Below are positions 1 to 64,000 of a DNA stretch of 64,000 nucleotides, in pieces (position 1 is the stretch's first letter; each line of letters begins with the position of its first letter). Position numbers and translations under genes: made by a program. The stretch is from the NCBI GenBank assembly GCA_035310145.1, contig DATGEL010000039.1, positions 1-64,000 of the forward strand, read 5' to 3'. The notes beneath the pieces are model-generated. The model did no database searches, was not told where the DNA came from, and saw nothing but the letters and a program-made list of their open reading frames with translations. Source of the DNA: Dehalococcoidia bacterium. Its GTDB lineage: Bacteria; Chloroflexota; Dehalococcoidia; CAUJGQ01.

Positions 1-135
1 CGGTCGGTTCCAGGGTTTGCGTGCGCGTGCCCGCCGGTCGCCTCGCCATGCGCGCCCTTGCCCTACCTCAGGTGCGAGTGGCGCTTATCGGAACCCGGGC
101 TCGGCGAACCTCTCAAGCCAAGTTTGCCGGCCTAG

Positions 136-762
136 AAAAAAAGCCGACGCGACCGGGTGATCCGCCTGGCGGCGCGGCATCCCGACTGGGCCCTGGGGTT
201 CGCGGATGAAGTCTGGTGGAGTCGGGTGAGTCAGCCGGACGCCAACGCGTGGGTGGACGAGCAGCCGCTGCGGCTGCTGGAGCAGACGGTCGCCAGGGAC
301 GATCCGGACCCCAAGGCATTGGCCGCCTATGGCCTGCTGGGCCAGGGTGCGGGGGGCGCCGAGCCGGAGGTGTGGCTGCGGTTTGTGACGGCGCGGCCAG
401 TGAGCGGCGCCACGACGGCGTTCTTGGACTGGTGCTGTGCCGGGCTGGCCGCGTGGGGGAAGACGGCGCTGCTGTTTGTCTGGGATAACGCCAGTTGGCA
501 TCTCAGCAAGGCGGTGCGTGGCTGGCTGCGGCGGTACAATCGCACGGTGAAGGCGCAGGGCGAAGGGGTGCGGATCATCGCCTGCTTCCTGCCGACGAAG
601 AGTCCGTGGCTGAACCCGATTGAGCCGCGCTGGGTGCATGGCAAGCGCCGTGTGGCCGAGCCCGCGCGGCTGCTGACCGCGGCCGAACTGGAGCAGCGAG
701 TCTGCGACGCCTTCGGCTGTGATCAACTTCAGCATTTAGCCATTCCCGAGGAAGCGGCTTGA
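136..762 (+). pseudogene. IS630-family transposase, C-terminal DDE part only
   Basis: The reading frame carries the catalytic core of an IS630/Tc1-mariner transposase. The first Asp lies in DEVWWSR, the second in FVWDNASWH, and the Glu in KSPWLNPIEPRW. The helix-turn-helix N-terminal half that these enzymes need is missing. The conserved frame opens after a TAG at 133-135, inside a run of seven A at 136-142, and none of the three upstream frames looks like an IS630 N-terminus. It is therefore a 5'-truncated or frameshifted copy and probably inactive. It lies directly upstream of a membrane-protein fragment that it may have interrupted. Confidence 0.8.
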
Positions 763-772
763 TTCTGCACTA

Positions 773-1114
773 GTCATCCTTGCCCTTACCGTTGGTCTGG
801 TCCTCAGCCGCTGGAGCGCGGCGCTGATCGGCCGCACGTTTGCCAAGTACTGGGGCACCAAGGCCCTCCTGCTCTGGCTCTGCGGCGTCGGCTGCTGCCT
901 GGCCGTCAACCTGCTCATCTATCTCGTGCCGGCCCTCCAGCCGGCCGCTCTGGCCGTTACCTGTCTCATCGTCTGCACCAGCCTGATCAGCCTGGCCGGG
1001 CTGGAGTGGGTGCTGGACCGCCGGGCGCTTGCGCCCGCGCCCGATGCGTTGTTGGACCTGCGGTTTGACGCCGGCGAGCCCGCGCCGCCGGCTGCACCGC
1101 CGCGGCAATCGTGA
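773..1114 (+). pseudogene. Membrane protein fragment, 5' end lost next to the IS630 remnant
   Basis: The frame reads continuously from the IS630 edge to a TGA at 1112-1114. It encodes roughly three hydrophobic segments (starting ALVILALTVGLVL and continuing through LLLWLCGVGCCLAV and LAVTCLIVCTSLISLAGL), then a Pro/Ala-rich tail. No ATG, and no GTG or TTG with a ribosome site, is present near the 5' end. The gene therefore looks cut by the insertion. The first in-frame GTG (926) would begin inside a membrane segment. The family is not recognised. The stop lies ten bases before the next gene, as in an operon. Confidence 0.5.
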
Positions 1115-1123
1115 GGAATCGCC

Positions 1124-1300
1124 ATGCCGTTTATCGAACGCGAAGCCACCCCGATTCGCTGCGACGCCTGTCAGGGCAGGGGCATTTGCACCCGCTGCGC
1201 CGGCCTTGGCGCGGCCGTCGACTGTCTGGCCTGTCTGCGCTCCGGCCGCTGTGACCGCTGCGCCGGCACCGGCACGATCGTCATTCGCCGCCGGTTCTAA
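1124..1300 (+). CDS. Mini zinc-finger protein with DnaJ-like cysteine repeats
   Basis: This 58-residue protein begins at an ATG preceded by GAGGAA and ends in TAA. It holds four CxxC pairs in two blocks, CDACQGRGICTRCAG and CLACLRSGRCDRCAG. These resemble the CxxCxGxG repeats of the DnaJ central domain and related zinc-binding modules, so it should bind one or two zinc ions. Its partner is unknown. It is the second gene of a run of short, closely spaced plus-strand genes leading to the recombinase, which suggests it belongs to the mobile element. Confidence 0.65.
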   Translation: MPFIEREATPIRCDACQGRGICTRCAGLGAAVDCLACLRSGRCDRCAGTGTIVIRRRF

Positions 1301-1334
1301 GCCCGCCCACCACGCACGGGAAGGAGCGTGCGCT

Positions 1335-2374
1335 ATGCCTCTGTGATTCCTGATCCGTTGGCTCATCGCGCTTGCCCTGGCCCTGGCCGCCATCCTGATC
1401 TTCACCTCGCTGGTGCAGGCCGGCGACCATCTGCGCCATCCGGCCATGCCACGGCTGATGCCGAGTGCGGTGGCCGGCGCCGAGCCGGTGCTCGACCTGC
1501 CCGACCTGGCGGCGATCCCGGCCGGCGGTTTTGCCTGCCTGGCCGCAAATCCAAGCTGTCAACGCGGCGACGTCTGGTGGATGGGCTGGTTTGACGAGGA
1601 TGCCGACGCCGCCCGCCAGTTCGTCACCTTCCGGCCGCTCGGGCCGGACCTGCGTGTCCAGCAGGGACTGGCCGAGGCGGTGCTCTGGGCCTGGATCTCA
1701 CCGACCGGCCACGACCTGCTGTCCGGGCTGCGGTCGTTCGGGCTGACGATCATCCTGGCGCCGCAGGCGAGTGTGGGACCAGCCACGACGATCGCCGCCT
1801 ACCGCACCCAGGGCCACCTGATTCTGGTCAGCACGCGCTACGCCAAGGTCTCCTCCTGGGTGCTGGGCGACGTGGTAGTGCATGAGCTGACCCATGCTCG
1901 GCAGGACCAGACCGGTCAGCTCCAGTCGGCGAGTGTGGCCGGCTGTGAGGCGGCCGAGATCGGCGCCCGCCAAAGCGCGGTCGCCTATGCCCGCTGGGTG
2001 GCCGGTCACTTCGGCACGCTGCCGACGCTGGCAGAGGTCGGCCAGAGCCTGTCGGCCGAGGACAGCGCCCTCATCGCCATGATCGCCGCCGAAGTGGCGG
2101 CGCCGGACCTGCGGCCGATCGCCGCCGCTGAGTGTGAGCCAGACAGCGGCCAGCCCGCCGGGAGTGCTACGCCAAGATCACGGAATGCCGTCACCTTTGG
2201 ACGTGGTCGGTTCCAGACTGCCAGTGGATCTGTGTGCGCTGCGAACGGGCCCAGCTCGCCTGTCCGCACCCAGCCTGGCGGTGGTGCTCGCCGGCGCTGG
2301 CGATGTGCGGCTGCTGCGGGCAGCTGCGCTGGCTTGGTATTGACGGACGTGCGCAGCAAGGACAGGAGGCCTGA
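1335..2374 (+). pseudogene. Exported HExxH zinc metallopeptidase-like gene with early stop and frame change
   Basis: An ideal AAGGAG (1321-1326) lies eight bases before ATG 1335, but the fourth codon is TGA (1344-1346). After it the same frame encodes a signal-anchor (FLIRWLIALALALAAILIF) and then a domain with VVVHELTHARQDQTG, the HExxH zinc site of a metallopeptidase. The first usable downstream start is GTG 1413, inside the hydrophobic segment. From about 2130 the frame loses protein-like character. The -1 frame instead encodes a tail with about ten cysteines that ends at TGA 2372-2374, one base before the next ATG. The original frame stays open to 2798, so an automatic annotation would fuse two genes. 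Decay or assembly error are both possible. Confidence 0.55.
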
Positions 2375-2375
2375 C

Positions 2376-2798
2376 ATGGAAACGCACTGGAAGCTGGTGC
2401 TGCAGCGGGCGCAGGCCCTGCGCGCCGAAGTAACGCAGCGCCAACAACACCTAGACCACTTTTCGGGCAAGGCGCTGCGGCAGGAGATGCAGGCCATTTT
2501 CCGGCTTGAGGAGGAGGCCAGGGCCCTGTTCCAGCAAGCCGACGCATTGGAGTGTGCCGTCGAGGCGCGGGCGCTGCGACTGGGCATGACGGTCTACAAG
2601 CTGCGCATTCCCATGGAGTGGGCGTTGCCGTTCGGCGACGAGCCGCTTTCTACCTGGTTCGCCCGGCCGTTGCGGATCACCTGGTTAGGCCGAACGCAGG
2701 CGGACGTGGTTCGGCTGGACGGCCAGCCCTTCCCCGATGGCAGCCGGACGCAGCGGGAACGGCGCACAGACCTGCGCCGCACGCCGGTTCGCTTCTGA
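2376..2798 (+). CDS. Hypothetical coiled-coil protein
   Basis: The start ATG follows AGGAGG (2363-2368) at good spacing. The 140-residue product begins METHWKLVLQRAQ. It has a charged, alanine/glutamine-rich helical region (about residues 8-62) likely to form a coiled coil, then a compact C-terminal segment with several tryptophans. No family is recognised. It shares the reading frame of the upstream metallopeptidase gene without an intervening stop, but its own ribosome site argues for independent translation. It is part of the small-gene run in the integrative element. Confidence 0.6.
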   Translation: METHWKLVLQRAQALRAEVTQRQQHLDHFSGKALRQEMQAIFRLEEEARALFQQADALECAVEARALRLGMTVYKLRIPMEWALPFGDEPLSTWFARPLRITWLGRTQADVVRLDGQPFPDGSRTQRERRTDLRRTPVRF

Positions 2799-2886
2799 AC
2801 GCAGGCTGCGCCGCCAGCCACCGGCGCGTTGACCGTGTGGCTGGCGCGCGGCCGTTCACCGCCTGATGCAGAAAGCAGGGAATGAG

Positions 2887-3160
2887 ATGAAGACGACACC
2901 CGCAACTGGCCTGGAGCCAGGTCAGCCAGCACCTGGCCGGGTTTTACACGGCTTCGCCAAACGACCGTGACATCCTGGCCGCCTCACTCGATGACGAGAT
3001 CGCAGAGCTGGCCGAACTGGTACGACTGCTCTTCTATGAGCAGCGCGACGATCGGGAGCAGGAGATTGCCGAAGGCATGGTCGACCAGGGCGGCTGGCTG
3101 CCCGCAAGCGCGGTGCGACCGCTGCAGACCGAGGCGGAAGCGTGGACCAGACAGGAGTGA
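2887..3160 (+). pseudogene. Small hypothetical protein, frameshifted near its start
   Basis: From about 2899 to TGA 3158-3160 the frame encodes an acidic helical protein (QLAWSQVSQHLAGFYT... ending EAWTRQE). ATG 2882 in the same frame is followed at once by TGA. ATG 2887 is in another frame. Removing one C from the CCC at 2899-2901 would join ATG 2887 to the long frame as MKTTPQLAWSQ. That reading makes a single-base insertion, real or from assembly, the simplest explanation. The stop overlaps the next start (TGATG), so the gene was translationally coupled to the next one. Function unknown. Confidence 0.5.
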
Positions 3161-3372
3161 TGAAGATGACCGAGCAGGCAGATTCCCGCACGCCGGCTGA
3201 CGCCGCCGACCCGGAGGTGGCAGCGTACCTCCGGGTCGTGGTCAAAGCGGCGCGACAGGTCGCGCGCCGGCGACCTGACCGCGAACCGAGCGAACCAGTC
3301 GACAACACGCCAGGCCGCTGGCACAGTGGGCAGGCCACGCGTTCGGGGGACGGAGGATCAACCGCATCATGA
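3160..3372 (+). CDS. Small hypothetical protein directly upstream of the recombinase
   Basis: This 70-residue basic protein starts at an ATG that overlaps the preceding stop. It ends at a TGA that overlaps the recombinase start (ATGA at 3369-3372), so the three genes are translationally coupled. It contains one helical stretch (VAAYLRVVVKAARQVARRR) and a Pro/Ser/Gly-rich tail. No family is recognised. The position suggests an accessory factor of the recombinase, perhaps a directionality or regulatory protein, but nothing in the sequence proves this. Confidence 0.55.
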   Translation: MKMTEQADSRTPADAADPEVAAYLRVVVKAARQVARRRPDREPSEPVDNTPGRWHSGQATRSGDGGSTAS

Positions 3373-4955
3373 GTGAGGGGCGGCGGACGGTCTGCTACTT
3401 GCGTTTCTCGTCGGAGCTGCAGCGCGACAGCTGGACGATCGATGCCCAGCGCCATGAGTACGACGAGTTCATCGGCGCCCGCGGCTGGCAGCACGTCGCC
3501 GCCTATATCGATGAAGCCCGGCGGGCGTCGTCCGACGACATCGCCCGCCGGCCGGCCTTTCAGCAACTCCTGGCCGACCTGCGTGGCGGCGCCTTCGACA
3601 CGGTCGTCGTGCACGAGAACTCGCGCCTGGCCCGCAACCAGCTCGTGTTTCAGCAGTTCCTCAAGGCCTGCCGCGAACGCGGCGCGCGGCTGGTCAGCAT
3701 CGCCGAGGCGATCGACACGACCACGGCCGACGGCGAGATGCTGATGGGCCTCCTGATGCAGTTCTCCCAGCACGCGAGCAAGGTGCTGGGCACGCACGTG
3801 GCCAAGGCCAAGCGGGAGCGCGTGCGCCGCGGCCTGGCCAACGGTTCCATCCCGTTCGGGTACCGCCGTTGCGACTGCGGTCAGGGGACCGACGGGAAGT
3901 GCCGCGGTCATGCGCCGAAGCCGGTGCCCGAGGAATTCGCGGCGGTGCGGCAGGCCTTCGAGCGCTATGCCACGGGCGCGTACACCGCGACCGCAGTCGC
4001 CGCACAGCTCAACGCCGGCGGCTTTCGCACCCGCAACACGCGCAGGGATCCCGAGGTCGGCGTGACCGGGCCACGGCCGTTTGGCAAGGAGTCGGTCGTG
4101 GACTTGCTGCGCAATCCGTTTCACGCCGGCAAGGTTCGCTACCGCGACGGCGACCTGGTCGACGGAGCCCACGAGCCGGCCGTGTCCTGGGAACTGTTCA
4201 ACCGCGTCCAGGAGCAGCTCGACCGCCGTGCCCGCCATGGGCGCAGCGATCGCACCAAGCGGATCTACCTCCTCAACGGCCTGGTGCGCTGCTGGCACTG
4301 CGGCGAGCGCCTGTGGGCAATCACGGCGGCGAGGACCGAGAACCGGCACGGGACTCCGATCGCGCCGGTCTTGCGCTCGAAATATCGGGCCATGTGTCAC
4401 GACCGCGGTAACCACGGGTGCCCGGCGGGCGATGCGTCGCTGAATGTCAACCGGATCGACGCTCAGGTCGAAGCGCTCATAACCGCACTTCGCCTGCCGG
4501 CGGACTGGCAGCGGACCGCCGAGCGCCTGCTGGCGAGCGACGGCGAACGGGCCAGTCGCGAGCAGCGGCGGGCGACCGTCCAGGATCGGCTACGGCGGGC
4601 AGCCCGCGCCTACGCCGACGGCAATCTGGACGAGGCGGACTATGAACGGCGCAAGCGCGAAGCGGAAGCCGAACTGGCCGGCCTCGCCGTGCCGGCGGAG
4701 CAGGAGGTCGTCGGCGCGGGTCGCTTCCTGGCGGATCTGCGCGACCTCTGGAAGCAGGTGGATACGGCGACCCGGCGGGGTATCGTCCAGGCGGTGTTCG
4801 AGGCGTTCTACGTGGACATGCGAACGGGCCGGGTAGAAGAATATCGCCCGAAGGCGGCCTTCCGCGAGTTATTGCTAGGGTTAGGCGGTATTCACTTCGG
4901 CGACCCCGATGGGATTCGAACCCACGATCTCCACCGTGACAGGGTGGCATGTTAG
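3369..4955 (+). CDS. Large serine recombinase (site-specific integrase)
   Basis: The product has 528 residues. An N-terminal resolvase domain carries YLRFSSELQ, with Ser14 as the expected nucleophile in the YxRxS motif, and an arginine-rich active-site region (ENSRLARNQL). A recombinase domain follows (about residues 180-290), then a zinc ribbon with CWHCGE and later Cys residues (about 310-350) and a helical C-terminal part. This architecture is that of phage and integrative-element integrases. The last 17 codons and the TAG stop lie inside the convergent tRNA-Asp gene. This is expected if integration used that tRNA as the attachment site and the tRNA half of the site now completes the gene. 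Confidence 0.93.
   Translation: MSEGRRTVCYLRFSSELQRDSWTIDAQRHEYDEFIGARGWQHVAAYIDEARRASSDDIARRPAFQQLLADLRGGAFDTVVVHENSRLARNQLVFQQFLKACRERGARLVSIAEAIDTTTADGEMLMGLLMQFSQHASKVLGTHVAKAKRERVRRGLANGSIPFGYRRCDCGQGTDGKCRGHAPKPVPEEFAAVRQAFERYATGAYTATAVAAQLNAGGFRTRNTRRDPEVGVTGPRPFGKESVVDLLRNPFHAGKVRYRDGDLVDGAHEPAVSWELFNRVQEQLDRRARHGRSDRTKRIYLLNGLVRCWHCGERLWAITAARTENRHGTPIAPVLRSKYRAMCHDRGNHGCPAGDASLNVNRIDAQVEALITALRLPADWQRTAERLLASDGERASREQRRATVQDRLRRAARAYADGNLDEADYERRKREAEAELAGLAVPAEQEVVGAGRFLADLRDLWKQVDTATRRGIVQAVFEAFYVDMRTGRVEEYRPKAAFRELLLGLGGIHFGDPDGIRTHDLHRDRVAC
4901..4955. other. Probable right attachment junction of the integrative element
   Basis: The recombinase gene ends inside the 3' half of tRNA-Asp, and typical chromosomal genes begin beyond the tRNA. 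Integrases often lie next to their attachment site, and tRNA 3' ends are common targets. The core crossover is inferred to lie within these bases. The matching left junction should be a direct copy of this tRNA segment upstream of position 1 and cannot be seen here. Confidence 0.5.
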
Positions 4956-4974
4956 ACCGCTACACCACGGGGCC
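4901..4974 (-). tRNA. tRNA-Asp (GTC)
   Basis: On the minus strand the sequence folds as a full cloverleaf. The acceptor pairs GGCCCCG with CGGGGTC, the anticodon stem CCACC/GGTGG encloses CTGTCAC with anticodon GTC, and the T-arm has GGTTCGAATCC. The discriminator is G. CCA is not encoded. The 3' half overlaps the last 55 bases of the convergent serine recombinase gene. Confidence 0.95.
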
Positions 4975-5073
4975 AAGAAACCGGGCCACGCAGCCCGGTT
5001 CATCGATCGTACGGTACCTGTGTTGCCCTGTCAAACCTCGCCCTGACCGGCTCAGGGCGCTGCGACCACCGTG

Positions 5074-5502
5074 CTACAGCGCCAGGCGCCGGCCGCGCGG
5101 CACCCACATCGGGCCGTCTTCGGCAGGGACCGCCGGCTCGTCGATCGCGCGCAGGCTCTCGCGCGAGACGTCGGGGCTGCGAATCGCGCCTTCGAAGCGC
5201 GGCTCGTGCAACTCGCGCAGGCGCACGGCCAGGTCGTCGGCGCCGGCCTCGGTCAGGTTGGCGGCCAGCACATCCACGCCGTCGGCGAACGCCCGCGCCT
5301 CGATGCGCCAGTCGGCCGGGCTCAGGTCACGTGTGAGCTTGCGCCAGGCGCGTTGCACCTCGGCCGGCGCCAGCGCAGCGGCGGCCTCGGGCTCGGGGCT
5401 GGTGAAGAGGTCGATCAGCACGCTGAGCAGCGATTCCGCGGGCCAGGCGTCCTCCGCCTCCTCGTAGGCCCGCGCCCGCGCGACGATCTCCCTGACACGC
5501 AC
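5074..5502 (-). CDS. Hypothetical protein
   Basis: The 142-residue product starts at GTG 5502, chosen because GGGAGGGG lies about six bases upstream. ATG 5523 would add seven residues without a good ribosome site. The protein is helical, acidic and soluble, and no known domain is recognised. Its C-terminus ends MWVPRGRRLAL. It is divergent from the MATE gene and is the first chromosomal gene after the tRNA-Asp junction. Confidence 0.6.
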   Translation of the reverse strand: MRVREIVARARAYEEAEDAWPAESLLSVLIDLFTSPEPEAAAALAPAEVQRAWRKLTRDLSPADWRIEARAFADGVDVLAANLTEAGADDLAVRLRELHEPRFEGAIRSPDVSRESLRAIDEPAVPAEDGPMWVPRGRRLAL

Positions 5503-5786
5503 GCCGCCCCTCCCTGTTGTCATTGCATCACCGCTGCCCCGTTATCCTATTGCATCCTTCGCGGCAAAGACAGGCCGTTACGACAAGCCGCACCCCTGCG
5601 ATTCTGTGCTACCATTGCTCCGGCAACGGCAGGCTCTCCCCTCGCTTCGCCCGCGCAGCAGTACGGGTTCGCCCGAGCGCCACGGCGTGCAGCAGGACGC
5701 GCGACCGCGACGCTCTCCGTCTTCACGGAGCGGCCCGGCCTCGGCAACGAGCGAGCAGCCGCCGCAGCCGGAAACGAGGCGCTCCC

Positions 5787-7211
5787 GTGGCGATCGCGCC
5801 ATCCCGCCGGGTGGACGCCGCCCGCCCCGCCGAGGGCAGCGGCGGCCCACCGCGGCGACGCACCGTCGCCCTCGACGAGTCGCGGCTCGACCGCTCCGTG
5901 CTGGCGCTGGCCTGGCCGGTGCTCGTGCAGCAGCTCGCGCTGTCGCTTGTGCAGCTTGTCGATACCTTTCTCGTGGGCCATATCGACAACACGGGCAACG
6001 CGCTGGCCGGCGTGGGGCTGGCCACCTTCATTCAGTGGACGCCGCAGGCCGGTGTCTTCGCGATCGCCGCGGGCACCACGGCGGTGCTCGCCCGCGACAT
6101 TGGCAGCGGTCAGCCCGATCGCGCCGCGGCCGCGCTGCGCCATGGCCTGCTGCTCTCGCTGCTCTGGGGTCTCGTCGGCACGGTCTTGGTTTTCTTCGCC
6201 GCGAACTGGACGATGGGCGCGATGGGCGCCACCGGCGACGTGCTCACGCTGGGCGCCTCCTGGCTGCGCTGGGCCTCGCCCGGCATCCTCTTCGGCTCCT
6301 TGCTGTTCGTGGCGAACAGCGCCCAGCAGGGCGCGGGCGACACGCGCACGCCGATGGCGGTGATGCTCTGCGTCAACATCGTCAACGCGATCGTGGCGTT
6401 CGGGCTGATCTACGGCTCATGGTTCCTGCCGAAGCTGGGCGTACGCGGCTCCGGCATCGGCTTCTCCGTCTCGCAATTGGTCGGCATGGCGCTGACCCTG
6501 GCGATCCTGACGAAGGGCCGCGCCGGCCTCCGGCTGCACTGGCCGTCGTTGCGCCGCTGGGATGGCGAGACGGCGCGCCGCATCCTCAACGTAGGTGTGC
6601 CGTCGGGCGTGGAGCAGGTGCAGTTCCAGTTCGCGATGCTGGTCTACACGCGGATCATCGCCAGCCTGGGCGAGACGGCGCTGGCGGCGCACAGCGTGGC
6701 GATCCGCATCCAGGGGCTGGCCTTCATGCCGGGCATGGCCTTCCAGCAGGCGGCCACCGCCTTCACCGGCCAGGCGCTGGGCGCCGGCAAGCCGCAGCTG
6801 GCCGAGCGCGCGACCTTCGCGGCCATGCGTTTCGCGCTCTACATCCTCGGCGGCGTGGCGCTGCTGCTGGCGCTGTTCGGCGGGCCGATCACCAGGGCGT
6901 TCGTCGACGACCCGGCCGTGACCAGCGACGGCCGCCAACTGCTGCTGATCTTTGCCGTGGCGCAACCGGCGATCGCGATCGCCTTCACCTTCGCCGGCAG
7001 CCTGCGCGGCGCGGGCGACACGCGCGCGGTGATGGTGATCTTCGCGATCTCGCCCTGGATCCTGCGCGTGACGTTGGCCTATCTCTTTGCGATCGTGCTG
7101 GGCTGGGGCGTGGGCGGCGCCTGGATCGGCGCCGTGGCCGACATGTGGGTGCGGGCGGGTCTCACCTTCCTGCGCTTCCGCCGCGGCCGCTGGCAAACCA
7201 TCCGCGTGTAG
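5787..7211 (+). CDS. MATE-family multidrug/cation antiporter
   Basis: The 474-residue membrane protein has about twelve hydrophobic segments in the two-lobe arrangement of MATE exporters. One of these is LAWPVLVQQLALSLVQLVDTFLVG, shown here in shorter pieces as LAWPVLVQQLAL and LVQLVDTFLVG. Related motifs recur in the second half, such as QGAGDTRTPM and RGAGDTRAVM. It is expected to export cationic drugs or metabolites in exchange for Na+ or H+. GTG 5787 is taken as start because the family begins near here. The frame is open further upstream (to TTG 5517), but that part is arginine/proline-rich and unlike the family. It converges on the peptide transporter genes, with palindromic repeats between. 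Confidence 0.88.
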   Translation: MAIAPSRRVDAARPAEGSGGPPRRRTVALDESRLDRSVLALAWPVLVQQLALSLVQLVDTFLVGHIDNTGNALAGVGLATFIQWTPQAGVFAIAAGTTAVLARDIGSGQPDRAAAALRHGLLLSLLWGLVGTVLVFFAANWTMGAMGATGDVLTLGASWLRWASPGILFGSLLFVANSAQQGAGDTRTPMAVMLCVNIVNAIVAFGLIYGSWFLPKLGVRGSGIGFSVSQLVGMALTLAILTKGRAGLRLHWPSLRRWDGETARRILNVGVPSGVEQVQFQFAMLVYTRIIASLGETALAAHSVAIRIQGLAFMPGMAFQQAATAFTGQALGAGKPQLAERATFAAMRFALYILGGVALLLALFGGPITRAFVDDPAVTSDGRQLLLIFAVAQPAIAIAFTFAGSLRGAGDTRAVMVIFAISPWILRVTLAYLFAIVLGWGVGGAWIGAVADMWVRAGLTFLRFRRGRWQTIRV

Positions 7212-7240
7212 GGCGCTCGGCCCTCACCCTCACCCCCTGA

Positions 7241-7266
7241 CCCCTCTCCCAATCCTGGGCGAGGGG
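7241..7266. repeat. C/T-rich palindromic repeat, copy A
   Basis: CCCCTCTCCCA pairs with TGGGCGAGGGG around an ATCC loop, 10 of 11 positions matching, just after the MATE stop. It is preceded by a CCCTCACCC-type stretch seen in other copies. It can act as a terminator-like hairpin. Confidence 0.75.
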
Positions 7267-7389
7267 GGACGCAAGGCCGGAAGATTAGGGCTGAAGGCGT
7301 AGCTGGGAGCGGCGCGACAGGCGCACGCGGAGCGCCTCTGCAGCACTCGGCTAACCCGGCACGGCCCTGGAACTCCCTCCGCCGGATCG

Positions 7390-7427
7390 CCCCTCTCCCT
7401 CTCCCAGGATTGGGAGAGGGAGAGGGG
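7390..7427. repeat. C/T-rich palindromic repeat, copy B (perfect 17-bp stem)
   Basis: A perfect 17-bp inverted repeat (left arm 7390-7406, loop GGAT, right arm 7411-7427) is followed by GACGGGGTGAGGG. Together these are the reverse complement of copies A and C. It lies just downstream of the OppC-like gene on the minus strand and probably ends transcription of both convergent genes. Confidence 0.8.
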
Positions 7428-7463
7428 ACGGGGTGAGGGCGAGGGCCGCCCCCGCCGCCTGCC

Positions 7464-8357
7464 TCATAGCCGCAGCTTGGGGTCGAAGGCGTCGCGCAGA
7501 CCATCGCCGAGCAGGTTCACGCAGAGCACGGTGATCAGGATCAGCAGGCCGGGGAAGATGGCGAGGAACGGCGCACTGATCACGTAGTCCTGCGCGTTGG
7601 TCAGCATGTTGCCCCAACTCGGCGTCGGCGGCTGAATGCCGAGGCCCAGAAAGCTGATCGCCGCCTCCGCCGTCAGGTTTGTGGCGAAGAGCAGCGTGCC
7701 GCTGACGATGATCGGCGCCATCGCGTTGGGCAAGATATGGCGCGCGGCGATGCGCCACCAGGGACAGCCAAGCAGCTCCGCCGCCTGCGTGTAGTCGCGG
7801 GTGCGCGCGGCGATGAACTCCCCGCGCACGATGCGCGCCAGCACCGCCCAGTTGAACAGGCCCAGGATCAGGATGATGCTCGTGACCGAGGGCCGCGTGA
7901 TCGCCGCGGCCAGAATCAACAGCAGCAGGAAGGGCAGCGTCAGGAAGAGCTCGATCAGCCGGTCGGCGATGCCGTCGACCCAGCCGCCGAAGTAGCCGGC
8001 CAGCATGCCGACCAGCGTGCCGATCCCTGTTGCGATCAGCGCCGAGAGCAGCGAGATCTCCAGCGAGTTGCGCCCGCCATAGACGGCGCGATCGAAGGCG
8101 TTGCGGCCGAACTCGTCGCGGCCGAAGAGGGCGCTGCCGGAGGGCGAGGCGAAGGTGTCGCTGCGCACCTGCGTCAGCGTATCGGTGTAGGGCAGCCAGA
8201 GCGGCGCCGAGAAGCAGATGCCGGTCAGCACCAGCAGCACGATCAGGCCGCTGACGGCCAGCCGGTGCCGCAGCAAGCGGCGCAAGATCACAAAACGGCG
8301 CGCCGGCGCTTCCTGCGCCAGCGTCGCCGCACCGATCGTTTCGATCACCTGTGCCAC
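7464..8357 (-). CDS. Peptide/nickel ABC transporter permease, OppC type
   Basis: The 297-residue inner-membrane permease has an N-terminal hydrophobic segment, an extended loop, and the binding-protein-dependent transport domain. That domain includes the EAA-like coupling loop AAELLGCPWWRIAARHILPN and the later segment AEAAISFLGLGIQPPTPSWG, both typical of OppC/DppC. GTG 8357 is chosen for its upstream GGAG. The frame is open far upstream, but that part is only the antisense-like shadow of oppB. It is the last gene of an OppA-OppB-OppC operon. ATPase subunits are not adjacent. Confidence 0.92.
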   Translation of the reverse strand: MAQVIETIGAATLAQEAPARRFVILRRLLRHRLAVSGLIVLLVLTGICFSAPLWLPYTDTLTQVRSDTFASPSGSALFGRDEFGRNAFDRAVYGGRNSLEISLLSALIATGIGTLVGMLAGYFGGWVDGIADRLIELFLTLPFLLLLILAAAITRPSVTSIILILGLFNWAVLARIVRGEFIAARTRDYTQAAELLGCPWWRIAARHILPNAMAPIIVSGTLLFATNLTAEAAISFLGLGIQPPTPSWGNMLTNAQDYVISAPFLAIFPGLLILITVLCVNLLGDGLRDAFDPKLRL

Positions 8358-8416
8358 GGCGGCTCCACGCCGTCCGGCGCTCGCTTCGCCGCGGGCGCCG
8401 GCACTCCCGTACCGTC

Positions 8417-9367
8417 TCAATGCAGCGTCACGCGCGGATCGACCACACCGTACCAGAGATCGGCCAGCAGGTTGGCGAGCACAATCACCGCGCCGGAGAG
8501 CATCACCAACGCCATCACGACCGGGATGTCGCGCCGCACCGTGGCCGTGACCGTGAGCTGGCCGAGCCCGTTCCAGTTGAAGATCTGCTCGGTAATAATC
8601 GCACCACCCACCATGTCGGGCAGGCTCAGGCCGAGCAGCGTGATGATCGGCATGATCGCGTTGCGCAGCGCGTGGCGGAACAGCACCTCGCGCCCCGTCA
8701 GCCCCTTCGCCCGCGCCGTGCGCACGTAGTCGAGCGAAAGCACTTCGAGCATCGAGGAGCGCAGGTAGCGCGACCAGCCGGCCGTGCGGATCAGCGTCAG
8801 CACCGCCAGCGGCAAGATCAGGTGCTTGAGATGGTCCAGCAGGCTGAAGCTGCGGCCGATCGTCTGCGTGCCGCCGGTGGGCAGCCAGTGCAGATCGACG
8901 GAGAAGAAGAGGATCAGCAGGATCGCCAGCCAGAACGACGGGATCGAGATGCCGAGAAAGCTGATCACGGTGACGACGTTGTCGCCGAACGAGTACTGGC
9001 GCACGGCCGAGAAGACGCCGATCGGCAGCGCGATCAGCAACGAGAGCAGGATCGAGCCGCCCAGCAGCTCGGCCGTGCGCGGCAGCCGCTCCCAGAGGAT
9101 CGTGAACACCGAGCGTTGTTGCAGGACGGAGATGCCCAGGTCGCCGCGCAGCCAATGGCCCATCAGGTGGAAGTACTGCTGGTACCAGGGCAGATCGAGA
9201 CCCAGGTAATGGCGCAGGCGGATGATCTCGGTCTGGCTGGCGCGCTCGCCCAGGGCGAACTCCGCCGCATCCCCCGGCGCCAGGTGGATCATCAGGAAGA
9301 CGATCAGCGAGATGCCGATCAGCAGCGGAATCGCCTGCACGAGCCGGCGGATAACGTATCGTCCCAT
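8417..9367 (-). CDS. Peptide/nickel ABC transporter permease, OppB type
   Basis: The 316-residue permease begins MGRYVIRRLVQAIPLLIGIS, the classic OppB/DppB N-terminus, and has about six membrane segments. The coupling loop is YVRTARAKGLTGREVLFRHA, followed by LRNAIMPIITLLGL. It pairs with the downstream OppC-like subunit to form the transmembrane channel. The spacing of 42 bases from the binding protein and 59 to OppC supports one transcript. Confidence 0.95.
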   Translation of the reverse strand: MGRYVIRRLVQAIPLLIGISLIVFLMIHLAPGDAAEFALGERASQTEIIRLRHYLGLDLPWYQQYFHLMGHWLRGDLGISVLQQRSVFTILWERLPRTAELLGGSILLSLLIALPIGVFSAVRQYSFGDNVVTVISFLGISIPSFWLAILLILFFSVDLHWLPTGGTQTIGRSFSLLDHLKHLILPLAVLTLIRTAGWSRYLRSSMLEVLSLDYVRTARAKGLTGREVLFRHALRNAIMPIITLLGLSLPDMVGGAIITEQIFNWNGLGQLTVTATVRRDIPVVMALVMLSGAVIVLANLLADLWYGVVDPRVTLH

Positions 9368-9409
9368 ACAGGCGATCCCGCCCCGAACGCATTCACCGCT
9401 AGCCGGGCG

Positions 9410-11320
9410 TTATCCAGACTTCCAGAGCTTCCAGGTGTCCCAGTACTGCCACATGGCGTTGGGCTGGAAGCCGAGGAAGTTCTTCTTCACCAGGATCAGA
9501 TCGCGCGGGAAGCCGAACCAGAGCGCCGGCAGGTCGTCGTTGATGATCGCCTGGAACTGCCCGAGCAGGTCCTTCTGCTTCACCAGGTCCGGCTCGCGGA
9601 TGATCTGATCGAGCAGCTTGTCGGCCTGCGGGTTGCTCCAGGCGCCGGCGTTGAGGCCGTTGGCTTTCACGCGCGGATCCCAGTCGCTCTTGTAGTAGCC
9701 GTAGTCGCTGAAGCCGGCGAAGAGGATGCGGCTGGCGAAGTAGAGATCCCAGTCGAACACCTTCAGCCGGCGGTTCTTCAGCGTCTGCGGCTCCAGCGTG
9801 TCGATCTGCAGCGCGAGGCCGAGCTTGCGGAAGTCCTCCTGCACCGAGACGGCGATCTTGTCCACCGGGTACTGCTGGCTGTTGGAGATGATGCCAATCA
9901 GCTTGATCGGCTTGCCGTCCTGGCCGACCAGGCTGCCCGAGCTGTCCTTCTTGTAGCCGGCGTCGGCCAGCATCTGCTGCGCCTTCGCCTGGTCGTAGTC
10001 CGGGCTCTTCAGCGTCGCGTTGTACGCCCAGGGGAAGGCGATCGAGCCGATCTTCTGCTCGTCGACGAAGCCCTTAAAGATCGCCTGCGCGTAGCCTTTG
10101 CGGTCGATGCCGATCGAAAGCGCCTGGCGCACCTGCTTGTTCTGCATGAACTCGGGGTGGTCCTGCTTGGTGCTCTTGAAGTTGATCCAGGCGTTCATGA
10201 AGGCCACCGCCGGCGGGTCGTAGAGCCAGGCCTCCTGGTTCTTGACCTGGTCGACCTCCGTGGCCGTCACCGGCCAGAGCAGGTCCGTGCTGCCGTTCAG
10301 CCAGGCGGTGATCTGCGCCTCGGTCTTGTCGACCTGCTGGAAGATGAACTTCTGGAAGTGCGGCTTGCCCGCCCAGTAGCTGTCGTTGCGCGCGTACTGG
10401 ATGTTGGGCGGCGAGTCGCCGGGCGCGTACTTCGTCTGCTTCCAGGCGCCGGTGCCGATCAGCATCTTGTCGGTGTACGGGTAGTCCTTCAGGCTCTTCT
10501 TCTGGTTCCAGAAGTCGTTGAACTGCGCCTTCTGCATGATGAACTGGTTGCAGGCGTTGAGGATCCAGTCGCCCGAGGTGTCCGAGAGGTCGAAGCGGAT
10601 CGTCTGCGCATCGACGACGACCGGGTCCTTCTGCATCAGCGGGAAGAAGCGGGCAACGGCGCTGTCGGGGTCGTCGCGGTAGGCGATGAAGGAGAAGGCG
10701 ACGTCATCGGCGGTGAAGGGCGTGCCGTCGTGCCACTTCACGTCGCTGCGCAGCTTGAAGGTGTAGCTCTTGCCGTCGGGCGAGATCGACCAGCTCGAGG
10801 CCAGCCAGGGCTTGGGGTCCAGCGTGTACTCGTCGATCCAGACCAGCGGGTCGTAGACGAAGGTGTAGGGCGAGTAACTGTTGAGCGCGGTGGGGTTGAA
10901 GGCGCTCAGGTCCTCGCTGCGGATGATCGTCAGCGTGTCGCTGTCAACCGGCGAGCCGGTGTAGCTCGGATACGGCTCGGTGCGCACCGTCAGCTTGCCG
11001 ATCGTGGCTGGCGCCGCCACGCCCGCGGCCGGGCTGCCGCCGCTGGCCGCCGCGGCTGCCGGCGTGCCCGTGGCGCCGGCCCCGGCGCCCGTGTTCGGCG
11101 CCGCCGACGGCGCCTGCGGCGTGGCCAGGTTGCTGGCGCCCTTGTTGTTCGCGGCGCCGCCGGTAGTGGCGGCCTTCTTGTTGTTGTTGCCGCCGCCGCA
11201 GGCGGCGAGCACCGGGCCGACAAGGCCCGCCGCCATCAGGCTGCCGAGCAGTCGACGGCGGCTGATCAGCATCCGGGCGAACCGTTGTTCAGCGCTCTCG
11301 GTTTCGGGCTGCGGAGTCAT
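9410..11320 (-). CDS. Peptide-binding lipoprotein of ABC transporter (SBP family 5)
   Basis: The 636-residue extracytoplasmic binding protein has a twin-arginine-like signal (SRRRLLGSLM) that ends in a lipobox with Cys (LAACGGG). A low-complexity Asn/Ala/Gly linker of about 80 residues follows. The family-5 solute-binding fold includes FKLRSDVKWHDGTPFTADDV and RQALSIGIDRKGYA. It captures oligopeptides, or perhaps another substrate of the OppA/DppA class, outside the cell and delivers them to the OppB/OppC-like pair encoded downstream. Substrate cannot be read from sequence. Confidence 0.93.
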   Translation of the reverse strand: MTPQPETESAEQRFARMLISRRRLLGSLMAAGLVGPVLAACGGGNNNKKAATTGGAANNKGASNLATPQAPSAAPNTGAGAGATGTPAAAAASGGSPAAGVAAPATIGKLTVRTEPYPSYTGSPVDSDTLTIIRSEDLSAFNPTALNSYSPYTFVYDPLVWIDEYTLDPKPWLASSWSISPDGKSYTFKLRSDVKWHDGTPFTADDVAFSFIAYRDDPDSAVARFFPLMQKDPVVVDAQTIRFDLSDTSGDWILNACNQFIMQKAQFNDFWNQKKSLKDYPYTDKMLIGTGAWKQTKYAPGDSPPNIQYARNDSYWAGKPHFQKFIFQQVDKTEAQITAWLNGSTDLLWPVTATEVDQVKNQEAWLYDPPAVAFMNAWINFKSTKQDHPEFMQNKQVRQALSIGIDRKGYAQAIFKGFVDEQKIGSIAFPWAYNATLKSPDYDQAKAQQMLADAGYKKDSSGSLVGQDGKPIKLIGIISNSQQYPVDKIAVSVQEDFRKLGLALQIDTLEPQTLKNRRLKVFDWDLYFASRILFAGFSDYGYYKSDWDPRVKANGLNAGAWSNPQADKLLDQIIREPDLVKQKDLLGQFQAIINDDLPALWFGFPRDLILVKKNFLGFQPNAMWQYWDTWKLWKSG

Positions 11321-11598
11321 ACCTGGCCTGTCCCTTCACTCCGTCCAGGAGGCGCGCGGGTGCGCTGCTCTGGGGACGGGATGACGAATCCCTTCGCAGA
11401 TAGACCGGCCGTTTGTTTCAATCCGCACCCGGCGCCTGCGCCAGGTGCGATGCCTTAGCATACACCCCCTCAGGGATGGCGTGCGCGTATCGCCCACGCC
11501 CACCGGCTGCACGCCAAACGGCAGCTCCGTTGCATGTCGCGGGCGTGACAGCGAACGCACACGCTGGTTTCGTGCGGCGCCGACGGTTGGCCGCGCCG

Positions 11599-13011
11599 TT
11601 ACTTGACGCCGAGGCTCTGCTCCACCTCCCCAATCGACTCGTCGACGATGCCGACGATCTCGTCGACCTCCTGCTTGTTGATGCAGAGCGGCGGCGCCAG
11701 GCTGATCATCGCCCCGGCCCGGCTCAGCAGGCCGCGCTTCTTCAGCGCATCGGTCATCTTCGTGTTCATGTCGTCGGCTTCGCCGAACTGCTCTTTCGTC
11801 TCGCGGTTCTTGACCAGCTCGACGGCGATCAACAGGCCGATGCCGCGCACCTCGCCGATCGAGGGGTGATACTCGCGCAGCCGGCGCAGCTCCTCCAGCA
11901 TGTAGTCGCCCTGCAGGCGGGCGTTCTCCACCAGCCCCTCGCGTTCGATGATCTGGATGTTCGCCAGCGCCACGGCGCAGGAGACCGGATGCGTGCCGAA
12001 GGTGATGCCGCCGCTGAAGGCCATCGACTTCTCGCCCACGAAGGCGTCGGCCACCTCCTGCTTCGCCATCACCGCCGAGATCGGCAGGTAGCCGCTGGAG
12101 ATGCCCTTCGCCACGGTCATCAGGTCGGGAATCACGGGCGTGTGCTCGATCGCGAACCACTTGCCGGTACGGCCGAAGCCGTTGATCACCTCGTCGGCGA
12201 TCAGCAGGATGCCGTACTTGTCGCAGATCTCGCGCAGCGTCGGCCAGTACTCGGCCGGCGGGATGAAGTTGGCGTTGGCCGAGGAGATCGGCTCCGCCAC
12301 GATCGCCGCCACCGTCTCCGGCTTCTCGAACTTGATCGTGTCCTCGATCGTGCGGGCGCAGAAGACGTCGCACTCGGGATACGTCTTCTCGTAGGGGCAG
12401 CGGTAGCAGTTGACGCCGGGAACTTGAATGGCGCCGGGCAAGAGCGGCTCAAACGGAGCGCGGTTGGCGTACTGGGCGCCGTTGATGCTCAGTGCGCCGG
12501 CGGTCATGCCGTGGTAGGAGCCGCGACGCGAGATGATCTTGTAGCGCTTCTTGTCGCCGCGGTTGTAGTGGTACTGCTTCGACATGCGGATCGCCGTCTC
12601 CACCGCCTCGGAGCCGGAGTTGGCGAAGTAGAACTTGGAGATCGAGCCCGGCGCCAGCTCGGCCAGCTTCGTCGCCAGGTCAACGCCCGGCCGCGTGGCG
12701 TAGGCGAAGGTGTTGATGTAGGCGAGCTTCTCCATCTGCTCGGCCGCGACGCGCGCCAGCTCCTTGCGCCCATGGCCCACGGCCACCACCCAGAGCCCCG
12801 ACATCGCGTCGATGTACGAACGCCCCTTGATGTCCTTGAGGCGCACGCCCTCGCCCTCGGTCAGCACCATGAAGCCGTCGGGCTTGGCCAGGTCGTTGTA
12901 CTGCTGCGTGTGGATCCAGAGGTGGTCCAGCCCGCGGCGGACGTAATCGTCGACCTCCGCTTCGTTGAACTGGCCGTTCTGCGCTGCCTGGGAAACGAGA
13001 CTGTCGACCAT
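11599..13011 (-). CDS. Class III aminotransferase (PLP-dependent, omega-transaminase type)
   Basis: The 470-residue enzyme shows the class III features. FANSGSEAVETAIRM binds the PLP phosphate, GSYHGMTAGAL is a substrate-site stretch, LIADEVINGFGRTG contains the cofactor Asp, and TVAKGISSGYLP contains the Schiff-base lysine. Such enzymes move amino groups from omega-amino acids or amines to pyruvate. The start has AAGGAG eight bases upstream. Alanine dehydrogenase lies 51 bases upstream in the same orientation. It could recycle the alanine formed back to pyruvate and ammonia, an inference from context. Confidence 0.92.
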   Translation of the reverse strand: MVDSLVSQAAQNGQFNEAEVDDYVRRGLDHLWIHTQQYNDLAKPDGFMVLTEGEGVRLKDIKGRSYIDAMSGLWVVAVGHGRKELARVAAEQMEKLAYINTFAYATRPGVDLATKLAELAPGSISKFYFANSGSEAVETAIRMSKQYHYNRGDKKRYKIISRRGSYHGMTAGALSINGAQYANRAPFEPLLPGAIQVPGVNCYRCPYEKTYPECDVFCARTIEDTIKFEKPETVAAIVAEPISSANANFIPPAEYWPTLREICDKYGILLIADEVINGFGRTGKWFAIEHTPVIPDLMTVAKGISSGYLPISAVMAKQEVADAFVGEKSMAFSGGITFGTHPVSCAVALANIQIIEREGLVENARLQGDYMLEELRRLREYHPSIGEVRGIGLLIAVELVKNRETKEQFGEADDMNTKMTDALKKRGLLSRAGAMISLAPPLCINKQEVDEIVGIVDESIGEVEQSLGVK

Positions 13012-13062
13012 GCCGTCTACTCCTTATGCCCAATACCCTACACTCGTTCGATCGGCGGCGTC

Positions 13063-14148
13063 TCAGGCGCTCGCCGGCAGCTCCTTCAGCGAGTCCAGCA
13101 GGATGCGGCCGCCGCTGATGTTGACGGCCTCCGCCAGCGCTCGACTATCCTGCAAGGCACGCTCCGGCCCCAGCCGCAGCACCGGCTCCAAATACGGCGT
13201 CAGCGCGTGGCTCAGGGCGATGCTGGCCGAGCGCGGCACCATGCTGGGAATGTTCGTCACGCAGTAGTGCAGCACGCCCTCCTCGACATAGATTGGGTCG
13301 GCGTGCGAGGTTGGGCGTGAGGTCTCGAAGCAGCCGCCCTGGTCGATGGCCACGTCGACGGCAACGGAGCGCGGCGGCATGCGCGCGATCTGGGCGCGGC
13401 TGACGACGTGCGGCGCCCGTGCGCCGGTGATGTAGACGCCGCCCACCAGCAGATCCGCGTCCGCCAGTTCGTCGGCCAGCCGGCCCGCCTCGGGCGTGAG
13501 CATGCCGGCCCGCGGATAGCGGGCGCGCAGCTCGTCGAGGCGGCGCGGGTTGGCGTCGACAAAGACGACGCGCACCCCCTCGCCGTAGGCCAGCCGGCCG
13601 CACTCCTCGCCCACGACGCCGCTGCCGACCACGACGACCTTGCCGGCGTGCTTGCCCTCGATGCCCGGCAGCAGCACACCGCGGCCGCCGCTCGTCGCCT
13701 CCAGATAGTGCTCGCCGATCTGCAGCGCCAGCGCCCCGGCGACGGCGCTCATCGGCCGCAGCACGGGATGCTGGCCGTCTTCGGCGATCGTCTCGTAGCC
13801 CAGCGCGGTGGCGCCGCAGTGGCGCAGCGGCCCGATCAGCGCGGGGAAGGCGGCGAGGTGCAGAAAGCTCAAGTAGAGCTGGCCGGGCCGCAGCAGCGCG
13901 ATCTCCGGCAGCGTCGGCTCTTTGACCTTGATCACCACGTCGGCGGCGGCGAACAGCGCCTCCGGGGTAGGCGCAAGGCCGGCGCCGGCCGCGGTGAACT
14001 GCTCGTCGGGGAAGCCAGACTCGACGCCGGCGCCGGCCTGCACGAGGATCGTGGCGCCGGTCTCGCGCAGGCGGCGCACGTCATCGGGCGTGAGCGTGAT
14101 GCGGCGCTCGGCGGGCTTGGTCTCTTTGAGCACTCCCAGCGTAACCAC
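13063..14148 (-). CDS. ald: Alanine dehydrogenase
   Basis: The 361-residue NAD-dependent enzyme interconverts L-alanine and pyruvate plus ammonia. Family marks are LKETKPAERRITLTPDDV at the N-terminus, VIKVKEP (substrate lysine), LYLSFLHLA (catalytic His), the Rossmann motif VVVGSGVVGEECG, and DQGGCFETSRPTSHADP near the C-terminus. GTG 14148 is the start because GGAGGG precedes it. The longer ORF from 14244 has no family match. It is in operon order with the downstream aminotransferase. Confidence 0.93.
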   Translation of the reverse strand: MVTLGVLKETKPAERRITLTPDDVRRLRETGATILVQAGAGVESGFPDEQFTAAGAGLAPTPEALFAAADVVIKVKEPTLPEIALLRPGQLYLSFLHLAAFPALIGPLRHCGATALGYETIAEDGQHPVLRPMSAVAGALALQIGEHYLEATSGGRGVLLPGIEGKHAGKVVVVGSGVVGEECGRLAYGEGVRVVFVDANPRRLDELRARYPRAGMLTPEAGRLADELADADLLVGGVYITGARAPHVVSRAQIARMPPRSVAVDVAIDQGGCFETSRPTSHADPIYVEEGVLHYCVTNIPSMVPRSASIALSHALTPYLEPVLRLGPERALQDSRALAEAVNISGGRILLDSLKELPASA

Positions 14149-14355
14149 GCATCCCTCCGCGGGCCGCGATCGCCTCTGGCCTTCGGCTCTCTTCTCACCG
14201 CAGTATAGAGAGCAGGTGGCGGGAATACGTGCCATTATCGGCAATGTCTGGCCCGGATGGCTGCCGCTTCCGGCAATTGTTTCCCGATCGATAGCCGAAA
14301 GGGGCGGAGTGTGTCGAAAGCATTGAGCGGCGCCTCCCTGCCGCGCCGTCCGGAT

Positions 14356-14967
14356 CTACGCGCGGCTGGCGCTCGACCGCGGCCGCAGCCACGCCTGCCA
14401 GGCCGGCCAGGCCTGCACCTGCGCGGCCAGCTCGGCATAGCCGCGGGCGCCGGGGTGGGCGCCGTCGTTCGCCTCTGCTTCGGGCAGCCAGTACGTTGCC
14501 GCCAGCAGCGCCTCGACCACCGGCAGATAGGGCACGCCGGCCGCAGCGCAGACCGGGGCGAGATCGCGCGAGAGGGCGCCGATGCGCTCGTTCTGCGCGG
14601 CGTCGGCCAGCGGCGTGGGTCCGACCATCAGCACCGGCCAGCGCCGGCAGGCGCCGGCGAGGATCGTGGCGGCGTTCGCCAGCGAGACGGCCGGCGCCAC
14701 GCGGCGCCGGCCGTCTTCGATCGTCGTGTCGTTGGCGCCGAAGGAGAAGACCAGTCCCGCCGCTTCGCTCGCCGGCAGGCGGCGGGCGGTTTCCTCTTCC
14801 CAGCGGGCGCGGATGTCGGCGCTGGTATCGCGGCGAATGCCGAGGTTGTAGCAGGTGAGGTCGTGCCCCGCGCTGCGGGCGGCGACGCAGACGCGGCCGG
14901 TCCAGCCCAGGAACTCCGGATCGCCGGTGCCGTTGACGAACGAATCTCCAACGAAGCAGATGCGCAT
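14356..14967 (-). CDS. SGNH/GDSL-family hydrolase
   Basis: The 203-residue protein opens with MRICFVGDSFVNGTG, block I of GDSL esterases with the nucleophilic Ser. It continues with GLVFSFGANDTT (block III, Gly and Asn of the oxyanion hole) and ends with NDGAHPGARGYAEL (block V, Asp-x-x-His). It has no signal peptide and should be a cytoplasmic esterase, thioesterase or lysophospholipase-type enzyme. ATG 14967 is chosen because the family motif begins there. It is divergent from the Lrp-type regulator. Confidence 0.87.
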   Translation of the reverse strand: MRICFVGDSFVNGTGDPEFLGWTGRVCVAARSAGHDLTCYNLGIRRDTSADIRARWEEETARRLPASEAAGLVFSFGANDTTIEDGRRRVAPAVSLANAATILAGACRRWPVLMVGPTPLADAAQNERIGALSRDLAPVCAAAGVPYLPVVEALLAATYWLPEAEANDGAHPGARGYAELAAQVQAWPAWQAWLRPRSSASRA

Positions 14968-15149
14968 CCGCGTCCCCCCGGTTCGCCGGCGGGCTGCTGC
15001 CGCGCGGCGCACGGCCCACCGCCGGACACTGGCCGAAGCCCGGTTCTTTCGCTTCGTGAGACTCGCCGACTCTCCGATTTGCCCCTGTGCCGATTTACCC
15101 CATTGCCCCCAATTACCCCAGCTATCAAGGAGCGCCAAGGAGGCAGCCG

Positions 15150-15713
15150 ATGACCGCCCTGGATCAGATCGATCTCCAGCTCCTGCGCCTGCTGCGCAAA
15201 GATGCCTCCGTCGGCCACGGCCAGCTCGCCGCCGAATTGTACCTCTCGCCGCGCACCGTGCGCTCCCGCATCCAGCGCCTGCGCGAGGCGGGCGTGATCC
15301 GCTTTACGGTCTGCATCAACCGCGAGAAGGCGGGCTTTCCGGCCGCGGCGGATGTCGTGGCGCAGGTAGAAGGGAACCGCGTGGCGCGCATCGCCGAGCA
15401 GATCGCGCAGTTCCCCGAAGTCGGCTACGTGGCGATCACCACGGGCAGCCACGACATCAGCATCCAGGTCTACGGGCAGTCGACGGACGAGATCCATCGC
15501 TTCGTGGTGGAGAAGCTGGCGCTGGTGCCCGGCGTGATCCGCACCAACACCTTCGTCCTCTTCAAAATCATCGAGGAGTGCTCATGGGCGCCGCCGCTGC
15601 TCGCCGAGGGCGGCGAGAAACGCAAGCGCGGCCGGCGGCCCTCACCCTCACCCCCGACCCCTCTCCCTCTCCCAATCCTGGGAGAAGGAGAGGGGCGATC
15701 CTGGGGGGAATAG
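15150..15713 (+). CDS. Lrp/AsnC-family transcriptional regulator
   Basis: An AAGGAGG site precedes ATG 15150. Residues 1-60 form the Lrp winged helix (LDQIDLQLLRLLRKDASVGH, then LSPRTVRSRIQRLREAGVI). Residues about 65-145 form the ligand-binding RAM/AsnC domain (VARIAEQIAQFPEVGYVAIT). Such proteins sense amino acids. The neighbouring aminotransferase, alanine dehydrogenase and peptide transporter are plausible targets. The last 25 or so residues (SPSPPTPLPLPILGEGEG) are translated from an intergenic palindromic repeat, so the original stop was lost or replaced. Confidence 0.9.
   Translation: MTALDQIDLQLLRLLRKDASVGHGQLAAELYLSPRTVRSRIQRLREAGVIRFTVCINREKAGFPAAADVVAQVEGNRVARIAEQIAQFPEVGYVAITTGSHDISIQVYGQSTDEIHRFVVEKLALVPGVIRTNTFVLFKIIEECSWAPPLLAEGGEKRKRGRRPSPSPPTPLPLPILGEGEGRSWGE
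15658..15695. repeat. C/T-rich palindromic repeat, copy C, inside the Lrp reading frame
   Basis: Left arm 15658-15674, loop ATCC, right arm 15679-15695, 16 of 17 positions paired. It is preceded by the same CCCTCACCC stretch as copy A. Here the repeat lies inside an open reading frame and supplies the C-terminal residues of the Lrp-type regulator. Confidence 0.8.
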
Positions 15714-15883
15714 TTCCGGGAGGGCGTCGGGTTAGGCGGGGCGCGGGGCGCACGCGGTGCGCCCCCACAAGCGGCCTCCTGCATCCCGCCTTCAGCCCGT
15801 TCCATCCGGTCAATCGATCTCCCCTTCCCCTAGCATTGGGGGCACGAGAGATGAACCGGGGGATGGGGGCCCGGTTTGCCAAA

Positions 15884-17563
15884 CTAACGCGCCCGCGGAT
15901 TGTCGGCGAAGATGCGCACGCCGCGGTGCGGCTCGCGGCCGCGGCTCACCGAGGTCAGGTTGAAGCGCTGCGCCAGCTCGTGCTGCTTGCGGCGGATATA
16001 GGACGGCTGCGGCGGCAGTTGCACCGACGGCTCGCCGTGCACGCGGATGTCGTTGATCGCATCCTCCGCCTCGCGCAGCGCCTCGAACTCCGGGTCGAAC
16101 GCGCGCCGCACCGGCCGCTGCTGCGTGACCGAGAGCAGCATGCGCTCGATCTGCGAGACGGCGTTCGAGCGCAGCACCGAAAGCGGGATGTGCCGGTCTT
16201 CCGCGTCGCGCAGCGCCGGCGGCTTGCGGCGGAAGTAGCTGTTCAGCGTGAACACCGTGTCCGCCTCGTCCAGGCTGTCCACCACCTTCGCCGCCACGCG
16301 CGTCTCGCGGATCGCCTGCTCCAGGCGCGAGCGCGAGATGCCGAAGGGGTAGATGCGCGTGCTGTGCGGCGCCTCGTCCGGATCGGCCGGCGCGATCACT
16401 TCCTCCGCCGGCAGCGCCGCGCTGTCCTGCACCACGTAGGGCCCTGGTGTGGGCGCCGGTCGCGACGCCTGGCCGTAGCCGCCGTGCCGCCCGCCGCGGC
16501 GGAAGCGTCGGTCCGCGAAGGCACGGTTCTCGAACGGATTCAGCTCGGCCAGCTCGCCGCGCTCTTCGATCGCACTGCTGATCGAGCCGTCCGTCCGCAT
16601 CTCGCGCAGCTCGGCGTTGACCGCGAAGCCGCGCAGCAGCGCATCCACCGTTTCCGCCACGTCCTGGTGCAGCGCCACGCGGTCCCAACTCTGGATTTCG
16701 ACGATGATGTCAAAGGTCGGCGGCGCCTTGCGCTCGAGGATCGACTTCTGCGTGCCGCGGCGCCGTGCCTCCTCGTCGCCCAGCGTCACGGACTGAATGC
16801 CGCCGACGAGATCGGAGAGCGTCGGGTTCTGCATCAGGTTTTCCACCGCATTGCCGTGCGCCGTGCCCACGAGCTGCACGCCGCGTTCGGCGATCGTGCG
16901 CGCCGCCTGCGCCTCGAGTTCGGTGCCGATCTCGTCGATCACCACCACTTCGGGCATGTGGTTCTCGACTGCTTCGATCATCGTGGCGTGCTGGGCGCTG
17001 GGCGTGCGCACCTGCATGCGCCGCGCCGAGCCGATCGCCGGGTGGGGAATGTCGCCGTCGCCGGCGATCTCGTTGCTGGTGTCGACGATGATCACGCGCT
17101 TGTTGAGGTCGTCGGCCAGCACGCGCGCCGTCTCGCGCAGCATCGTGGTCTTGCCGACGCCCGGCCGCCCCAGCAGCAGGATGCTCTTGCCGCTCTGCAC
17201 CAGGTCTTCGATCAGCTGGATCGTGCCGAACACGGCGCGGCCCACGCGGCAGGTGAGTCCGACCACGCGCCCAGCGCGGTTGCGAATGCAGGAGATGCGG
17301 TGCAACGTGCGCTCGATGCCGGCGCGGTTGTCGTCGCCGAAGTCGCCGATGCGCTCGATCACGAAGTCGAGGTCGGCGTGCGTGACCTCGACGCTGCCCA
17401 GCACCACCTCGCGGCCGGGGTAGCGGGCGCTGGGCAGGCGGCCGAGGTCCATCACGATTTCGAGCAGCTCGCGGTTGTCGTCGCGCTGCTTCAGCGGCGC
17501 GACGAGGTGCGGCGGCAGGGCGCCGAGCAGGGCATCCAGGTCGTCGGTGATCGTGCGTTCCAT
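15884..17563 (-). CDS. AAA ATPase with C-terminal R3H domain (Ycf45/SpoIIIAA-like)
   Basis: The 559-residue protein has an RecA/AAA-type ATPase core with Walker [14 protein letters not shown] (about residues 130-145), Walker [15 protein letters not shown], and a conserved [12 protein letters not shown] segment. Its last 45 residues form an R3H single-strand nucleic acid binding domain with the RxxxH pattern ([13 protein letters not shown], then [13 protein letters not shown]). Similar proteins occur in cyanobacteria, plastids (Ycf45) and Chloroflexota, and are distantly related to SpoIIIAA. The exact role is unknown, but nucleic acid remodelling is likely. A charged linker of about 90 residues separates the domains. 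Confidence 0.88.
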
Positions 17564-17615
17564 CTCAGATGTTCTCGTAATTTCTTGCGTGGGTTTCCCG
17601 AGCGCTGGTCGGGCT

Positions 17616-18572
17616 TCAACCGGTGGCGAGCGGCTGGTGCGCCGGTACGCGCACCGGCTTCGCCTCCTTGATCGGCGTCACCAGCCGCTTGACCAGCCCG
17701 TCGAACTCGGCCACGGGGGCGAAGCCCTGTTCGCGGTGCATCGCCAGCAGGTTTTCGGCGTAGCGCGGCACCAGGCTGTACAGCGGCCGGTGCCGGCCGA
17801 GCAGGCCCACCGCGTGCGCCAGCAGCGCCGGGCCGTGCGCCGCTCCGTCCGGGTGCAGCAGCAAGTCGATGCGGCCGACCTCGCCGTCGGGCACGGCGCG
17901 CAGCCAGGCGACGATGCGGCCGTCGGTCTCGGCCACCAGGTCATGATGGCCGCGGCCCTGGCTGCGCCGCTCCTGACCCGCGATCCACTCGGCGTAGGTC
18001 GCGGCCTCGTAGCGGCGCACGCTCTCCGGCGTGACGGCATTGTAGAGGCGGAAGAGGGCGAAGCCGTCGGCGCGGGCGCGCTTGCGCAGGCTCAGCCCCT
18101 GGTCGAGCGGCTGCTCCGATGCGGGCTCACTGAGCTGCAACAGCGTTTCGTGCACGTAGGGCATGAAACCCAGCGCCCGCGCCGCCTCCAGCGCGGCGCT
18201 GCCGGCTTCCAGGCGCAGAAAGACGCGCAGCGTACCGGCGCCCGCGGCAGCGGCAATCAGCTGATCGACCAGGGCATCAAGCGTGGGCTGGCGCTCGTCG
18301 CAGGCGATGATCAGGCAATCGACCTCCCAGGCAAGCCGGCTGCCGCGCGCCCGCGCCGAGATCAGGCCGCGGATGGTCAGCCCTTCGACACTGATCCAGG
18401 TGTGCCGGCCGGTGGCGAAGGAGAACCACTGCTCGAAGGCATTCTCGAGCAGGCGGGCGCCCGCGCGGCGGCCAAGCCGGTCCCAGGTATGCGCCTCGTT
18501 GGCGTAGACGCGGCCGTCGAAGGAGACGAGCGCGACGAGGTCGGTCGGGCGGACGGGCCGCGCGGTGGTCAT
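17616..18572 (-). CDS. GNAT-like acetyltransferase family protein
   Basis: The 318-residue protein starts [20 protein letters not shown] and seems to contain two GNAT-fold halves. The second contains [19 protein letters not shown] and [19 protein letters not shown]. The acetyl-CoA P-loop is weak, so activity is uncertain. ATG 18572 is preferred. A start at 18632 would add 20 residues and overlap the upstream pdxT gene. It follows pdxT by 19 bases and may be cotranscribed. Confidence 0.6.
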
Positions 18573-18591
18573 CGTGCTGCCGAAGACATCC

Positions 18592-19215
18592 TCACTTTCC
18601 GCCGGGAGCGGGATGGGCGCTCTCGCGGACAATTTGCAGGAAGTAGCGATGGAAGCGGTCGTCGCCGGTCAGCTCCGGGTGAAACGAGGTGGCGAGCAGA
18701 TGCTGCTGTCGCGCCGCTACGACGGTGCCGTCCTCCAGCCGCGCGATGACTTCGGCGCCTGGCCCGACCTCGTCGATGATCGGCGCGCGGATGAAGATCG
18801 CGTGATATGGCCGGCCGGCAAGCGCGGCGACGGAGAGGTCGATCTCGAAGCTGTCCTTCTGGCTGCCGAAGGCGTTGCGCTGCACGCCGATGTCCATGGC
18901 GGCGAGGTTCGGCCGGTCCAGCCCCGGCGCCCGCTCGGCGAGGATGATCGCGCCGGCGCAGGTGCCCCAGGTGGGGAAGCCGGCGTGCGTGAGCGCTCGG
19001 AGCGGCTCCAACAGGCCGTAGGCGTCGAGCAGGCGGGCGATCGTGGTGCTCTCGCCGCCGGGGATGATCAGGCCGTCGAGCCCGGCGAGATCGGCGGGCA
19101 GCCGCACCTCAATTGGCTCGGCGCCGCAGGCGCGCAGCGAGGCGGCGTGCTCGGCGAAGTCCCCTTGCAGCGCCAGCACGCCGATGCGCGGCAGTCGTGT
19201 TCCGTTCGTCGTCAT
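18592..19215 (-). CDS. pdxT: Pyridoxal 5'-phosphate synthase glutaminase subunit
   Basis: This 207-residue class I glutaminase releases ammonia from glutamine for PLP synthesis. Visible motifs are IGVLALQGDFAEH at the start, IIPGGESTT, the nucleophile Cys in WGTCAGAIILAE, GVQRNAFGSQ, and the His/Glu pair in TSFHPELTGD. Its length matches the family (about 190-200). Its partner PdxS is encoded 132 bases upstream on the same strand. Confidence 0.97.
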   Translation of the reverse strand: MTTNGTRLPRIGVLALQGDFAEHAASLRACGAEPIEVRLPADLAGLDGLIIPGGESTTIARLLDAYGLLEPLRALTHAGFPTWGTCAGAIILAERAPGLDRPNLAAMDIGVQRNAFGSQKDSFEIDLSVAALAGRPYHAIFIRAPIIDEVGPGAEVIARLEDGTVVAARQQHLLATSFHPELTGDDRFHRYFLQIVRESAHPAPGGK

Positions 19216-19347
19216 TCTCTAACAATTGTACAGCATCGGCGGCCCGAAGCCCCGCCAGGCGAAGGCCGCGGCGCCCTGGGCGGGCGCCGCCGTGGCCTCG
19301 CGGAATTCGGTCAGCGGCGTGTCTATCGAGCCGGGGATCGCCGCGGG

Positions 19348-20235
19348 CTACCAGCCGCGGCCGGCGAGCTGCTGCTCGGGGGCGAGCGAGCGAGCGGACG
19401 TGCCGCGCATCGCCTCGCCCAGCCCGCGCGAGACTTCGGCCAGGATCTCCGGGTTGTTGTAGTGTGTCACGGCCTTGACGATCGCCTTCGCCCGCACCGC
19501 CGGATTGTCCGACTTGAAGATGCCGGAGCCGACGAAGACGCCCTCGGCGCCGAGCTGCATCATCAGCGCCGCGTCGGCCGGCGTGGCCACGCCGCCGGCG
19601 GAGAAGTTCACCACCGGCAGCCGGCCGATATCATGCACTTCCTTCACCAACTCGTAGGGCGCCTGCAGCTCCTTGGCCGCGGTGTAGATCTCATCCTCCG
19701 GCATGTTCTGGAGGCGGCGGATATCGTCCCAGAGGGCGCGCATGTGGCGCACAGCCTCGACGATGTCGCCCGTGCCCGCCTCGCCCTTGGTGCGAATCAT
19801 CGCCGCGCCCTCGGCGATGCGGCGCAGCGCCTCGCCCAGATTGCGGCAGCCGCAGACGAAGGGCACGCGGAAGTCGTGCTTGTTGATGTGGTGCGCCTCG
19901 TCGGCCGGCGTCAGCACTTCGGACTCGTCGATATAGTCGATGCCGAGCGCTTCGAGCACCTGCGCCTCGACGAAGTGGCCGATGCGCGCCTTGGCCATCA
20001 TGGGGATGGTCACGGCCTCTTTGATGCCGATGATCATGTCCGGGTCGCTCATGCGGGCCACGCCGCCGGCGGCGCGAATGTCGGCCGGCACGCGCTCCAG
20101 TGCCATCACCGCGCAGGCGCCGGCCTCCTCGGCGATCTTCGCCTGCTCCGGCGTCACCACGTCCATGATCACGCCGCCCTTGAGCATCTGCGCGAGGCCG
20201 CGCTTCAACAGCCAGGTGCCCTTCTCTACTGCCAT
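19348..20235 (-). CDS. pdxS: Pyridoxal 5'-phosphate synthase, PdxS subunit
   Basis: The 295-residue TIM-barrel synthase makes PLP from ribose 5-phosphate, glyceraldehyde 3-phosphate and ammonia supplied by PdxT. Family marks include [31 protein letters not shown], the lysine-containing [17 protein letters not shown], and [19 protein letters not shown] 20235 fits the conserved N-terminus ([17 protein letters not shown]) and has GGGAG upstream. An in-frame ATG at 20256 would add seven residues. With PdxT this gives de novo vitamin B6 synthesis. Confidence 0.97.
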
Positions 20236-20414
20236 CGTGCCTGCTCCCGTGCCCATTCTGTGCGGCCGAATCGCCGTATAGCCCTGTCATAAAGTCTATC
20301 GATGCCGAAGCACGGCCGCAAACGCGCGGCGCGGTCCAGTTGCGATCCAACCGGCCCGTTCCACACGCCGGCTCATCGCCGCGACCGCTTCCGAACATCG
20401 CGCCACCAGGCAGC

Positions 20415-21482
20415 TCACACCGGTGCGTCGCCGAAGGCGGGCATGACCTCACGCGCGAACAGCTCCAGCGAGCGCATCACGTTCTCGTGCGGCAGGCCGC
20501 CGAAGTTGACCTCGAAGATCAGGTAGTTCATGCCGTACGCCTCGGTCAGCATGCGGATCTTCGCGCGGCACTCCTCCGGCGTGCCGAGCACGGCGCGCGT
20601 CTCCTTCATCTGGTCGAAAGAGATCGTCTGGCGGTTCTCATAAAAGCCCTTCCAGTCCTGGTACGCCCGCGGGTCGCGGTAGGCGTGGCGGCGCTCGTCC
20701 ACGGCCTTGCCGAACTGCTGAAAGCGCTTCATCGCCGGGTCGGCCACGGCGGCCACCTCCGCGGCCGATTCGGCGCAGTACATATGGTAGACGGCGAGCA
20801 CCTCCTTCTGGGCGGGATCGTGGCCGTGCTCGCGCAGGCTGTCGCGGTAGATCGCCAGGCGCTCCTGCATGTCGGCGAAGTGCGTGTAGAAGAAGGGCGC
20901 GGTCTGGAGGTTGAAGCCGTGGCTGCCGGCCCAGCGAAACGAGTCGCGGGTCATCACCGCGGCCACCCAGATCGGCGGATGCGGCTGCTGCAATGGCCGC
21001 GGTGTCACCGTGTGGTGCTCGATCGCCGTCCAGCGGCCGCGATAGGAGAAGTCCTCTTCCGTCCAGGCCCGCCGAATGATCTCCAGGTTTTCGTCGAACC
21101 GCTCCTTGCTCTCGCTCATGTCGACGCGGCAGGTGTCGTAGTCGTACTTGTACAGGCCGCGGCCGGCGCCGAAGTCGAGCCGCCCCTTGCTCAGCACGTC
21201 GACCATGGCGTAGTCCTCGGCCAGGCGGATCGGGTCGTTCAGCGGCAGCAGGCTGACGGCGGTGCCGAGGCGGATGCGCCGTGTCTGCCGCGCGGCGGCC
21301 GCCAGGAAGACGGCCGGCGAGCCGAAGGCGAAGGCGGGGATATGGTGCTCCGCCAGCCAGGCGCCGTCATAGCCCAGTTCGTCGGCGCGGACGATCTCTT
21401 CGAGCATGCCGTCGTACCACTGCGCGTAGCTGCCCTGAAAGTCCGGGTGATAGTCGGCGATGTAGCACAGGCCAAACTTCAT
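20415..21482 (-). CDS. LLM-class flavin-dependent oxidoreductase
   Basis: The 355-residue luciferase-like TIM barrel has the typical order MKFGLCYIADYHPDF, AWLAEHHIPAFAFGSPAVFLA, RIRLGTAVSLLPLNDPIRLAE, then GRLDFGAGRGL and PPIWVAAVMTRDSF. Family members use FMNH2 or F420 to oxidise carbon substrates. Which cofactor is used here cannot be told. It is transcribed toward pdxS. It lies downstream of a broken glycosidase gene and a catabolic-looking operon, and may belong to the same pathway. Confidence 0.9.
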   Translation of the reverse strand: MKFGLCYIADYHPDFQGSYAQWYDGMLEEIVRADELGYDGAWLAEHHIPAFAFGSPAVFLAAAARQTRRIRLGTAVSLLPLNDPIRLAEDYAMVDVLSKGRLDFGAGRGLYKYDYDTCRVDMSESKERFDENLEIIRRAWTEEDFSYRGRWTAIEHHTVTPRPLQQPHPPIWVAAVMTRDSFRWAGSHGFNLQTAPFFYTHFADMQERLAIYRDSLREHGHDPAQKEVLAVYHMYCAESAAEVAAVADPAMKRFQQFGKAVDERRHAYRDPRAYQDWKGFYENRQTISFDQMKETRAVLGTPEECRAKIRMLTEAYGMNYLIFEVNFGGLPHENVMRSLELFAREVMPAFGDAPV

Positions 21483-21712
21483 CACATCCCCCCGCGCCGG
21501 CGCATCGCTTCGCGGGCCGCCGTGGCCGCAGATGCGACACAGCGCCTGCCGCCGGCTCGGTCCCCGCGGCGGGGATCCGGCGCCGTCCATCGTACTCTTC
21601 GGCGACGCACCCAGACGCGGGCACACCGGCGCCACGGCAGCTTCGGAGCCGTCGCGGCGGGGACAGCCGCGATCGAGGGTAGGCAGGAGCGGGGCAGGGG
21701 CGCGGCACGCGG

Positions 21713-22135
21713 CTAGGGCGGGCCGCTGCCCTGCTTGTCGCCGCCGCAGCCGTCCGCGCCGGCGTCGGTGTAGATGCCGGCGCGCAGGCCGCGGGCGTGA
21801 ATGGAGTCGGTGAGGAAGCGCATGCCGTGCGGCCACTGGCGCGCGGGCGGCACGATCGCGCCTTGCGCGTCGCGTACGCCGTCCCACCAGCCGCCGTCCA
21901 GCCGGACGTACTGGTAGCCGGCGGCGAAAAAGCCACGTTCCACCATCGCATCGCTGACGTGCAGGATGAACTCTTCGTACATCGGCGTGCCGCCGTAGTA
22001 GGTGTTCCAGCCCATGTACGGCCTGAGCGCGAGGCCGGTATCCAGCGCCCGCGCCCGCTGCGTGCCCATGAGCAGCGCTGCGGCGCATGCCGCGAACAGC
22101 GTGAGCGCCGGCCAGATCGTGCCCTGTCGCCTCAC
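21713..22135 (-). pseudogene. GH27 alpha-galactosidase-like fragment, N-terminal part only
   Basis: The 140 codons encode a signal sequence (IWPALTLFAACAAALLM), then LRPYMGWNTYYG, YVRLDGGWWDG, and LRAGIYTDAGADGCGGDKQG. These are the first blocks of the GH27 TIM barrel. A stop follows where the family would continue to its first catalytic Asp, and no frame downstream continues the match. Full GH27 enzymes have about 400 residues. It is a truncated, inactive remnant. GTG 22135 is the likely start, with GGGAG upstream. Confidence 0.75.
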
Positions 22136-22279
22136 CTGCTGCTTCTCCCGTATCCGCGTCCACGCCGATCGAGAGCTGCGGAGACGGCCGCCCGCACAGG
22201 CGCCGGCACACGCGCCCTCGCACACGGCGCTGCGCGCCGCCCTGGCGAGAGGCTAGCCCGCGCGATCGCGGCCGGCATC

Positions 22280-22334
22280 CACAAATCGTGCATTCTGCGC
22301 CGGCGCAAGCAGCCGCCGGCATGCACGATTTGTG
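22280..22334. repeat. Perfect 14-bp inverted repeat with 27-base spacer
   Basis: CACAAATCGTGCAT (22280-22293) is exactly mirrored by ATGCACGATTTGTG (22321-22334). The spacer itself contains GCGCCGGCGC. It lies between the GH27 fragment and the iron-type dehydrogenase gene. No T-run follows on either side. It could be an operator, a small palindromic mobile repeat or a strong RNA hairpin. Confidence 0.7.
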
Positions 22335-22549
22335 TACGGTCACCGCGTGACTGCGGCCGCTTCCGCCCGGCGCTGCGAGCGCGGCGTCTTTGCCTTGCGC
22401 CCCGGACTACGGCAGCAACCGGCGAATCGGATTGGGCCGCGGCAGAAACGGCTGGTGGCGTTCGACCGCACCCGCGCTCGCCCGGCGGCCGTGTTGGTCG
22501 CGGAAGGCTCCCGGCGTTGAGCCGCGCGCTGTTCTCCAGTGGCGGGCGG

Positions 22550-23767
22550 CTACCAGGCGGCGTGCAGCAGCGCCAGCATGCGCGCGCTGTAGTCCGCCGG
22601 GCGCTCGCCGGGGTTGGCGTTGAAGTTCTTGAGCGTGTCCTGGGCGAGCTGGGGCAGATCGGCCTCGGGAATCTGCAGCTCGCGCACGCGGCTCGGCATG
22701 CCGGCCTTCGCCAGCAGGGCCTCAAGCGCCGCCGCGGCCGCCTCTATCGCCGCCGCCGCCGACATGCCCTCGCGCCAAACGCCGAGGCCGGCGGCGATCG
22801 CCTGGGCCGGAGCGGCAGGCGGCGCCAGGCGGCGCAGGCAGGTCGGCCATACCGCCGCCGTCGCCTCGCCCTGGCCGACGTGGTGGTAGCGGATGTGCAG
22901 CGCCGTGGCCAGCGCGTAGCTGGCGCTGGCGGCCGCGTCGCGCCCGCGGCCGGCGTCGTCGTCGGCGGCGCGGTTTTGTAAGAGCGCGGCGGCGCAGAGG
23001 TCGATGCGCAGTTGCACGTTCTCCGGCTCGTGCGGCAGGCGGCCGAGCGCGGCGTGCGCCAGGGCAAAGGCCTGGCGCTGGTCGCCCGCCGCCAGCGGGT
23101 TCGCGTCGCTCGCACCCAGCGCCGTCAGCGAGCCGAGGAAGGTGGTGGTGGCCGTGGAGCGCAGCAGCGCAAGCGGCGCCGTGAGCAGGGCGCCATGGTC
23201 CCAGACGATCGCGGCCGGCCGCGTCTTCGGGTCGAAGAACTCCATGCGGTGGTCGAGCGCGTCGTTCTTCAGCGCCGAGCCGGCGCGGTTCATGGCGCTG
23301 GTCGGCGTGGTGGGCACGTTGATGATCGGCGGCTTCGGCGCCCGCAGGCGCGGGCTGTAGGCCGGCTTGCCTTCAGGATACTGGGTCATCAGTGCGTACG
23401 GGTCGCCCTGCTCCGCCAGCAGGATGGCGACGACGCGCGAGCCGTGGATCACGCTGCCGCCGCCCACGGCGATCAGCAGATCGGCCCCGGCCGCCCGCGC
23501 TTCTTCTGTGCCGCGCTGGATCGCGGGGAAGGTCGCGTCCTTGTCCATCCCGTCGTAGACGCCGGCGAAGGCGCCGCCGCAGGCCGCGCGGATGCGCGGC
23601 ACCAGGTCCGTTTTGCCGGCGACGGTCTTGCCACAGAGCACGAACGCCCGGCGCGCCCCGGCGCGGCGCAGCTCGTCGCCGATGCTGGTGATCGCTTCGG
23701 CGCCGCAGTAGAGCCGCCACGGATACCCCTGGGCGCGGAAAGCAGCGGCCGTCTGCGGCATCGGCAT
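22550..23767 (-). CDS. Iron-type alcohol dehydrogenase / maleylacetate reductase family protein
   Basis: The 405-residue protein has the dehydroquinate synthase-like fold of group III alcohol dehydrogenases. It has an N-terminal nucleotide domain with ADLLIAVGGGSVIHGSR, then INVPTTPTSAMNRAGS, and an all-helical metal-binding half with LHIRYHHVGQGEATAA. It would reduce a carbonyl or maleylacetate-type ring-cleavage product, or oxidise an alcohol. It is 26 bases downstream of the predicted selenoprotein gene in the same operon. Confidence 0.82.
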   Translation of the reverse strand: MPMPQTAAAFRAQGYPWRLYCGAEAITSIGDELRRAGARRAFVLCGKTVAGKTDLVPRIRAACGGAFAGVYDGMDKDATFPAIQRGTEEARAAGADLLIAVGGGSVIHGSRVVAILLAEQGDPYALMTQYPEGKPAYSPRLRAPKPPIINVPTTPTSAMNRAGSALKNDALDHRMEFFDPKTRPAAIVWDHGALLTAPLALLRSTATTTFLGSLTALGASDANPLAAGDQRQAFALAHAALGRLPHEPENVQLRIDLCAAALLQNRAADDDAGRGRDAAASASYALATALHIRYHHVGQGEATAAVWPTCLRRLAPPAAPAQAIAAGLGVWREGMSAAAAIEAAAAALEALLAKAGMPSRVRELQIPEADLPQLAQDTLKNFNANPGERPADYSARMLALLHAAW

Positions 23768-23793
23768 AGTCGTGCTCCTGTGCGCGGGCCGTC

Positions 23794-24978
23794 TCAGCGG
23801 GCGATGCCGTAAGCGATCGCCTTCATCGCCGGGTCTTCGGACACGTCCAGCCGCTCTTTGACACGGCGGATGAGCTGGCCGGTGGCCGTCTCGCCCCAGA
23901 ACCAGCGGGCGAAGGCCTCGCCGGTGGTCTGCGGCTGCTGCAGCAGCCGCGCCTCGAAGTACATGGCCTTCAAATCGTCGGCGCAGTAGCGGATGAAGAG
24001 CGGCAGCGGCACGCCCTCCGGCCGCTCGCGCATATCCGCCTCGTCGCCCGCGGCGACTGCTTCAAGGAAGCGGATCACGCCACGGAAGCGCTGCGGCGGG
24101 ATGCGCGTGAGGCCGACGGCGGTGTGGCCCTCGCGCTGCAGCCACTGCTCGTGGTAGCGGCGCAGGCGCGTGGTCTCCGCGGCCGCGTCTTCGGCGGCTG
24201 GCGCGGTTTCGACCTGCGAGGCCTGCAGCGGCGCCGCCGGACCTGCCGCCGCGGCCTCGTCCGGGAAGTCGCGCAGCACGGGGCAGCCGCGCTCGGCGAA
24301 GAGGTCGAGCGCGGCGCCCAGCACACGATGCTGCAGATCGGGGTCGTTCGGCCGGCCGAAGGGGTGGCCGAAGGGGAAGGGCACGAACAGGGCGCGCGGC
24401 GGCTGCACCTGCGCGGTATGCTCGCGCACCAGGCTGATCGAGGTGGTGGGCAGGCCGGCGGCTTCGAGCACGCGGGCGATCACACCGACGGTGTGCGTGC
24501 AGAACGGTCAGGTGGGGGTAAGCAGCACGGCGTCGGCGCCGTCCTCGCGCAGCCGCCGCGCCACTTCCGGCGCCGTCTCGGAGACGATGCGGCTCACGTC
24601 GCGCTGGGCGCCCATGAACGAGTAGCAGTTAGGCGCGAGGCCGCCCAGCTCGCCGCGCTGCACCAACTCGCGCAGCCGGTCGATCGGGAAGACGACGTTC
24701 CAGTCCTGCTGCGTGGCGGTGCGGTCGAAGCCGATGCTCTGGTGGCTTTGCAGTACGTCCGCCTGCGTCGCCGTCGAGGGGATGACGCGGAACGAGGGAT
24801 CGCCCGGACCGAAGGGCCGGGCGTCGCGCAGGTGGATGCCGATCGTGGTGACGATCGCGATCCGGCTCTGCGCCAGTGGCTTGGCCGGCGGCGTACAGGG
24901 CGAGGTCTCGTTGACCTGCACGGGCAGCGCCAGGATCGTGTTGCGGGCGATCTGCGAGAGGCAGTCGAGGCGTGGCAT
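23794..24978 (-). CDS. Predicted selenoprotein, glycine/betaine/sarcosine/D-proline reductase B family
   Basis: The minus-strand frame is interrupted only by TGA at 24508-24510 (codon 157). Both sides match one GrdB-type protein. Before the stop are AIVTTIGIHLRDARPF, FDRTATQQDWNVVFPIDRL and GADAVLLTPT. After it are PFCTHTVGVIARVLEAAGLP and FVPFPFGHPFGRPNDPDL. The UGA stands exactly where GrdB/PrdB proteins have selenocysteine in a U-x-x-C motif, here U-P-F-C. A SECIS-like hairpin follows. Read through, the product is 394 residues. The pyruvoyl proprotein partner of true reductases (GrdE/PrdA) is not nearby, so the substrate is unknown. A Cys-to-stop mutation is the alternative. Confidence 0.85.
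24468..24507 (-). promoter_or_regulatory. SECIS-like hairpin directly after the UGA codon
   Basis: In the mRNA, CACACC pairs with GGUGUG around a GUC loop, and an outer GCACG/CGUGC helix can form around it. The apical loop begins 19 bases after the UGA and starts with GU. This suits bacterial SECIS elements, whose loop lies about 16-37 bases downstream and has conserved G and U. The stem lies wholly within the coding sequence, as expected for bacteria. Confidence 0.6.
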
Positions 24979-25042
24979 GGGCGCGTCCTTGTGGCAGCGC
25001 GCGGAGCGGCGGGCTTGCCGTAGCCGCCGGCGTCGGGCGCGG

Positions 25043-25525
25043 CTACGCCGGGCTTGCGGCCCGCGATTTCGGCGGCATGGCGGCTAGCCGGCTCAGCAGC
25101 TCGGCCTCGCTCTGGTCGAGGTCGATCGGGTCGCCGTGCGGCTGCGGGTAGTCCTTGCCGGTGGGCCAGTAGATCTCGACGCGGTTGCCTTCCGGGTCGC
25201 GGAAGTAGCAGCCGAAGGCGATGCCGTGGTTCACGACGCGGTCCACGGGATAGCCGCGCGCCTTGATCTGCTGCCAGAACTGGCGCAGCTCGGCAAGCGA
25301 GCCGACGGTGAACGAGATCTGCTGCACCTCGCTCTTGCGCTCCGGCGCCCTCATCAGCGCCAGCTCGTGGTGCTCTTCGTGCGGCCGGGCGCTGAGGAAG
25401 ACGATCCAGTCGCCGTCGCCGCGGTCGGTCACCTGCATACCGAGGAAGTTGTGGTAGAAGTCGATCATCACGGCGGGGTCCTGCACGAACAGCCCCACGT
25501 GCCCCAGACCGGTGACGTTCGGCAT
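25043..25525 (-). CDS. VOC-superfamily protein (glyoxalase/extradiol dioxygenase-like)
   Basis: The 160-residue protein has paired beta-alpha-beta-beta-beta modules. It begins VTGLGHVGLFVQDPAVMIDF (metal-ligand His) and continues with EEHHELALM and RVVNHGIAFGCYFRDPEGNRVEIY, where the final Glu is the usual ligand. These features fit a single-domain extradiol dioxygenase or isomerase that binds Fe(II) or Mn(II). AGGAGG lies seven bases before the ATG. It is the first gene of the operon with the predicted selenoprotein and the iron-type dehydrogenase. Confidence 0.85.
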   Translation of the reverse strand: MPNVTGLGHVGLFVQDPAVMIDFYHNFLGMQVTDRGDGDWIVFLSARPHEEHHELALMRAPERKSEVQQISFTVGSLAELRQFWQQIKARGYPVDRVVNHGIAFGCYFRDPEGNRVEIYWPTGKDYPQPHGDPIDLDQSEAELLSRLAAMPPKSRAASPA

Positions 25526-25648
25526 CTGTCTGCCTCCTGCTGACCGCCCGCGGCACGTGGCGCGGGCCGTTTCGAGCCTACCACGCCGCGAGGTGTTCGC
25601 AAGCGCCGGCCGTGAGCAGCCCGACACGCGACGGCCGCCCACGCAGAA

Positions 25649-25676
25649 CCGCCCCGGCCAGCCTGGGCCGGGGCGG
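25649..25676. terminator. GC-rich hairpin downstream of secreted protein gene
   Basis: CCGCCCCGGCC pairs with GGCCGGGGCGG around a six-base loop, 28 bases after the stop of the minus-strand gene 25704-26090. No long T-run is present. Confidence 0.55.
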
Positions 25677-25703
25677 CTCTGCGGCGGGAGTGCGGCGGGC
25701 AGG

Positions 25704-26090
25704 TTAGCGCACGATGTCGAAGTCCACCGAGGCCTGGGTGCCGTAGTCGGTCTCGAACACCGCCGTCCAGGCGCCGTAGGTGCCGTCGGGGAAGGCATCG
25801 ATCGGCGTGAAGCCGGCCTGGAACTCGCCATAACTGTTGACGAAGACGCGGTTGCTGCCGTCGTAGCTGGAGATCCAGTCGTAGCTGCTGCCGTCCGGCG
25901 CCTCGAAGTGCACGTACAGTGCCGAGTTGGGCATCCAGCCGGCGCCGGAGATCACGAAGTGGTGGTAGGGCGTGCCGGCAGTGGTATCGATGTCGATGAA
26001 GCCGCGGGCGCTGGCGCCGCGCTGGCCTAGCATGCCGATCGCCAGGCTGCAGACCGCTGCGAGGAATGCGACTGCGAACAGTTTGCGCAT
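25704..26090 (-). CDS. Small secreted protein, function unknown
   Basis: The 128-residue precursor has a clear signal peptide (MRKLFAVAFLAAVCSLAIG, cleavage near ASA-RG). It is followed by a beta-rich mature part with regular aromatic/Gly motifs such as FVISGAGWMPNSALYVHFEAP and WTAVFETDYGTQASVDFDI. The pattern suggests an immunoglobulin-like or carbohydrate-binding beta sandwich, but no family is recognised. A GGGAGG site precedes the ATG. Confidence 0.75.
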   Translation of the reverse strand: MRKLFAVAFLAAVCSLAIGMLGQRGASARGFIDIDTTAGTPYHHFVISGAGWMPNSALYVHFEAPDGSSYDWISSYDGSNRVFVNSYGEFQAGFTPIDAFPDGTYGAWTAVFETDYGTQASVDFDIVR

Positions 26091-26346
26091 AGGTGGATCC
26101 TCCCTGTGTTCACGGCCGGGTACGGGCCGTTGTGTTCGTCGTTGCCGCTGCGCTGTCGCGGCGGTGACCTCAGCGTAGCCGCGGGTGGATTCACGCCGGC
26201 ATGAGCGCGCCGACGCGGGCCGTGTGAACTGCGCCACACTGCCGCTCAAATTCCGGCGACGCCGCGCGCAACGATCGGCCATTCCGGCGCCGCTTGCGCG
26301 ACGCTCGGATCCGCGGCGGCATCGACACGGCCGCAGTGCCGGCCCG

Positions 26347-26355
26347 TGCTATACT
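26347..26355 (+). promoter_or_regulatory. Extended -10 promoter for the cupin gene
   Basis: TGCTATACT is an extended -10 element, identical to the one upstream of the acyl-CoA mutase gene at 48484-48492. No good -35 is present at the normal distance, as is usual for extended -10 promoters. Transcription would start near 26362 and run straight into the hairpin at 26376. Confidence 0.5.
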
Positions 26356-26375
26356 CGCTGAGCAGAGCCGGGCGC

Positions 26376-26408
26376 AATGACCTCTCCCCGCTGGGAGAGG
26401 TCATTTTG
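26376..26408 (+). terminator. Intrinsic terminator-like hairpin in the cupin leader
   Basis: AATGACCTCTCCC pairs perfectly (13 bp) with GGGAGAGGTCATT around CGCT. Two further T then follow, then G, giving a short U tract. It lies between the predicted promoter and the ribosome site of the cupin gene, so it may act as an attenuator. If the promoter call is wrong, it may instead simply block transcription from outside. Confidence 0.6.
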
Positions 26409-26436
26409 TTGTGTTCAAGCGGAGGGGAAGGCGGTC

Positions 26437-26757
26437 ATGGCGAAGATCAGCCTTGCGGCCCAGCTGGCAACCATCGAACAGCTCTGGTCGCCGCATACCG
26501 TGGCCACGTTGAACGACTGCGAGGTCAAGCTGGCAAAAGTCCGCGGGGAGTTCCTCTGGCATACACACACGCAGACCGATGAGCTGTTCCTGGTCTTGGG
26601 CGGTGCGCTAACCATTCGCCTGCGCGATCACGAGATCGCGCTCAGCGCCGGTGAGCTGTTTGTGGTGCCGCGCGGCGTGGAGCATCAGCCGTTCGCGGCG
26701 GCGGAAGCGCAGGTCTTGCTATTGGAGCCGCGCGGCACGGTGAACACCGGCGATTAA
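26437..26757 (+). CDS. Single-domain cupin
   Basis: The 106-residue protein has both cupin motifs. FLWHTHTQTDELFLVLGG supplies the two His and the Glu of motif 1, and ELFVVPRGVEHQPFA supplies the His of motif 2. It should bind one metal. Such small cupins include isomerases, dioxygenases and stress-linked proteins, so the reaction is not predictable. GGAGGGG precedes the ATG. The leader contains a terminator-like hairpin. Confidence 0.85.
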   Translation: MAKISLAAQLATIEQLWSPHTVATLNDCEVKLAKVRGEFLWHTHTQTDELFLVLGGALTIRLRDHEIALSAGELFVVPRGVEHQPFAAAEAQVLLLEPRGTVNTGD

Positions 26758-26821
26758 AGGGGTGCGCGTCGGCAGAGACGGTAGCGGGCTCGCGCCGGCG
26801 CTCAGAGACGCAGGCTAACGG

Positions 26822-28183
26822 CTACGGGAAGGCCGGGGAACGTCCTGCGCCGGCAGCGAAGGCAAGCGGCCGAGCCGCGTGAGCGGACGCGGGCGGCTGC
26901 GCGGCCAGGGGGCTCGCCTGGTACTGCGCCTCCTCTGCCCGCGCGAAGGCGAGCACGTCGTCCAGTTTCGTCGAACCGGGCGGGCCGGACATGTTTACCC
27001 CGAACAGCAGCGGCCCGTGCGTCCACTCGAGCGACAGGTTTTCGGTCACGCGGCCGGAGGGGCTGTCGTAGCCGGTGCGGAAGGCGAGCGTGAAGTCGCC
27101 CAGCATGAGCGGCGAATCGAGGTAGGTAATCGCCTCGCCTTTCGCCAGGATAATGTCCTGCCCGTCCACGATGGCGCTCGCCGGATCGGCATCGTACGCG
27201 GTGTCGATCGTGATTTGCGCCGGCGACGTGGCGGCGTCAAACGATTGGTTCGTCTCGATCAGCCGCTTCCACTGCCCGTCGACACGCTGGAGGATATCCG
27301 GCGTATCCAGGTTGCGCGCTACGAGGTTCGCAACCGAGGTAACACCGCGGTCGGGAGGCTCGTAGCCCGCGGGCGCTTGCCCTGCGGGAAGATCGAGCGC
27401 CACGAGCTGCTGGAGCGCGGCGGCACGCTCCGCTTCGCTCGCGGGCGGCGGCACGGTGGGCGAAGCGAAGTCCGGCGGCGGCACTGCGGTTTCCCGGCGC
27501 CCGATCTGCAGCGCCAGCGCGGCAACCTGCTCCGGCGTGATCTTCGTGGGATCGAGGCTGACGTCGAATTCAAAGCCGATCCGGCCCTGCTGCCAGCGCA
27601 CCAGGTAGTACGCCGACCTGCCGAACAGGCCGAGAGCCATCTTGCCGCGCCAGGTCATCGTCGCATCGCCCAGCTTCAGCCCCAGGTCGACGGCGTCGAC
27701 GCCGGCGCCGCCCGAGTTCGGCGAATAGGCGGCGCCGCGGACGAACTCGCGCGCGGCATCGGCGTCACGCATCAGATACAGCAGCAGCGCGTCCGGCGAG
27801 AGCGGCGCCAGCAGATCGGCAGCGGAGAGCGGCTGCTGAAGCAAGACGATCAGGCCGGCGCTCGTGTTCTGTTGGAAGGCGGAGAGGGGATCGGCGCGAT
27901 CGAAGCCGAAGGTCACCGCCGTGGCCGCCGAGACGCTCCCCGGCGTGTAGTCGGCGGCGAGATCGACGCGGGTGAGCAGGTACGGCGCCAGGCGGGTGAC
28001 CGCCTCCTCCGGCGAGAGCGCGACGGCCCCGCCCTGCGCCGAGAGCCTGTCTGGGCGGCCGGCAAACGGCAGCGTGGCGAGCAGCATTGCCAGCAGCAGA
28101 GCGGCGCGCCTGCCCGCGCGGCGCGAGCGCCAAAACCGGACGAGAGGGGGGGCGCCGGCCGCTCGCTGGCCGCTTACCTGCAT
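26822..28183 (-). CDS. Large secreted protein, function unknown
   Basis: The 453-residue product starts at ATG 28183 with AAGGAG eight bases upstream. It has an arginine-rich N-terminus followed by the hydrophobic signal AALLLAMLLATLPFAG and an exported mature region. That region contains repeated hydrophobic/polar alternation and Pro/Ala-rich linkers. No catalytic motif or family is seen. The C-terminal 40 residues are Ala/Pro-rich. It may be a cell-surface protein. Confidence 0.7.
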   Translation of the reverse strand: MQVSGQRAAGAPPLVRFWRSRRAGRRAALLLAMLLATLPFAGRPDRLSAQGGAVALSPEEAVTRLAPYLLTRVDLAADYTPGSVSAATAVTFGFDRADPLSAFQQNTSAGLIVLLQQPLSAADLLAPLSPDALLLYLMRDADAAREFVRGAAYSPNSGGAGVDAVDLGLKLGDATMTWRGKMALGLFGRSAYYLVRWQQGRIGFEFDVSLDPTKITPEQVAALALQIGRRETAVPPPDFASPTVPPPASEAERAAALQQLVALDLPAGQAPAGYEPPDRGVTSVANLVARNLDTPDILQRVDGQWKRLIETNQSFDAATSPAQITIDTAYDADPASAIVDGQDIILAKGEAITYLDSPLMLGDFTLAFRTGYDSPSGRVTENLSLEWTHGPLLFGVNMSGPPGSTKLDDVLAFARAEEAQYQASPLAAQPPASAHAARPLAFAAGAGRSPAFP

Positions 28184-28361
28184 GACCGCGCTCCTTCCGG
28201 CGGGTGAAGGTTGCGCGATTGTTCCCCCGCGGCGCGGCATCTGTCAACCGGGCCAGAGCCGAGGATCGCCCCGCTCGCCCATACATAGATGCCTGGAGAT
28301 CCACCAGTGGCGACAAGCGTGTGGGAGAAAGGGGCGGGGGAGTGCAGGCCCACGCCGCGCC

Positions 28362-29348
28362 TCAGCTCTTCAGCTTCTTCACCTCTTCGATCAGCGGCGG
28401 CATCACCTGCTTGTAGTCGGCGACCACGGCGAAGCGCGCCACCTTGACCATATTGGCGTCCGGGTCCTTGTTGATCGCCACGATGTTCTTCGAGCCGGAC
28501 ATACCCGCCATGTGCTGGCTGGCGCCGGAGATCGCCACGGCGATGTAGAGGTCCGGGCTCACCGTCGTGCCCGTGAGGCCAACCTGCTTCGAGGGCGGAT
28601 ACCAGCCCAGGTCGCAGGCGGCGCGGCTGGCGCCCGCGGCGCCGCCCAGCACGGCCGCAAGCTGCTCGATCACCTGGAAGCCGTCCGGCGAGCCCAGGCC
28701 GCGCCCGCCGCTGACGACGACATCGGCGTCCTCCAGCCGCACGCCCTCGGCCTTCGCCTTCTCCTGGCCCAGCACCTTCGTGCGCACGTTCTGGCCGGAA
28801 ACAGCCACGTTCACGACCTCGGCCGCGCGGCCGGCCGCCGGCTCCAGCGGCTCCTGCGACTTCGCCTTGATCGTGGCGACCACCGGCAGCTTCACGGGCG
28901 AGAGCACGGCGCGCGCGTTGCCGCCGTAGGCGGCGCGGGTCAGGTGCGGCACGCCGCCCTCCACGCTGACCTCGACCGTGTCCATCGAGACGCCGGTATC
29001 GAGGCGGAAGGCCAGGCGCGGCGCCAGGTCGCGGCCGATGCTCGACTGCGCCAGCAGCACCAGCGCCGGGTTCGCCTGCCTGACGATGCCCTCGACCACC
29101 GGCAGCCAGGCGTCGTTCTGATAGGGCGCCAGGCCCGCGTCGTCGGCCACGTAGACCGTGTCCGCGCCGAGCGGGCCGGTTTCGCCGGCATGGCCGGAGA
29201 CGCCGCTGCCCAGCAGCGCCACCGCGACCTTGCCGCCCAGGCCGCCCTCGACCAGCCGGTGCGCCAGGCCGAGCATCTCGGCCGTCGTGCCGGAGACGGC
29301 GCCCTCATGAATCTCCCCGACGACCAGCACCCCGTTTTCGTTCGCCAT
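28362..29348 (-). CDS. etfA: Electron transfer flavoprotein alpha subunit
   Basis: The 328-residue FAD-binding subunit has the N-terminal ETF domain and the C-terminal FAD domain. The latter has [48 protein letters not shown] and the signature [10 protein letters not shown], followed by [13 protein letters not shown]. It forms a dimer with EtfB (54 bases upstream) and shuttles electrons from acyl-CoA dehydrogenases. ATG 29348 matches the family N-terminus. Longer starts are unsupported. Confidence 0.96.
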
Positions 29349-29402
29349 CTGTCGTTGTTCCTCGTCGAATTCTGCGTTGCGCATGGCCCGTTGGCCGCGG
29401 CG

Positions 29403-30197
29403 CTAGATCAGCTTCGCCTCGCGCAGCTTGCGCGCCAGGTTCACGGCCTGCTCGGCCGGCGTGTCGCCCTCGATGATCTCGACCTTCGAGTCGTTCACGG
29501 GCACGAATAGCTTCTCCAGCTTCAGGCGCGGCTGCAGATCGGCGGCGCCGAGGCCCAGGTCCGCCGGCGTGTAGGTCGTGACCTGTTTGCGGGCGGCCAT
29601 CATGATCTGGCGCAGCTGCGGGTAGCGCGGGTCGCCCAGCTCGTTGCTGACCGTGACCACCGCCGGCAGCGAGCTTTCCACCGTCTCAAAGCCGTCCTGC
29701 AATACCCGCTCGACCTTGACGCCGCCGTTCGTCGCCGTCACGCTCTTGGTCACGGTGAGCGCGGGCAGGCCGAGGATCTCGGCGATGCCGGAGGGCACGA
29801 CGCCCTGGTCCCAGTCCGCCGCCTGGCGGCCGGTGATGATCAGCTGATAGTCGCCGATCTTCTGGATCGCCGCGGCCAGCACCTTCGCGGTGACGAACGC
29901 GTCGGCGTCCTCGAGCGCGGGGTCGGAGACGAGCACGCCCTCATCGGCGCCCATCGCCAGGCCGTGCTTGATCGCGTCGCGGGCGCTGGCCTGGCCCATC
30001 GAAAGCACGGTGATCTTGCCTTCGCCCTGCACGTCCTTGATGCGCAGCGCCGCCTCCACCGCCTGCGCGTCGAAGGGGCTGATCACCGGCGCCACGCCCT
30101 GCGCGGGCACGACCTTGTTGGTCGCGGCGTCCACCTTGAACGCCGCGGCCGGTGTCTCGGGGTCGGGTACCTGCTTGACGCATACGATGATGTTCAC
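29403..30197 (-). CDS. etfB: Electron transfer flavoprotein beta subunit
   Basis: The 264-residue AMP-binding subunit begins MNIIVCVKQVPDPETPAAAF. It contains DAQAVEAALRIKD, the AMP-site region LIITGRQAADWDQGVVPSGI, and the recognition-loop part VTVSNELGDPRYPQLRQIMMA that docks to dehydrogenases. GTG start has AGGAGG upstream. It lies between a NuoF-like gene and etfA on one strand, suggesting a shared operon. Confidence 0.96.
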   Translation of the reverse strand: MNIIVCVKQVPDPETPAAAFKVDAATNKVVPAQGVAPVISPFDAQAVEAALRIKDVQGEGKITVLSMGQASARDAIKHGLAMGADEGVLVSDPALEDADAFVTAKVLAAAIQKIGDYQLIITGRQAADWDQGVVPSGIAEILGLPALTVTKSVTATNGGVKVERVLQDGFETVESSLPAVVTVSNELGDPRYPQLRQIMMAARKQVTTYTPADLGLGAADLQPRLKLEKLFVPVNDSKVEIIEGDTPAEQAVNLARKLREAKLI

Positions 30198-30350
30198 GAG
30201 TCAGGTCCTCCTGAGTGCTTCCTCGCAGTGTGGAGACCGTCGCCCATGCCGCGGCGGCCCGGCGCGCAAACGGCGGCAGGCGATGGAAGCGGATTACTTC
30301 CATAATCATCGCCCGCCGCCCGCTTAGACGCCATCCGCGGCCGCTGCACG

Positions 30351-31715
30351 CTACCTGGCGCCGTACGACCAGTCCGGCTGCTTGTGCACGTAGTTCTCGT
30401 CGAAGCGGAAGCCGCCTTCCGGCAGATAGGCGGTCATCTTGGGGATCGCGATCTCGTGGCGCAGGGCGCAGCGGCGCTCCAGGTGCGCCTGGAACTCTTC
30501 GGGAAAGGCCGCCAGCATCGCGGCCGTGACGATCGCCTCCTCCGAGGCGAGGAAGCAGCGGGCGGCGTTCGTCACCCAGGTCGAGGCCGCGTGGATCTCG
30601 TCGAGATCGTGCGCCTCGGCCTCGCCGGCCAGCAGCCGCTCCAGCCGCTCGGTGATCCAGCGCGAGCCGGTCTTGCACGGCGGGCACTGGTTGCACGACT
30701 CGACGTAGAGGAAGCGCGAGAAGGCGTAGAGCACCTGCACCATGCAGGCGCTGTCGTCGTAGGCCACGAAGCCGCCCGAGCCGAGGCCCGAGCCCGCGGC
30801 GCGCATGCTGTCGAACGAGAGCGGCGTATCCCACTGTGGCGGCGTCAGCACCGCGCCGGCGCCGGGCAGCACCGCCTTGAGCCGGCGGCCGGGCGCTGGC
30901 CCGCCGGCCAGCTCGAACAGCAGGTAGCCCAGCGTCTGCCCCAGCGGCAGCTCGACGATCTGCGGGCGCTGCACGTCGCCCGAGATCGTGAAGATCATCG
31001 TGCCCGGCGTGTCGGCGCTGCCGATGCCGCGGAACCAGTCCGCGCCGTTGCGCAGGATCTGCGTCACGTGCGCCAGCGTCTCCACGTTGTTCACCACCGT
31101 CGGGTGGGCGAGCGTGTCGCTCGGGCCGCCGTACGCGCCGCTGAACAGGCCGTGCAGGCGCGGCGGGAAGACCCGCGGTAACGGCAACCCGCCCTCGATC
31201 ACCTCCAGCAGCGCCTTCTCCTCACCGAAGAGGTATTCATCCGGGCCGAGCACCAGCTCGATCGCTCCGACCAGCGTCGTGCGCTCGCGCAGCTCGGCAA
31301 GCGCCCGCTCCAGCGCCGCCACTTCCGGCTCGAACTGCCGCTTGGTGCAGAGGTAGGCCGTGCGCGCGCTCAGTGCGAAGCGCGCGATCGCCAGCCCTTC
31401 GATCACCTGGTACGGATTCATGCGCAGCAGGTAGCGGTCCTTGAACGTGCCCGGCTCGCCCTCGGCGCCGTTGGCACAGACGTAGCGCGTCGTCGCCGGA
31501 TCGTTGTGCACGCCCGCCCACTTCGTCGCCGTCGGGAAGCCGGCGCCGCCGCGGCCGCGCAGGCCGGCTCGCCGCAGCTCCGCGATCACGGCGTCGGGGC
31601 CGAGCTGCTGCGCCCGTGCGAAGGCCGCGCCGCCGCCGCGGGCAAGGTAGGCATCGAGCGACTCGACGGGCGTGCTGTCCGGCAGCAGGATGCGGGTCAG
31701 GGGTTGAACGGCCAT
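30351..31715 (-). CDS. NuoF-like NADH dehydrogenase flavoprotein subunit
   Basis: The 454-residue protein matches the FMN- and NADH-binding 51-kDa subunit of complex I and related diaphorases. It has LRGRGGAGFPTATKWAG, ANGAEGEPGTFKDRYL, DEYLFGEEKALLEVIEG and the Fe-S motif SCNQCPPCKTGS with the fourth Cys in ARCFLA. No NuoE or NuoG partner is encoded nearby. Instead etfB and etfA follow within 153 bases. This suggests a NADH-linked ETF oxidoreductase rather than complex I, an inference from gene order. Confidence 0.9.
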   Translation of the reverse strand: MAVQPLTRILLPDSTPVESLDAYLARGGGAAFARAQQLGPDAVIAELRRAGLRGRGGAGFPTATKWAGVHNDPATTRYVCANGAEGEPGTFKDRYLLRMNPYQVIEGLAIARFALSARTAYLCTKRQFEPEVAALERALAELRERTTLVGAIELVLGPDEYLFGEEKALLEVIEGGLPLPRVFPPRLHGLFSGAYGGPSDTLAHPTVVNNVETLAHVTQILRNGADWFRGIGSADTPGTMIFTISGDVQRPQIVELPLGQTLGYLLFELAGGPAPGRRLKAVLPGAGAVLTPPQWDTPLSFDSMRAAGSGLGSGGFVAYDDSACMVQVLYAFSRFLYVESCNQCPPCKTGSRWITERLERLLAGEAEAHDLDEIHAASTWVTNAARCFLASEEAIVTAAMLAAFPEEFQAHLERRCALRHEIAIPKMTAYLPEGGFRFDENYVHKQPDWSYGAR

Positions 31716-31801
31716 GGCGAAACGTCCTCACACTTCAGCCGGCACTGCGGAACGGTCGCGCAGTTCAGGATATGGCCGGCGGATGGAAAGCCGGCTCATC
31801 C

Positions 31802-32215
31802 TCAGGTGGAGGCGCGCGCCGCCGGCAGAATGAGCGTCACCGGCGCGATGCCGGCCCGCACGACCTCGGCCGCCACGCTGCGCCGCGTGAAGCCGGCCCA
31901 GCCGGTGCGGCCGTGGGTCGACATCACGATCAGGTCGGGGTGCTCTGCGCGCGCGGCTTCGAGGATGCCGGCCGCGGGATCGTTGGCGAGCTGGATGCGG
32001 CGGCGCACCAAGATCCCGGTCAGCTTCGCGCTCGCAGCGGCCAGGACGCGCTCGAGCGCCTGATCTTCGTCGCGGGCCTGTCCCCTGGTCTCGGGGTCGG
32101 GGCCAACACAGAGCAGCACAACTTCGGCGTGCAGCCCGCTCGCCAGCCAGCGCGCCACGGGCACCGCGGCGGCCGCCGTCTCAGATCCGTCAACGGGAAC
32201 CATGATCGTGGTCAT
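31802..32215 (-). CDS. Universal stress protein family
   Basis: The 137-residue UspA fold starts MTTIMVPVDGSETA and ends with the nucleotide-binding motif STHGRTGWAGFTRRSVA, then APVTLILP. AAGGA precedes ATG 32215. The frame is open 71 codons further upstream, with an arginine-rich segment ending EYLVELPRGPGG. An extended form is possible but unlike the family. It lies between the NuoF-like gene and the plus-strand island, with no obvious functional link. Confidence 0.88.
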   Translation of the reverse strand: MTTIMVPVDGSETAAAAVPVARWLASGLHAEVVLLCVGPDPETRGQARDEDQALERVLAAASAKLTGILVRRRIQLANDPAAGILEAARAEHPDLIVMSTHGRTGWAGFTRRSVAAEVVRAGIAPVTLILPAARAST

Positions 32216-32630
32216 GCTGTCATCCTTGCCGTCGCCGATCGCGCTGCCGGTGCCGCCCGGACCGCGCGGAAGCTCCACCAGATACTCGCCGCCGCCGGGG
32301 TTCAGCTCGCCGGAGCCGACCGGCCTCGCGCGGCGCCGCCTCGCCTCCGAGGCGCGCCGCTGGCGTTCCAGATTGGTACGCACGTCGTCCGATCGGGGTG
32401 AGCGTGGGGCGTCTGGTTGATCAGGCATCGCATGACCTCAGGGCTATGCGCGAGCGAGGCATTGGTATCGTCGCGAGATATACAGTGCGCCGGACGGCCA
32501 GCCCCGGCAAGCGGGCTAAGGCGGACTGCGCTGTCTGGATCTGCCCGACAGACAGACGGAGGGCCCATCGGCATATCATGTCGCGATTGGATATCGGCGG
32601 ATTGGGTCACCGATCGAGGAGTGTGTTGCC

Positions 32631-33032
32631 ATGTCAGAGCGTGTGCCGGCCTACGTACGCGAGCACGGGCCGCTTGAGCTGCCGGTGCGTGTGCTGCGTT
32701 TCGGCAACGAGATCGCCCGGCTGCGGAAGGAGCCCGGCTGGCAAAAGAGCAACCGCCTGGCCCGGACACTGGCCAAAGAAGGCGGCCTCTCGGTCGTTCT
32801 GTCGCTGATGAAGGCGGGCGCGATCGTGCAGGAGCACCACGCCGAAGGACCGGTGACGCTGCAGTGCCTGGAGGGACGGATGCGGCTGCACACCGCGGGC
32901 CACCCGATCGACCTCCTGTCGGGCGAGATGGTCGTGCTCGACGGGAAGTTGCCGCACCGCCACGAGGCGCTCACGGATTGCGCTGTGCTGCTGCTCGTCT
33001 CGCGGGCCGCTGAGAGCACGACGCCCGCCTGA
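32631..33032 (+). CDS. Cupin-domain protein
   Basis: The 133-residue protein places a cupin barrel at about residues 55-125, with LMKAGAIVQEHHAEGPVTLQ (HH of motif 1) and LDGKLPHRHEALTD (His of motif 2). The N-terminal part is charged and helical (EIARLRKEPGWQKSNR). Metal binding is likely, but the role is unknown; similar proteins are linked to stress or polarity sensing. It opens a short plus-strand island with a small hypothetical gene and a PIN toxin. Confidence 0.78.
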   Translation: MSERVPAYVREHGPLELPVRVLRFGNEIARLRKEPGWQKSNRLARTLAKEGGLSVVLSLMKAGAIVQEHHAEGPVTLQCLEGRMRLHTAGHPIDLLSGEMVVLDGKLPHRHEALTDCAVLLLVSRAAESTTPA

Positions 33033-33089
33033 CCGGACCGGTCCCGCCGGGTGCGTGCACGATCGTGCGGCATGTACGAGGAAGGTGCG

Positions 33090-33365
33090 ATGACGCCCCG
33101 TGCAGCTTCACCGACGCCCGCGGTCACGACCATGCGGCCCAGCGTCGCGGGCGGACGCGGCGCCGGGCCGTACCGCCTGTTCGACGAGCCCGGCTACGAA
33201 CTGCCGGACGGCCCGACGCACCAGCCGGGCGTGATGCCCGGCCGGCACCACGAACCGTTGCGCACGCCCTTCGGCGATGCCGGCGTGCCGGGCACCGGCC
33301 GCGAGCGCAACGTGACCGACCTCGATCTGCACCGCAACCGTCATCGCACCGGGCGCCGTCGCTGA
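33090..33365 (+). CDS. Small hypothetical protein
   Basis: The 91-residue product starts at ATG 33090 behind GAGGAAGG. It is rich in Pro, Gly and Arg, with YRLFDEPGYELPDGPTHQPG and a basic tail (LDLHRNRHRTGRRR). No family is recognised, and low complexity makes it only moderately convincing. Its 3' end overlaps, in another frame, the conserved upstream part of the antitoxin-like frame. One of the two may therefore be damaged. Confidence 0.4.
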   Translation: MTPRAASPTPAVTTMRPSVAGGRGAGPYRLFDEPGYELPDGPTHQPGVMPGRHHEPLRTPFGDAGVPGTGRERNVTDLDLHRNRHRTGRRR

Positions 33366-33429
33366 AACGGATGGCAGCCTGCGAAGCGGCGAGCGCTGCC
33401 TTCTGACCGAAAACGGCGTCGCACTCGCC

Positions 33430-33621
33430 GTGCTCTCGCCGGCGCCGAAGCCCACGCCAGCGCGCGGGCGTGGCCGGCGGCGCAAACGCGATGATGAGCA
33501 CGCCTCACAAGACGCCATCCTGTCGATCATCGGAATGTTCAAGGATCCTGAAGGGCCAACTGACGTTTCGGCTAACAAGCACAAGTACCTGGCCGAGGCC
33601 TACATGCCGAAAACCACATGA
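33430..33621 (+). CDS. Antitoxin-like protein paired with PIN toxin, start uncertain
   Basis: From GTG 33430 the frame encodes 63 residues that end DVSANKHKYLAEAYMPKTT, a typical toxin-binding tail. Codons upstream in the same frame (33367-33429) read TDGSLRSGERCLLTENGVALA. This resembles the DNA-binding half of Phd/VapB-like antitoxins (GERxxLTxNGxPVAVL). That frame has no ATG or GTG before the TGA at 33313, so the real N-terminus is missing or shifted. The stop overlaps the PIN gene start by four bases, the normal antitoxin-toxin arrangement. Confidence 0.5.
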   Translation: MLSPAPKPTPARGRGRRRKRDDEHASQDAILSIIGMFKDPEGPTDVSANKHKYLAEAYMPKTT

Positions 33622-34067
33622 ACCCACGTGGAGAGCCACATCCACGGCGGGTGTTCGTCGATAGCTCAGCCTACTATGCCGTATCAGCGGAACGCGACGC
33701 GAACCACCGCACCGCCCAGGCGATGCTCACATCGCTCGTTCGCCGCAACGCCACCATGTTTACCACGCGCTATATTCTCGCCGAGGCCCATGCGTTGGTC
33801 ATCAATCGCCTCCGCAATACTCGTGGCGGCGCCGATCTGCTCCGCCGCATCGAGGCGAGTGCCAACACCACCATCGTTCCTGTCACCGACAGTGACGAGG
33901 CGCGGGCTCGGGTGATCATCGAACGATACGACGATCACCTCTTCACCCTGACCGACGCGATCAACTTCGCCGTCATGGAGCGGCCGGGGTTGACCTACGC
34001 GTTTTCCTTCGACAGCGACTTCGCCGCGTTCGGCTTCACGGCGCTCGCGTTCGATTTGCTGCGCTGA
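33618..34067 (+). CDS. PIN-domain ribonuclease toxin (VapC-like)
   Basis: The 149-residue PIN domain shows the acidic triad region VFVDSSAYYAV (first Asp), TRYILAEAHALVINR (Glu), and LFTLTDAINFAVME with AFSFDSDFAAFGF (last Asp residues). Such proteins cleave tRNA or rRNA and are held inactive by a cognate antitoxin. It overlaps the antitoxin-like gene by four bases. The island sits between genes of a fatty-acid oxidation region, consistent with later insertion. Confidence 0.85.
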   Translation: MNPRGEPHPRRVFVDSSAYYAVSAERDANHRTAQAMLTSLVRRNATMFTTRYILAEAHALVINRLRNTRGGADLLRRIEASANTTIVPVTDSDEARARVIIERYDDHLFTLTDAINFAVMERPGLTYAFSFDSDFAAFGFTALAFDLLR

Positions 34068-34080
34068 AGGGCGCCGGCCC

Positions 34081-36330
34081 TCAGTCGCCCGCCGCCGGCT
34101 CTTTGACCGCGACCTCGAGCAGCTCCGAGATCTCCATCGCCTTGAGGCGGCCGCTCTCTTCCGGCTGCACGGCGGGGATCGCGTCCTCGAACATCTGGAT
34201 GCAGAAGGGGCAGGCCACGGCCACCACGTCGGCGCCGGTGGCGATCGCCTCTTCCGCCCGCACCTGGTTGACGCGCCGGCCCTTGTGTTCTTCAAGCCAG
34301 ATCATGCCGCCGCCCGCGCCGCAGCAGTAGCCCTGCTGCCGGTTGCGCGGCATCTCCACCAGCTCCAGCTCCGGAATCGCTTCGAGGACCTGACGCGGCG
34401 CCTCGTAAACGCCGTTGTGGCGGCCGAGATAGCAGGAATCGTGGAAGGTGACGCGCTGGCCGAAGGCGTTCTTCGGCTTCAGCTTGCCCTGCGCGATCAG
34501 CTCTTGCAGGAACTGCGAGTGGTGTGTGACCTCGAGCTGCACGCCGTAGTCCGGGTACTCGTTCCTGAACGTGTTGAAGCAGTGCGGACAGTGCGTGATC
34601 ACTTTCTTGACGTTCAGCGCCTTGAACAGCTCGCCGTTGGCCTGCACCTGCATCTGGAACAAGAACTCGTTGCCCAGCCGCCGCGCCGGGTCGCCGTTGC
34701 AGGTCTCCTGTGCGCCGAGCACGCCGAAGTCCACGCCCGCGTCCATGAGCAGACGGATGATCGCCTGCGTGATCGGCACGTTGCGATCCACCAGCGCGCC
34801 GGTGCAGCCGACCCAGTAGAGATACTCCTGCTCACCCGTATACTCGGGCACCTGCATGTTCTCCATCCAGGTCGTGCGCTGGAGCTGCGTGCCGCGCCAG
34901 GGGTGGCCGCGCTGCTCGATGTTCTGCAAGGCGGCCTGCGCCGTGGCGGGAATCGAGCCCCGGTCCATGACGAGATGGCGGCGGAAATCGACGATCGTGG
35001 GCACGTGCTCGATGAAGACGGGGCAGGCCTCCATGCAGGCACCGCAGGTGCGGCAGGCCCAGAGCTGCTCCTCGGCGATCGTCTCGCCGACCAGCGCCCT
35101 CGCCGGTTCCGGCGGCTTCTGGCCGTGCTCCAGCGCACCGGCGATGCCCGGCCCGAACTCGCTCATGTAGTTGCGCAGGTTCTGCACGATCGACATGGGC
35201 GAGAGCGGTTGCCCGGCGATATGCGAAGGACAGTTGTCCGAACAGCGCCCGCAACGCACGCAGACGTCCGTCTCGAAGAGCTGCTTCCAGCTCAGGTCTT
35301 GCAGCTTGGCCGCGCCGAAGGTCGCGTCCTCGGCCAGCTCAGCGTTCTCGTCCAGCAGGTTGGCCGGGTAGCTGAGCCGGCCGTACGGCTGCAGCGTCTT
35401 GAAGAAGCCGTTCGTCGGCGCCAAGAAGATGTGGCCGAGCTTGGTCCAGGCGATCAGCCCCAGCCACAAGAAGGCCGCGGGCATGTGCGTCCACCAGGAG
35501 AGCCGGTGCAGGTTCTCCTCCAGGTCGACGCTGGCGCCGAGCCCGTTCATGATCTTGCCCACGGCCCAGCCGGCCGGCGCCCAGTGCGACCAGGCGCCAT
35601 GGCCGTTGCGCAGCTCCGTGGCGCCGATGCGGAAGCCCTGCTGCAGGATGCCGGTGAGCAGGATGAAGCCGAGCAGGCCGAGGATCGCCTGGTCCTCCGG
35701 GCGCATATCCCACTGCAGGCGCGGCTTCTTGGAGAGGTAGCGCCGCCAGAAGGCCATGCCCACGCCGAGCAGGCCGATCAGGCCGAAGAGGTCGCCGAAC
35801 AGCTTGTAGCCGAGGTAGAACTGCCCGCGCAGGAACGACTCGCCGGAGATCGGCACCCAGATCTCGTGATCGATCAGGATCAGGTTGGTGACGATGAACA
35901 GGGCGACGATGCTGGAGTAGATGCAGGTGTGGAAGACGGCGGCGTAGGGGTCGCGCAGCACGCGCTGCGAGGAGGCGCCGCGGGCGAAGGCGTTTCTCAG
36001 CCGGCGGGCGATCGCGTTGGTGCGCAGGTCTTTGCGGCCGATGCGGTAGAGGCGGATGCGCCGGTAGGGCACGTAGAGCAGCACGGAGACGAGCGCGGCC
36101 AGGAAGAGGTAGATCACCCAGCCGCCGACGATGTTCCATTCGAAGATGCGGTGCGGCGTGTTCTCGGCGACGCCGTCGTTCTTGACCGCGGCGGCGACCG
36201 CCGTGCCGCCCGCCAGCAACGCGATCACCGCGCCCGCGGCCAGCCCGTTGAGGCGCAGCCCACGCTGCTCACGTTCCGGCGTGGCCGGCGACGGCGAACG
36301 CTCGTCTGCCTGTCTCGGTTCATCAGCCAT
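34081..36330 (-). CDS. Membrane Fe-S oxidoreductase, ETF:quinone oxidoreductase type (EMO/HdrD-like)
   Basis: The 749-residue protein fuses a NarI-like membrane domain with a soluble iron-sulfur part. The membrane domain has about six helices from residue 25 to 320 and several His that could bind haem b. The soluble part has two 4Fe-4S motifs, CVRCGRCSDNCP and CRTCGACMEACP, and two CCG domains (GCTGALVDRN, HCPHCFNTFRNEYPD, FHDSCYLGRHN and GYCCGAGGGMIW). This is the layout of the EMO-type ETF:(mena)quinone oxidoreductase. It would pass electrons from reduced EtfAB to the quinone pool. The acyl-CoA synthetase gene lies upstream on the same strand. Confidence 0.88.
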   Translation of the reverse strand: MADEPRQADERSPSPATPEREQRGLRLNGLAAGAVIALLAGGTAVAAAVKNDGVAENTPHRIFEWNIVGGWVIYLFLAALVSVLLYVPYRRIRLYRIGRKDLRTNAIARRLRNAFARGASSQRVLRDPYAAVFHTCIYSSIVALFIVTNLILIDHEIWVPISGESFLRGQFYLGYKLFGDLFGLIGLLGVGMAFWRRYLSKKPRLQWDMRPEDQAILGLLGFILLTGILQQGFRIGATELRNGHGAWSHWAPAGWAVGKIMNGLGASVDLEENLHRLSWWTHMPAAFLWLGLIAWTKLGHIFLAPTNGFFKTLQPYGRLSYPANLLDENAELAEDATFGAAKLQDLSWKQLFETDVCVRCGRCSDNCPSHIAGQPLSPMSIVQNLRNYMSEFGPGIAGALEHGQKPPEPARALVGETIAEEQLWACRTCGACMEACPVFIEHVPTIVDFRRHLVMDRGSIPATAQAALQNIEQRGHPWRGTQLQRTTWMENMQVPEYTGEQEYLYWVGCTGALVDRNVPITQAIIRLLMDAGVDFGVLGAQETCNGDPARRLGNEFLFQMQVQANGELFKALNVKKVITHCPHCFNTFRNEYPDYGVQLEVTHHSQFLQELIAQGKLKPKNAFGQRVTFHDSCYLGRHNGVYEAPRQVLEAIPELELVEMPRNRQQGYCCGAGGGMIWLEEHKGRRVNQVRAEEAIATGADVVAVACPFCIQMFEDAIPAVQPEESGRLKAMEISELLEVAVKEPAAGD

Positions 36331-36359
36331 GATCACGCTCGCGTGGCCTCACCCCCTGG

Positions 36360-36413
36360 CCCCCTCTCCAGGGCTTTCCATCGCGCGGAGCGCGATCTCG
36401 GATGGAGAGGGGG
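36360..36413. repeat. Compound palindromic repeat, copy D
   Basis: An outer 11-bp stem (CCCCCTCTCCA with TGGAGAGGGGG) encloses a second perfect stem, ATCGCGC-GGA-GCGCGAT. It is preceded by CCTCACCCCCTGGCC. It lies between the EMO-type gene and the acyl-CoA synthetase gene on the same strand. Confidence 0.75.
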
Positions 36414-36483
36414 AAGCTGCGGAGGGTCCTTTGAGGGGGTGGAGGGCCGACTTTTCTATTCCCTGTTCCCTGTTCCCTGAACC

Positions 36484-38046
36484 CTAGCGTTCGTCCGGGC
36501 CGCCGTGCTGCTTGCGGATCTCCGTCTTCAAGACCTTGCCCAGGGCGTTGCGCGGCAGCTCGTTCACGAAAGCGATGTAGCGCGGCGTCTTGTAGCTGGC
36601 CAGCCGCGAGCGGGCGTAGCCGCGCAGATCATCGCCGGTGGCGCTCTGGCCGTTCTTCAGCACGACGACGGCCTTGACCTCTTCGCCCCACTCGACGTCG
36701 GGCACGCCGATCACGGCCGCTTCCTCGATTGCCGGGTACTCTTCCAGCACCGCCTCGATCTCGCCCGACGAAATGTTCTCGCCACCGCGGATGATCAGGT
36801 CTTTCTTGCGGCCGGTGATAAAGAGGTAGCGCTCGTCGTCCAGGTAGCCCACATCGCCGGTGTGCAGCCAGTTGTCGATGATCGCCGAGTGCGTGGCCTC
36901 TTCCTGCTTGAAGTACTCGCGCATCACACGGGCGCCGGAGACGCAGATCTCGCCCTCTTCGCCCATGCCCAGCATCTGGTTGCGCTCGTCCATGATCGCC
37001 AGCTCGATGTCGTCCATCGGCCGGCCCACGGAGCGCAGGCGGTGCAACTTCTTCTCCTTCTCTGCGTCCGAGAGGCCCTTGATGTCGTGGTCATCGGGGC
37101 CCAGGTAGGTGAGCGAGGAGGTGCTCTCCGTCTGGCCGTAGGCGTTCATCAGGCCGCAGTCGAACGTTTCGACGGCGCGGCGCACGACCTCGTAGGGCAT
37201 CGGCGCGGCGCCGTAGGTGATCAGCTTGAGCGAGCTGATGTCGTAGTCCTTGAACTTCGGGTGCTCCATGATGCGCTTCAGCATCGTGGGCACGACGAAG
37301 GCGTGCGTGACGCCCTCCTGCTGCACGGTCCGGAGCCACAGCTCCGGCTCGAACTGCGGCAGGATCACCAGCGTGCGCCCGCCCCAGATCGAGGACATCA
37401 TCGCCGTGGCGCCGGCGATGTGGAACAGTGGCACCGTAACCATCGTCTTGTCGTGGATCTCCGGCATCGCCGGCTCCATCGTGTTGGTCACGTAGGCGGT
37501 GAGCGTGAGGTAGGTGAGCACCACGCCCTTGGGCAGCGCCGTGGTGCCGCTGGTGAAGATCAGGATCGTCGGGTCGTTGTCGTCGATCTCGGTGTAGAGA
37601 TCGTCGGGCGAGCCGGACTCGAGCAGCTCGGCGTAGCTCTGCATGCCCGCAACCGGCTTCTCGATGCAGAAGACGTGCTTGAGGCCGCTCAGCCCGCCGC
37701 GGATACGCCCCAGCAGCTCGAGGTAGCGCTCGCCCACGAACAAGACCGACGCCTCGGAGGTGTTGACCATGTAGGTCAGCTCCTCGTCCTTGGCGCGGTA
37801 GTTGAGCGGCACGAAGGTGACGCCGAGCTTGGCGCAGGCGTAGTAGGCCTCGACGTACTCGGCGGAGTTGACCGCCATCACCGCCAGCTTGTCCCCGCGC
37901 GAGAGGCCGCGGGCGGCCAGGGCGTTGGCGAGCTTGTTGGTGCGCTCCACCATCTCCGTGTAGGTGATGCGCGTGTCGCCGCAGACCAGCGCCTCGCGGT
38001 CCGGCACGACGAACGAGCTGATTTGCAGGAACTCCGCGGTGTTCAT
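36484..38046 (-). CDS. Acyl-CoA synthetase (AMP-forming, class I adenylate-forming)
   Basis: The 520-residue ligase activates a carboxylic acid to its CoA thioester through an acyl-AMP intermediate. Seen motifs are the P-loop TILIFTSGTTALPKGVV, the aromatic A5 region MNAYGQTEST, the A7 Asp in WLHTGDVGYLDDERYLFITG, the hinge RKKDLIIRGGENISSGEIE, and the A10 lysine in PRNALGKVLKTEIR. The substrate may be a fatty or other organic acid. It lies close to the enoyl-CoA hydratase genes and the EMO gene, matching a role at the start of beta-oxidation. Confidence 0.94.
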   Translation of the reverse strand: MNTAEFLQISSFVVPDREALVCGDTRITYTEMVERTNKLANALAARGLSRGDKLAVMAVNSAEYVEAYYACAKLGVTFVPLNYRAKDEELTYMVNTSEASVLFVGERYLELLGRIRGGLSGLKHVFCIEKPVAGMQSYAELLESGSPDDLYTEIDDNDPTILIFTSGTTALPKGVVLTYLTLTAYVTNTMEPAMPEIHDKTMVTVPLFHIAGATAMMSSIWGGRTLVILPQFEPELWLRTVQQEGVTHAFVVPTMLKRIMEHPKFKDYDISSLKLITYGAAPMPYEVVRRAVETFDCGLMNAYGQTESTSSLTYLGPDDHDIKGLSDAEKEKKLHRLRSVGRPMDDIELAIMDERNQMLGMGEEGEICVSGARVMREYFKQEEATHSAIIDNWLHTGDVGYLDDERYLFITGRKKDLIIRGGENISSGEIEAVLEEYPAIEEAAVIGVPDVEWGEEVKAVVVLKNGQSATGDDLRGYARSRLASYKTPRYIAFVNELPRNALGKVLKTEIRKQHGGPDER

Positions 38047-38188
38047 GCTGCCTCCCCGGCCCCGGCGACGCGGCGGCCGCTGTCTGGGCGAGATGTCGGC
38101 GATGTAGTGATGCGCACGCTGTCCGCGCAGATGAAGATACCGCGCACGCCGCGCAGAGAGAAGCGGTTTCGGCCCTCATCCCCCCGTC

Positions 38189-38216
38189 CCCCTTCTCCCA
38201 ATCCTGGGAGTAGGGG
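38189..38216. repeat. C/T-rich palindromic repeat, copy E
   Basis: CCCCTTCTCCCA pairs with TGGGAGTAGGGG around ATCC with one mismatch. A second element of the compound type, ATCGCGC-TTC-GCGCGAT, follows at 38308-38324. The gap 38047-38383 contains no gene. Confidence 0.7.
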
Positions 38217-38307
38217 CGATCCGGCGGTGCAGGAATCGGACGCTGCCGGGGTAACCGTTTGAAGATCGGAACGCCCGGCGCCAGATCGTCTCCTTCCCTC
38301 ATCCCAG

Positions 38308-38324
38308 ATCGCGCTTCGCGCGAT
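38308..38324. repeat. ATCGCGC-type hairpin, copy F
   Basis: A perfect 7-bp stem with a TTC loop shares its arms with the inner hairpin of copy D (36380-36396). It lies in the gene-free stretch before the acyl-CoA synthetase gene. Confidence 0.6.
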
Positions 38325-38383
38325 GTTGCAAATTGGGGGCAGGAGACAGGAGAGGATGAGGGCCGACCGCCGCCGCACAGTGG

Positions 38384-38932
38384 CTATGAGCCGCCGCCCG
38401 CCCGCAACGCGGCGCAGGAACGCGCCGCACCGCCCAAAGCCGGTGTACACCGCCTGAGGTCCACGATGGCGTTCTTTCCTGAAAGCCGCAGCGCGTGATG
38501 CAGCAAGGGCGCGCCGCCGCCCTGCGCCGTGCCATCGCGGGTGAACGCCGCGGCGCCGCACTCGGGCCGGGCCTGAAAGACGCCGCCGGCGAGATCGGGC
38601 CGCCACTGCACCGCGCACGTGTCCGCACCCGCGGGCGGCGCCGGCAGCACCTCGTCCAGCGCCAGCAGCGAGCCGTCCGGCTGGGCGATGATGTAGAGGT
38701 GGCCGCGTGGCAGATAGGTCACGCCCGCGCTCGCCGAGGCGAGGCGCGCGATCGGAGCCGAATAGACCGAGCGGTCGTCGTGGCCGAAGCACGACCAGAC
38801 CAGGGCCGCAGCGGCCAGGGCGATGGCGGCCACCCCCAGCCGCGGCAGCCAGCGCCGCAGCAGCCCGGTCGAGCCCGCCGGAGCAACCTCCGGCGGCGCG
38901 GCCGGCGAAGTTGACGGCAGATCCTCAGCCAT
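38384..38932 (-). CDS. Membrane-anchored protein with degenerate Rieske-like domain
   Basis: The 182-residue product has a cytoplasmic N-terminus, one membrane segment (LGVAAIALAAAALVWSCF) and an external domain. Its layout recalls a Rieske protein: GHLYIIAQPDGSLLALDEV, then TCAVQWRPD and PECGAAAFTRDG. In a true Rieske protein these two places would be CxH and CxxH. Here both histidines are missing, so a 2Fe-2S cluster is unlikely. The assignment is tentative. Its start overlaps the stop of the upstream enoyl-CoA hydratase gene by eight bases, so the two are translationally coupled. Confidence 0.5.
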   Translation of the reverse strand: MAEDLPSTSPAAPPEVAPAGSTGLLRRWLPRLGVAAIALAAAALVWSCFGHDDRSVYSAPIARLASASAGVTYLPRGHLYIIAQPDGSLLALDEVLPAPPAGADTCAVQWRPDLAGGVFQARPECGAAAFTRDGTAQGGGAPLLHHALRLSGKNAIVDLRRCTPALGGAARSCAALRAGGGS

Positions 38933-39719
38933 GGGCCGGGCTCCAGCCGGCGAGCGCGGCGGCGCGGTCCGGACCGACGGCGTGCAGCGTGCGCTGGCCG
39001 AGCCGGTGCGAGACGGACAGTCCCTGCGCCAGCGGCAGATCCATGGCGGCGCGCAGCGCCTCGCGCGCCAACCGCACCGCGAACGCCGGCCGGGAGAGCA
39101 GCCGCTCGGCAAGGGCGCGGGCTTCGTCATACAGCCGCGGGCGCGGCACGACGTCGTGCACCATACCCAGCGCCAGCGCCTGCCGCGCGTCGATCGGCTC
39201 GCCGGTCATGATCATGCCCAGCGCCACGCCGCGCGGCATGTGGCGCGGCAACGTCTGCGTGCCGCCTGCAGACGGGATGTAGCCGAGGTTCACCTCGGGC
39301 AGGCCGAAGCGCGCGTCTTCCGCGGCGAGACGCAGATCGCAGAGCAGGCTCATTTCGCAGCCCGCGCCCAGCGCCCAGCCGTGCACGGCGGCAATCAGGG
39401 GCTTCTCCAGCGAGAGCATCAGCCCCCAGAGGTCGCGCTGCAGCCGCGCGTCGCGCGCGGCCAGATACGAGGGCGCGGTGCCGAACTCCTTCACGTCGGC
39501 GCCGGCGCAGAACGCCTTCTCGCCATTGCCCCGGATGACCAGGCAGCCGATCTCCGGGTCGTCGCGCACGGCCAGCAGCAGCGTCCAGAGCTGGTCGCGC
39601 ATGGCGAGGTTGACGGCGTTCAGCGCCTCCGGCCGGTTGAGCGTCAGCCAGGCGATGCCGCCATCCTTTTCAAACAGCACCAGGTCGTCGCGCTCCGCGC
39701 CGCCGTTCGCCATCACCAT
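38925..39719 (-). CDS. Enoyl-CoA hydratase/isomerase
   Basis: The 264-residue crotonase-fold enzyme has WLTLNRPEALNAVNLAMRDQ, the oxyanion hole segment AFCAGADVKEFG, the first catalytic Glu in GWALGAGCEMSLL and the second in GLPEVNLGYIPSAGGTQ. Both glutamates needed for hydration of trans-2-enoyl-CoA are present. It is a candidate for the second step of beta-oxidation. It is followed without a gap by the degenerate Rieske-like gene and preceded by two small paralogous genes. Confidence 0.92.
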   Translation of the reverse strand: MVMANGGAERDDLVLFEKDGGIAWLTLNRPEALNAVNLAMRDQLWTLLLAVRDDPEIGCLVIRGNGEKAFCAGADVKEFGTAPSYLAARDARLQRDLWGLMLSLEKPLIAAVHGWALGAGCEMSLLCDLRLAAEDARFGLPEVNLGYIPSAGGTQTLPRHMPRGVALGMIMTGEPIDARQALALGMVHDVVPRPRLYDEARALAERLLSRPAFAVRLAREALRAAMDLPLAQGLSVSHRLGQRTLHAVGPDRAAALAGWSPAHG

Positions 39720-39738
39720 GCCCGCCTCGGCGCTGCCG

Positions 39739-39978
39739 CTACACCCAGTCGTGCTTCTGGATCGGGCTGCGCTCGCGCGTGCGCTGCACCCGCTCCAGGT
39801 CGCCGTTCAGCTTCGCCACCAGCGCCTTCATCGGCTCGCTGCCCTGGCGCATCTCGCTGCTGCGCCAGCGGCGCAGGGCGGCGCGGTCCTCATCCGAGAG
39901 GTCCGTCTCGTCGATCACGGCCCTGGTGACGACGGAGAGCAGCCCCCAGACTTCATCGGCGTCCAGTTCCACTTTCAT
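39739..39978 (-). CDS. Small helical protein, paralogue 1
   Basis: The 79-residue acidic protein begins MKVELDADEVWGLLSVVTRAV, with a central LSDEDRAALRRWRSSEMRQG and ends QKHDWV. The adjacent gene 40003-40254 encodes a protein with the same spacing of hydrophobic positions and the shared core LRRWR, so they are tandem paralogues. No known family. It lies between two enoyl-CoA hydratase genes, spaced 19 bases from the next, and is likely part of that operon. Confidence 0.7.
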   Translation of the reverse strand: MKVELDADEVWGLLSVVTRAVIDETDLSDEDRAALRRWRSSEMRQGSEPMKALVAKLNGDLERVQRTRERSPIQKHDWV

Positions 39979-40002
39979 GCGCGTACCACTCCGGCGTGTT
40001 CG

Positions 40003-40254
40003 TCAATCGTGGCTGGGCACATAGCCGCCCTTGCGGCGCAGCAGGCGGTAGGTCTTTTCGTCCATCGTGCTGCCCAGCGCCTCGTTGAGCGAGACGGTCA
40101 GCTCGTTCATGGCCGGCGTGCCCTCGGCGCGGTCGGTGCGCCAGCGGCGCAGCCTGGTCTTGCCGTCGCCGGAGAGGCCGGCCTTGTCGATCATTTGCGA
40201 GACCATGGTCGTCATCAGCGACCAGGCCTCTTCGCCATCGATGATGACCTGCAT
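40003..40254 (-). CDS. Small helical protein, paralogue 2
   Basis: The 83-residue protein begins MQVIIDGEEAWSLMTTMVSQ, then LSGDGKTRLRRWRTDRAEG and MNELTVSLNEALG. It aligns over most of its length with the neighbouring 79-residue protein: a short strand, helix, ID-x-x-x-LS, LRRWR, and a final helix. ATG 40254 is the only good start. The longer open frame upstream is antisense shadow of the hydratase gene. Function unknown. Confidence 0.7.
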   Translation of the reverse strand: MQVIIDGEEAWSLMTTMVSQMIDKAGLSGDGKTRLRRWRTDRAEGTPAMNELTVSLNEALGSTMDEKTYRLLRRKGGYVPSHD

Positions 40255-40397
40255 CGTCCCTCCATCACAGAACATACAGAACAGATTCAGGGCGCTGTCT
40301 GCGGCGGCCGTCACGCGGGGCCGCGGCCCGCCGTGTGGCCCGATCCTAGCGAATCGGGCGCGGTAGCGCGATGCGACGGTATCGAGGGGCAGCGCCC

Positions 40398-41168
40398 TCA
40401 GCGGCCATGAAATTCGGGCGGGCGCTTCTCGGTGAAGGCGCGTACGCCCTCGGCGCGATCTTCCGTCGTTTGCAGGAGCACGGTCAGGTCCAGCTCGTAG
40501 CGCAGCGCCCGCGTGAGCGGCAGATCGCTGCCGTTCTGCACCGCCTCCTTGGCGAAGCGCTCGGCGATCGGGCCGCGCGCCGCGATCGTGGCCGCGAGCC
40601 GCTCGGCCTGCGCCAGGGCGCCGCCTTCGCCGGCCAGCGCGTTGACCAGGCCCCAGGCCTCGGCCGTGACGCCGTCGATCGTCTGGCCGAGCAGGACCAT
40701 CGCCAGCGCCCGCCCGTGGCCGACGAGCCGCGGCAGCCGCTGCGTGCCGCCGGCGAGCGGGATCAGGCCGAACTCCGACTCCGGCAGAGCGAAGCGCGCC
40801 GTGCCCGCGGCCACGCGCAGATCGCAGGCCAGCGCCAGCTCCAGGCCAGCGCTCAGGCAGTCGCCCTCGATCGCCGCGATCACAGGCAGCGGCAGCTCCG
40901 CCAGGCAGCCGAACGGATCGCCTGGCGCGGCCCGCAACTCGGGCGGCGCGGCGGCGTCCGCGAGCAACGACGCGCTCCAGCCGCGGCAGAAGTTGCCGCC
41001 CTCGCCCTGCACGATCAGCGCCCGCAGCTCGGGCATCTCGGCGAGCGCGGTGCAGAGCGACTGCAGCTCGGAGATGGTCTGCCACTCGATGCGGTTCTCG
41101 CCGTCGCCGGCGGCCAGCGTGAGCCGGGCGAGCGCGCCGTCTACCTCAAGGTCTAGCCGGGTGGTCAT
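40398..41168 (-). CDS. Enoyl-CoA hydratase/isomerase
   Basis: The 256-residue crotonase-fold protein contains ALIVQGEGGNFCRGWSASLL (oxyanion hole region), GDCLSAGLELALACDLRVAA with the first catalytic Glu, and LPESEFGLIPLAGGTQRLPR with the second. Its N-terminal part is shorter than usual, and the AGADV-type motif is altered to RGWSA, so substrate preference may differ. It heads the minus-strand group that includes the paralogous small proteins and the second hydratase. Confidence 0.88.
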   Translation of the reverse strand: MTTRLDLEVDGALARLTLAAGDGENRIEWQTISELQSLCTALAEMPELRALIVQGEGGNFCRGWSASLLADAAAPPELRAAPGDPFGCLAELPLPVIAAIEGDCLSAGLELALACDLRVAAGTARFALPESEFGLIPLAGGTQRLPRLVGHGRALAMVLLGQTIDGVTAEAWGLVNALAGEGGALAQAERLAATIAARGPIAERFAKEAVQNGSDLPLTRALRYELDLTVLLQTTEDRAEGVRAFTEKRPPEFHGR

Positions 41169-41320
41169 GCGTCTGCCGCCTCAGATCGTCGCCGCGGGCC
41201 AGAGGCTCGATCGTACTCCACGCGCGCCGGCGCGTCACCCGCCGTCCCGCTTGTCCGGCGTGCAGGCCGGTGCTACGATGCCGCCGCGCGGGCAGCATGG
41301 CCGCGCGAGCGGGGTGGCGC

Positions 41321-41551
41321 ATGGTTCCCGACAAGCACGATCTGCCGCGCCTGATCGTGCCGCCGGCGGCGGGCGCGCTGCTCACGCTGTTCTACTTCGC
41401 TATCTTCAACCGCTGGGAGCAGACGGGCGACCCGCTCAACAGCATCGTCGCGCCGATCCTGGGCGCCGTCGGCTTCCTGATCGGCGTTGGGGTGGACCGC
41501 TGGCGGCTGCGTCGCGCCCGCGCCGCTCCACCCGCCGAGCAAACAGGCTAG
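41321..41551 (+). CDS. Small two-helix membrane protein
   Basis: The 76-residue protein has two hydrophobic segments (LIVPPAAGALLTLFYFAIF and SIVAPILGAVGFLIGVGV) joined by a short polar loop, and a basic C-terminus (DRWRLRRARAA). ATG 41321 is chosen as the start closest to the first segment. No family is recognised. Confidence 0.6.
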   Translation: MVPDKHDLPRLIVPPAAGALLTLFYFAIFNRWEQTGDPLNSIVAPILGAVGFLIGVGVDRWRLRRARAAPPAEQTG

Positions 41552-41598
41552 CGGCGACCGTCGCCAACGGGCGAACCTTCAGCCAGCGGAGCCGAGAT

Positions 41599-41877
41599 GT
41601 GCCGCTCTACGTCGCCTATCTCACCTTTAAAGAGGGCACGACGACTGAGCAGGGCATGCAGGCGTACATGCGCCGCCTGGGCTTCAGCTTCCCGCCGCGC
41701 ATGAACGTGCTCGGTGAGTACTGGGTGAACGGCACACCGCAGGTAGTGCTGATCTGGGAGGCGGAGGACGAAGGGCCGGGCGACCTGATCGACGCCTTCT
41801 GGGGCGACCTCTTCGACGTGGCGATCTGCCCGGCCAGCCGCCCGCAGATCTCCGGCGAGCTGCAGATTCCGCAGTAG
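41599..41877 (+). CDS. Small alpha/beta protein (dimeric alpha-beta barrel-like)
   Basis: The 92-residue product starts at GTG 41599 behind GGAG: a strand (LYVAYLTFKEG), helix (TEQGMQAYMRRLGF), then GEYWVNGTPQVVLIWEAED and a final strand. The strand-helix-strand pattern resembles ferredoxin-like or dimeric alpha-beta barrel domains such as DUF3303, but this is a weak assignment. Confidence 0.55.
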   Translation: MPLYVAYLTFKEGTTTEQGMQAYMRRLGFSFPPRMNVLGEYWVNGTPQVVLIWEAEDEGPGDLIDAFWGDLFDVAICPASRPQISGELQIPQ

Positions 41878-42024
41878 CGCGCAGTGACCTGTCCCGAAGC
41901 CGCATCGTGCATGCCACAGGTGACTCGCTGCGTCGTATCCAAATCCGTCGAGGCAAGCGGGTATTGAGACTTTGATTCTCAGACGAGCTGTGAAACGGCG
42001 GCCGACGCGCAGGCAACGGCGCTC

Positions 42025-42048
42025 CTGGACGGCTTCAGCGCCGTCCAG
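42025..42048. repeat. Short inverted repeat next to hydrolase remnant
   Basis: CTGGACGGC is mirrored by GCCGTCCAG around TTCAGC. It lies just where the hydrolase similarity ends and may mark a deletion or insertion boundary, or serve as a terminator. Confidence 0.5.
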
Positions 42049-42059
42049 AATGGGGCCGT

Positions 42060-42306
42060 TTGGGAGACACCAGTCAGTCACTTCGCGGTCCGAGAGCCCC
42101 ATGCCGCGGCCGTCGTGCCGCACCAGCTGATACTGGGGACCCAGCGCCGTGACCCATGGCGCCCAGAACGGGCCGGTGCTGTCAACGCCCAGGTGGGAGA
42201 GCCAGCCCAGCACACGCACCACGGGGCGGTCCTGGCCGTTGGTGGTGTAGGCAATGCGGACGCCGTTGCGGGTCGTGCAAAACTGCACCTGCTGCTCCAG
42301 CGCCAT
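42060..42306 (-). pseudogene. Alpha/beta-hydrolase N-terminal remnant
   Basis: From ATG 42306 the minus strand encodes about 80 residues matching the N-terminus of alpha/beta hydrolases often fused to signalling domains. It has QFCTTRNGVRIAYTTNGQDR, VRVLGWLSHLGVD and LVRHDGRGMGLSDREVTDW. The nucleophile elbow and all later parts are missing. The remainder of the open frame has no similarity. The frame runs into a 9-bp hairpin at 42025-42048. The whole stretch 41878-42386 holds no other gene. Confidence 0.6.
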
Positions 42307-42386
42307 GTCAGGTAGTATACGCAGGCTGCTGTGACGCATCACCGCCTCGGTCGCCCATCGTGCGGGCCACCATCACCCCCACTCCC

Positions 42387-42863
42387 TTAGCGCAGGTCGA
42401 CCAGCGCAATCGGCGCCAGCCCGGCGGCTGCGCGGGCGAGGTTCGCGGTGTTGAGATCTTGGAACACGGCGTCCGCCTCTGCGGCCGTCGTCACGGTCAC
42501 TAGCTGGGCGGCGAGGTCGCCCCCACCGGCCTGTGCCCGCGTGGCCGCGTCGTCCGCGAGCTGCTGTTGCAGTTGTGCGGCCTGCGCTGGTGTGCCCACC
42601 AGCCAGACTTGGGGTACCAGCGCTGCGCTGGCCGTCCTGCGGGACACCGCCGTGCTGACACCTCGGTCACTGGTGCGAGCTGGCAGCACCGCGCCTGGCT
42701 GGGTGATGCTGGCGTCCCTGTGGACTGCGGCGTGGCTGGTGGGACTGTGCACGCGCCAGACCACCCCGGTCGTCGCGGCGGCCGTCAGCAGGAGGGCTGC
42801 GCCAGCCAGGCCCAGCCGGCGAACCTGTCGCCGCGTGGGGTGCTGCGTGGTGAGGGAGATCAT
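42387..42863 (-). CDS. Membrane-anchored or exported hypothetical protein
   Basis: The 158-residue protein has a basic N-terminus followed by a hydrophobic anchor (LGLAGAALLLTAAATTGVVW). The external part has a Q/A-rich helix (TPAQAAQLQQQLADDAATRA) and a C-terminal segment FQDLNTANLARAAAGLAPI. No family is known. It lies 53 bases downstream of another exported protein on the same strand, probably in one operon. Confidence 0.65.
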   Translation of the reverse strand: MISLTTQHPTRRQVRRLGLAGAALLLTAAATTGVVWRVHSPTSHAAVHRDASITQPGAVLPARTSDRGVSTAVSRRTASAALVPQVWLVGTPAQAAQLQQQLADDAATRAQAGGGDLAAQLVTVTTAAEADAVFQDLNTANLARAAAGLAPIALVDLR

Positions 42864-42916
42864 TGCTCCGTGCTCCTTTCAGGTGTTTCAGGTGTTGTCC
42901 TCTCTGAAAGTCCGTA

Positions 42917-43441
42917 CTAGACCGTAATCCGCGTGCCCTGCACCGTGCCGGCATCCCCGTGCGAGTCAAACAGGACCGTGCCATCAGCGCCTGTGATGAG
43001 AACCTGGAAGACTTCGCTGGTGCTGTTGCCGTCGCCTGCAAGCGTCACCGTCCCCGTAATCTGCATGAGGCCGGCAAAGTTGCCCTCCTCGTCGGTCTGC
43101 ACCGCCAACCACTTGTAGCGCACCTGACCAGCGCCGGCGGCAACCCAGGTGCCCTGGCCGGCGGTGCTGTAGCTGCGCGTAGCGTTCGGATCCTGCTGCG
43201 GGGTGGGCGGCGAGATGGGAGGATGGCTGGCAAGCACGATTCCGTCAGCGGTATAGCTGACGACCTGGTGGCTGTTGGGGTCAAGGCCTGGCCGCGCGAT
43301 GGTGATGAGCCACGAGCCGATGATGCTGGGGGCGGTCTGTGCCTGCGCCGGCCCCGTAACCGCTCGGAACGCAGCCGGGGCCGCGATGACCCCCACTGCC
43401 ACGGCTAGCACGCCCATGCCGGGTATCCACCACCGGTTCAT
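42917..43441 (-). CDS. Secreted hypothetical protein
   Basis: The 174-residue precursor has a signal peptide (MGVLAVAVGVIAAPAAF, cleavage near AQA). The beta-rich mature domain includes IIGSWLITIARPG, VSYTADGIVLASHPP, and GQGTWVAAGAGQVRYKWLAVQ. The pattern (GxW...F-x-x-DG...GxW) resembles lipocalin-like or calycin-type beta barrels, a cautious suggestion. It is transcribed divergently from the STAND regulator gene, which begins 115 bases away and may control it. Confidence 0.7.
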   Translation of the reverse strand: MNRWWIPGMGVLAVAVGVIAAPAAFRAVTGPAQAQTAPSIIGSWLITIARPGLDPNSHQVVSYTADGIVLASHPPISPPTPQQDPNATRSYSTAGQGTWVAAGAGQVRYKWLAVQTDEEGNFAGLMQITGTVTLAGDGNSTSEVFQVLITGADGTVLFDSHGDAGTVQGTRITV

Positions 43442-43555
43442 ACCGTCGCCTCCTTGGCGGACCTGCCATTCTCGATGCCTCCCCGGCATCTGCCAATACC
43501 GTAGAATCAGGGCACGGTGGCGAGGCACCGTCGAGGCACCAGTGGCGCATCATCG

Positions 43556-46255
43556 ATGAATCACCCAGCGCAGCCTGCGCCCGTTCCGCCGCACTGGAGC
43601 ACCGTCCTGCGCGGGCTACGGCAGGCGCGCGGCGTTACCCAGGACGGCTGGGCCGCGCTGATCGGCGTTGGCCGGGCGACGGTGCAGCGCTGGGAACGCG
43701 GGGAGGTCACCCCCAGCGCCGACACCGCCGAGGCGCTGCTGACGGTCTGCCGCGGGCAGGGGTTGCTCCGCACCTTCGAGCGTGGCCCTCTCCGTGGGCT
43801 GACGGTCACCGCTGAGCTGCTGCGGGAGCTCTTGGCAGAGGCCCGAAGCGGCACGGCGCCACGCTCTGTGCCGCCCTCGCTCGTGCAGCTGCCGGCGCGT
43901 CCAGCGCCAGTGCCCGGTACCCTCCCCATACCGCTGACCCGTCTCGTGGGGCGGGCGGACGAGTGTACGACGATTCCCCGGCTGCTCTCCTCCGGCCGCC
44001 TGGTGACGCTGACGGGCGCAGGCGGCGTCGGCAAGACGCGGCTGGCGTTGGAAGTGGCCGCGGCGCTAGCCGCGACGATCTTCGACGACGTCGTCTTCGT
44101 GGACCTGGCGCCGTTGCGCGACCCGGAGCTCCTCCCGGCGGCGATCGCGCGGGCACTCGGTTTGCGGGACGCCCCCGACCTGCCGCTGCCGGAGCGCCTC
44201 GCGCTTGCCCTGCGGACTTGGTCACTCTTGCTGGTGCTGGACAACTTCGAACACCTGCTGCCGGCCGCGCTGCTCCTCCCCCAGCTACTGCGCGCCGCGC
44301 CCCAGCTCACGCTACTCGTGACGAGCCGTGCACCGCTGCGGCTGCGCGGCGAGCGCGCCGTCCCGATCGCGCCGCTGGCGCAGCCGGACCCGGCCGACGT
44401 AGCTCTGGAGGCGTTGGCGCACTCCCCCGCGGTGGCGCTCTTGGTGGAACGGGCCCAGGATGTGCGGCCAGACTTCGCCCTTACGACGGCGAATGCCGCC
44501 GCTGTGATCGAGATCTGCCACCGCCTGGACGGGCTGCCGCTCGCGCTGGAATTGGCCGCGGCCCGGCTCCGACACCTCTCAGCGGCGGCGATCGCCGCGC
44601 GGCTGGACGCCCGCCTCATGCTGCTGACGGGTGGGCCACGCGATCTGCCGCAGCGCCAGCAGACGCTGCGTGACACGATTGCCTGGAGCTACGACCTGCT
44701 CACGCCCGCGGAGCAGCAGCTCTTCCGGCAGCTGTCGGTGTTCGCGGGCGGTTGCACGCTCGACGCCGCCGCGACCATCTGCGACAGCACGGGCGACCCC
44801 GGCGTGGATACGTTCGATGGCCTGGCGGCGCTGCTCGACGCCAGTCTGCTGCAGCAGTCGGACGGTCCGGACGGCGAGCCGCGCTTCCGCATGCTGGAGA
44901 CCGTGCGTGAGTACGGCGCGGAGCAGCTGGTAGCGAGCGCGGAAGCGGATACTGTTCGGCGCCGGCACGCGGACTTCTTCGTGGCGCTGGCTGAGGCATT
45001 CGAGCCACGCCTGCGACAGGCCCACCGAGAGCCCTGGCTCCGGCGCCTTGACGCGGAGCTGGACAACCTGCGCATGGTACGGGCCTGGAGCTGCGCGGAA
45101 ACGGACGAGGGCAGGGCAGCCCTCCGCCTGGCGGGGGCGCTCTGGTACTACTGGTGGCACCGTGACGCGCTCGGCGAGGGGCGACAGGCCACCATGGCAG
45201 CGTTGACCCTGCCTGCGGCGCACCATGCCGATCGAACGCGCGCCGCGGCACTGTTCGGCGCGGGCTTCCTGACACGCGAGGTCGGCGACCGAGCGGCCGC
45301 GCGCCTGCTCCTGGAGCAATGCGTGCGCCTGGGACCCGAACAGGCTACTCCGGCCACGTACGCCGCCGCACTCGCGTTCCTCGCCGGGCTGTTGGTCGTC
45401 GCCGGCGATCTGGCTGCGGCGCGGCGGCTGGCCGAGGAGAGTCGGTCGCGCGCCGCGGCCGCCGGGGAACTGTTCGCGCTCACGTGGGCGAACGCGGCGC
45501 TGGTTGGGGCCTGCTTACGCTCCGGCGACCGCTCTGGAGCCCGGGTGTATGCCGACGAGACGCTGCGCTGTGGCCGCCAGCTCGAGATGGAACCGCTCGG
45601 CCTGCACACCCAGGCGATGGTGGACCTGGCCGAAGGTCAGTACGAGCAGGCACGGGTGCGTTTCAGCGAGCTGCTGGCACTGGCGCAGGCGCGGGACTCC
45701 GCGTTTCTGATCGCGGGGGCACTCCATATGCTGGCGGTGATCGCGCTGCAGCAGGGCGATCTCCACCTGGCGGAGACGCTGCTGCAGGACAGTATCGGTC
45801 GCACCCGCCGCATCGGCGTCGACGTCAGCCCGGTGCTGGCCACGCTTGGCCAGACGATGCTGCAACAGGGGAACACCAAAGCAGCGGTATCCATCTGTGC
45901 GCAGTGTCTCGAATCTCGTCGCGGGATCAGCCGATCGCCGTCTGACCGGCTCGTCCTGCGGGTGCTGGCGCAAGCAGCGGAGCAGAGTGGTCTGCTCACG
46001 GACTGTGCCCGTCTGATGGCCGCCATCGCCGTGCAGCGGAACAGGTTCGCGGTGGAGCAGTTCGGCTTGCAGGAGGCGGAGCAGGCAGTGGTCGAGCGGG
46101 TGCGGGTCGCCCTGGGCGAGGAGGCGTTCGCCGCGGCCTGGGCAGCGGGCGTGGAGCTCTCTGCTGATGAAGCGATCGAGCTCGGGCTCGCGGCCGTGAC
46201 CGAGCTGCAGCAGCTGCTCGTCACCGATACGGCCGCGGTCGGCGAGCGCCGCTAA
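43556..46255 (+). CDS. STAND-type transcriptional regulator: XRE HTH, NB-ARC ATPase, TPR region
   Basis: The 899-residue protein begins with an XRE-like helix-turn-helix (about residues 12-65, VTQDGWAALIGVGRATVQRW). An NTPase of the AP-ATPase/NB-ARC class follows: LTGAGGVGKTRLALEVA (Walker A), LLVLDNFEHLLPA (Walker B), TSRAPLRLRGE and GLPLALELAAARL. A winged-helix region and about 400 residues of TPR-like helical repeats make up the rest. Such STAND proteins stay inactive until a ligand binds the repeat domain. The target promoter is probably the divergent one serving the two exported proteins. Signal unknown. Confidence 0.9.
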   Translation: MNHPAQPAPVPPHWSTVLRGLRQARGVTQDGWAALIGVGRATVQRWERGEVTPSADTAEALLTVCRGQGLLRTFERGPLRGLTVTAELLRELLAEARSGTAPRSVPPSLVQLPARPAPVPGTLPIPLTRLVGRADECTTIPRLLSSGRLVTLTGAGGVGKTRLALEVAAALAATIFDDVVFVDLAPLRDPELLPAAIARALGLRDAPDLPLPERLALALRTWSLLLVLDNFEHLLPAALLLPQLLRAAPQLTLLVTSRAPLRLRGERAVPIAPLAQPDPADVALEALAHSPAVALLVERAQDVRPDFALTTANAAAVIEICHRLDGLPLALELAAARLRHLSAAAIAARLDARLMLLTGGPRDLPQRQQTLRDTIAWSYDLLTPAEQQLFRQLSVFAGGCTLDAAATICDSTGDPGVDTFDGLAALLDASLLQQSDGPDGEPRFRMLETVREYGAEQLVASAEADTVRRRHADFFVALAEAFEPRLRQAHREPWLRRLDAELDNLRMVRAWSCAETDEGRAALRLAGALWYYWWHRDALGEGRQATMAALTLPAAHHADRTRAAALFGAGFLTREVGDRAAARLLLEQCVRLGPEQATPATYAAALAFLAGLLVVAGDLAAARRLAEESRSRAAAAGELFALTWANAALVGACLRSGDRSGARVYADETLRCGRQLEMEPLGLHTQAMVDLAEGQYEQARVRFSELLALAQARDSAFLIAGALHMLAVIALQQGDLHLAETLLQDSIGRTRRIGVDVSPVLATLGQTMLQQGNTKAAVSICAQCLESRRGISRSPSDRLVLRVLAQAAEQSGLLTDCARLMAAIAVQRNRFAVEQFGLQEAEQAVVERVRVALGEEAFAAAWAAGVELSADEAIELGLAAVTELQQLLVTDTAAVGERR

Positions 46256-46373
46256 GGCGACCATGGTCGCGGCTAGGGAGAGCGCCCTGCTGGCTCACAA
46301 GGCATCGCAGCCCAGCGCAGGCGCGAGCTTTTGATACACCTCTATTTCTGTGTCAAAATCCAGGTTTAAAGCG

Positions 46374-46396
46374 ACGGCGCTTTGCGATGCAAAGCG
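46374..46396. terminator. Hairpin between convergent genes
   Basis: GGCGCTTTGC is mirrored by GCAAAGCGCC around GAT, between the STAND regulator stop and the end of the minus-strand crotonase gene. An AT-rich imperfect inverted repeat (TTTTGATACAC with GTGTCAAAA) lies just before it at 46328-46357. Either could end transcription. Confidence 0.5.
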
Positions 46397-46519
46397 CCGG
46401 GTGGACCCTGCCTGTGGCGCGCCGGCCTCGCCCGGCAGGCTGTGGGCAAACGGCAGCAGCCCGCGGCAGCCATGCCGCGGGGAAGCGTGAGCGCACGGTC
46501 GCGGCGGCGGCTCAGCGGG

Positions 46520-47416
46520 TCAGCGGACGGTCGCCGCTTCTTTGCGGGCGACGTAGGCGGCGCTGGCGCGGCCGTCCCCGAACTTGGAGTCGCGCCATTC
46601 CAGCGCGGGCTTCAGCCCCTTCTCGCGGGCGATCTTGTTGAACTCGGCCACGCTCGGCGCCTGGTGGGCGCGGCCGTCCATCTCCGTAGCGATGCGCTGC
46701 ATCGTGCGGGCGCCCATCAGCTCCAGCGCTAAATTGCAGGTGCGCTTGTTGGCCGCCAGCAGGTCGGTGTCGATCAGCGCCAGCTTGTCGGCAAGACTCT
46801 CCACCGCCTCGTCGAGCTTGTTCGCGGGCACGGCCTGCAGCACGAGGCCGATCGCGGCCGCATCGGCGCCGCTGATCGAGTCGCCGGTGAGCAGCATGCG
46901 CTTCGCCCACTGCGGGCCGACGTGATAGGTCCACATGTGGTGCGGCGGCTGGCCCATCGAGCGCACCGGCGGGAAGCCGATCACCGCGTCCTCCGCGGCG
47001 ATGATCATGTCGCAGAGCAACGCCACGTCCGTGCCGCCGGCCAGGCAGTAGCCGTGGAGTTGCGCGATCACCGGCTTGTGCATATCGAAGAGGAGCATGC
47101 GCAGCCGCTGCGACTGCTCCATCTGCCAGATGTCGTCTTCCAGCGAGGTACGGCCGCGGTAGGTGGTCGTCTGCGGCTCCGTGGCCGAGCGGCGAGCGCC
47201 GCCGGTCAGGTCGTAGCCGGCGGAGAAGGCGCGTCCGGCGCCCTTGAGGATGACGCAGTGCACCTCGGTGTCGTTGTCCGCCTCGTTCAGCGCCTGGTTC
47301 AGCTCCTGCTGCAAGGTCACGGAAAGCGCGTTCAGCTTCTCCGGTCGGTTGAGCGTGATCCGCGCCCGCCCGCGCTCCTTCTGATAGAGGATGGTCTCGA
47401 AGTCCAGCTCCGGCAT
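46520..47416 (-). CDS. Crotonase-fold protein lacking the usual catalytic glutamates
   Basis: The 298-residue protein keeps the fold marks ITLNRPEKLNALSVTLQQEL and the oxyanion region AFSAGYDLTGG. The first Glu site reads GYCLAGGTDVALL (Asp instead of Glu). The second reads GFPPVRSMGQPP with no acid. It is therefore unlikely to be an ordinary enoyl-CoA hydratase. Other crotonase reactions such as isomerisation, thioester hydrolysis or dehalogenation are open. AGGAGG precedes ATG 47416. It follows an SDR gene by 31 bases. Confidence 0.85.
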   Translation of the reverse strand: MPELDFETILYQKERGRARITLNRPEKLNALSVTLQQELNQALNEADNDTEVHCVILKGAGRAFSAGYDLTGGARRSATEPQTTTYRGRTSLEDDIWQMEQSQRLRMLLFDMHKPVIAQLHGYCLAGGTDVALLCDMIIAAEDAVIGFPPVRSMGQPPHHMWTYHVGPQWAKRMLLTGDSISGADAAAIGLVLQAVPANKLDEAVESLADKLALIDTDLLAANKRTCNLALELMGARTMQRIATEMDGRAHQAPSVAEFNKIAREKGLKPALEWRDSKFGDGRASAAYVARKEAATVR

Positions 47417-47447
47417 TGTGCTCCTCCTCGCCGCGATGCCCGCTCCG

Positions 47448-48188
47448 CTATTCAGATCGGTGACCGCCTGCTGGAAAGGCAGACGTACCCGCACTCCCGA
47501 TCTGTAGCACGTTTCCAGTCGTCGTGGCGCCTGCATCGGAGGCAAGTTGCACGATTAGCCGGCCGAGCGCCGCCAGTTCGGCTTCGCTTTCGCCTCCGCC
47601 CGGCGCGCTGAGCGCGAATGCATTGATCGTGATGCCCCGCTCCGCCACTTCCAGCGCGATCGCCCGCACCAACCCGGTCAAGCCCGCCTTCGCCGCGCAG
47701 TAGGCCGCGCTCTCCGCCTCGCCGCGTTCGGCCAGCACCGAGCTGAGCAGCACGATGCGGCCGCCGTGCGCGGCCATCTCGCCCAGCGCCGCGCGGCAGG
47801 CATAGAAGGCGCCGCTCAGGTTCACGCCGAGCACACGCGTCCATTCGGCGTCGCTGGTCTTCTCCGTCGGGCGACGCAGGAAGGCATCGGCGGCGTAGAT
47901 CAGCAGGTCGAGTCCGCCCATCTCCTTCGCGACCTGGCGCGTGGAGACGCGCACGTTCTGCCCGAGCGCCAGGTCGAAGGCGTACTCCGCCGCGCGCCGC
48001 CCAGCGGCCTCGACCGCCCGCCGCACGCGGCGCACCGCCATGACTTCGTCGCCGTCGAGCGAGCCGGCCGCCACGGCCACATCGGCGCCCGCCTCGGCCA
48101 GCGCCAGCGCCGCCGCGCGCCCCGCCGCCGTGCCGGCTCCCAGCACCAGCGCCCGCCTGCCCGCCAGCCCCACCGCCGTCTCAGCCAT
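47448..48188 (-). CDS. Short-chain dehydrogenase/reductase
   Basis: The 246-residue Rossmann enzyme has an altered nucleotide motif, VLGAGTAAGRAAALALAEAG, then LDLLIYAADAFLRRP, catalytic Ser in RIVLLSSVLAE and the YxxxK pair in AAYCAAKAGLTG. It probably reduces or oxidises a hydroxyacyl or similar substrate with NAD(P). It is upstream of the altered crotonase and likely in one operon, divergent from the acyl-CoA mutase gene. Confidence 0.9.
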   Translation of the reverse strand: MAETAVGLAGRRALVLGAGTAAGRAAALALAEAGADVAVAAGSLDGDEVMAVRRVRRAVEAAGRRAAEYAFDLALGQNVRVSTRQVAKEMGGLDLLIYAADAFLRRPTEKTSDAEWTRVLGVNLSGAFYACRAALGEMAAHGGRIVLLSSVLAERGEAESAAYCAAKAGLTGLVRAIALEVAERGITINAFALSAPGGGESEAELAALGRLIVQLASDAGATTTGNVLQIGSAGTSAFPAGGHRSE

Positions 48189-48411
48189 ACATCTGCCACC
48201 CGTCGCCTAGCCCCGCTTTGATTCGACATCGCCGCTGCGCGGCAATCTGAAGAAAGCCGCGTCAGCATATGAAGTCTCCGTCTGCCATGGGCGCGGCGCG
48301 CCCATCTGCAACCCTTGCGCTGCGCTCATGCGAAGTCTCCGACGGTTGCGCTGCGCTCTGGCCCGACGCGGGCAGGGTTGGCCCCAGCCACTCCAAACAA
48401 CTTCCGCCATT

Positions 48412-48438
48412 CCCCCTCTCCAGTCCCTGGAGAGGGGG
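48412..48438. repeat. C/T-rich palindromic repeat, copy G (perfect 12-bp stem)
   Basis: CCCCCTCTCCAG pairs with CTGGAGAGGGGG around TCC and is followed by CCAGGGGGTGAGGCC, the reverse complement of the flank seen in copy D. It lies in the intergenic space between the divergent SDR and acyl-CoA mutase genes. Confidence 0.75.
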
Positions 48439-48483
48439 CCAGGGGGTGAGGCCACGTGATGATACCGCCCTCTCGAAACCCGT

Positions 48484-48492
48484 TGCTATACT
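48484..48492 (+). promoter_or_regulatory. Extended -10 promoter for the acyl-CoA mutase gene
   Basis: TGCTATACT lies 59 bases before the mutase ATG and matches the extended -10 element upstream of the cupin gene at 26347-26355. No clear -35 element is seen. Confidence 0.5.
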
Positions 48493-48550
48493 GAAACCAC
48501 GGCCGGATCGTACGCCTGCGCCCGATCTGGCGACCAAGCCCGGAGGTCTC

Positions 48551-50230
48551 ATGCCGATGCTGTACGACGCCAACACGCTCAAAGACCTCGCGGCACGGCG
48601 GGCGGCCAACGACGAAGCGGCACGGAACGGCGGCACTGAAGCGCCTGGTCCGTTCGTGACGACCTCAGGCCGCCCGATCGCGCGCCTCTACGGCCCCACG
48701 GACTTGCCCGACTTCGACTACACGTGCGACCTGGGCGATCCGGGCGAGTACCCGTACAAGCGCGGCGTGCACCCAACCGGCTACCGCGGCAAACCCTGGA
48801 CGATCCGTATGTTCGCCGGCTTCGGCTCGGCCGAGGAGACGAACGCCCGCTACCGCTACCTGCTCGATCACGGCGAAACGGGCCTCTCCGTCGCCTTCGA
48901 CATGCCCACGCTGATGGGTTACGACACCGACGACGAGTGGGGACTGGGCGAGTTCGGCAAGTGCGGCGTCGCCGTCTCCTCGCTCGCCGACATGGAGATC
49001 CTGTTCAGCGGCATTCCCGTGGACCAGATCACGACGAGCATGACGATCAACTCGCCCGCCGCCGTGATCTGGGCGATGTACATCGCCGCGGCGGAGAAGC
49101 GCGGCATCGGCCGCGAAACGCTGGGCGGCACGCTGCAAAACGACATCCTCAAGGAGTACATCGCCCAGAACGAGTTCATCTTCTCGCCCGAAGACTCGAT
49201 GCGCCTCGTCACGGATACGATCGAGTTCGGCAGCCAGCAGCTGCCGAAGTGGAACACGATCAGTATCTCCGGCTACCACATCCGCGAGGCCGGCGCCACG
49301 GCGGTGCAGGAGCTGGCCTTCACCCTGGCCGACGGCATCGAGTATGTGAAGTGGGGCATCGCGCGCGGCCTCGACGTGGACAGCTTCGCGCCGCGCCTCT
49401 CCTTCTTCTTCAACGCCCACAACGACTTCTTTGAAGAGATCGCCAAGTACCGCGCCGCGCGCAGTGTCTGGGCCAAAGTGATGCGCGAGCGCTTCGGCGC
49501 CAGGAACCCGCGGAGTTGGTGGCTGCGCTTCCACACGCAGACGGCCGGTGTCTCGCTCACCGAGCAGCAGCCCGAAGTCAACCTGATCCGGACCACGATC
49601 CAGGCGCTGGCGGCGGCGCTGGGCGGCACGCAATCGATGCACACCAACTCCTGGGACGAGGCGCTGGCGCTGCCCAGCGAGAAGGCCGTGCGCCTGGCCG
49701 TGCGCACGCAGCAGGTGATCCTGCACGAGTCGGGCGTGGCGAACACGGTGGACCCACTGGGCGGCAGCTACTTTGTGGAGAAGCTGACGGCCGAGATGGA
49801 GCGCGAGTGCTTCGCCTACTTCGAGCAGATCGACGCGCTGGGCGGCGTGCTGCCGGCGATTGAAGCGGGCTTCTTCCAGCGCGAGATCGCCGATTCCAGC
49901 TACCGCTACCAGCGCGAGATCGACCGCCACGAGCGCACGATCGTCGGCGTCAACGACTATCAGCTCGACGAGCCGATCGAGATCCCCATCCTGCGCATGG
50001 ACCCCGAGGGCGAGGAGAAGCACCTGGCGCGGCTGAACCGCGTGCGCCGCGAGCGCGACCAGGAGGCGTGGCGCGGGGCGATGACGCGGCTCGACCACGT
50101 GCTGCGCGACGGCACGGCGAACACGATGCCGGCGATCCTGGACGCGGTGAACGCCTACGCCACGCTGGGCGAGGTCTGCGGCGCCATGCGCAAAGTCTTC
50201 GGCGAGTACAATGAGCTGGTGGTGGTGTAG
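48551..50230 (+). CDS. B12-dependent acyl-CoA mutase large subunit, isobutyryl-CoA mutase-like
   Basis: The 559-residue TIM-barrel subunit matches the methylmalonyl-CoA mutase family ([56 protein letters not shown]). It lacks the C-terminal cobalamin domain, so a separate small subunit must exist elsewhere. Two specificity residues differ from methylmalonyl-CoA mutase: Tyr89 becomes Phe88 (IRMFAGF) and Arg207 becomes Gln206 (YIAQNE). Phe and Gln at these places, 118 residues apart, are the signature of isobutyryl-CoA mutase. Isobutyryl-CoA/butyryl-CoA isomerisation is therefore more likely than methylmalonyl-CoA. CGGAGG precedes ATG. Confidence 0.9.
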
Positions 50231-50250
50231 CCCCCGCAACTGCGAGAGAG

Positions 50251-50454
50251 ATGACGATGGCGACGGACGGCAACACGGCGGGCCAGCCGCTCACGCTCCA
50301 ACTCGACGCGGCGACGTTCGAGGCGTTGCAGCGCACGGCCGCCGAGCGCGGGCTGGCGCCGGCGGATCTCGTGGCACGCTGGGTGCGCGAGCGGCTGGCG
50401 CACGAGAGCGAGCGCGAGAAGGGCCGCGCCCGCCCGCAGCGGCCCGGCGCATAG
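50251..50454 (+). CDS. Small ribbon-helix-helix-like protein
   Basis: The 67-residue protein has a strand (PLTLQLDAATFEALQRTA) followed by two helices (GLAPADLVARWVRERLAHES), the size and order of a ribbon-helix-helix DNA-binding domain. It lies 20 bases after the mutase gene and may be its cotranscribed regulator. No toxin partner is adjacent. The basic C-terminal tail is low complexity. Confidence 0.6.
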   Translation: MTMATDGNTAGQPLTLQLDAATFEALQRTAAERGLAPADLVARWVRERLAHESEREKGRARPQRPGA

Positions 50455-50483
50455 CCGGCCGCAAGACGCGTGCTGCATGACAA

Positions 50484-50504
50484 AACCGGCCCATCGGGCC
50501 GGTT
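50484..50504 (-). terminator. Intrinsic terminator of tRNA-Pro
   Basis: On the minus strand AACCGGCCC-GAT-GGGCCGGTT is followed by TTG, giving a U-rich tail with the end of the stem. It lies 15 bases after the tRNA 3' end. Confidence 0.75.
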
Positions 50505-50518
50505 CGCTGTGCCACTGG

Positions 50519-50593
50519 TCGGGGTGGGCGGATTTGAACTGCCGGCCTCTGCGTCCCGAACGCAGCGCTCTAACCAAGCTGAGCTACACCCCG
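50519..50593 (-). tRNA. tRNA-Pro (CGG)
   Basis: The minus strand folds as a cloverleaf: acceptor CGGGGTG with CACCCCG, anticodon stem CTGCG/CGCAG around TTCGGGA (anticodon CGG), and T-arm with GTTCAAATCC. Discriminator A, as in tRNA-Pro. CCA not encoded. Confidence 0.94.
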
Positions 50594-50673
50594 GAGCGCC
50601 GGCCGCGGCGCACGCCGCCGGACACCACAAGATCATAACAGGCGGAGCGCGGCGCTGTCCAGCGACGAGCGGC

Positions 50674-50883
50674 CTAGCGGAAGCGCGGGCTGTGCAGCGC
50701 GCCGCTGGTGATCGGCTCGTCGATATAGAGATCGCCGTTGCGGATCTTGATATTGAAACCGCAGTCGGGGTTGGTGCAGGCCCAGGCCTTGAAGTGGATC
50801 GCCGCCCCCTGGCTGCCGAAGTCCGAGAGGGGCACCAGGTCGCCGTCCTTGCACTTCTGGCACTTCGGAAAGATCATCTCCAC
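50674..50883 (-). CDS. Small zinc-ribbon protein
   Basis: The 69-residue protein has two cysteine pairs, CQKCKDGDL and CTNPDCGF, about 30 residues apart, forming a zinc ribbon. The C-terminal part (NIKIRNGDLYIDEPITSG) is beta-rich. GTG 50883 is preferred because GGGAGG lies at proper distance. ATG 50877 is an alternative two codons downstream. Function unknown. It is downstream of nothing on its strand and precedes tRNA-Pro. Confidence 0.7.
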   Translation of the reverse strand: MEMIFPKCQKCKDGDLVPLSDFGSQGAAIHFKAWACTNPDCGFNIKIRNGDLYIDEPITSGALHSPRFR

Positions 50884-51015
50884 CACCCACCTCCCGCCCC
50901 TGGCGCGAGTATAGCAAGCCCCCCGGCACGGACCACGGCGCACAACCCGCGCCGCGTTAATACTTGTTTAACATGTTGGCCGCCGCTGCGTCCATCGAAA
51001 ATCGGTGCAGCCTCT

Positions 51016-51050
51016 CCCCTCGCGGTACAATTGCAAGCGGGCGCGAGGGG
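51016..51050 (+). promoter_or_regulatory. Promoter of the two-component operon inside an inverted repeat
   Basis: A -10 element TACAAT (51026-51031) is bracketed by a perfect 9-bp inverted repeat, CCCCTCGCG (51016-51024) and CGCGAGGGG (51042-51050). The position of the arms suggests an operator. An AT-rich stretch (TTAATACTTGTTTAA) lies further upstream near 50957-50971. Confidence 0.45.
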
Positions 51051-51212
51051 ATTTAGCGGTTCGTTGACGACTGCTTAGCCCGGCGATAAGCCGCCGCGCC
51101 GCCGGCTCTGCGACAATCAGATCGCCGGCCGCGCCCGCGGTCGGTCCGCCGTGCGCCGCGAACCGCCGCGGGTCACACGTGCGAGCCGGCCCCGCCAGGA
51201 GAGGACTTGCCC

Positions 51213-51935
<723 letters not shown>

Positions 51936-52064
51936 TCGATTGGAAGCGGTGGTGGGCGCCGAAGGGGCGGAGGACGCGGGGATCCGGGCGGTGGGTACGG
52001 GCGGAGGCACTGATGACCCCTGCGCCCCGCGCCCTATGCCCTTGACCCTGCGAACGGGGCCAGC

Positions 52065-53597
52065 ATGTTCAAGTCGCTGCGCATCAAGCTCGCGGTCGCC
52101 TTCGGGCTGATCGCCTTGCTCTCGGTGGCCGCGGTCGGCACCGGCTCGCTGTTGCTGCTGCGCAGCCGCGAGGTACAGGCCGCCCGCCAGCGCGTTGGCG
52201 ACCTGCTGCCGCCCGAGGCCGCGGCCGTCAGCATGCTGGCGCAGCGCGGCTGGCCGCAGGACCGCATCGCCAGCTATCTGCGCCTGCGCGCCGACGAGCT
52301 GAAGACCGACGACAACGTCGACGTGCGCTTCATCCTGCTCGACGACGACTCCAACGTGATCGTGGACACGGCCGGCCGGCAGAGCGGCCACTTCACCGCG
52401 CTCAGCAACGGCAAGAGCGGCCGCAACCTCACCAACAGCTATCACGTCACCGGCTACAAAGAGGCGGGCACGGTCTACACCGCCTTCTACCAGCCGAGCG
52501 GCCAGCTCACGCTCACCAAGTCGCCGGCCTTTGTGGCGGCCAACTACAACGTCGTGATGCTGGTGCCCGAAGCGAGCATCAGCTCGGCCTGGTTCGATCT
52601 GGCGCCGCGCCTGGGCGTGGCGGCGGCGCTGGCCCTCGTCGCCGCGTTGACCGCGGCCTACTTCGTCGCGCGCAGCGTCACCCGGCCGCTCGCCCGCGTG
52701 ACGCACGCTTCCGAAGCGATGGCCAAGGGTGAGTACGAGCAGCAGATCCGCGTCGAGGGCCGCGACGAGGTGGCGCGGCTGGCACGCTCCTTCAACGGCA
52801 TGGCCGCGCAGGTCTCGCACTCGCATCAGATGATGCGCGACCTGCTGGCCAACGTCGCGCACGAGCTGAAGACGCCGCTGACCAGCATCCAGGGCTTCTC
52901 GCAGGCGCTGGCCGACGGCGCCCTGCAGTCGCCCGACGAGTACGCGAGCGCCGGCCGCATCATCAACGAAGAGTCGGAGCGCATGCGGCGGCTCGTCAAC
53001 GATCTGCTCTATCTCTCGCAGATCGAGTCGGGGCAGGCCACGCTCGACCGGCAGCCGGTGGACCTCGGCGCCCTGCTCGACGCCACCAGCGAACGCGTGC
53101 GCTGGCAGCTCGCCGACGAGGCGAAGACGCTCAGCGTCGTCACGGCGCCGGGCCTGCCCATGCTGCTGCTCGATCCGTTACGCATGGAGCAGGTGCTCGG
53201 CAACCTGGTGGACAACGCACTGCGCTTCACGCCGGCAGGCGGCGCGATCACGCTCAGCGCCGCGCCGACGCCCGCCGGCGGGGCGCGCATCGACGTGCAC
53301 AACACGGGTTCGTACATCTCGCCCGAGGAGCAGGAGCGCATCTTCGAGCGCTTCTACCAGGTGGACCGCTCGCGGCGCCGCAACGGGCACAACGGCGGCC
53401 TCGGCCTGGCGATCGCCGCACAGATCGCGGCCGCGCACGGTGGCACGCTCACGGTGCACTCCGATCGCGAGACGGGCACAACCTTCAGCATCGTGCTGCC
53501 GCGCTATGCGCCGGCGGCAGCGCAGGACAGCGCAGCGCGGGGTGGCGGAATGGCCGGCGTTCTGCCGGCCGGGAGGATGGAGGGACAACGGGCATGA
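52065..53597 (+). CDS. Membrane sensor histidine kinase
   Basis: The 510-residue kinase has a first membrane helix (LAVAFGLIALLSVAAVGTG), a periplasmic sensor domain of about 140 residues, a second helix (VAAALALVAALTAAYFVA) and a HAMP linker. The H-box with phosphorylated His is NVAHELKTPLTSIQGF. The catalytic ATPase domain has VLGNLVDNALRFTPAGG (N-box) and NGGLGLAIAAQIAAAHGG (G-box). It is the partner of the upstream response regulator. The stop overlaps the next gene start, coupling it to a PDZ protein. Confidence 0.95.
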   Translation: MFKSLRIKLAVAFGLIALLSVAAVGTGSLLLLRSREVQAARQRVGDLLPPEAAAVSMLAQRGWPQDRIASYLRLRADELKTDDNVDVRFILLDDDSNVIVDTAGRQSGHFTALSNGKSGRNLTNSYHVTGYKEAGTVYTAFYQPSGQLTLTKSPAFVAANYNVVMLVPEASISSAWFDLAPRLGVAAALALVAALTAAYFVARSVTRPLARVTHASEAMAKGEYEQQIRVEGRDEVARLARSFNGMAAQVSHSHQMMRDLLANVAHELKTPLTSIQGFSQALADGALQSPDEYASAGRIINEESERMRRLVNDLLYLSQIESGQATLDRQPVDLGALLDATSERVRWQLADEAKTLSVVTAPGLPMLLLDPLRMEQVLGNLVDNALRFTPAGGAITLSAAPTPAGGARIDVHNTGSYISPEEQERIFERFYQVDRSRRRNGHNGGLGLAIAAQIAAAHGGTLTVHSDRETGTTFSIVLPRYAPAAAQDSAARGGGMAGVLPAGRMEGQRA

Positions 53598-54718
53598 AGA
53601 CGAGACGAAGGCGCGTCTCGACCTTGAGTATCGTGGCCGTGCTGGGCGCGGTGACGCTGGCCGCCGGCCTCTCGTTTGCGCTGGTGGCACATGCGGACAA
53701 CAGCAGCGGCAACGCGGCGGCCGGGTCGCGCGGCAGCGGCAGCCAGGCGAAGAGCGCCCACCCCGCCGCGAGCAGTGACACCGGCGCCCAGGGCGGCGTG
53801 GCGATCGAGGCGCAGAACCAGCCAGGCAACCAGGGCTATCTCGGGCTCTCCGTGCAGGACGACAACGGCAAGCTCACCGTCGCCTCCGTCGTCGCCGGCG
53901 GGCCGGCGGAGAAGGCCGGAGTGAAGCAGGGCGACGTGATCACCGCCGTGAACGGCGCCAACGTCGCCTCCTTCATTGATCTGAAGAAGGCGCTGGGCGG
54001 CAAGCATCCCGGCGACAGCGTGGCGCTGGCAATCAGCCGCGGCGGCAACGCCCAGAACCTGACGGTGACGCTCGGCGACGCGGCCGCGGCCGGCATTCCC
54101 GCCCGCCCGGGTGGACAGGGCAAGGGAGCGCTGCCCGGCTTCGCGGGCATCGGCGCGGCGCTGAGCCAGGGCTTCGATCGCTTCATCAGCGTCGAGACGA
54201 AGACGAAGGACGCGAACGGGCAGGTGCATACCGACACGGTCGTCGGCGGCACGGTGAAGTCGGTCAGCGGCAACTCGGTGGTCGTCACGCTGAACAGCGG
54301 CAGCGGTGATCAGACCTTCACGGTGGACGGCAACACACGCGTGATCAAGGGTCCCCACAGCGGCCAGAAGCAGCAGCAGGGCGCCGCGGCGCTCGCGCAG
54401 AACGACAAGGCGCTGGTCGCCACGCGCGACGGATCGACCACGGCGAGCTGGATCTTCGTGGTCGATCCGAACGGCTTCGGCTTCTTCCACGGCCGGGGCG
54501 GCGGCCAGGGCAACCAGAACGGGCAAGGCGGGCAGGGCGGCATCAGCTTCGGCCCGAACGGCTCGATCAACATCACGCTGCCGGGCGGGCAAAGCATCAC
54601 GGTACCCGGCCAGGGCAACGCCAACTCGCCGGTGCTGCCGCCGCCGGGCAACAGCAAGAGCAACGGCGGCGGCAATCGCAGCCCGTTCGGCAACGGCTCG
54701 CGCGGGCCGGCGTACTGA
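53594..54718 (+). CDS. Exported PDZ-domain protein of the two-component operon
   Basis: The 374-residue protein has a signal anchor (STLSIVAVLGAVTLAAGLSF), a Ser/Gly-rich linker, and a PDZ domain at about residues 78-155 (GYLGLSVQDDNGKL, VVAGGPAEKAGVKQGDVITA). A beta domain with TVVGGTVKSVSGNSVVVTLN and a Gly/Asn-rich tail follow. No trypsin-like protease domain is present, unlike HtrA. It overlaps the kinase gene by four bases, so it likely modulates signalling or is the envelope target of the system. Its exact role is unknown. Confidence 0.82.
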   Translation: MKTRRRRVSTLSIVAVLGAVTLAAGLSFALVAHADNSSGNAAAGSRGSGSQAKSAHPAASSDTGAQGGVAIEAQNQPGNQGYLGLSVQDDNGKLTVASVVAGGPAEKAGVKQGDVITAVNGANVASFIDLKKALGGKHPGDSVALAISRGGNAQNLTVTLGDAAAAGIPARPGGQGKGALPGFAGIGAALSQGFDRFISVETKTKDANGQVHTDTVVGGTVKSVSGNSVVVTLNSGSGDQTFTVDGNTRVIKGPHSGQKQQQGAAALAQNDKALVATRDGSTTASWIFVVDPNGFGFFHGRGGGQGNQNGQGGQGGISFGPNGSINITLPGGQSITVPGQGNANSPVLPPPGNSKSNGGGNRSPFGNGSRGPAY

Positions 54719-54805
54719 AGCGCGGCTTCCTGGCCGGCTCGCGGTCTGGTCGCTGAGTCTTCTCGGACGCCAAGTCGCCGGCACTGAAGCATCGGGCGGA
54801 CACGG

Positions 54806-54838
54806 GGCGGCCCGCATCAGCTGTTGATGCGGGCCGCC
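54806..54838. terminator. Strong hairpin after the PDZ gene
   Basis: A perfect 14-bp stem (GGCGGCCCGCATCA with its complement) encloses GCTGT. It lies 88 bases after the PDZ stop, with no T-run. The remaining gap 54839-55002 shows no gene. Confidence 0.6.
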
Positions 54839-55002
54839 GGCGCGCCCCGCGGGCGCTTGTGCGCGGCTTCAGTTATGATGAGCGGCGTCGGGCGTCGTGG
54901 GCCTTCCCGGCGACCCGCAAGACGTGAGCAGGCCGCCGACGGCACGCGCCCGCGAGACGGTGAGCGCGGACGGCAACGGCAGCGAAATCGAGGAGGAGCA
55001 CC

Positions 55003-55977
55003 GTGCCCGGACATCTCGAAGGCAAGGTCATCGTCGTAACGGGAGGCGGCCGCGGCATCGGACGCGGCGTGGCGATGCTGGCGGCGCGCGAAGGCGCCAA
55101 GGTCGTGGTCTGCGACGCCGGTGTGGCCGTGGACGGCTCCGGCGCCGACGCCGGCCCGGCGCAGGAGGTGGTGCGCGAGATCAAAGGCGAGGGCGGCGCC
55201 GCCGTCGCGAGCAACTCCAACATCTCGACCATGGCGGGCGGCGAGGCGGCGATCAAGGCGGCGCTGGACAACTTCCAGCGGCTGGACTGCGTGATCAATG
55301 TGGCAGGCATTCTGCGCGACCGCATGGTGTTCAACATGACCGAAGAGGAGTGGGACGCGGTGATCGCCGTCCACCTCAAGGGCCACTTCGCCACGATCAA
55401 GCCGGCCTCGATCATCTTCCGCCAGCAGCGCAGCGGGCGAATCATCAACTACACCTCCGTTTCCGGCCTGATCGGCAGCTCGGGCCAGGCGAACTACGGT
55501 GCGGCCAAGGCGGGGATCGCCGGCCTCACGCGCGTGGTGGCGCGCGACCTCGGCCGCTACGGCGCCACCTGCAACGCGATCTCGCCCGGCGCCTCCACGC
55601 GCATGACGGCCACCGTGCCCGACAGCACGCGCGAGCGCCGCGCCGCCTCCGGCATTCAGAGCGGCGGCTCGACCGTGGCCGCGGCGCCGAACCCGGCGAT
55701 GCAGATGCGCGAGCCCGAGTACGTGGCGCCGATGACCTGCTGGCTGGCGACGGACGCCGCCTGGAACGTCAACGGCCAGATCTTCAACGTCAACGGCGGC
55801 ACGGTGGCCCTGCTGAACCACCCGACGCCGCTGAAGACGATCTGGAAGCCGGGCATGTGGACGCTGGACGAGCTGGATCTGCACGTGCCCAGCCAGCTGC
55901 TGGCCGGCTACCAGAACCCGGCGCCGCCGCCCGCCGACCTGGCGGTGGCCGGCCGCGAGGCGAAGGCCACGGCGTAG
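55003..55977 (+). CDS. Short-chain dehydrogenase, 3-hydroxyacyl-CoA dehydrogenase-like
   Basis: The 324-residue SDR starts at GTG 55003 behind GAGGAGG. It contains VIVVTGGGRGIGRGVAML (NAD site), CVINVAGILRDRMVFNMTEE, catalytic Ser in INYTSVSGLIGSSG and YGAAKAGIAGLTR. The ILRDR motif is typical of the dehydrogenase part of peroxisomal-type multifunctional enzymes and related 17-beta-hydroxysteroid dehydrogenases. A role in oxidation of 3-hydroxyacyl-CoA or steroid substrates is plausible. A perfect 13-bp hairpin follows the gene. Confidence 0.9.
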   Translation: MPGHLEGKVIVVTGGGRGIGRGVAMLAAREGAKVVVCDAGVAVDGSGADAGPAQEVVREIKGEGGAAVASNSNISTMAGGEAAIKAALDNFQRLDCVINVAGILRDRMVFNMTEEEWDAVIAVHLKGHFATIKPASIIFRQQRSGRIINYTSVSGLIGSSGQANYGAAKAGIAGLTRVVARDLGRYGATCNAISPGASTRMTATVPDSTRERRAASGIQSGGSTVAAAPNPAMQMREPEYVAPMTCWLATDAAWNVNGQIFNVNGGTVALLNHPTPLKTIWKPGMWTLDELDLHVPSQLLAGYQNPAPPPADLAVAGREAKATA

Positions 55978-56021
55978 GCGGCCAGCCGCCCCGCGGTCTT
56001 TCTCGGTCCCTTCTCACCTGC

Positions 56022-56052
56022 ACGCAGGCGGCGGGAGTTCCGCCGCCTGCGT
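56022..56052. terminator. Perfect 13-bp hairpin after SDR gene
   Basis: ACGCAGGCGGCGG pairs with CCGCCGCCTGCGT around GAGTT, 45 bases after the SDR stop. The rest of 56053-56360 contains no recognisable gene. Confidence 0.65.
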
Positions 56053-56360
56053 CGCGCGCCCGCACATGGCCGGCGGCAGGCGCATTCCCGCGAACCCATC
56101 TCTACCACCCGCTGCCGGCGCGCCGTCGGCTTTCGGCGCTTCGCCTGTCCGGTAAAGCCGCACCACGCCCGGCTGCCTCCGCCCGACAGACAGCCCTGCC
56201 CGTGCTTGTTACAACGGTCACAAGCGGAACGTTGCTCCCCGAGGCGGTGCGCGGTCGCCGTGAGGGCGCCAGATGGACGTACGCATGACTCGCCCCTGGT
56301 TGTGAGCTAGCCGCCGGCAGCGCCGGCAGACGCAGTCCGCGGCAACGAGGTTGGAGCGAG

Positions 56361-56945
56361 ATGACACCGGTAATCACGGCAGCGACCCCGGCGGCGATCG
56401 CCGGGCTTCTGCGCGAGCACATCGCGGCAAACGAACAGTTCGCGTCGTTCAAAGAGGCCGTCGATCGCGCCACTGCCGCCGAGGCCGCGAGTGTTGCCGC
56501 CGCGATCGATGCCACCTGGCGTACGCTCGCCTTCATGGAGAACGAACTTGAGCTGCACATCGCCCACGAAGAGGGGCCGTTCTTTCCGCGGCTGAAGGAC
56601 GCGATGCCCGCCGGCGACCGGCTGATCGACGAGATGGTGGCCGAGCACGACCTGATCCGCATGAAGGGCGACGCCGTGCGCGCGGCGATTTTCGAGGTGC
56701 TGGACGGCCACGACGAACTGCGCAGCGAGGCGGCGGCGTTGCGGGCGCTGGCCGAACGCGCCGCCGAAGGCATGCCGCAGCCGCAGCGGCTGGCAGAGCT
56801 GAAGCAGGCGGCGGCAGCGCTGGTCGAGAAGGTGAGCGTACACTTCGAGAACGAAGAGGAGTTGGTCTTTCCCTTGGCGTCGCAGCTGCTGCCCGCGGGC
56901 ATCCTGGACCAGATCGCACAGGAGATGCGGATGCTGGAGCCGTGA
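56361..56945 (+). CDS. Hemerythrin-like HHE domain protein
   Basis: The 194-residue all-helical protein has the metal-ligand pattern of hemerythrin/HHE proteins: LLREHIAANEQF, ELELHIAHEEGPFFP, VAEHDLIRMKGD and SVHFENEEELVFP. These supply the His and Glu for a di-iron site. Such proteins bind O2 or NO or repair iron-sulfur centres. It overlaps by four bases the NnrS-like membrane protein gene, a pairing often linked to nitric oxide. Confidence 0.85.
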   Translation: MTPVITAATPAAIAGLLREHIAANEQFASFKEAVDRATAAEAASVAAAIDATWRTLAFMENELELHIAHEEGPFFPRLKDAMPAGDRLIDEMVAEHDLIRMKGDAVRAAIFEVLDGHDELRSEAAALRALAERAAEGMPQPQRLAELKQAAAALVEKVSVHFENEEELVFPLASQLLPAGILDQIAQEMRMLEP

Positions 56946-58342
56946 ACGGGCCGTCGCGCCCGACGCGCGAACAGCGCTCCGCGTCCGAGGCAAACCGCGG
57001 CCACCTGCCCAGACCAACACGCGGCGCCGAGCCGGCCGTTGCCAACAGAGAGGCCCTGCCTGCCGTCGCCACGCTGGGCGCGGCCGGCTTCGCGATCGGC
57101 CTCGGCCTGCTGCTGGCGATCGCCCTCACCGTCGCCGCCGGCGCAGGCGCGGACTGGGGGCCGCGCTGGCGGGCGCTGGCGCAGGTCCACGGCCAGATCA
57201 TGACCCTGGGCTGGGCGGGGCTGTTCGTGGTGGGCATGGCGGCGCGGCTGCTGCCGCGCTTCAGCGGCACACCGCTGCGCCATCCGCGCCTGCTCTACGC
57301 CGCAGCCGTGCTGATCGCTTCCGGTTTGATCCTGCGCACACTGGTGCAGCCGTTCGGAGAGCTGCCGGGCGGCCGGGCGCTGCTGGTAGTCGGCGGCCTG
57401 CTCTTCGGCCTGGGCGCGCTCTGCTTCGCCGGCTCGTTGCTCGCTACCCTGGCGCGGCCCCTGCGCGAGCGCCGTCCCTTCGCCGCCTTCTGCGCCGCCG
57501 GCGCGCTCTGGCTGCCGGTCGCCAGTCTGCTCGGCGTCTGGACGCTGGCCCGCGCGACGACGGGCGCGGCCTTCATCGTCTCCGGCGCGGACGAGGCGCC
57601 GCTGCTCTTCGCCGAACTGTACGGCTTCCTGCTCTGCTTCATGCTCGGCGTCTCGCTGCGCAGCCTGCCCACGCTCTTCGCCTGGAAGACGCCCGCCTGG
57701 CTGGCCTGGCTCGCCTTCGCAGCGCTGCAGGGCGGGCTGCTGCTGAGCGTGGGCGTGCGGCTGGCCGAGGCGGCGGGCGGCGCCAACCTTTGGGCGCTGA
57801 GCGCGGCCGGGCGGCTGCTGTTCGCGGGCGGGCTCGTCGCGGGCGCCGGCTGCATCGGCGTCTGGCGGCCCGCCTCGCGCATGCGGGACACGGCGCAGGC
57901 GATCGCGCTCCTGCTGCGGGCGGCGTACGGCTGGCTGCTTGCCGATGCGGCGCTGATCGCCTATGGCGCCTGGCGCGGCCTGCGCCTTCACGCCGAAACG
58001 CCCGCCGCGATCGACGATGCCGCGCGGCACGTCTTCGCCCTGGGCGTGGTTTCGACGCTGATCATCGGCATGGCGTACCTGGTGGGCCACATGTTCGCCG
58101 CGGAGCGCGCTCAGGGCGCCGCCATGGCCCGGCGCGTGCGTGTCTACGCCTGGCTGCTCGGCGCGGCGGTCGTGTTGCGGGCCGGCGGCGCCCTGCTGGA
58201 AGAGCGCGGCGTGCTGGCGACGCGCTACTGGCCGATGGCCGCCGCGGGCGTGCTGGCGCTGGCCGCGCTCACGCTCTTCGCCTGGCGGCTGCTCTGGGGG
58301 CTGCGCCATTCGTATCTGAGCGAGCGGGCGCGGCGCCCATAG
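56942..58342 (+). CDS. NnrS-like haem-copper/NO-related membrane protein
   Basis: The 466-residue protein has about twelve membrane helices. Hallmarks include QVHGQIMTLGWAGLFVVGM with a conserved His, the LLPRFSGTPLRHP turn and a late HVFALGVVSTLIIGMAYLV. These match the NnrS family, haem- and copper-containing proteins linked to resistance to nitrosative stress. GTG 56942 overlaps the stop of the hemerythrin-like gene (GTGA), so the two are coupled. The first 35 residues are Arg/Pro-rich. Confidence 0.82.
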   Translation: MNGPSRPTREQRSASEANRGHLPRPTRGAEPAVANREALPAVATLGAAGFAIGLGLLLAIALTVAAGAGADWGPRWRALAQVHGQIMTLGWAGLFVVGMAARLLPRFSGTPLRHPRLLYAAAVLIASGLILRTLVQPFGELPGGRALLVVGGLLFGLGALCFAGSLLATLARPLRERRPFAAFCAAGALWLPVASLLGVWTLARATTGAAFIVSGADEAPLLFAELYGFLLCFMLGVSLRSLPTLFAWKTPAWLAWLAFAALQGGLLLSVGVRLAEAAGGANLWALSAAGRLLFAGGLVAGAGCIGVWRPASRMRDTAQAIALLLRAAYGWLLADAALIAYGAWRGLRLHAETPAAIDDAARHVFALGVVSTLIIGMAYLVGHMFAAERAQGAAMARRVRVYAWLLGAAVVLRAGGALLEERGVLATRYWPMAAAGVLALAALTLFAWRLLWGLRHSYLSERARRP

Positions 58343-58679
58343 CGCGCCGCCCGCCTGCCAAACACGGGGCTGCGGGTGCGCGGCGCGTGGCGTCATGCGC
58401 GGCGCGTACCCAGTCGCGGCCACCCGCGCTGCGTCTCCCTTGTCCGGCAAACCCCGACGACGACGGCGGGCCGAACTTGTCGTTCCCTGCCCGACAGACC
58501 GGCGCCGTGCCAACCGAGATACTACGCGTGGGCAGATGGCCGCTCTTCTGAAGATGCCGGGCGGCAGGAAAAGGCGAGGAGGTGCCGCGATGGAGCTGGC
58601 ACGACGCATCGGTACACCGATCTAAAAGACGGAGGCGTTCCCCGATCCCGGCTTCGTCCGCGCGATCTTCGGCAGCCCG

Positions 58680-59429
58680 ATGATGGCGCCGCTCTTCCTG
58701 CTGCTGCGGCTGTACATCGGCTGGCAGTGGCTTTCGGCGGGCATTGAAAAGGTGAACAGCCCCGCCTGGACGCGGACGGGCACGGCGCTGCAGGGCTTCT
58801 GGACGAACGCGACCAAGGTGGACGCCGGCGCGAAGGGCGCAGCGGTTCACTACGGCTGGTACCACGACTTCCTCCAATACATGCTTGACCGCGAGTGGTA
58901 CACCTGGTTCGCCAGGCTGATCGCCTTCGGCGAGACGGTGATCGGCATCGCCCTGATCGTGGGCGCCTTCGTGGGCGTGGCGGCCTTCTTCGGAGCCTTC
59001 ATGAACTTCAACTTCATGCTCGCCGGCTCGGCCAGCATCAACCCGGTGCTGTTCGCGCTCGCCATCCTGCTCGTGCTGGGCTGGAAGGTCGCCGGCTACC
59101 TCGGCGCGGACTACTACCTCTTGCCGGCCATCGGCACGCCGTGGAAGCCCGGCCATGCGCTGGAGTCTGCGCATGAGGAGCCGGTACGGCCAGGGATGAC
59201 GACGCTGGGGGTGCTGGGCTGGGTGGTCGCCTTTGCCGCGGCTGGGGTGGTCGCCGTGGTGGCGAACAACCAGTGGAACGCGGCGCACCCGCTGGTCGGC
59301 TACATCGTGGCACTGGCCGGTGTGATCGTCGCCTGGCTGGCGGGCGAGGCGATCCTCACGGCCACGCACCGGCCGCAGGCGGAAGGTACCGCAGGCACTG
59401 GCCTGCCAGGGCTGCGGCCGCGGGCATAA
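58680..59429 (+). CDS. DoxX-family membrane protein (thiosulfate:quinone oxidoreductase-like), 5' end disrupted
   Basis: The 249-residue reading has four or more membrane helices typical of DoxX/DoxD. It contains LFLLLRLYIGWQWLSAGIEKV and IAFGETVIGIALIVGAFVGV. The family N-terminus (FPDPGFVRAIFGSP) lies just upstream in the same frame. There ATG 58590 has an excellent AGGAGG site, but TAA at 58623-58625 interrupts codon 12. Either translation restarts at 58680 or the gene is damaged. Region 58343-58589 contains nothing else recognised. Confidence 0.8.
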   Translation: MMAPLFLLLRLYIGWQWLSAGIEKVNSPAWTRTGTALQGFWTNATKVDAGAKGAAVHYGWYHDFLQYMLDREWYTWFARLIAFGETVIGIALIVGAFVGVAAFFGAFMNFNFMLAGSASINPVLFALAILLVLGWKVAGYLGADYYLLPAIGTPWKPGHALESAHEEPVRPGMTTLGVLGWVVAFAAAGVVAVVANNQWNAAHPLVGYIVALAGVIVAWLAGEAILTATHRPQAEGTAGTGLPGLRPRA

Positions 59430-59446
59430 CCTCCTCGGCATAGCAG

Positions 59447-59494
59447 CGCAGGGCGGCGGCGCGGGAGCTCTTGCTCCCGCGCCGCCGCCCTGCG
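59447..59494. terminator. Perfect 22-bp hairpin between convergent genes
   Basis: Left arm 59447-59468 pairs without mismatch with 59473-59494 around TCTT. It separates the DoxX-like gene and the minus-strand HTH gene and probably terminates both. Confidence 0.75.
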
Positions 59495-59531
59495 TTGGTG
59501 TCGGTTCAGCGGGCACCGTCGCTGGCCGGCG

Positions 59532-59873
59532 CTACGCGTGCGGGAAGGGCCAGCGCGGGGCGAGCGCCTCGTTCTCGGCGGCGTTCTGCGCGGGTACGGG
59601 CAGGTTGCTCGAGCGCGGCGCGTCCGTCGGCCAGGAATGCAGGCCGTGATCCACGCCGGGGAAATGCTCGCGGCGGTAGGCCTGCTGGCGGAAGTCGAGC
59701 AGCGCGCTTTCGGGGATGCGGTAGCCCGAGCGCCCGCCGGGCTCGGCGCGCAGCCGCCCTTCCTCGATGAGCTCCAGCACGCTTTCCAGGCGCAGCAGCA
59801 GGCGGCCGGCTACCTCGCCCGGTGAAAGATAGCGCTCGCCCTGCTGGAGTGGCGGCGTTGCGTCGATGGTCAC
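59532..59873 (-). CDS. Helix-turn-helix domain protein (excisionase/MerR-like)
   Basis: The 113-residue protein starts at GTG 59873 with GGAGG seven bases upstream. Residues about 14-60 (YLSPGEVAGRLLLRLESVLE, IEEGRLRAEPGGRSGYRIPESALLDF) match the winged helix of excisionase-type DNA-binding domains. The C-terminal tail is Pro/Ala-rich. It may be a transcription factor. No integrase is nearby, so phage excision is not implied. Confidence 0.75.
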   Translation of the reverse strand: MTIDATPPLQQGERYLSPGEVAGRLLLRLESVLELIEEGRLRAEPGGRSGYRIPESALLDFRQQAYRREHFPGVDHGLHSWPTDAPRSSNLPVPAQNAAENEALAPRWPFPHA

Positions 59874-59958
59874 CGGCTCGCCTCCGGCCAAGGTGGATCG
59901 CGATCAGAAACGGCGGCCTGCCGGCCGCCGACCTGCGTGCTGGGTCTGCCTGCTGTGG

Positions 59959-60032
59959 CGCGCTCGGCGGGACTCGAACCCACGACCTTCAGGTCCGCAA
60001 CCTGACGCTCTATCCGACTGAGCTACGAGCGC
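59959..60032 (-). tRNA. tRNA-Arg (GCG)
   Basis: Acceptor GCGCTCG pairs with CGAGCGC. Anticodon stem TCAGG/CCTGA encloses TTGCGGA (anticodon GCG), and T-arm GGTTCGAGTCC follows. Discriminator G. CGN codons are usually read by ACG-type tRNAs in bacteria, so GCG is worth note. Confidence 0.92.
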
Positions 60033-60075
60033 ACGTTGCCGTGCGATGCCTCAATGCCTCAGGACCCAGGCCCGG

Positions 60076-60160
60076 TGCCGAAGGGGAGATTTGAACTCCC
60101 ACGAGCGTAAAGCTCACTACACCCTGAATGTAGCGCGTCTGCCGGTTCCGCCACTTCGGC
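60076..60160 (-). tRNA. tRNA-Leu (CAG)
   Basis: An 85-base class II tRNA: acceptor GCCGAAG with CTTCGGC, anticodon stem CTACA/TGTAG around TTCAGGG (anticodon CAG), a long variable arm, and T-arm GTTCAAATC. Discriminator A. Confidence 0.94.
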
Positions 60161-60192
60161 TTGCTTGCCAGCCCGTTCGCCCGGGCGGCTGG

Positions 60193-60266
60193 TGGGCGAC
60201 ACTGGACTCGAACCAGTGACCTCTTCGGTGTGAACGAAGCGCTCTAACCAACTGAGCTAGCCGCCC
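60193..60266 (-). tRNA. tRNA-Val (CAC)
   Basis: Acceptor GGGCGGC pairs with GTCGCCC, anticodon stem CTTCG/CGAAG encloses TTCACAC (anticodon CAC), and the T-arm has GGTTCGAGTCC. Discriminator A. It is first in the minus-strand order Val-Leu-Arg. Confidence 0.94.
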
Positions 60267-60397
60267 GCCGCGTACTCTGGCTCGCAGACCTCCATGCTAG
60301 TTCAGCGCCGTGATCTGGTCAACCCCACGCTGGCGAAGGGGATTGTGCCCGCGCTCACAAGAGTGCGACAATCCGTTGAACGTAGCCCAATTTTGGC

Positions 60398-60426
60398 TTG
60401 AAAGCGCGAAATCCAGCGCATACAAT
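60398..60426 (+). promoter_or_regulatory. Sigma-70-type promoter of the TPR gene
   Basis: TTGAAA (60398-60403) and TACAAT (60421-60426) are separated by exactly 17 bases, a near-consensus housekeeping promoter. Transcription would start near 60433, so ATG 60425 cannot be the start of the gene and ATG 60455 is used. Confidence 0.75.
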
Positions 60427-60454
60427 GCCCGGAGTCTCAGAACAGGAACCCGCG

Positions 60455-61312
60455 ATGGTATACCAAACCGACGAACTCGCACGTCTGCGCCGCCAGCGCA
60501 GCGAACAGGCAATTAAGGCCGCCATGCAGAGCCGCTGGGAAGAGGCGGTCCAGCTCAACCAGCAGATCATCGAGCTGACCGGCGGCCGCGACGGCGACGC
60601 CTTCAATCGCCTCGGCCGCGCCCTGATGGCGATCGGCCGCTACCGCGATGCCCGCGAAGCCTACGGCCGCGCCCTGCAGATCGACCCCACCAACCAGATC
60701 GCGCGCAAGAACTACTCCTCGCTCGAGCAAAAGGCGCAGGGCGAGGCGCCTGCGCTCGCCACGCCGCGCGACTACGTCGACCCCAAGCTCTTCGTCGAAG
60801 AGACGGGCAAATCCGGCATCACCGCGCTGATGCGCCCGCAGCGCGAGGCGATCAGCCACATGACTGCCGGCGAGCGCGTGCTGCTGCGCCGCGAGGGCAA
60901 CCAGCTCTTCGCCGACAACACGGCCGGCGATCTGCTCGGCCAGGTCGAGCCGCGCCTTGCCTTGCGCCTGCTGCGCTTCATGGACGGCGGCAATCAGTAC
61001 GCCGCCGCCATCTCCGCGCTCACGCACGACGGCGCCCGCGTCATCATTAAAGAAACGTTCCAGCACCCCAGCCAGGCCGGCCGGCCCTCCTTTCCGCCTT
61101 CCGGGCTCAACGGCTCGCCCCGTCCCTACACGCGCGAGGGCCTGGTGCGCTACGACGACGAGGACGAAGAGGTCCAGGAAGAGACCGAGGCCGGCGAGGG
61201 CTGGGACACAGACGGCGACGCCCAGGAGACGACCGGCGACGTGCGCCTGCTCGATTACCAGAAGGCGCAGGAGCGCGACGACAGCGATGGCTCGCCCTAC
61301 GACGACGAGTAA
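60455..61312 (+). CDS. TPR-repeat protein with acidic C-terminus
   Basis: The 285-residue protein has two or three tetratricopeptide units near the N-terminus (EEAVQLNQQIIELTG, AFNRLGRALMAIGRYRDAREA, YGRALQIDPTNQIARKNYSS). A compact middle domain follows (ADNTAGDLLGQVEPRLALRL), then a very acidic C-terminal tail (YDDEDEEVQEETEAGEGWD). No enzyme motif is seen. It probably mediates protein contacts. A good promoter and AGGAA support the start. Confidence 0.75.
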   Translation: MVYQTDELARLRRQRSEQAIKAAMQSRWEEAVQLNQQIIELTGGRDGDAFNRLGRALMAIGRYRDAREAYGRALQIDPTNQIARKNYSSLEQKAQGEAPALATPRDYVDPKLFVEETGKSGITALMRPQREAISHMTAGERVLLRREGNQLFADNTAGDLLGQVEPRLALRLLRFMDGGNQYAAAISALTHDGARVIIKETFQHPSQAGRPSFPPSGLNGSPRPYTREGLVRYDDEDEEVQEETEAGEGWDTDGDAQETTGDVRLLDYQKAQERDDSDGSPYDDE

Positions 61313-61421
61313 ATCGCGCGTCCCATCCCCGGCTGCACAGGCATAGACGGAACCGCCGGACCCGGGCTGGCCATGCTCGGTTCGGCGGAAGATCCTCCTG
61401 GATTCGCCTCAACCGGATGCT

Positions 61422-62429
61422 ATGCAGGAAGACGGCCGCACCACGCCCACATTTCCGGTGGCATCCTCCGTACTCGCTCCCTCCGCGTTACGCGGCTGGG
61501 CCAGCGCGCATCTGGTAGATGGGCCGTTCGCCGTCTGTCGCCTGTTCCGCACCGGCATGAACGACACCTACCTCCTGCACGGTGCGTCGCAGCCATCGAT
61601 GCTGCGGGTGTATCGGCATGGGTGGCGATCGGTTGAGGAGATCGGCTACGAGCTGGACCTGCTCCGCTGGCTCGCTGCGTCCGGCATCTCCGTGGCGCTG
61701 CCGATCGCCGCGCGCGACGGACGCGACGTGCATCTCCTGTCGGCGCCGGAAGGTGTCCGTCCTACGGTCCACTTCCGCTATGCGCCGGGCAGCGCTCCGC
61801 CCGGCGATGATCGCCATGCGGCGAGGCTTGGCTCGGCGCTGGCAGACCTGCACCGCGCCGGCGACAGCTTCCGCAGCGCCCATCAGCGGTTCCGCCTCGA
61901 TCTCGATACCTTGCTGTGGCATCCCCTGACGATTCTGACGCAGGCCCTGGGCCACCGTCCCGCCGACACCGCCTTCCTTGCCGGCCTGGCAACGTGGCTG
62001 AGCCAGCGCCTCGCGACGTTGGCGCCGCGGCTGGACACCGGGCCAATCCATGGCGACGTCTATCCGGGTAACACGCACATTACCCCTGAGGGTGGCCTCA
62101 CCTGGTTCGACTTCGACCTCTGCGGCGATGGTTGGCGTGCCTACGATCTGGCCGTATTCCGTATGAACGTCCGCCTGAGCACCTGGCCGGACATCTGGCC
62201 CGCCTTCCTGCGGGCCTACCGCGAGCGCAGGGCACTGACCTCGACGGATATCCAGGCGATTCCTCTGCTCGTGGCGGTGCGCGACCTGTGGCATCTCGGC
62301 TTTCACCTGGGGAACGTCATCGCCGGCCGGGAATGCTGGTGGCTCGACGAGGCGTATCTCGATCGCCGGCTGCGGGCGATGCGCTCCTGGGCAACGCTTG
62401 AGCTCGGCCTCCCAGAAAGCACGGCGTAA
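61422..62429 (+). CDS. Aminoglycoside phosphotransferase-like kinase (homoserine kinase type)
   Basis: The 335-residue kinase-fold protein shows the catalytic loop TGPIHGDVYPGNTHI and the metal-binding WFDFDLCGDGWRAYDLA, both standard for the APH/choline kinase superfamily. The N-terminal lobe has NDTYLLHG and MLRVYRHGW. Substrate could be a sugar, amino alcohol or homoserine-type compound. Resistance to an antibiotic cannot be concluded. No operon partner is evident. Confidence 0.85.
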   Translation: MQEDGRTTPTFPVASSVLAPSALRGWASAHLVDGPFAVCRLFRTGMNDTYLLHGASQPSMLRVYRHGWRSVEEIGYELDLLRWLAASGISVALPIAARDGRDVHLLSAPEGVRPTVHFRYAPGSAPPGDDRHAARLGSALADLHRAGDSFRSAHQRFRLDLDTLLWHPLTILTQALGHRPADTAFLAGLATWLSQRLATLAPRLDTGPIHGDVYPGNTHITPEGGLTWFDFDLCGDGWRAYDLAVFRMNVRLSTWPDIWPAFLRAYRERRALTSTDIQAIPLLVAVRDLWHLGFHLGNVIAGRECWWLDEAYLDRRLRAMRSWATLELGLPESTA

Positions 62430-62866
62430 CGCTACGCGGCAGGACGGCACGCACGGCCTGCACAGCGTGCAATGAGTCGTGGCCGTCTCTCTACGGCGGT
62501 TCGCGTGCTCCCGCGTGACGCGCGAACGACCAGGGCTAGGCGGCGCCCCCTCCGCCGTCGTATCATTGGCGCGATGAGATAATGCAAGGCCGCGGCTGTC
62601 CAGGCGCCGCGGCCCGATGAGGTAGCACAGCAACGATGGCAGGCGAGGGAACGCGCGGCTGCATGGTCTTTGTGCCGCTGGCCAGAGACCGCCGCGTCCG
62701 GTTTAGCGCCGGGCGCGGGGCGCCGCTTGTCGCCGCCCGCGTTGCCCAAGCGCTCGCCCTTCTTCATCACTATTAGGTGCGCCGCCGGTTGCTGCCGGTG
62801 CCCGCGCACCGGCAGGACCAGGACGTGCTCGCTTCCACTTCTTCGGCTGGCCTTCCGCGCCTCTCC
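62430..62866. other. Intergenic stretch without a convincing gene
   Basis: The 437 bases between the kinase and ABC transporter genes hold an imperfect hairpin (GGCCGCGG at 62588-62595 with CCGCGGCC at 62607-62614) and a weak -10-like GATAAT at 62578-62583. Open frames here lack protein-like composition. The upstream GTG at 62777 would extend the ABC protein by 30 residues without family support. Confidence 0.5.
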
Positions 62867-63793
62867 ATGGCAGACCGTCCGCCGCTCGTCTCGGCGCGCG
62901 GCCTCACCAAGCGTTACGGCAATTTCACCGCCGTCGCCGGCGTCGACTTCGACGTGCGCCGCGGCGAATGCTTCGGCTTCCTCGGCCCCAACGGCGCCGG
63001 CAAGTCGAGCACGATCCGCATGGCCTGTTGCCTCTCACCGCTCAGCGGCGGCGAGCTGCTGGTGGACGGGCTGGACGTGCAGCGCGAGCCGCGCGCGGTC
63101 AAGGCGCGGCTCGGCGTCGTCTCGCAGGACGACAACCTCGACCCGGACATCACCGTTCGCCAGAACCTGATCTTCTACGCCCGCTACTTCGACCTGCCGC
63201 GGCACGAGGCCGAACGCCGCGCCGACGCGGCGCTGGCGCTCTTCCAGCTCAAGGAGAAGGCCGGCGAGAAGGTCGATGACCTCTCCGGCGGCATGAAGCG
63301 GCGGCTGGCGATCGCCCGCGCGTTGATCAGCGATCCCGTGCTGCTGGTGCTCGACGAGCCGACCACGGGCCTCGACCCGCAGGCGCGGCACCTGGTCTGG
63401 CGCCAGTTGCGCGGTCTCAAAGAGCAGGGCATGACGCTGCTGCTCACCACGCACTACATGGACGAGGCGGCGCGGCTCTGCGACCGGCTGGTGATCATGC
63501 ACCAGGGCCGCATCCTCGTGCAGGGCTCGCCGCTGGACCTGATCCGCGAGCACGCGGGCTACGAGGTGATCGAGGCCGAGCCGACGCCGGCCGAGCGCCC
63601 GGAACTGCTGCGCCGCCTGCACCAGATCGAGGGCCTGCAGGTGGAAGACGCGGGCGACGCGCTCTACATCTTCACCGAAGGTTTCGGCGCGCCGGTCGCC
63701 GCGCAACTCGGTCTGCCCGAAGACATCCTCATCCGCCGCGCCAACCTCGAAGACGTCTTTCTGCGCCTCACGGGAAGGGGGTTGCTCGATTGA
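62867..63793 (+). CDS. ABC-2 exporter ATP-binding protein (DrrA/NodI-like)
   Basis: The 308-residue ATPase has Walker A GFLGPNGAGKSSTIR, the Q-loop in VVSQDDNLDPD, ABC signature DDLSGGMKRRLAIARALI, Walker B LLVLDEPTTGLDP and the switch His in TTHYMDEA. Its C-terminal domain (about 80 residues) is typical of DrrA/NodI-type exporters. ATG 62867 precedes the conserved start. It overlaps by four bases the permease gene, forming an exporter for a lipid, drug or oligosaccharide. Confidence 0.93.
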   Translation: MADRPPLVSARGLTKRYGNFTAVAGVDFDVRRGECFGFLGPNGAGKSSTIRMACCLSPLSGGELLVDGLDVQREPRAVKARLGVVSQDDNLDPDITVRQNLIFYARYFDLPRHEAERRADAALALFQLKEKAGEKVDDLSGGMKRRLAIARALISDPVLLVLDEPTTGLDPQARHLVWRQLRGLKEQGMTLLLTTHYMDEAARLCDRLVIMHQGRILVQGSPLDLIREHAGYEVIEAEPTPAERPELLRRLHQIEGLQVEDAGDALYIFTEGFGAPVAAQLGLPEDILIRRANLEDVFLRLTGRGLLD

Positions 63794-64000
63794 TCGCCGT
63801 CGCCCAACCGCGCGGCCTGCGCAACGTGCTGGTCGCGCCCGACCTCTCGCACCACGCGCTCAACGTTTGGCGCCGCAACCGCGACGTCTATCTCAAGCTG
63901 TGGAAGACGGAGCTGTTCCTGCCGCTGGTCGAGCCGCTGCTCGTGCTGTTCGGCATGGGGCTCGGCCTGGGGCAGTTCGTCAGCCTCGGCATCGACCAGT
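63790..64000 (+). CDS. ABC-2 exporter permease, cut by window end
   Basis: The frame opens at TTG 63790, overlapping the ATPase stop (TTGA), and runs past position 64000. The visible 70 residues contain HHALNVWRRNRDVYLKLWKT and the first membrane helix (PLVEPLLVLFGMGLGLGQFV), matching NodJ/DrrB-type permeases. It pairs with the upstream ATPase. The remaining helices lie outside the window. Confidence 0.85.
   Translation, partial: MIAVAQPRGLRNVLVAPDLSHHALNVWRRNRDVYLKLWKTELFLPLVEPLLVLFGMGLGLGQFVSLGIDQ

Follow-up and report, generated by a model that had tools for sequence, protein, structure and literature searches.

The selenoenzymes GrdB and PrdB hold the amine of their substrate as a Schiff base on a carbonyl (for PrdA, a pyruvoyl group), followed by attack of the selenolate. 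Proline reduction is an anaerobic fermentation, despite which a selenocysteine (Sec) containing 'proline reductase' is among the commonest selenoproteins reported from surface seawater. In two metagenome studies, Sec 'PrdB' ranked third in number among the known selenoproteins of the Sargasso Sea set (42 sequences; 2005, PMC1088965) and is represented by 235 sequences in the GOS metagenomes (2008, PMC2398784). With these two ocean reports, the kind of protein studied here is already known. For the GrdB homologue FarB, an attack on the substrate without a Schiff base has been proposed (PMC10838667). A long form without a partner appears to be undescribed, i.e., no description of it, including under PrdB-like or GrdB-family names, was found in the literature searched, whose coverage leaves out most subscription journals.

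Here, we study such a long form in a window of 64,000 nt from a Dehalococcoidia bacterium (contig DATGEL010000039.1). The selenoprotein gene (23794..24978, minus strand) starts with an ATG at 24978, and its terminal TGA ends at 23794. When TGA is taken as a residue, the frame spans 394 codons (24978→23797) with a single internal TGA at codon 157 (24508..24510, minus strand), and the predicted product is a 394 aa long-form member of the GrdB/PrdB superfamily. The sequence around the Sec codon reads LLTPT-U-PFC, such that the UGA opens a U-P-F-C redox motif (residues 157-160; 24499..24510, minus strand) of which both ends are invariant in the family. Downstream of the TGA, 237 codons are open, for which the chance in a random frame is about 3% at the 70% G+C of the window. 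Openness alone is thus weak evidence and homology must carry the argument. Both flanks of the TGA match one and the same protein family, and the nearest relatives are about 50% identical to the window protein over residues 1-394, i.e., across the TGA. The Pfam model GRDB (PF07355) covers residues 18-156 with 45.2 bits (gathering cut-off 22), while the NCBIfam PrdB model covers residues 26-227 and thereby spans the TGA.

We scanned genome contigs and obtained 31 homologous loci from other species. The TGA is found at the same codon in 30/31 of them, distributed over Chloroflexota, Thermodesulfobacteriota, Myxococcota, Pseudomonadota and Actinomycetota. The sole exception, a decayed pseudogene from Geobacteraceae (L053:6001-6942), shows TAA at the Sec codon plus several further stops. 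Within the class of the host genome, 133 of the 393 sampled genomes contain a match, and all of the matches listed include a TGA. Two plasmid-borne short relatives from Alphaproteobacteria carry Cys at the Sec site (PNC-PxC), which is the usual Sec/Cys exchange.

A SECIS hairpin follows the codon (24480..24496, minus strand; stem CACACC/GGUGUG, loop GUC). With the U of UGA numbered 1, its stem pairs positions 16-21 with 25-30, and the GUC loop starts 19 bases past the UGA. For the seven-pair stem (15-21 with 25-31), 91.2% of cells are paired among 39 distinct sequences, compared to 76.4% when shuffled. Double changes are present in 6/7 pairs, 35 cells are compensatory, and 0/500 shuffles match the observed values for pairing, double changes or compensation. 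Sliding the partner strand by 1-3 columns reduces the pairing to 26-56%. We also compared the 85% pairing observed among 70 sequences with two codon-preserving null models, which yield 53% when synonymous codons are redrawn per gene and 79% when they are swapped among the homologues. The folding energy of the window's hairpin copy alone is nothing unusual (z = 0.05), and an Rfam search of the window returned tRNAs only. It is the conserved, covarying pairing that indicates that the predicted hairpin is real.

The genome carrying the gene (5.32 Mb, 99.8% complete) encodes a tRNA-Sec with anticodon UCA (74 bits), both SelA and SelB, and SelD. The SelD gene (G000:C119:309-1241) holds an in-frame TGA of its own within a CGGU motif (read by eye) and is thus a predicted selenoprotein too. 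Considering codon, hairpin and machinery together, we regard it as close to certain from these sequences that UGA 157 encodes Sec in the window protein. The alternative, a pseudogene or sequencing error, with the TGA serving as a regular stop or standing for a misread TGC/TGT, could point to the decayed L053 copy with its TAA and other stops, but is hardly credible given a TGA that recurs across species and phyla, a covarying hairpin and the full Sec machinery. An earlier note on this DNA had proposed most of this from the letters alone, i.e., a frame broken only by the TGA at 24508-24510 with one family on both sides, Sec at the Sec position of a U-x-x-C motif, and a hairpin whose loop starts with GU, 19 bases past the UGA; that the gene lies on the minus strand was left unsaid there. 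These claims hold, given homology across the TGA, invariant U157 and C160, and a covarying stem with loop GUC. Two of the checks it had suggested agree as well: selA, selB, selC and selD were all found, and homologues aligned at codon 157 show TGA at 30/31 loci and Cys in the short alphaproteobacterial relatives. A practical implication is that gene callers taking UGA as stop will split the genes of such selenoproteins.

With regard to its relatives, the window protein is one of a large and widespread family and no lone oddity. In a maximum-likelihood tree, the window gene groups with seven homologues that all come from a single family-level group of its class (support 98/93). This group falls within a clade of 61 long-form sequences (100/99), which also takes in Thermodesulfobacteriota, Myxococcota, Pseudomonadota and Actinomycetota. 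The copy L104, from a sampled genome of the class, is identical to the Chloroflexi copy L030. Several genomes hold more than one copy: two tandem Sec copies are located at L033:6001-8609, the second with a motif one residue longer (U-P-A-L-C), tandem Sec paralogue pairs are found at L097, L118 and L124, and four matches each are listed for the genomes G193, G116, G127 and G072. Residues invariant across 44 aligned proteins include D92, P98, G123, U157, C160, T178, R195, G204 and G208. Most family-invariant residues are also present in Peptoclostridium PrdB when compared by eye; the core residues in common with PrdB include R64, H79, D92, N94, P98, G123, U157, C160, T178, R195 and G208. The PrdB model matches all 44/44 aligned members.

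The AlphaFold2 model of the window protein is confident (pLDDT 92, pTM 0.91) and divides it into two parts, namely an alpha/beta domain that resembles PrdB and holds the active site (residues 1-240; 24259..24978, minus strand) and a helical C-terminal domain (residues 265-392, approximate at its start; 23803..24186, minus strand). The latter is specific to the long form, i.e., absent from PrdB and from the short relatives, and its residues E268, D335, E342, W359 and T364 are invariant in 37 long-form sequences. This domain may serve to close the substrate site or to extend it. Sequence searches of solved structures gave nothing convincing for either domain, and Foldseek on the structure model returned no match under 0.001. 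VIA-align places the N-terminal domain at a best Z of 8.4 (rmsd 3.4-3.7, 139-155 aligned), which is a match of the common alpha/beta arrangement, and the helical domain at Z 5.4 (rmsd 5.0, 98 aligned).

Compared with the profiles of known reductases, the best match is the PrdB equivalog model TIGR04483 with 141.2 bits, under its cut-off of 300. The GrdB model TIGR01917 (47.2 bits, cut-off 602.2) and the general B-family model TIGR01918 (59.0 bits, cut-off 65.45) also stay under their cut-offs. We searched for the partner proteins of these reductases as well. The pyruvoyl profile PF09338 (PrdA) has no match above cut-off in the host genome and 18 other gene-bearing genomes, while the Peptoclostridium control record gives three. 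According to the PLSDB gene table, a Peptoclostridium prdB seemed to lack PrdA; the PF09338 search located PrdA just upstream. GrdA was not found in the genome, whereas the control record was detected. The PrdC search gave only weak NuoF/RnfC-like matches, and the control record was below cut-off too. That the protein is a D-proline or glycine-type reductase, with a pyruvoyl partner encoded elsewhere or too diverged to detect, would accord with PrdB being the best profile match. We consider it improbable in view of 141 bits against a cut-off of 300, 0/19 genomes with PF09338 above cut-off at a working control and the lack of GrdA; the PrdC matches add only a generic NuoF/RnfC level to this, with the control likewise below cut-off.

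The genome also contains two strong haem-copper oxidase genes, which makes aerobic respiration of the host likely. The earlier note is borne out where it assumed a stand-alone protein that lacks the pyruvoyl partner in a host with aerobic capacity. Its assignment to the GrdB family needs revision: PF07355 supports the superfamily, while the best match is to PrdB, below cut-off, and not to GrdB proper.

We further inspected the genomic neighborhood. Upstream of the selenoprotein gene, after a 64-base gap, lies a VOC-superfamily (glyoxalase/dioxygenase-like) gene (25043..25525, minus strand); downstream, after a 26-base gap, an iron-containing alcohol dehydrogenase family gene (22550..23767, minus strand). 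Both are possible operon partners. A luciferase-like monooxygenase gene is located further downstream (20415..21500, minus strand). Among 81 genes flanking the homologues, there is no conserved neighbor, i.e., any one family turns up at most four times. VOC genes adjoin some gammaproteobacterial homologues and luciferase-like monooxygenases are found near the closest homologues; these are only superfamily relatives of the window's VOC gene and distant relatives of its monooxygenase, respectively. Both were thus rejected as conserved partners (remote relatives with 24-25% identity). Given that no neighbor is conserved, the selenoprotein is likely to work by itself or together with a general reductant. 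Lacking conserved neighbors fits single-gene action, although it may also be compatible with a partner encoded elsewhere. For a catabolic role, the evidence is thin: one three-gene run (VOC, selenoprotein, iron-containing alcohol dehydrogenase) in one genome. Elsewhere in the window, EtfA and EtfB genes adjoin a NuoF-like flavoprotein gene (28362-31715, minus strand), a possible electron-transfer module, and a short frame at 21713-22225 (minus strand) matches positions 27-106 of the 284 in an alpha-galactosidase model (Melibiase_2) and may be a fragment or belong to a frame-shifted gene. At another locus, the Cys relative from Roseomonas (L129:5884-8269) adjoins a selO (protein adenylyltransferase) gene.

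Taken together, the protein belongs to the GrdB/PrdB superfamily as a true selenoprotein in a long, partnerless form, and it most likely serves as a lone reductase of an electrophilic catabolic intermediate. The ribosome decodes UGA 157 as Sec via SelB, tRNA-Sec and the hairpin just 3' of it. Since the pyruvoyl subunit is absent, the substrate has to be electrophilic from the outset. FarB provides a proposed precedent as a GrdB homologue whose substrate is attacked without a Schiff base, yet it has a partner (PMC10838667). Given both points, we favor, as our best guess, a selenol reductase of one subunit that acts on an electrophilic metabolite, in a member of the Chloroflexota with aerobic capacity. 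For this enzyme, we infer the reaction, the reductant, the single-subunit action and the catabolic role as follows. The PrdB-like alpha/beta domain with its invariant U-x-x-C, fused to the helical domain, would act as a reductase of one subunit. Its selenolate would attack a small catabolic intermediate at an electrophilic atom, be it carbon or another. The thiol of Cys160 would then resolve the adduct through a selenenyl sulphide, and thioredoxin or another general thiol system could re-reduce the enzyme.

A serious rival is a plain thiol-disulphide or peroxide-type redox enzyme that uses its U-x-x-C without cleaving a C-X bond. This reading is the less likely one, though it can draw on a thioredoxin-like motif, an aerobically capable host with varied neighbors and marginal Thioredoxin_9 matches in two members. 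On the other hand, the PrdB core residues beyond the motif point to a substrate pocket that may derive from a reductase. Among the structural matches, as far as their ranking can tell, there is no conspicuous thioredoxin fold. Returning to the lone reductase, a wider claim would be that the long form constitutes a selenoenzyme family that is as yet undescribed and common among environmental bacteria, Chloroflexota included. Its members would consist of one subunit and, with no pyruvoyl partner, break a C-N, C-S or C-halogen bond in aerobically living cells. We put this forward tentatively, as a possibility that is itself doubtful; if true, the abundant 'PrdB' selenoproteins of the ocean are misnamed. 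In any case, the window gene is well supported as a long form. Its genome has haem-copper oxidases and lacks the partner on which proline reductase depends, and the gene offers a defined target for asking which role such proteins play in aerobic microbes.

The relation to the described systems can be summarized as follows. With the proteins from the Sargasso Sea and GOS surface-ocean samples it has in common to be a U-x-x-C selenoprotein of the superfamily, while the papers name those proline reductase (PMC1088965, PMC2398784). FarB, the fluoroacetate reductase of Cloacibacillus, is likewise a GrdB homologue with predicted Sec, but it is anaerobic, has FarE as a partner along with a GrdA/GrdC system, and is without the protecting Cys motif (PMC10838667). 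To GrdB and its relatives GrdF and GrdH (PF07355), the window protein corresponds over profile positions 206-347, i.e., the C-terminal portion of the model as far as the Sec site; in contrast to GrdB, it is without the N-terminal ~200 residues, a GrdE-type partner and GrdA. Closest is PrdB, with which it has the domain, the U-x-x-C at the same position and most core residues in common. PrdB, however, comprises about 238 aa and acts with the pyruvoyl protein PrdA, whereas the window protein of 394 aa scores less than half of what the PrdB model requires, comes from a genome without PrdA and carries an extra helical domain.
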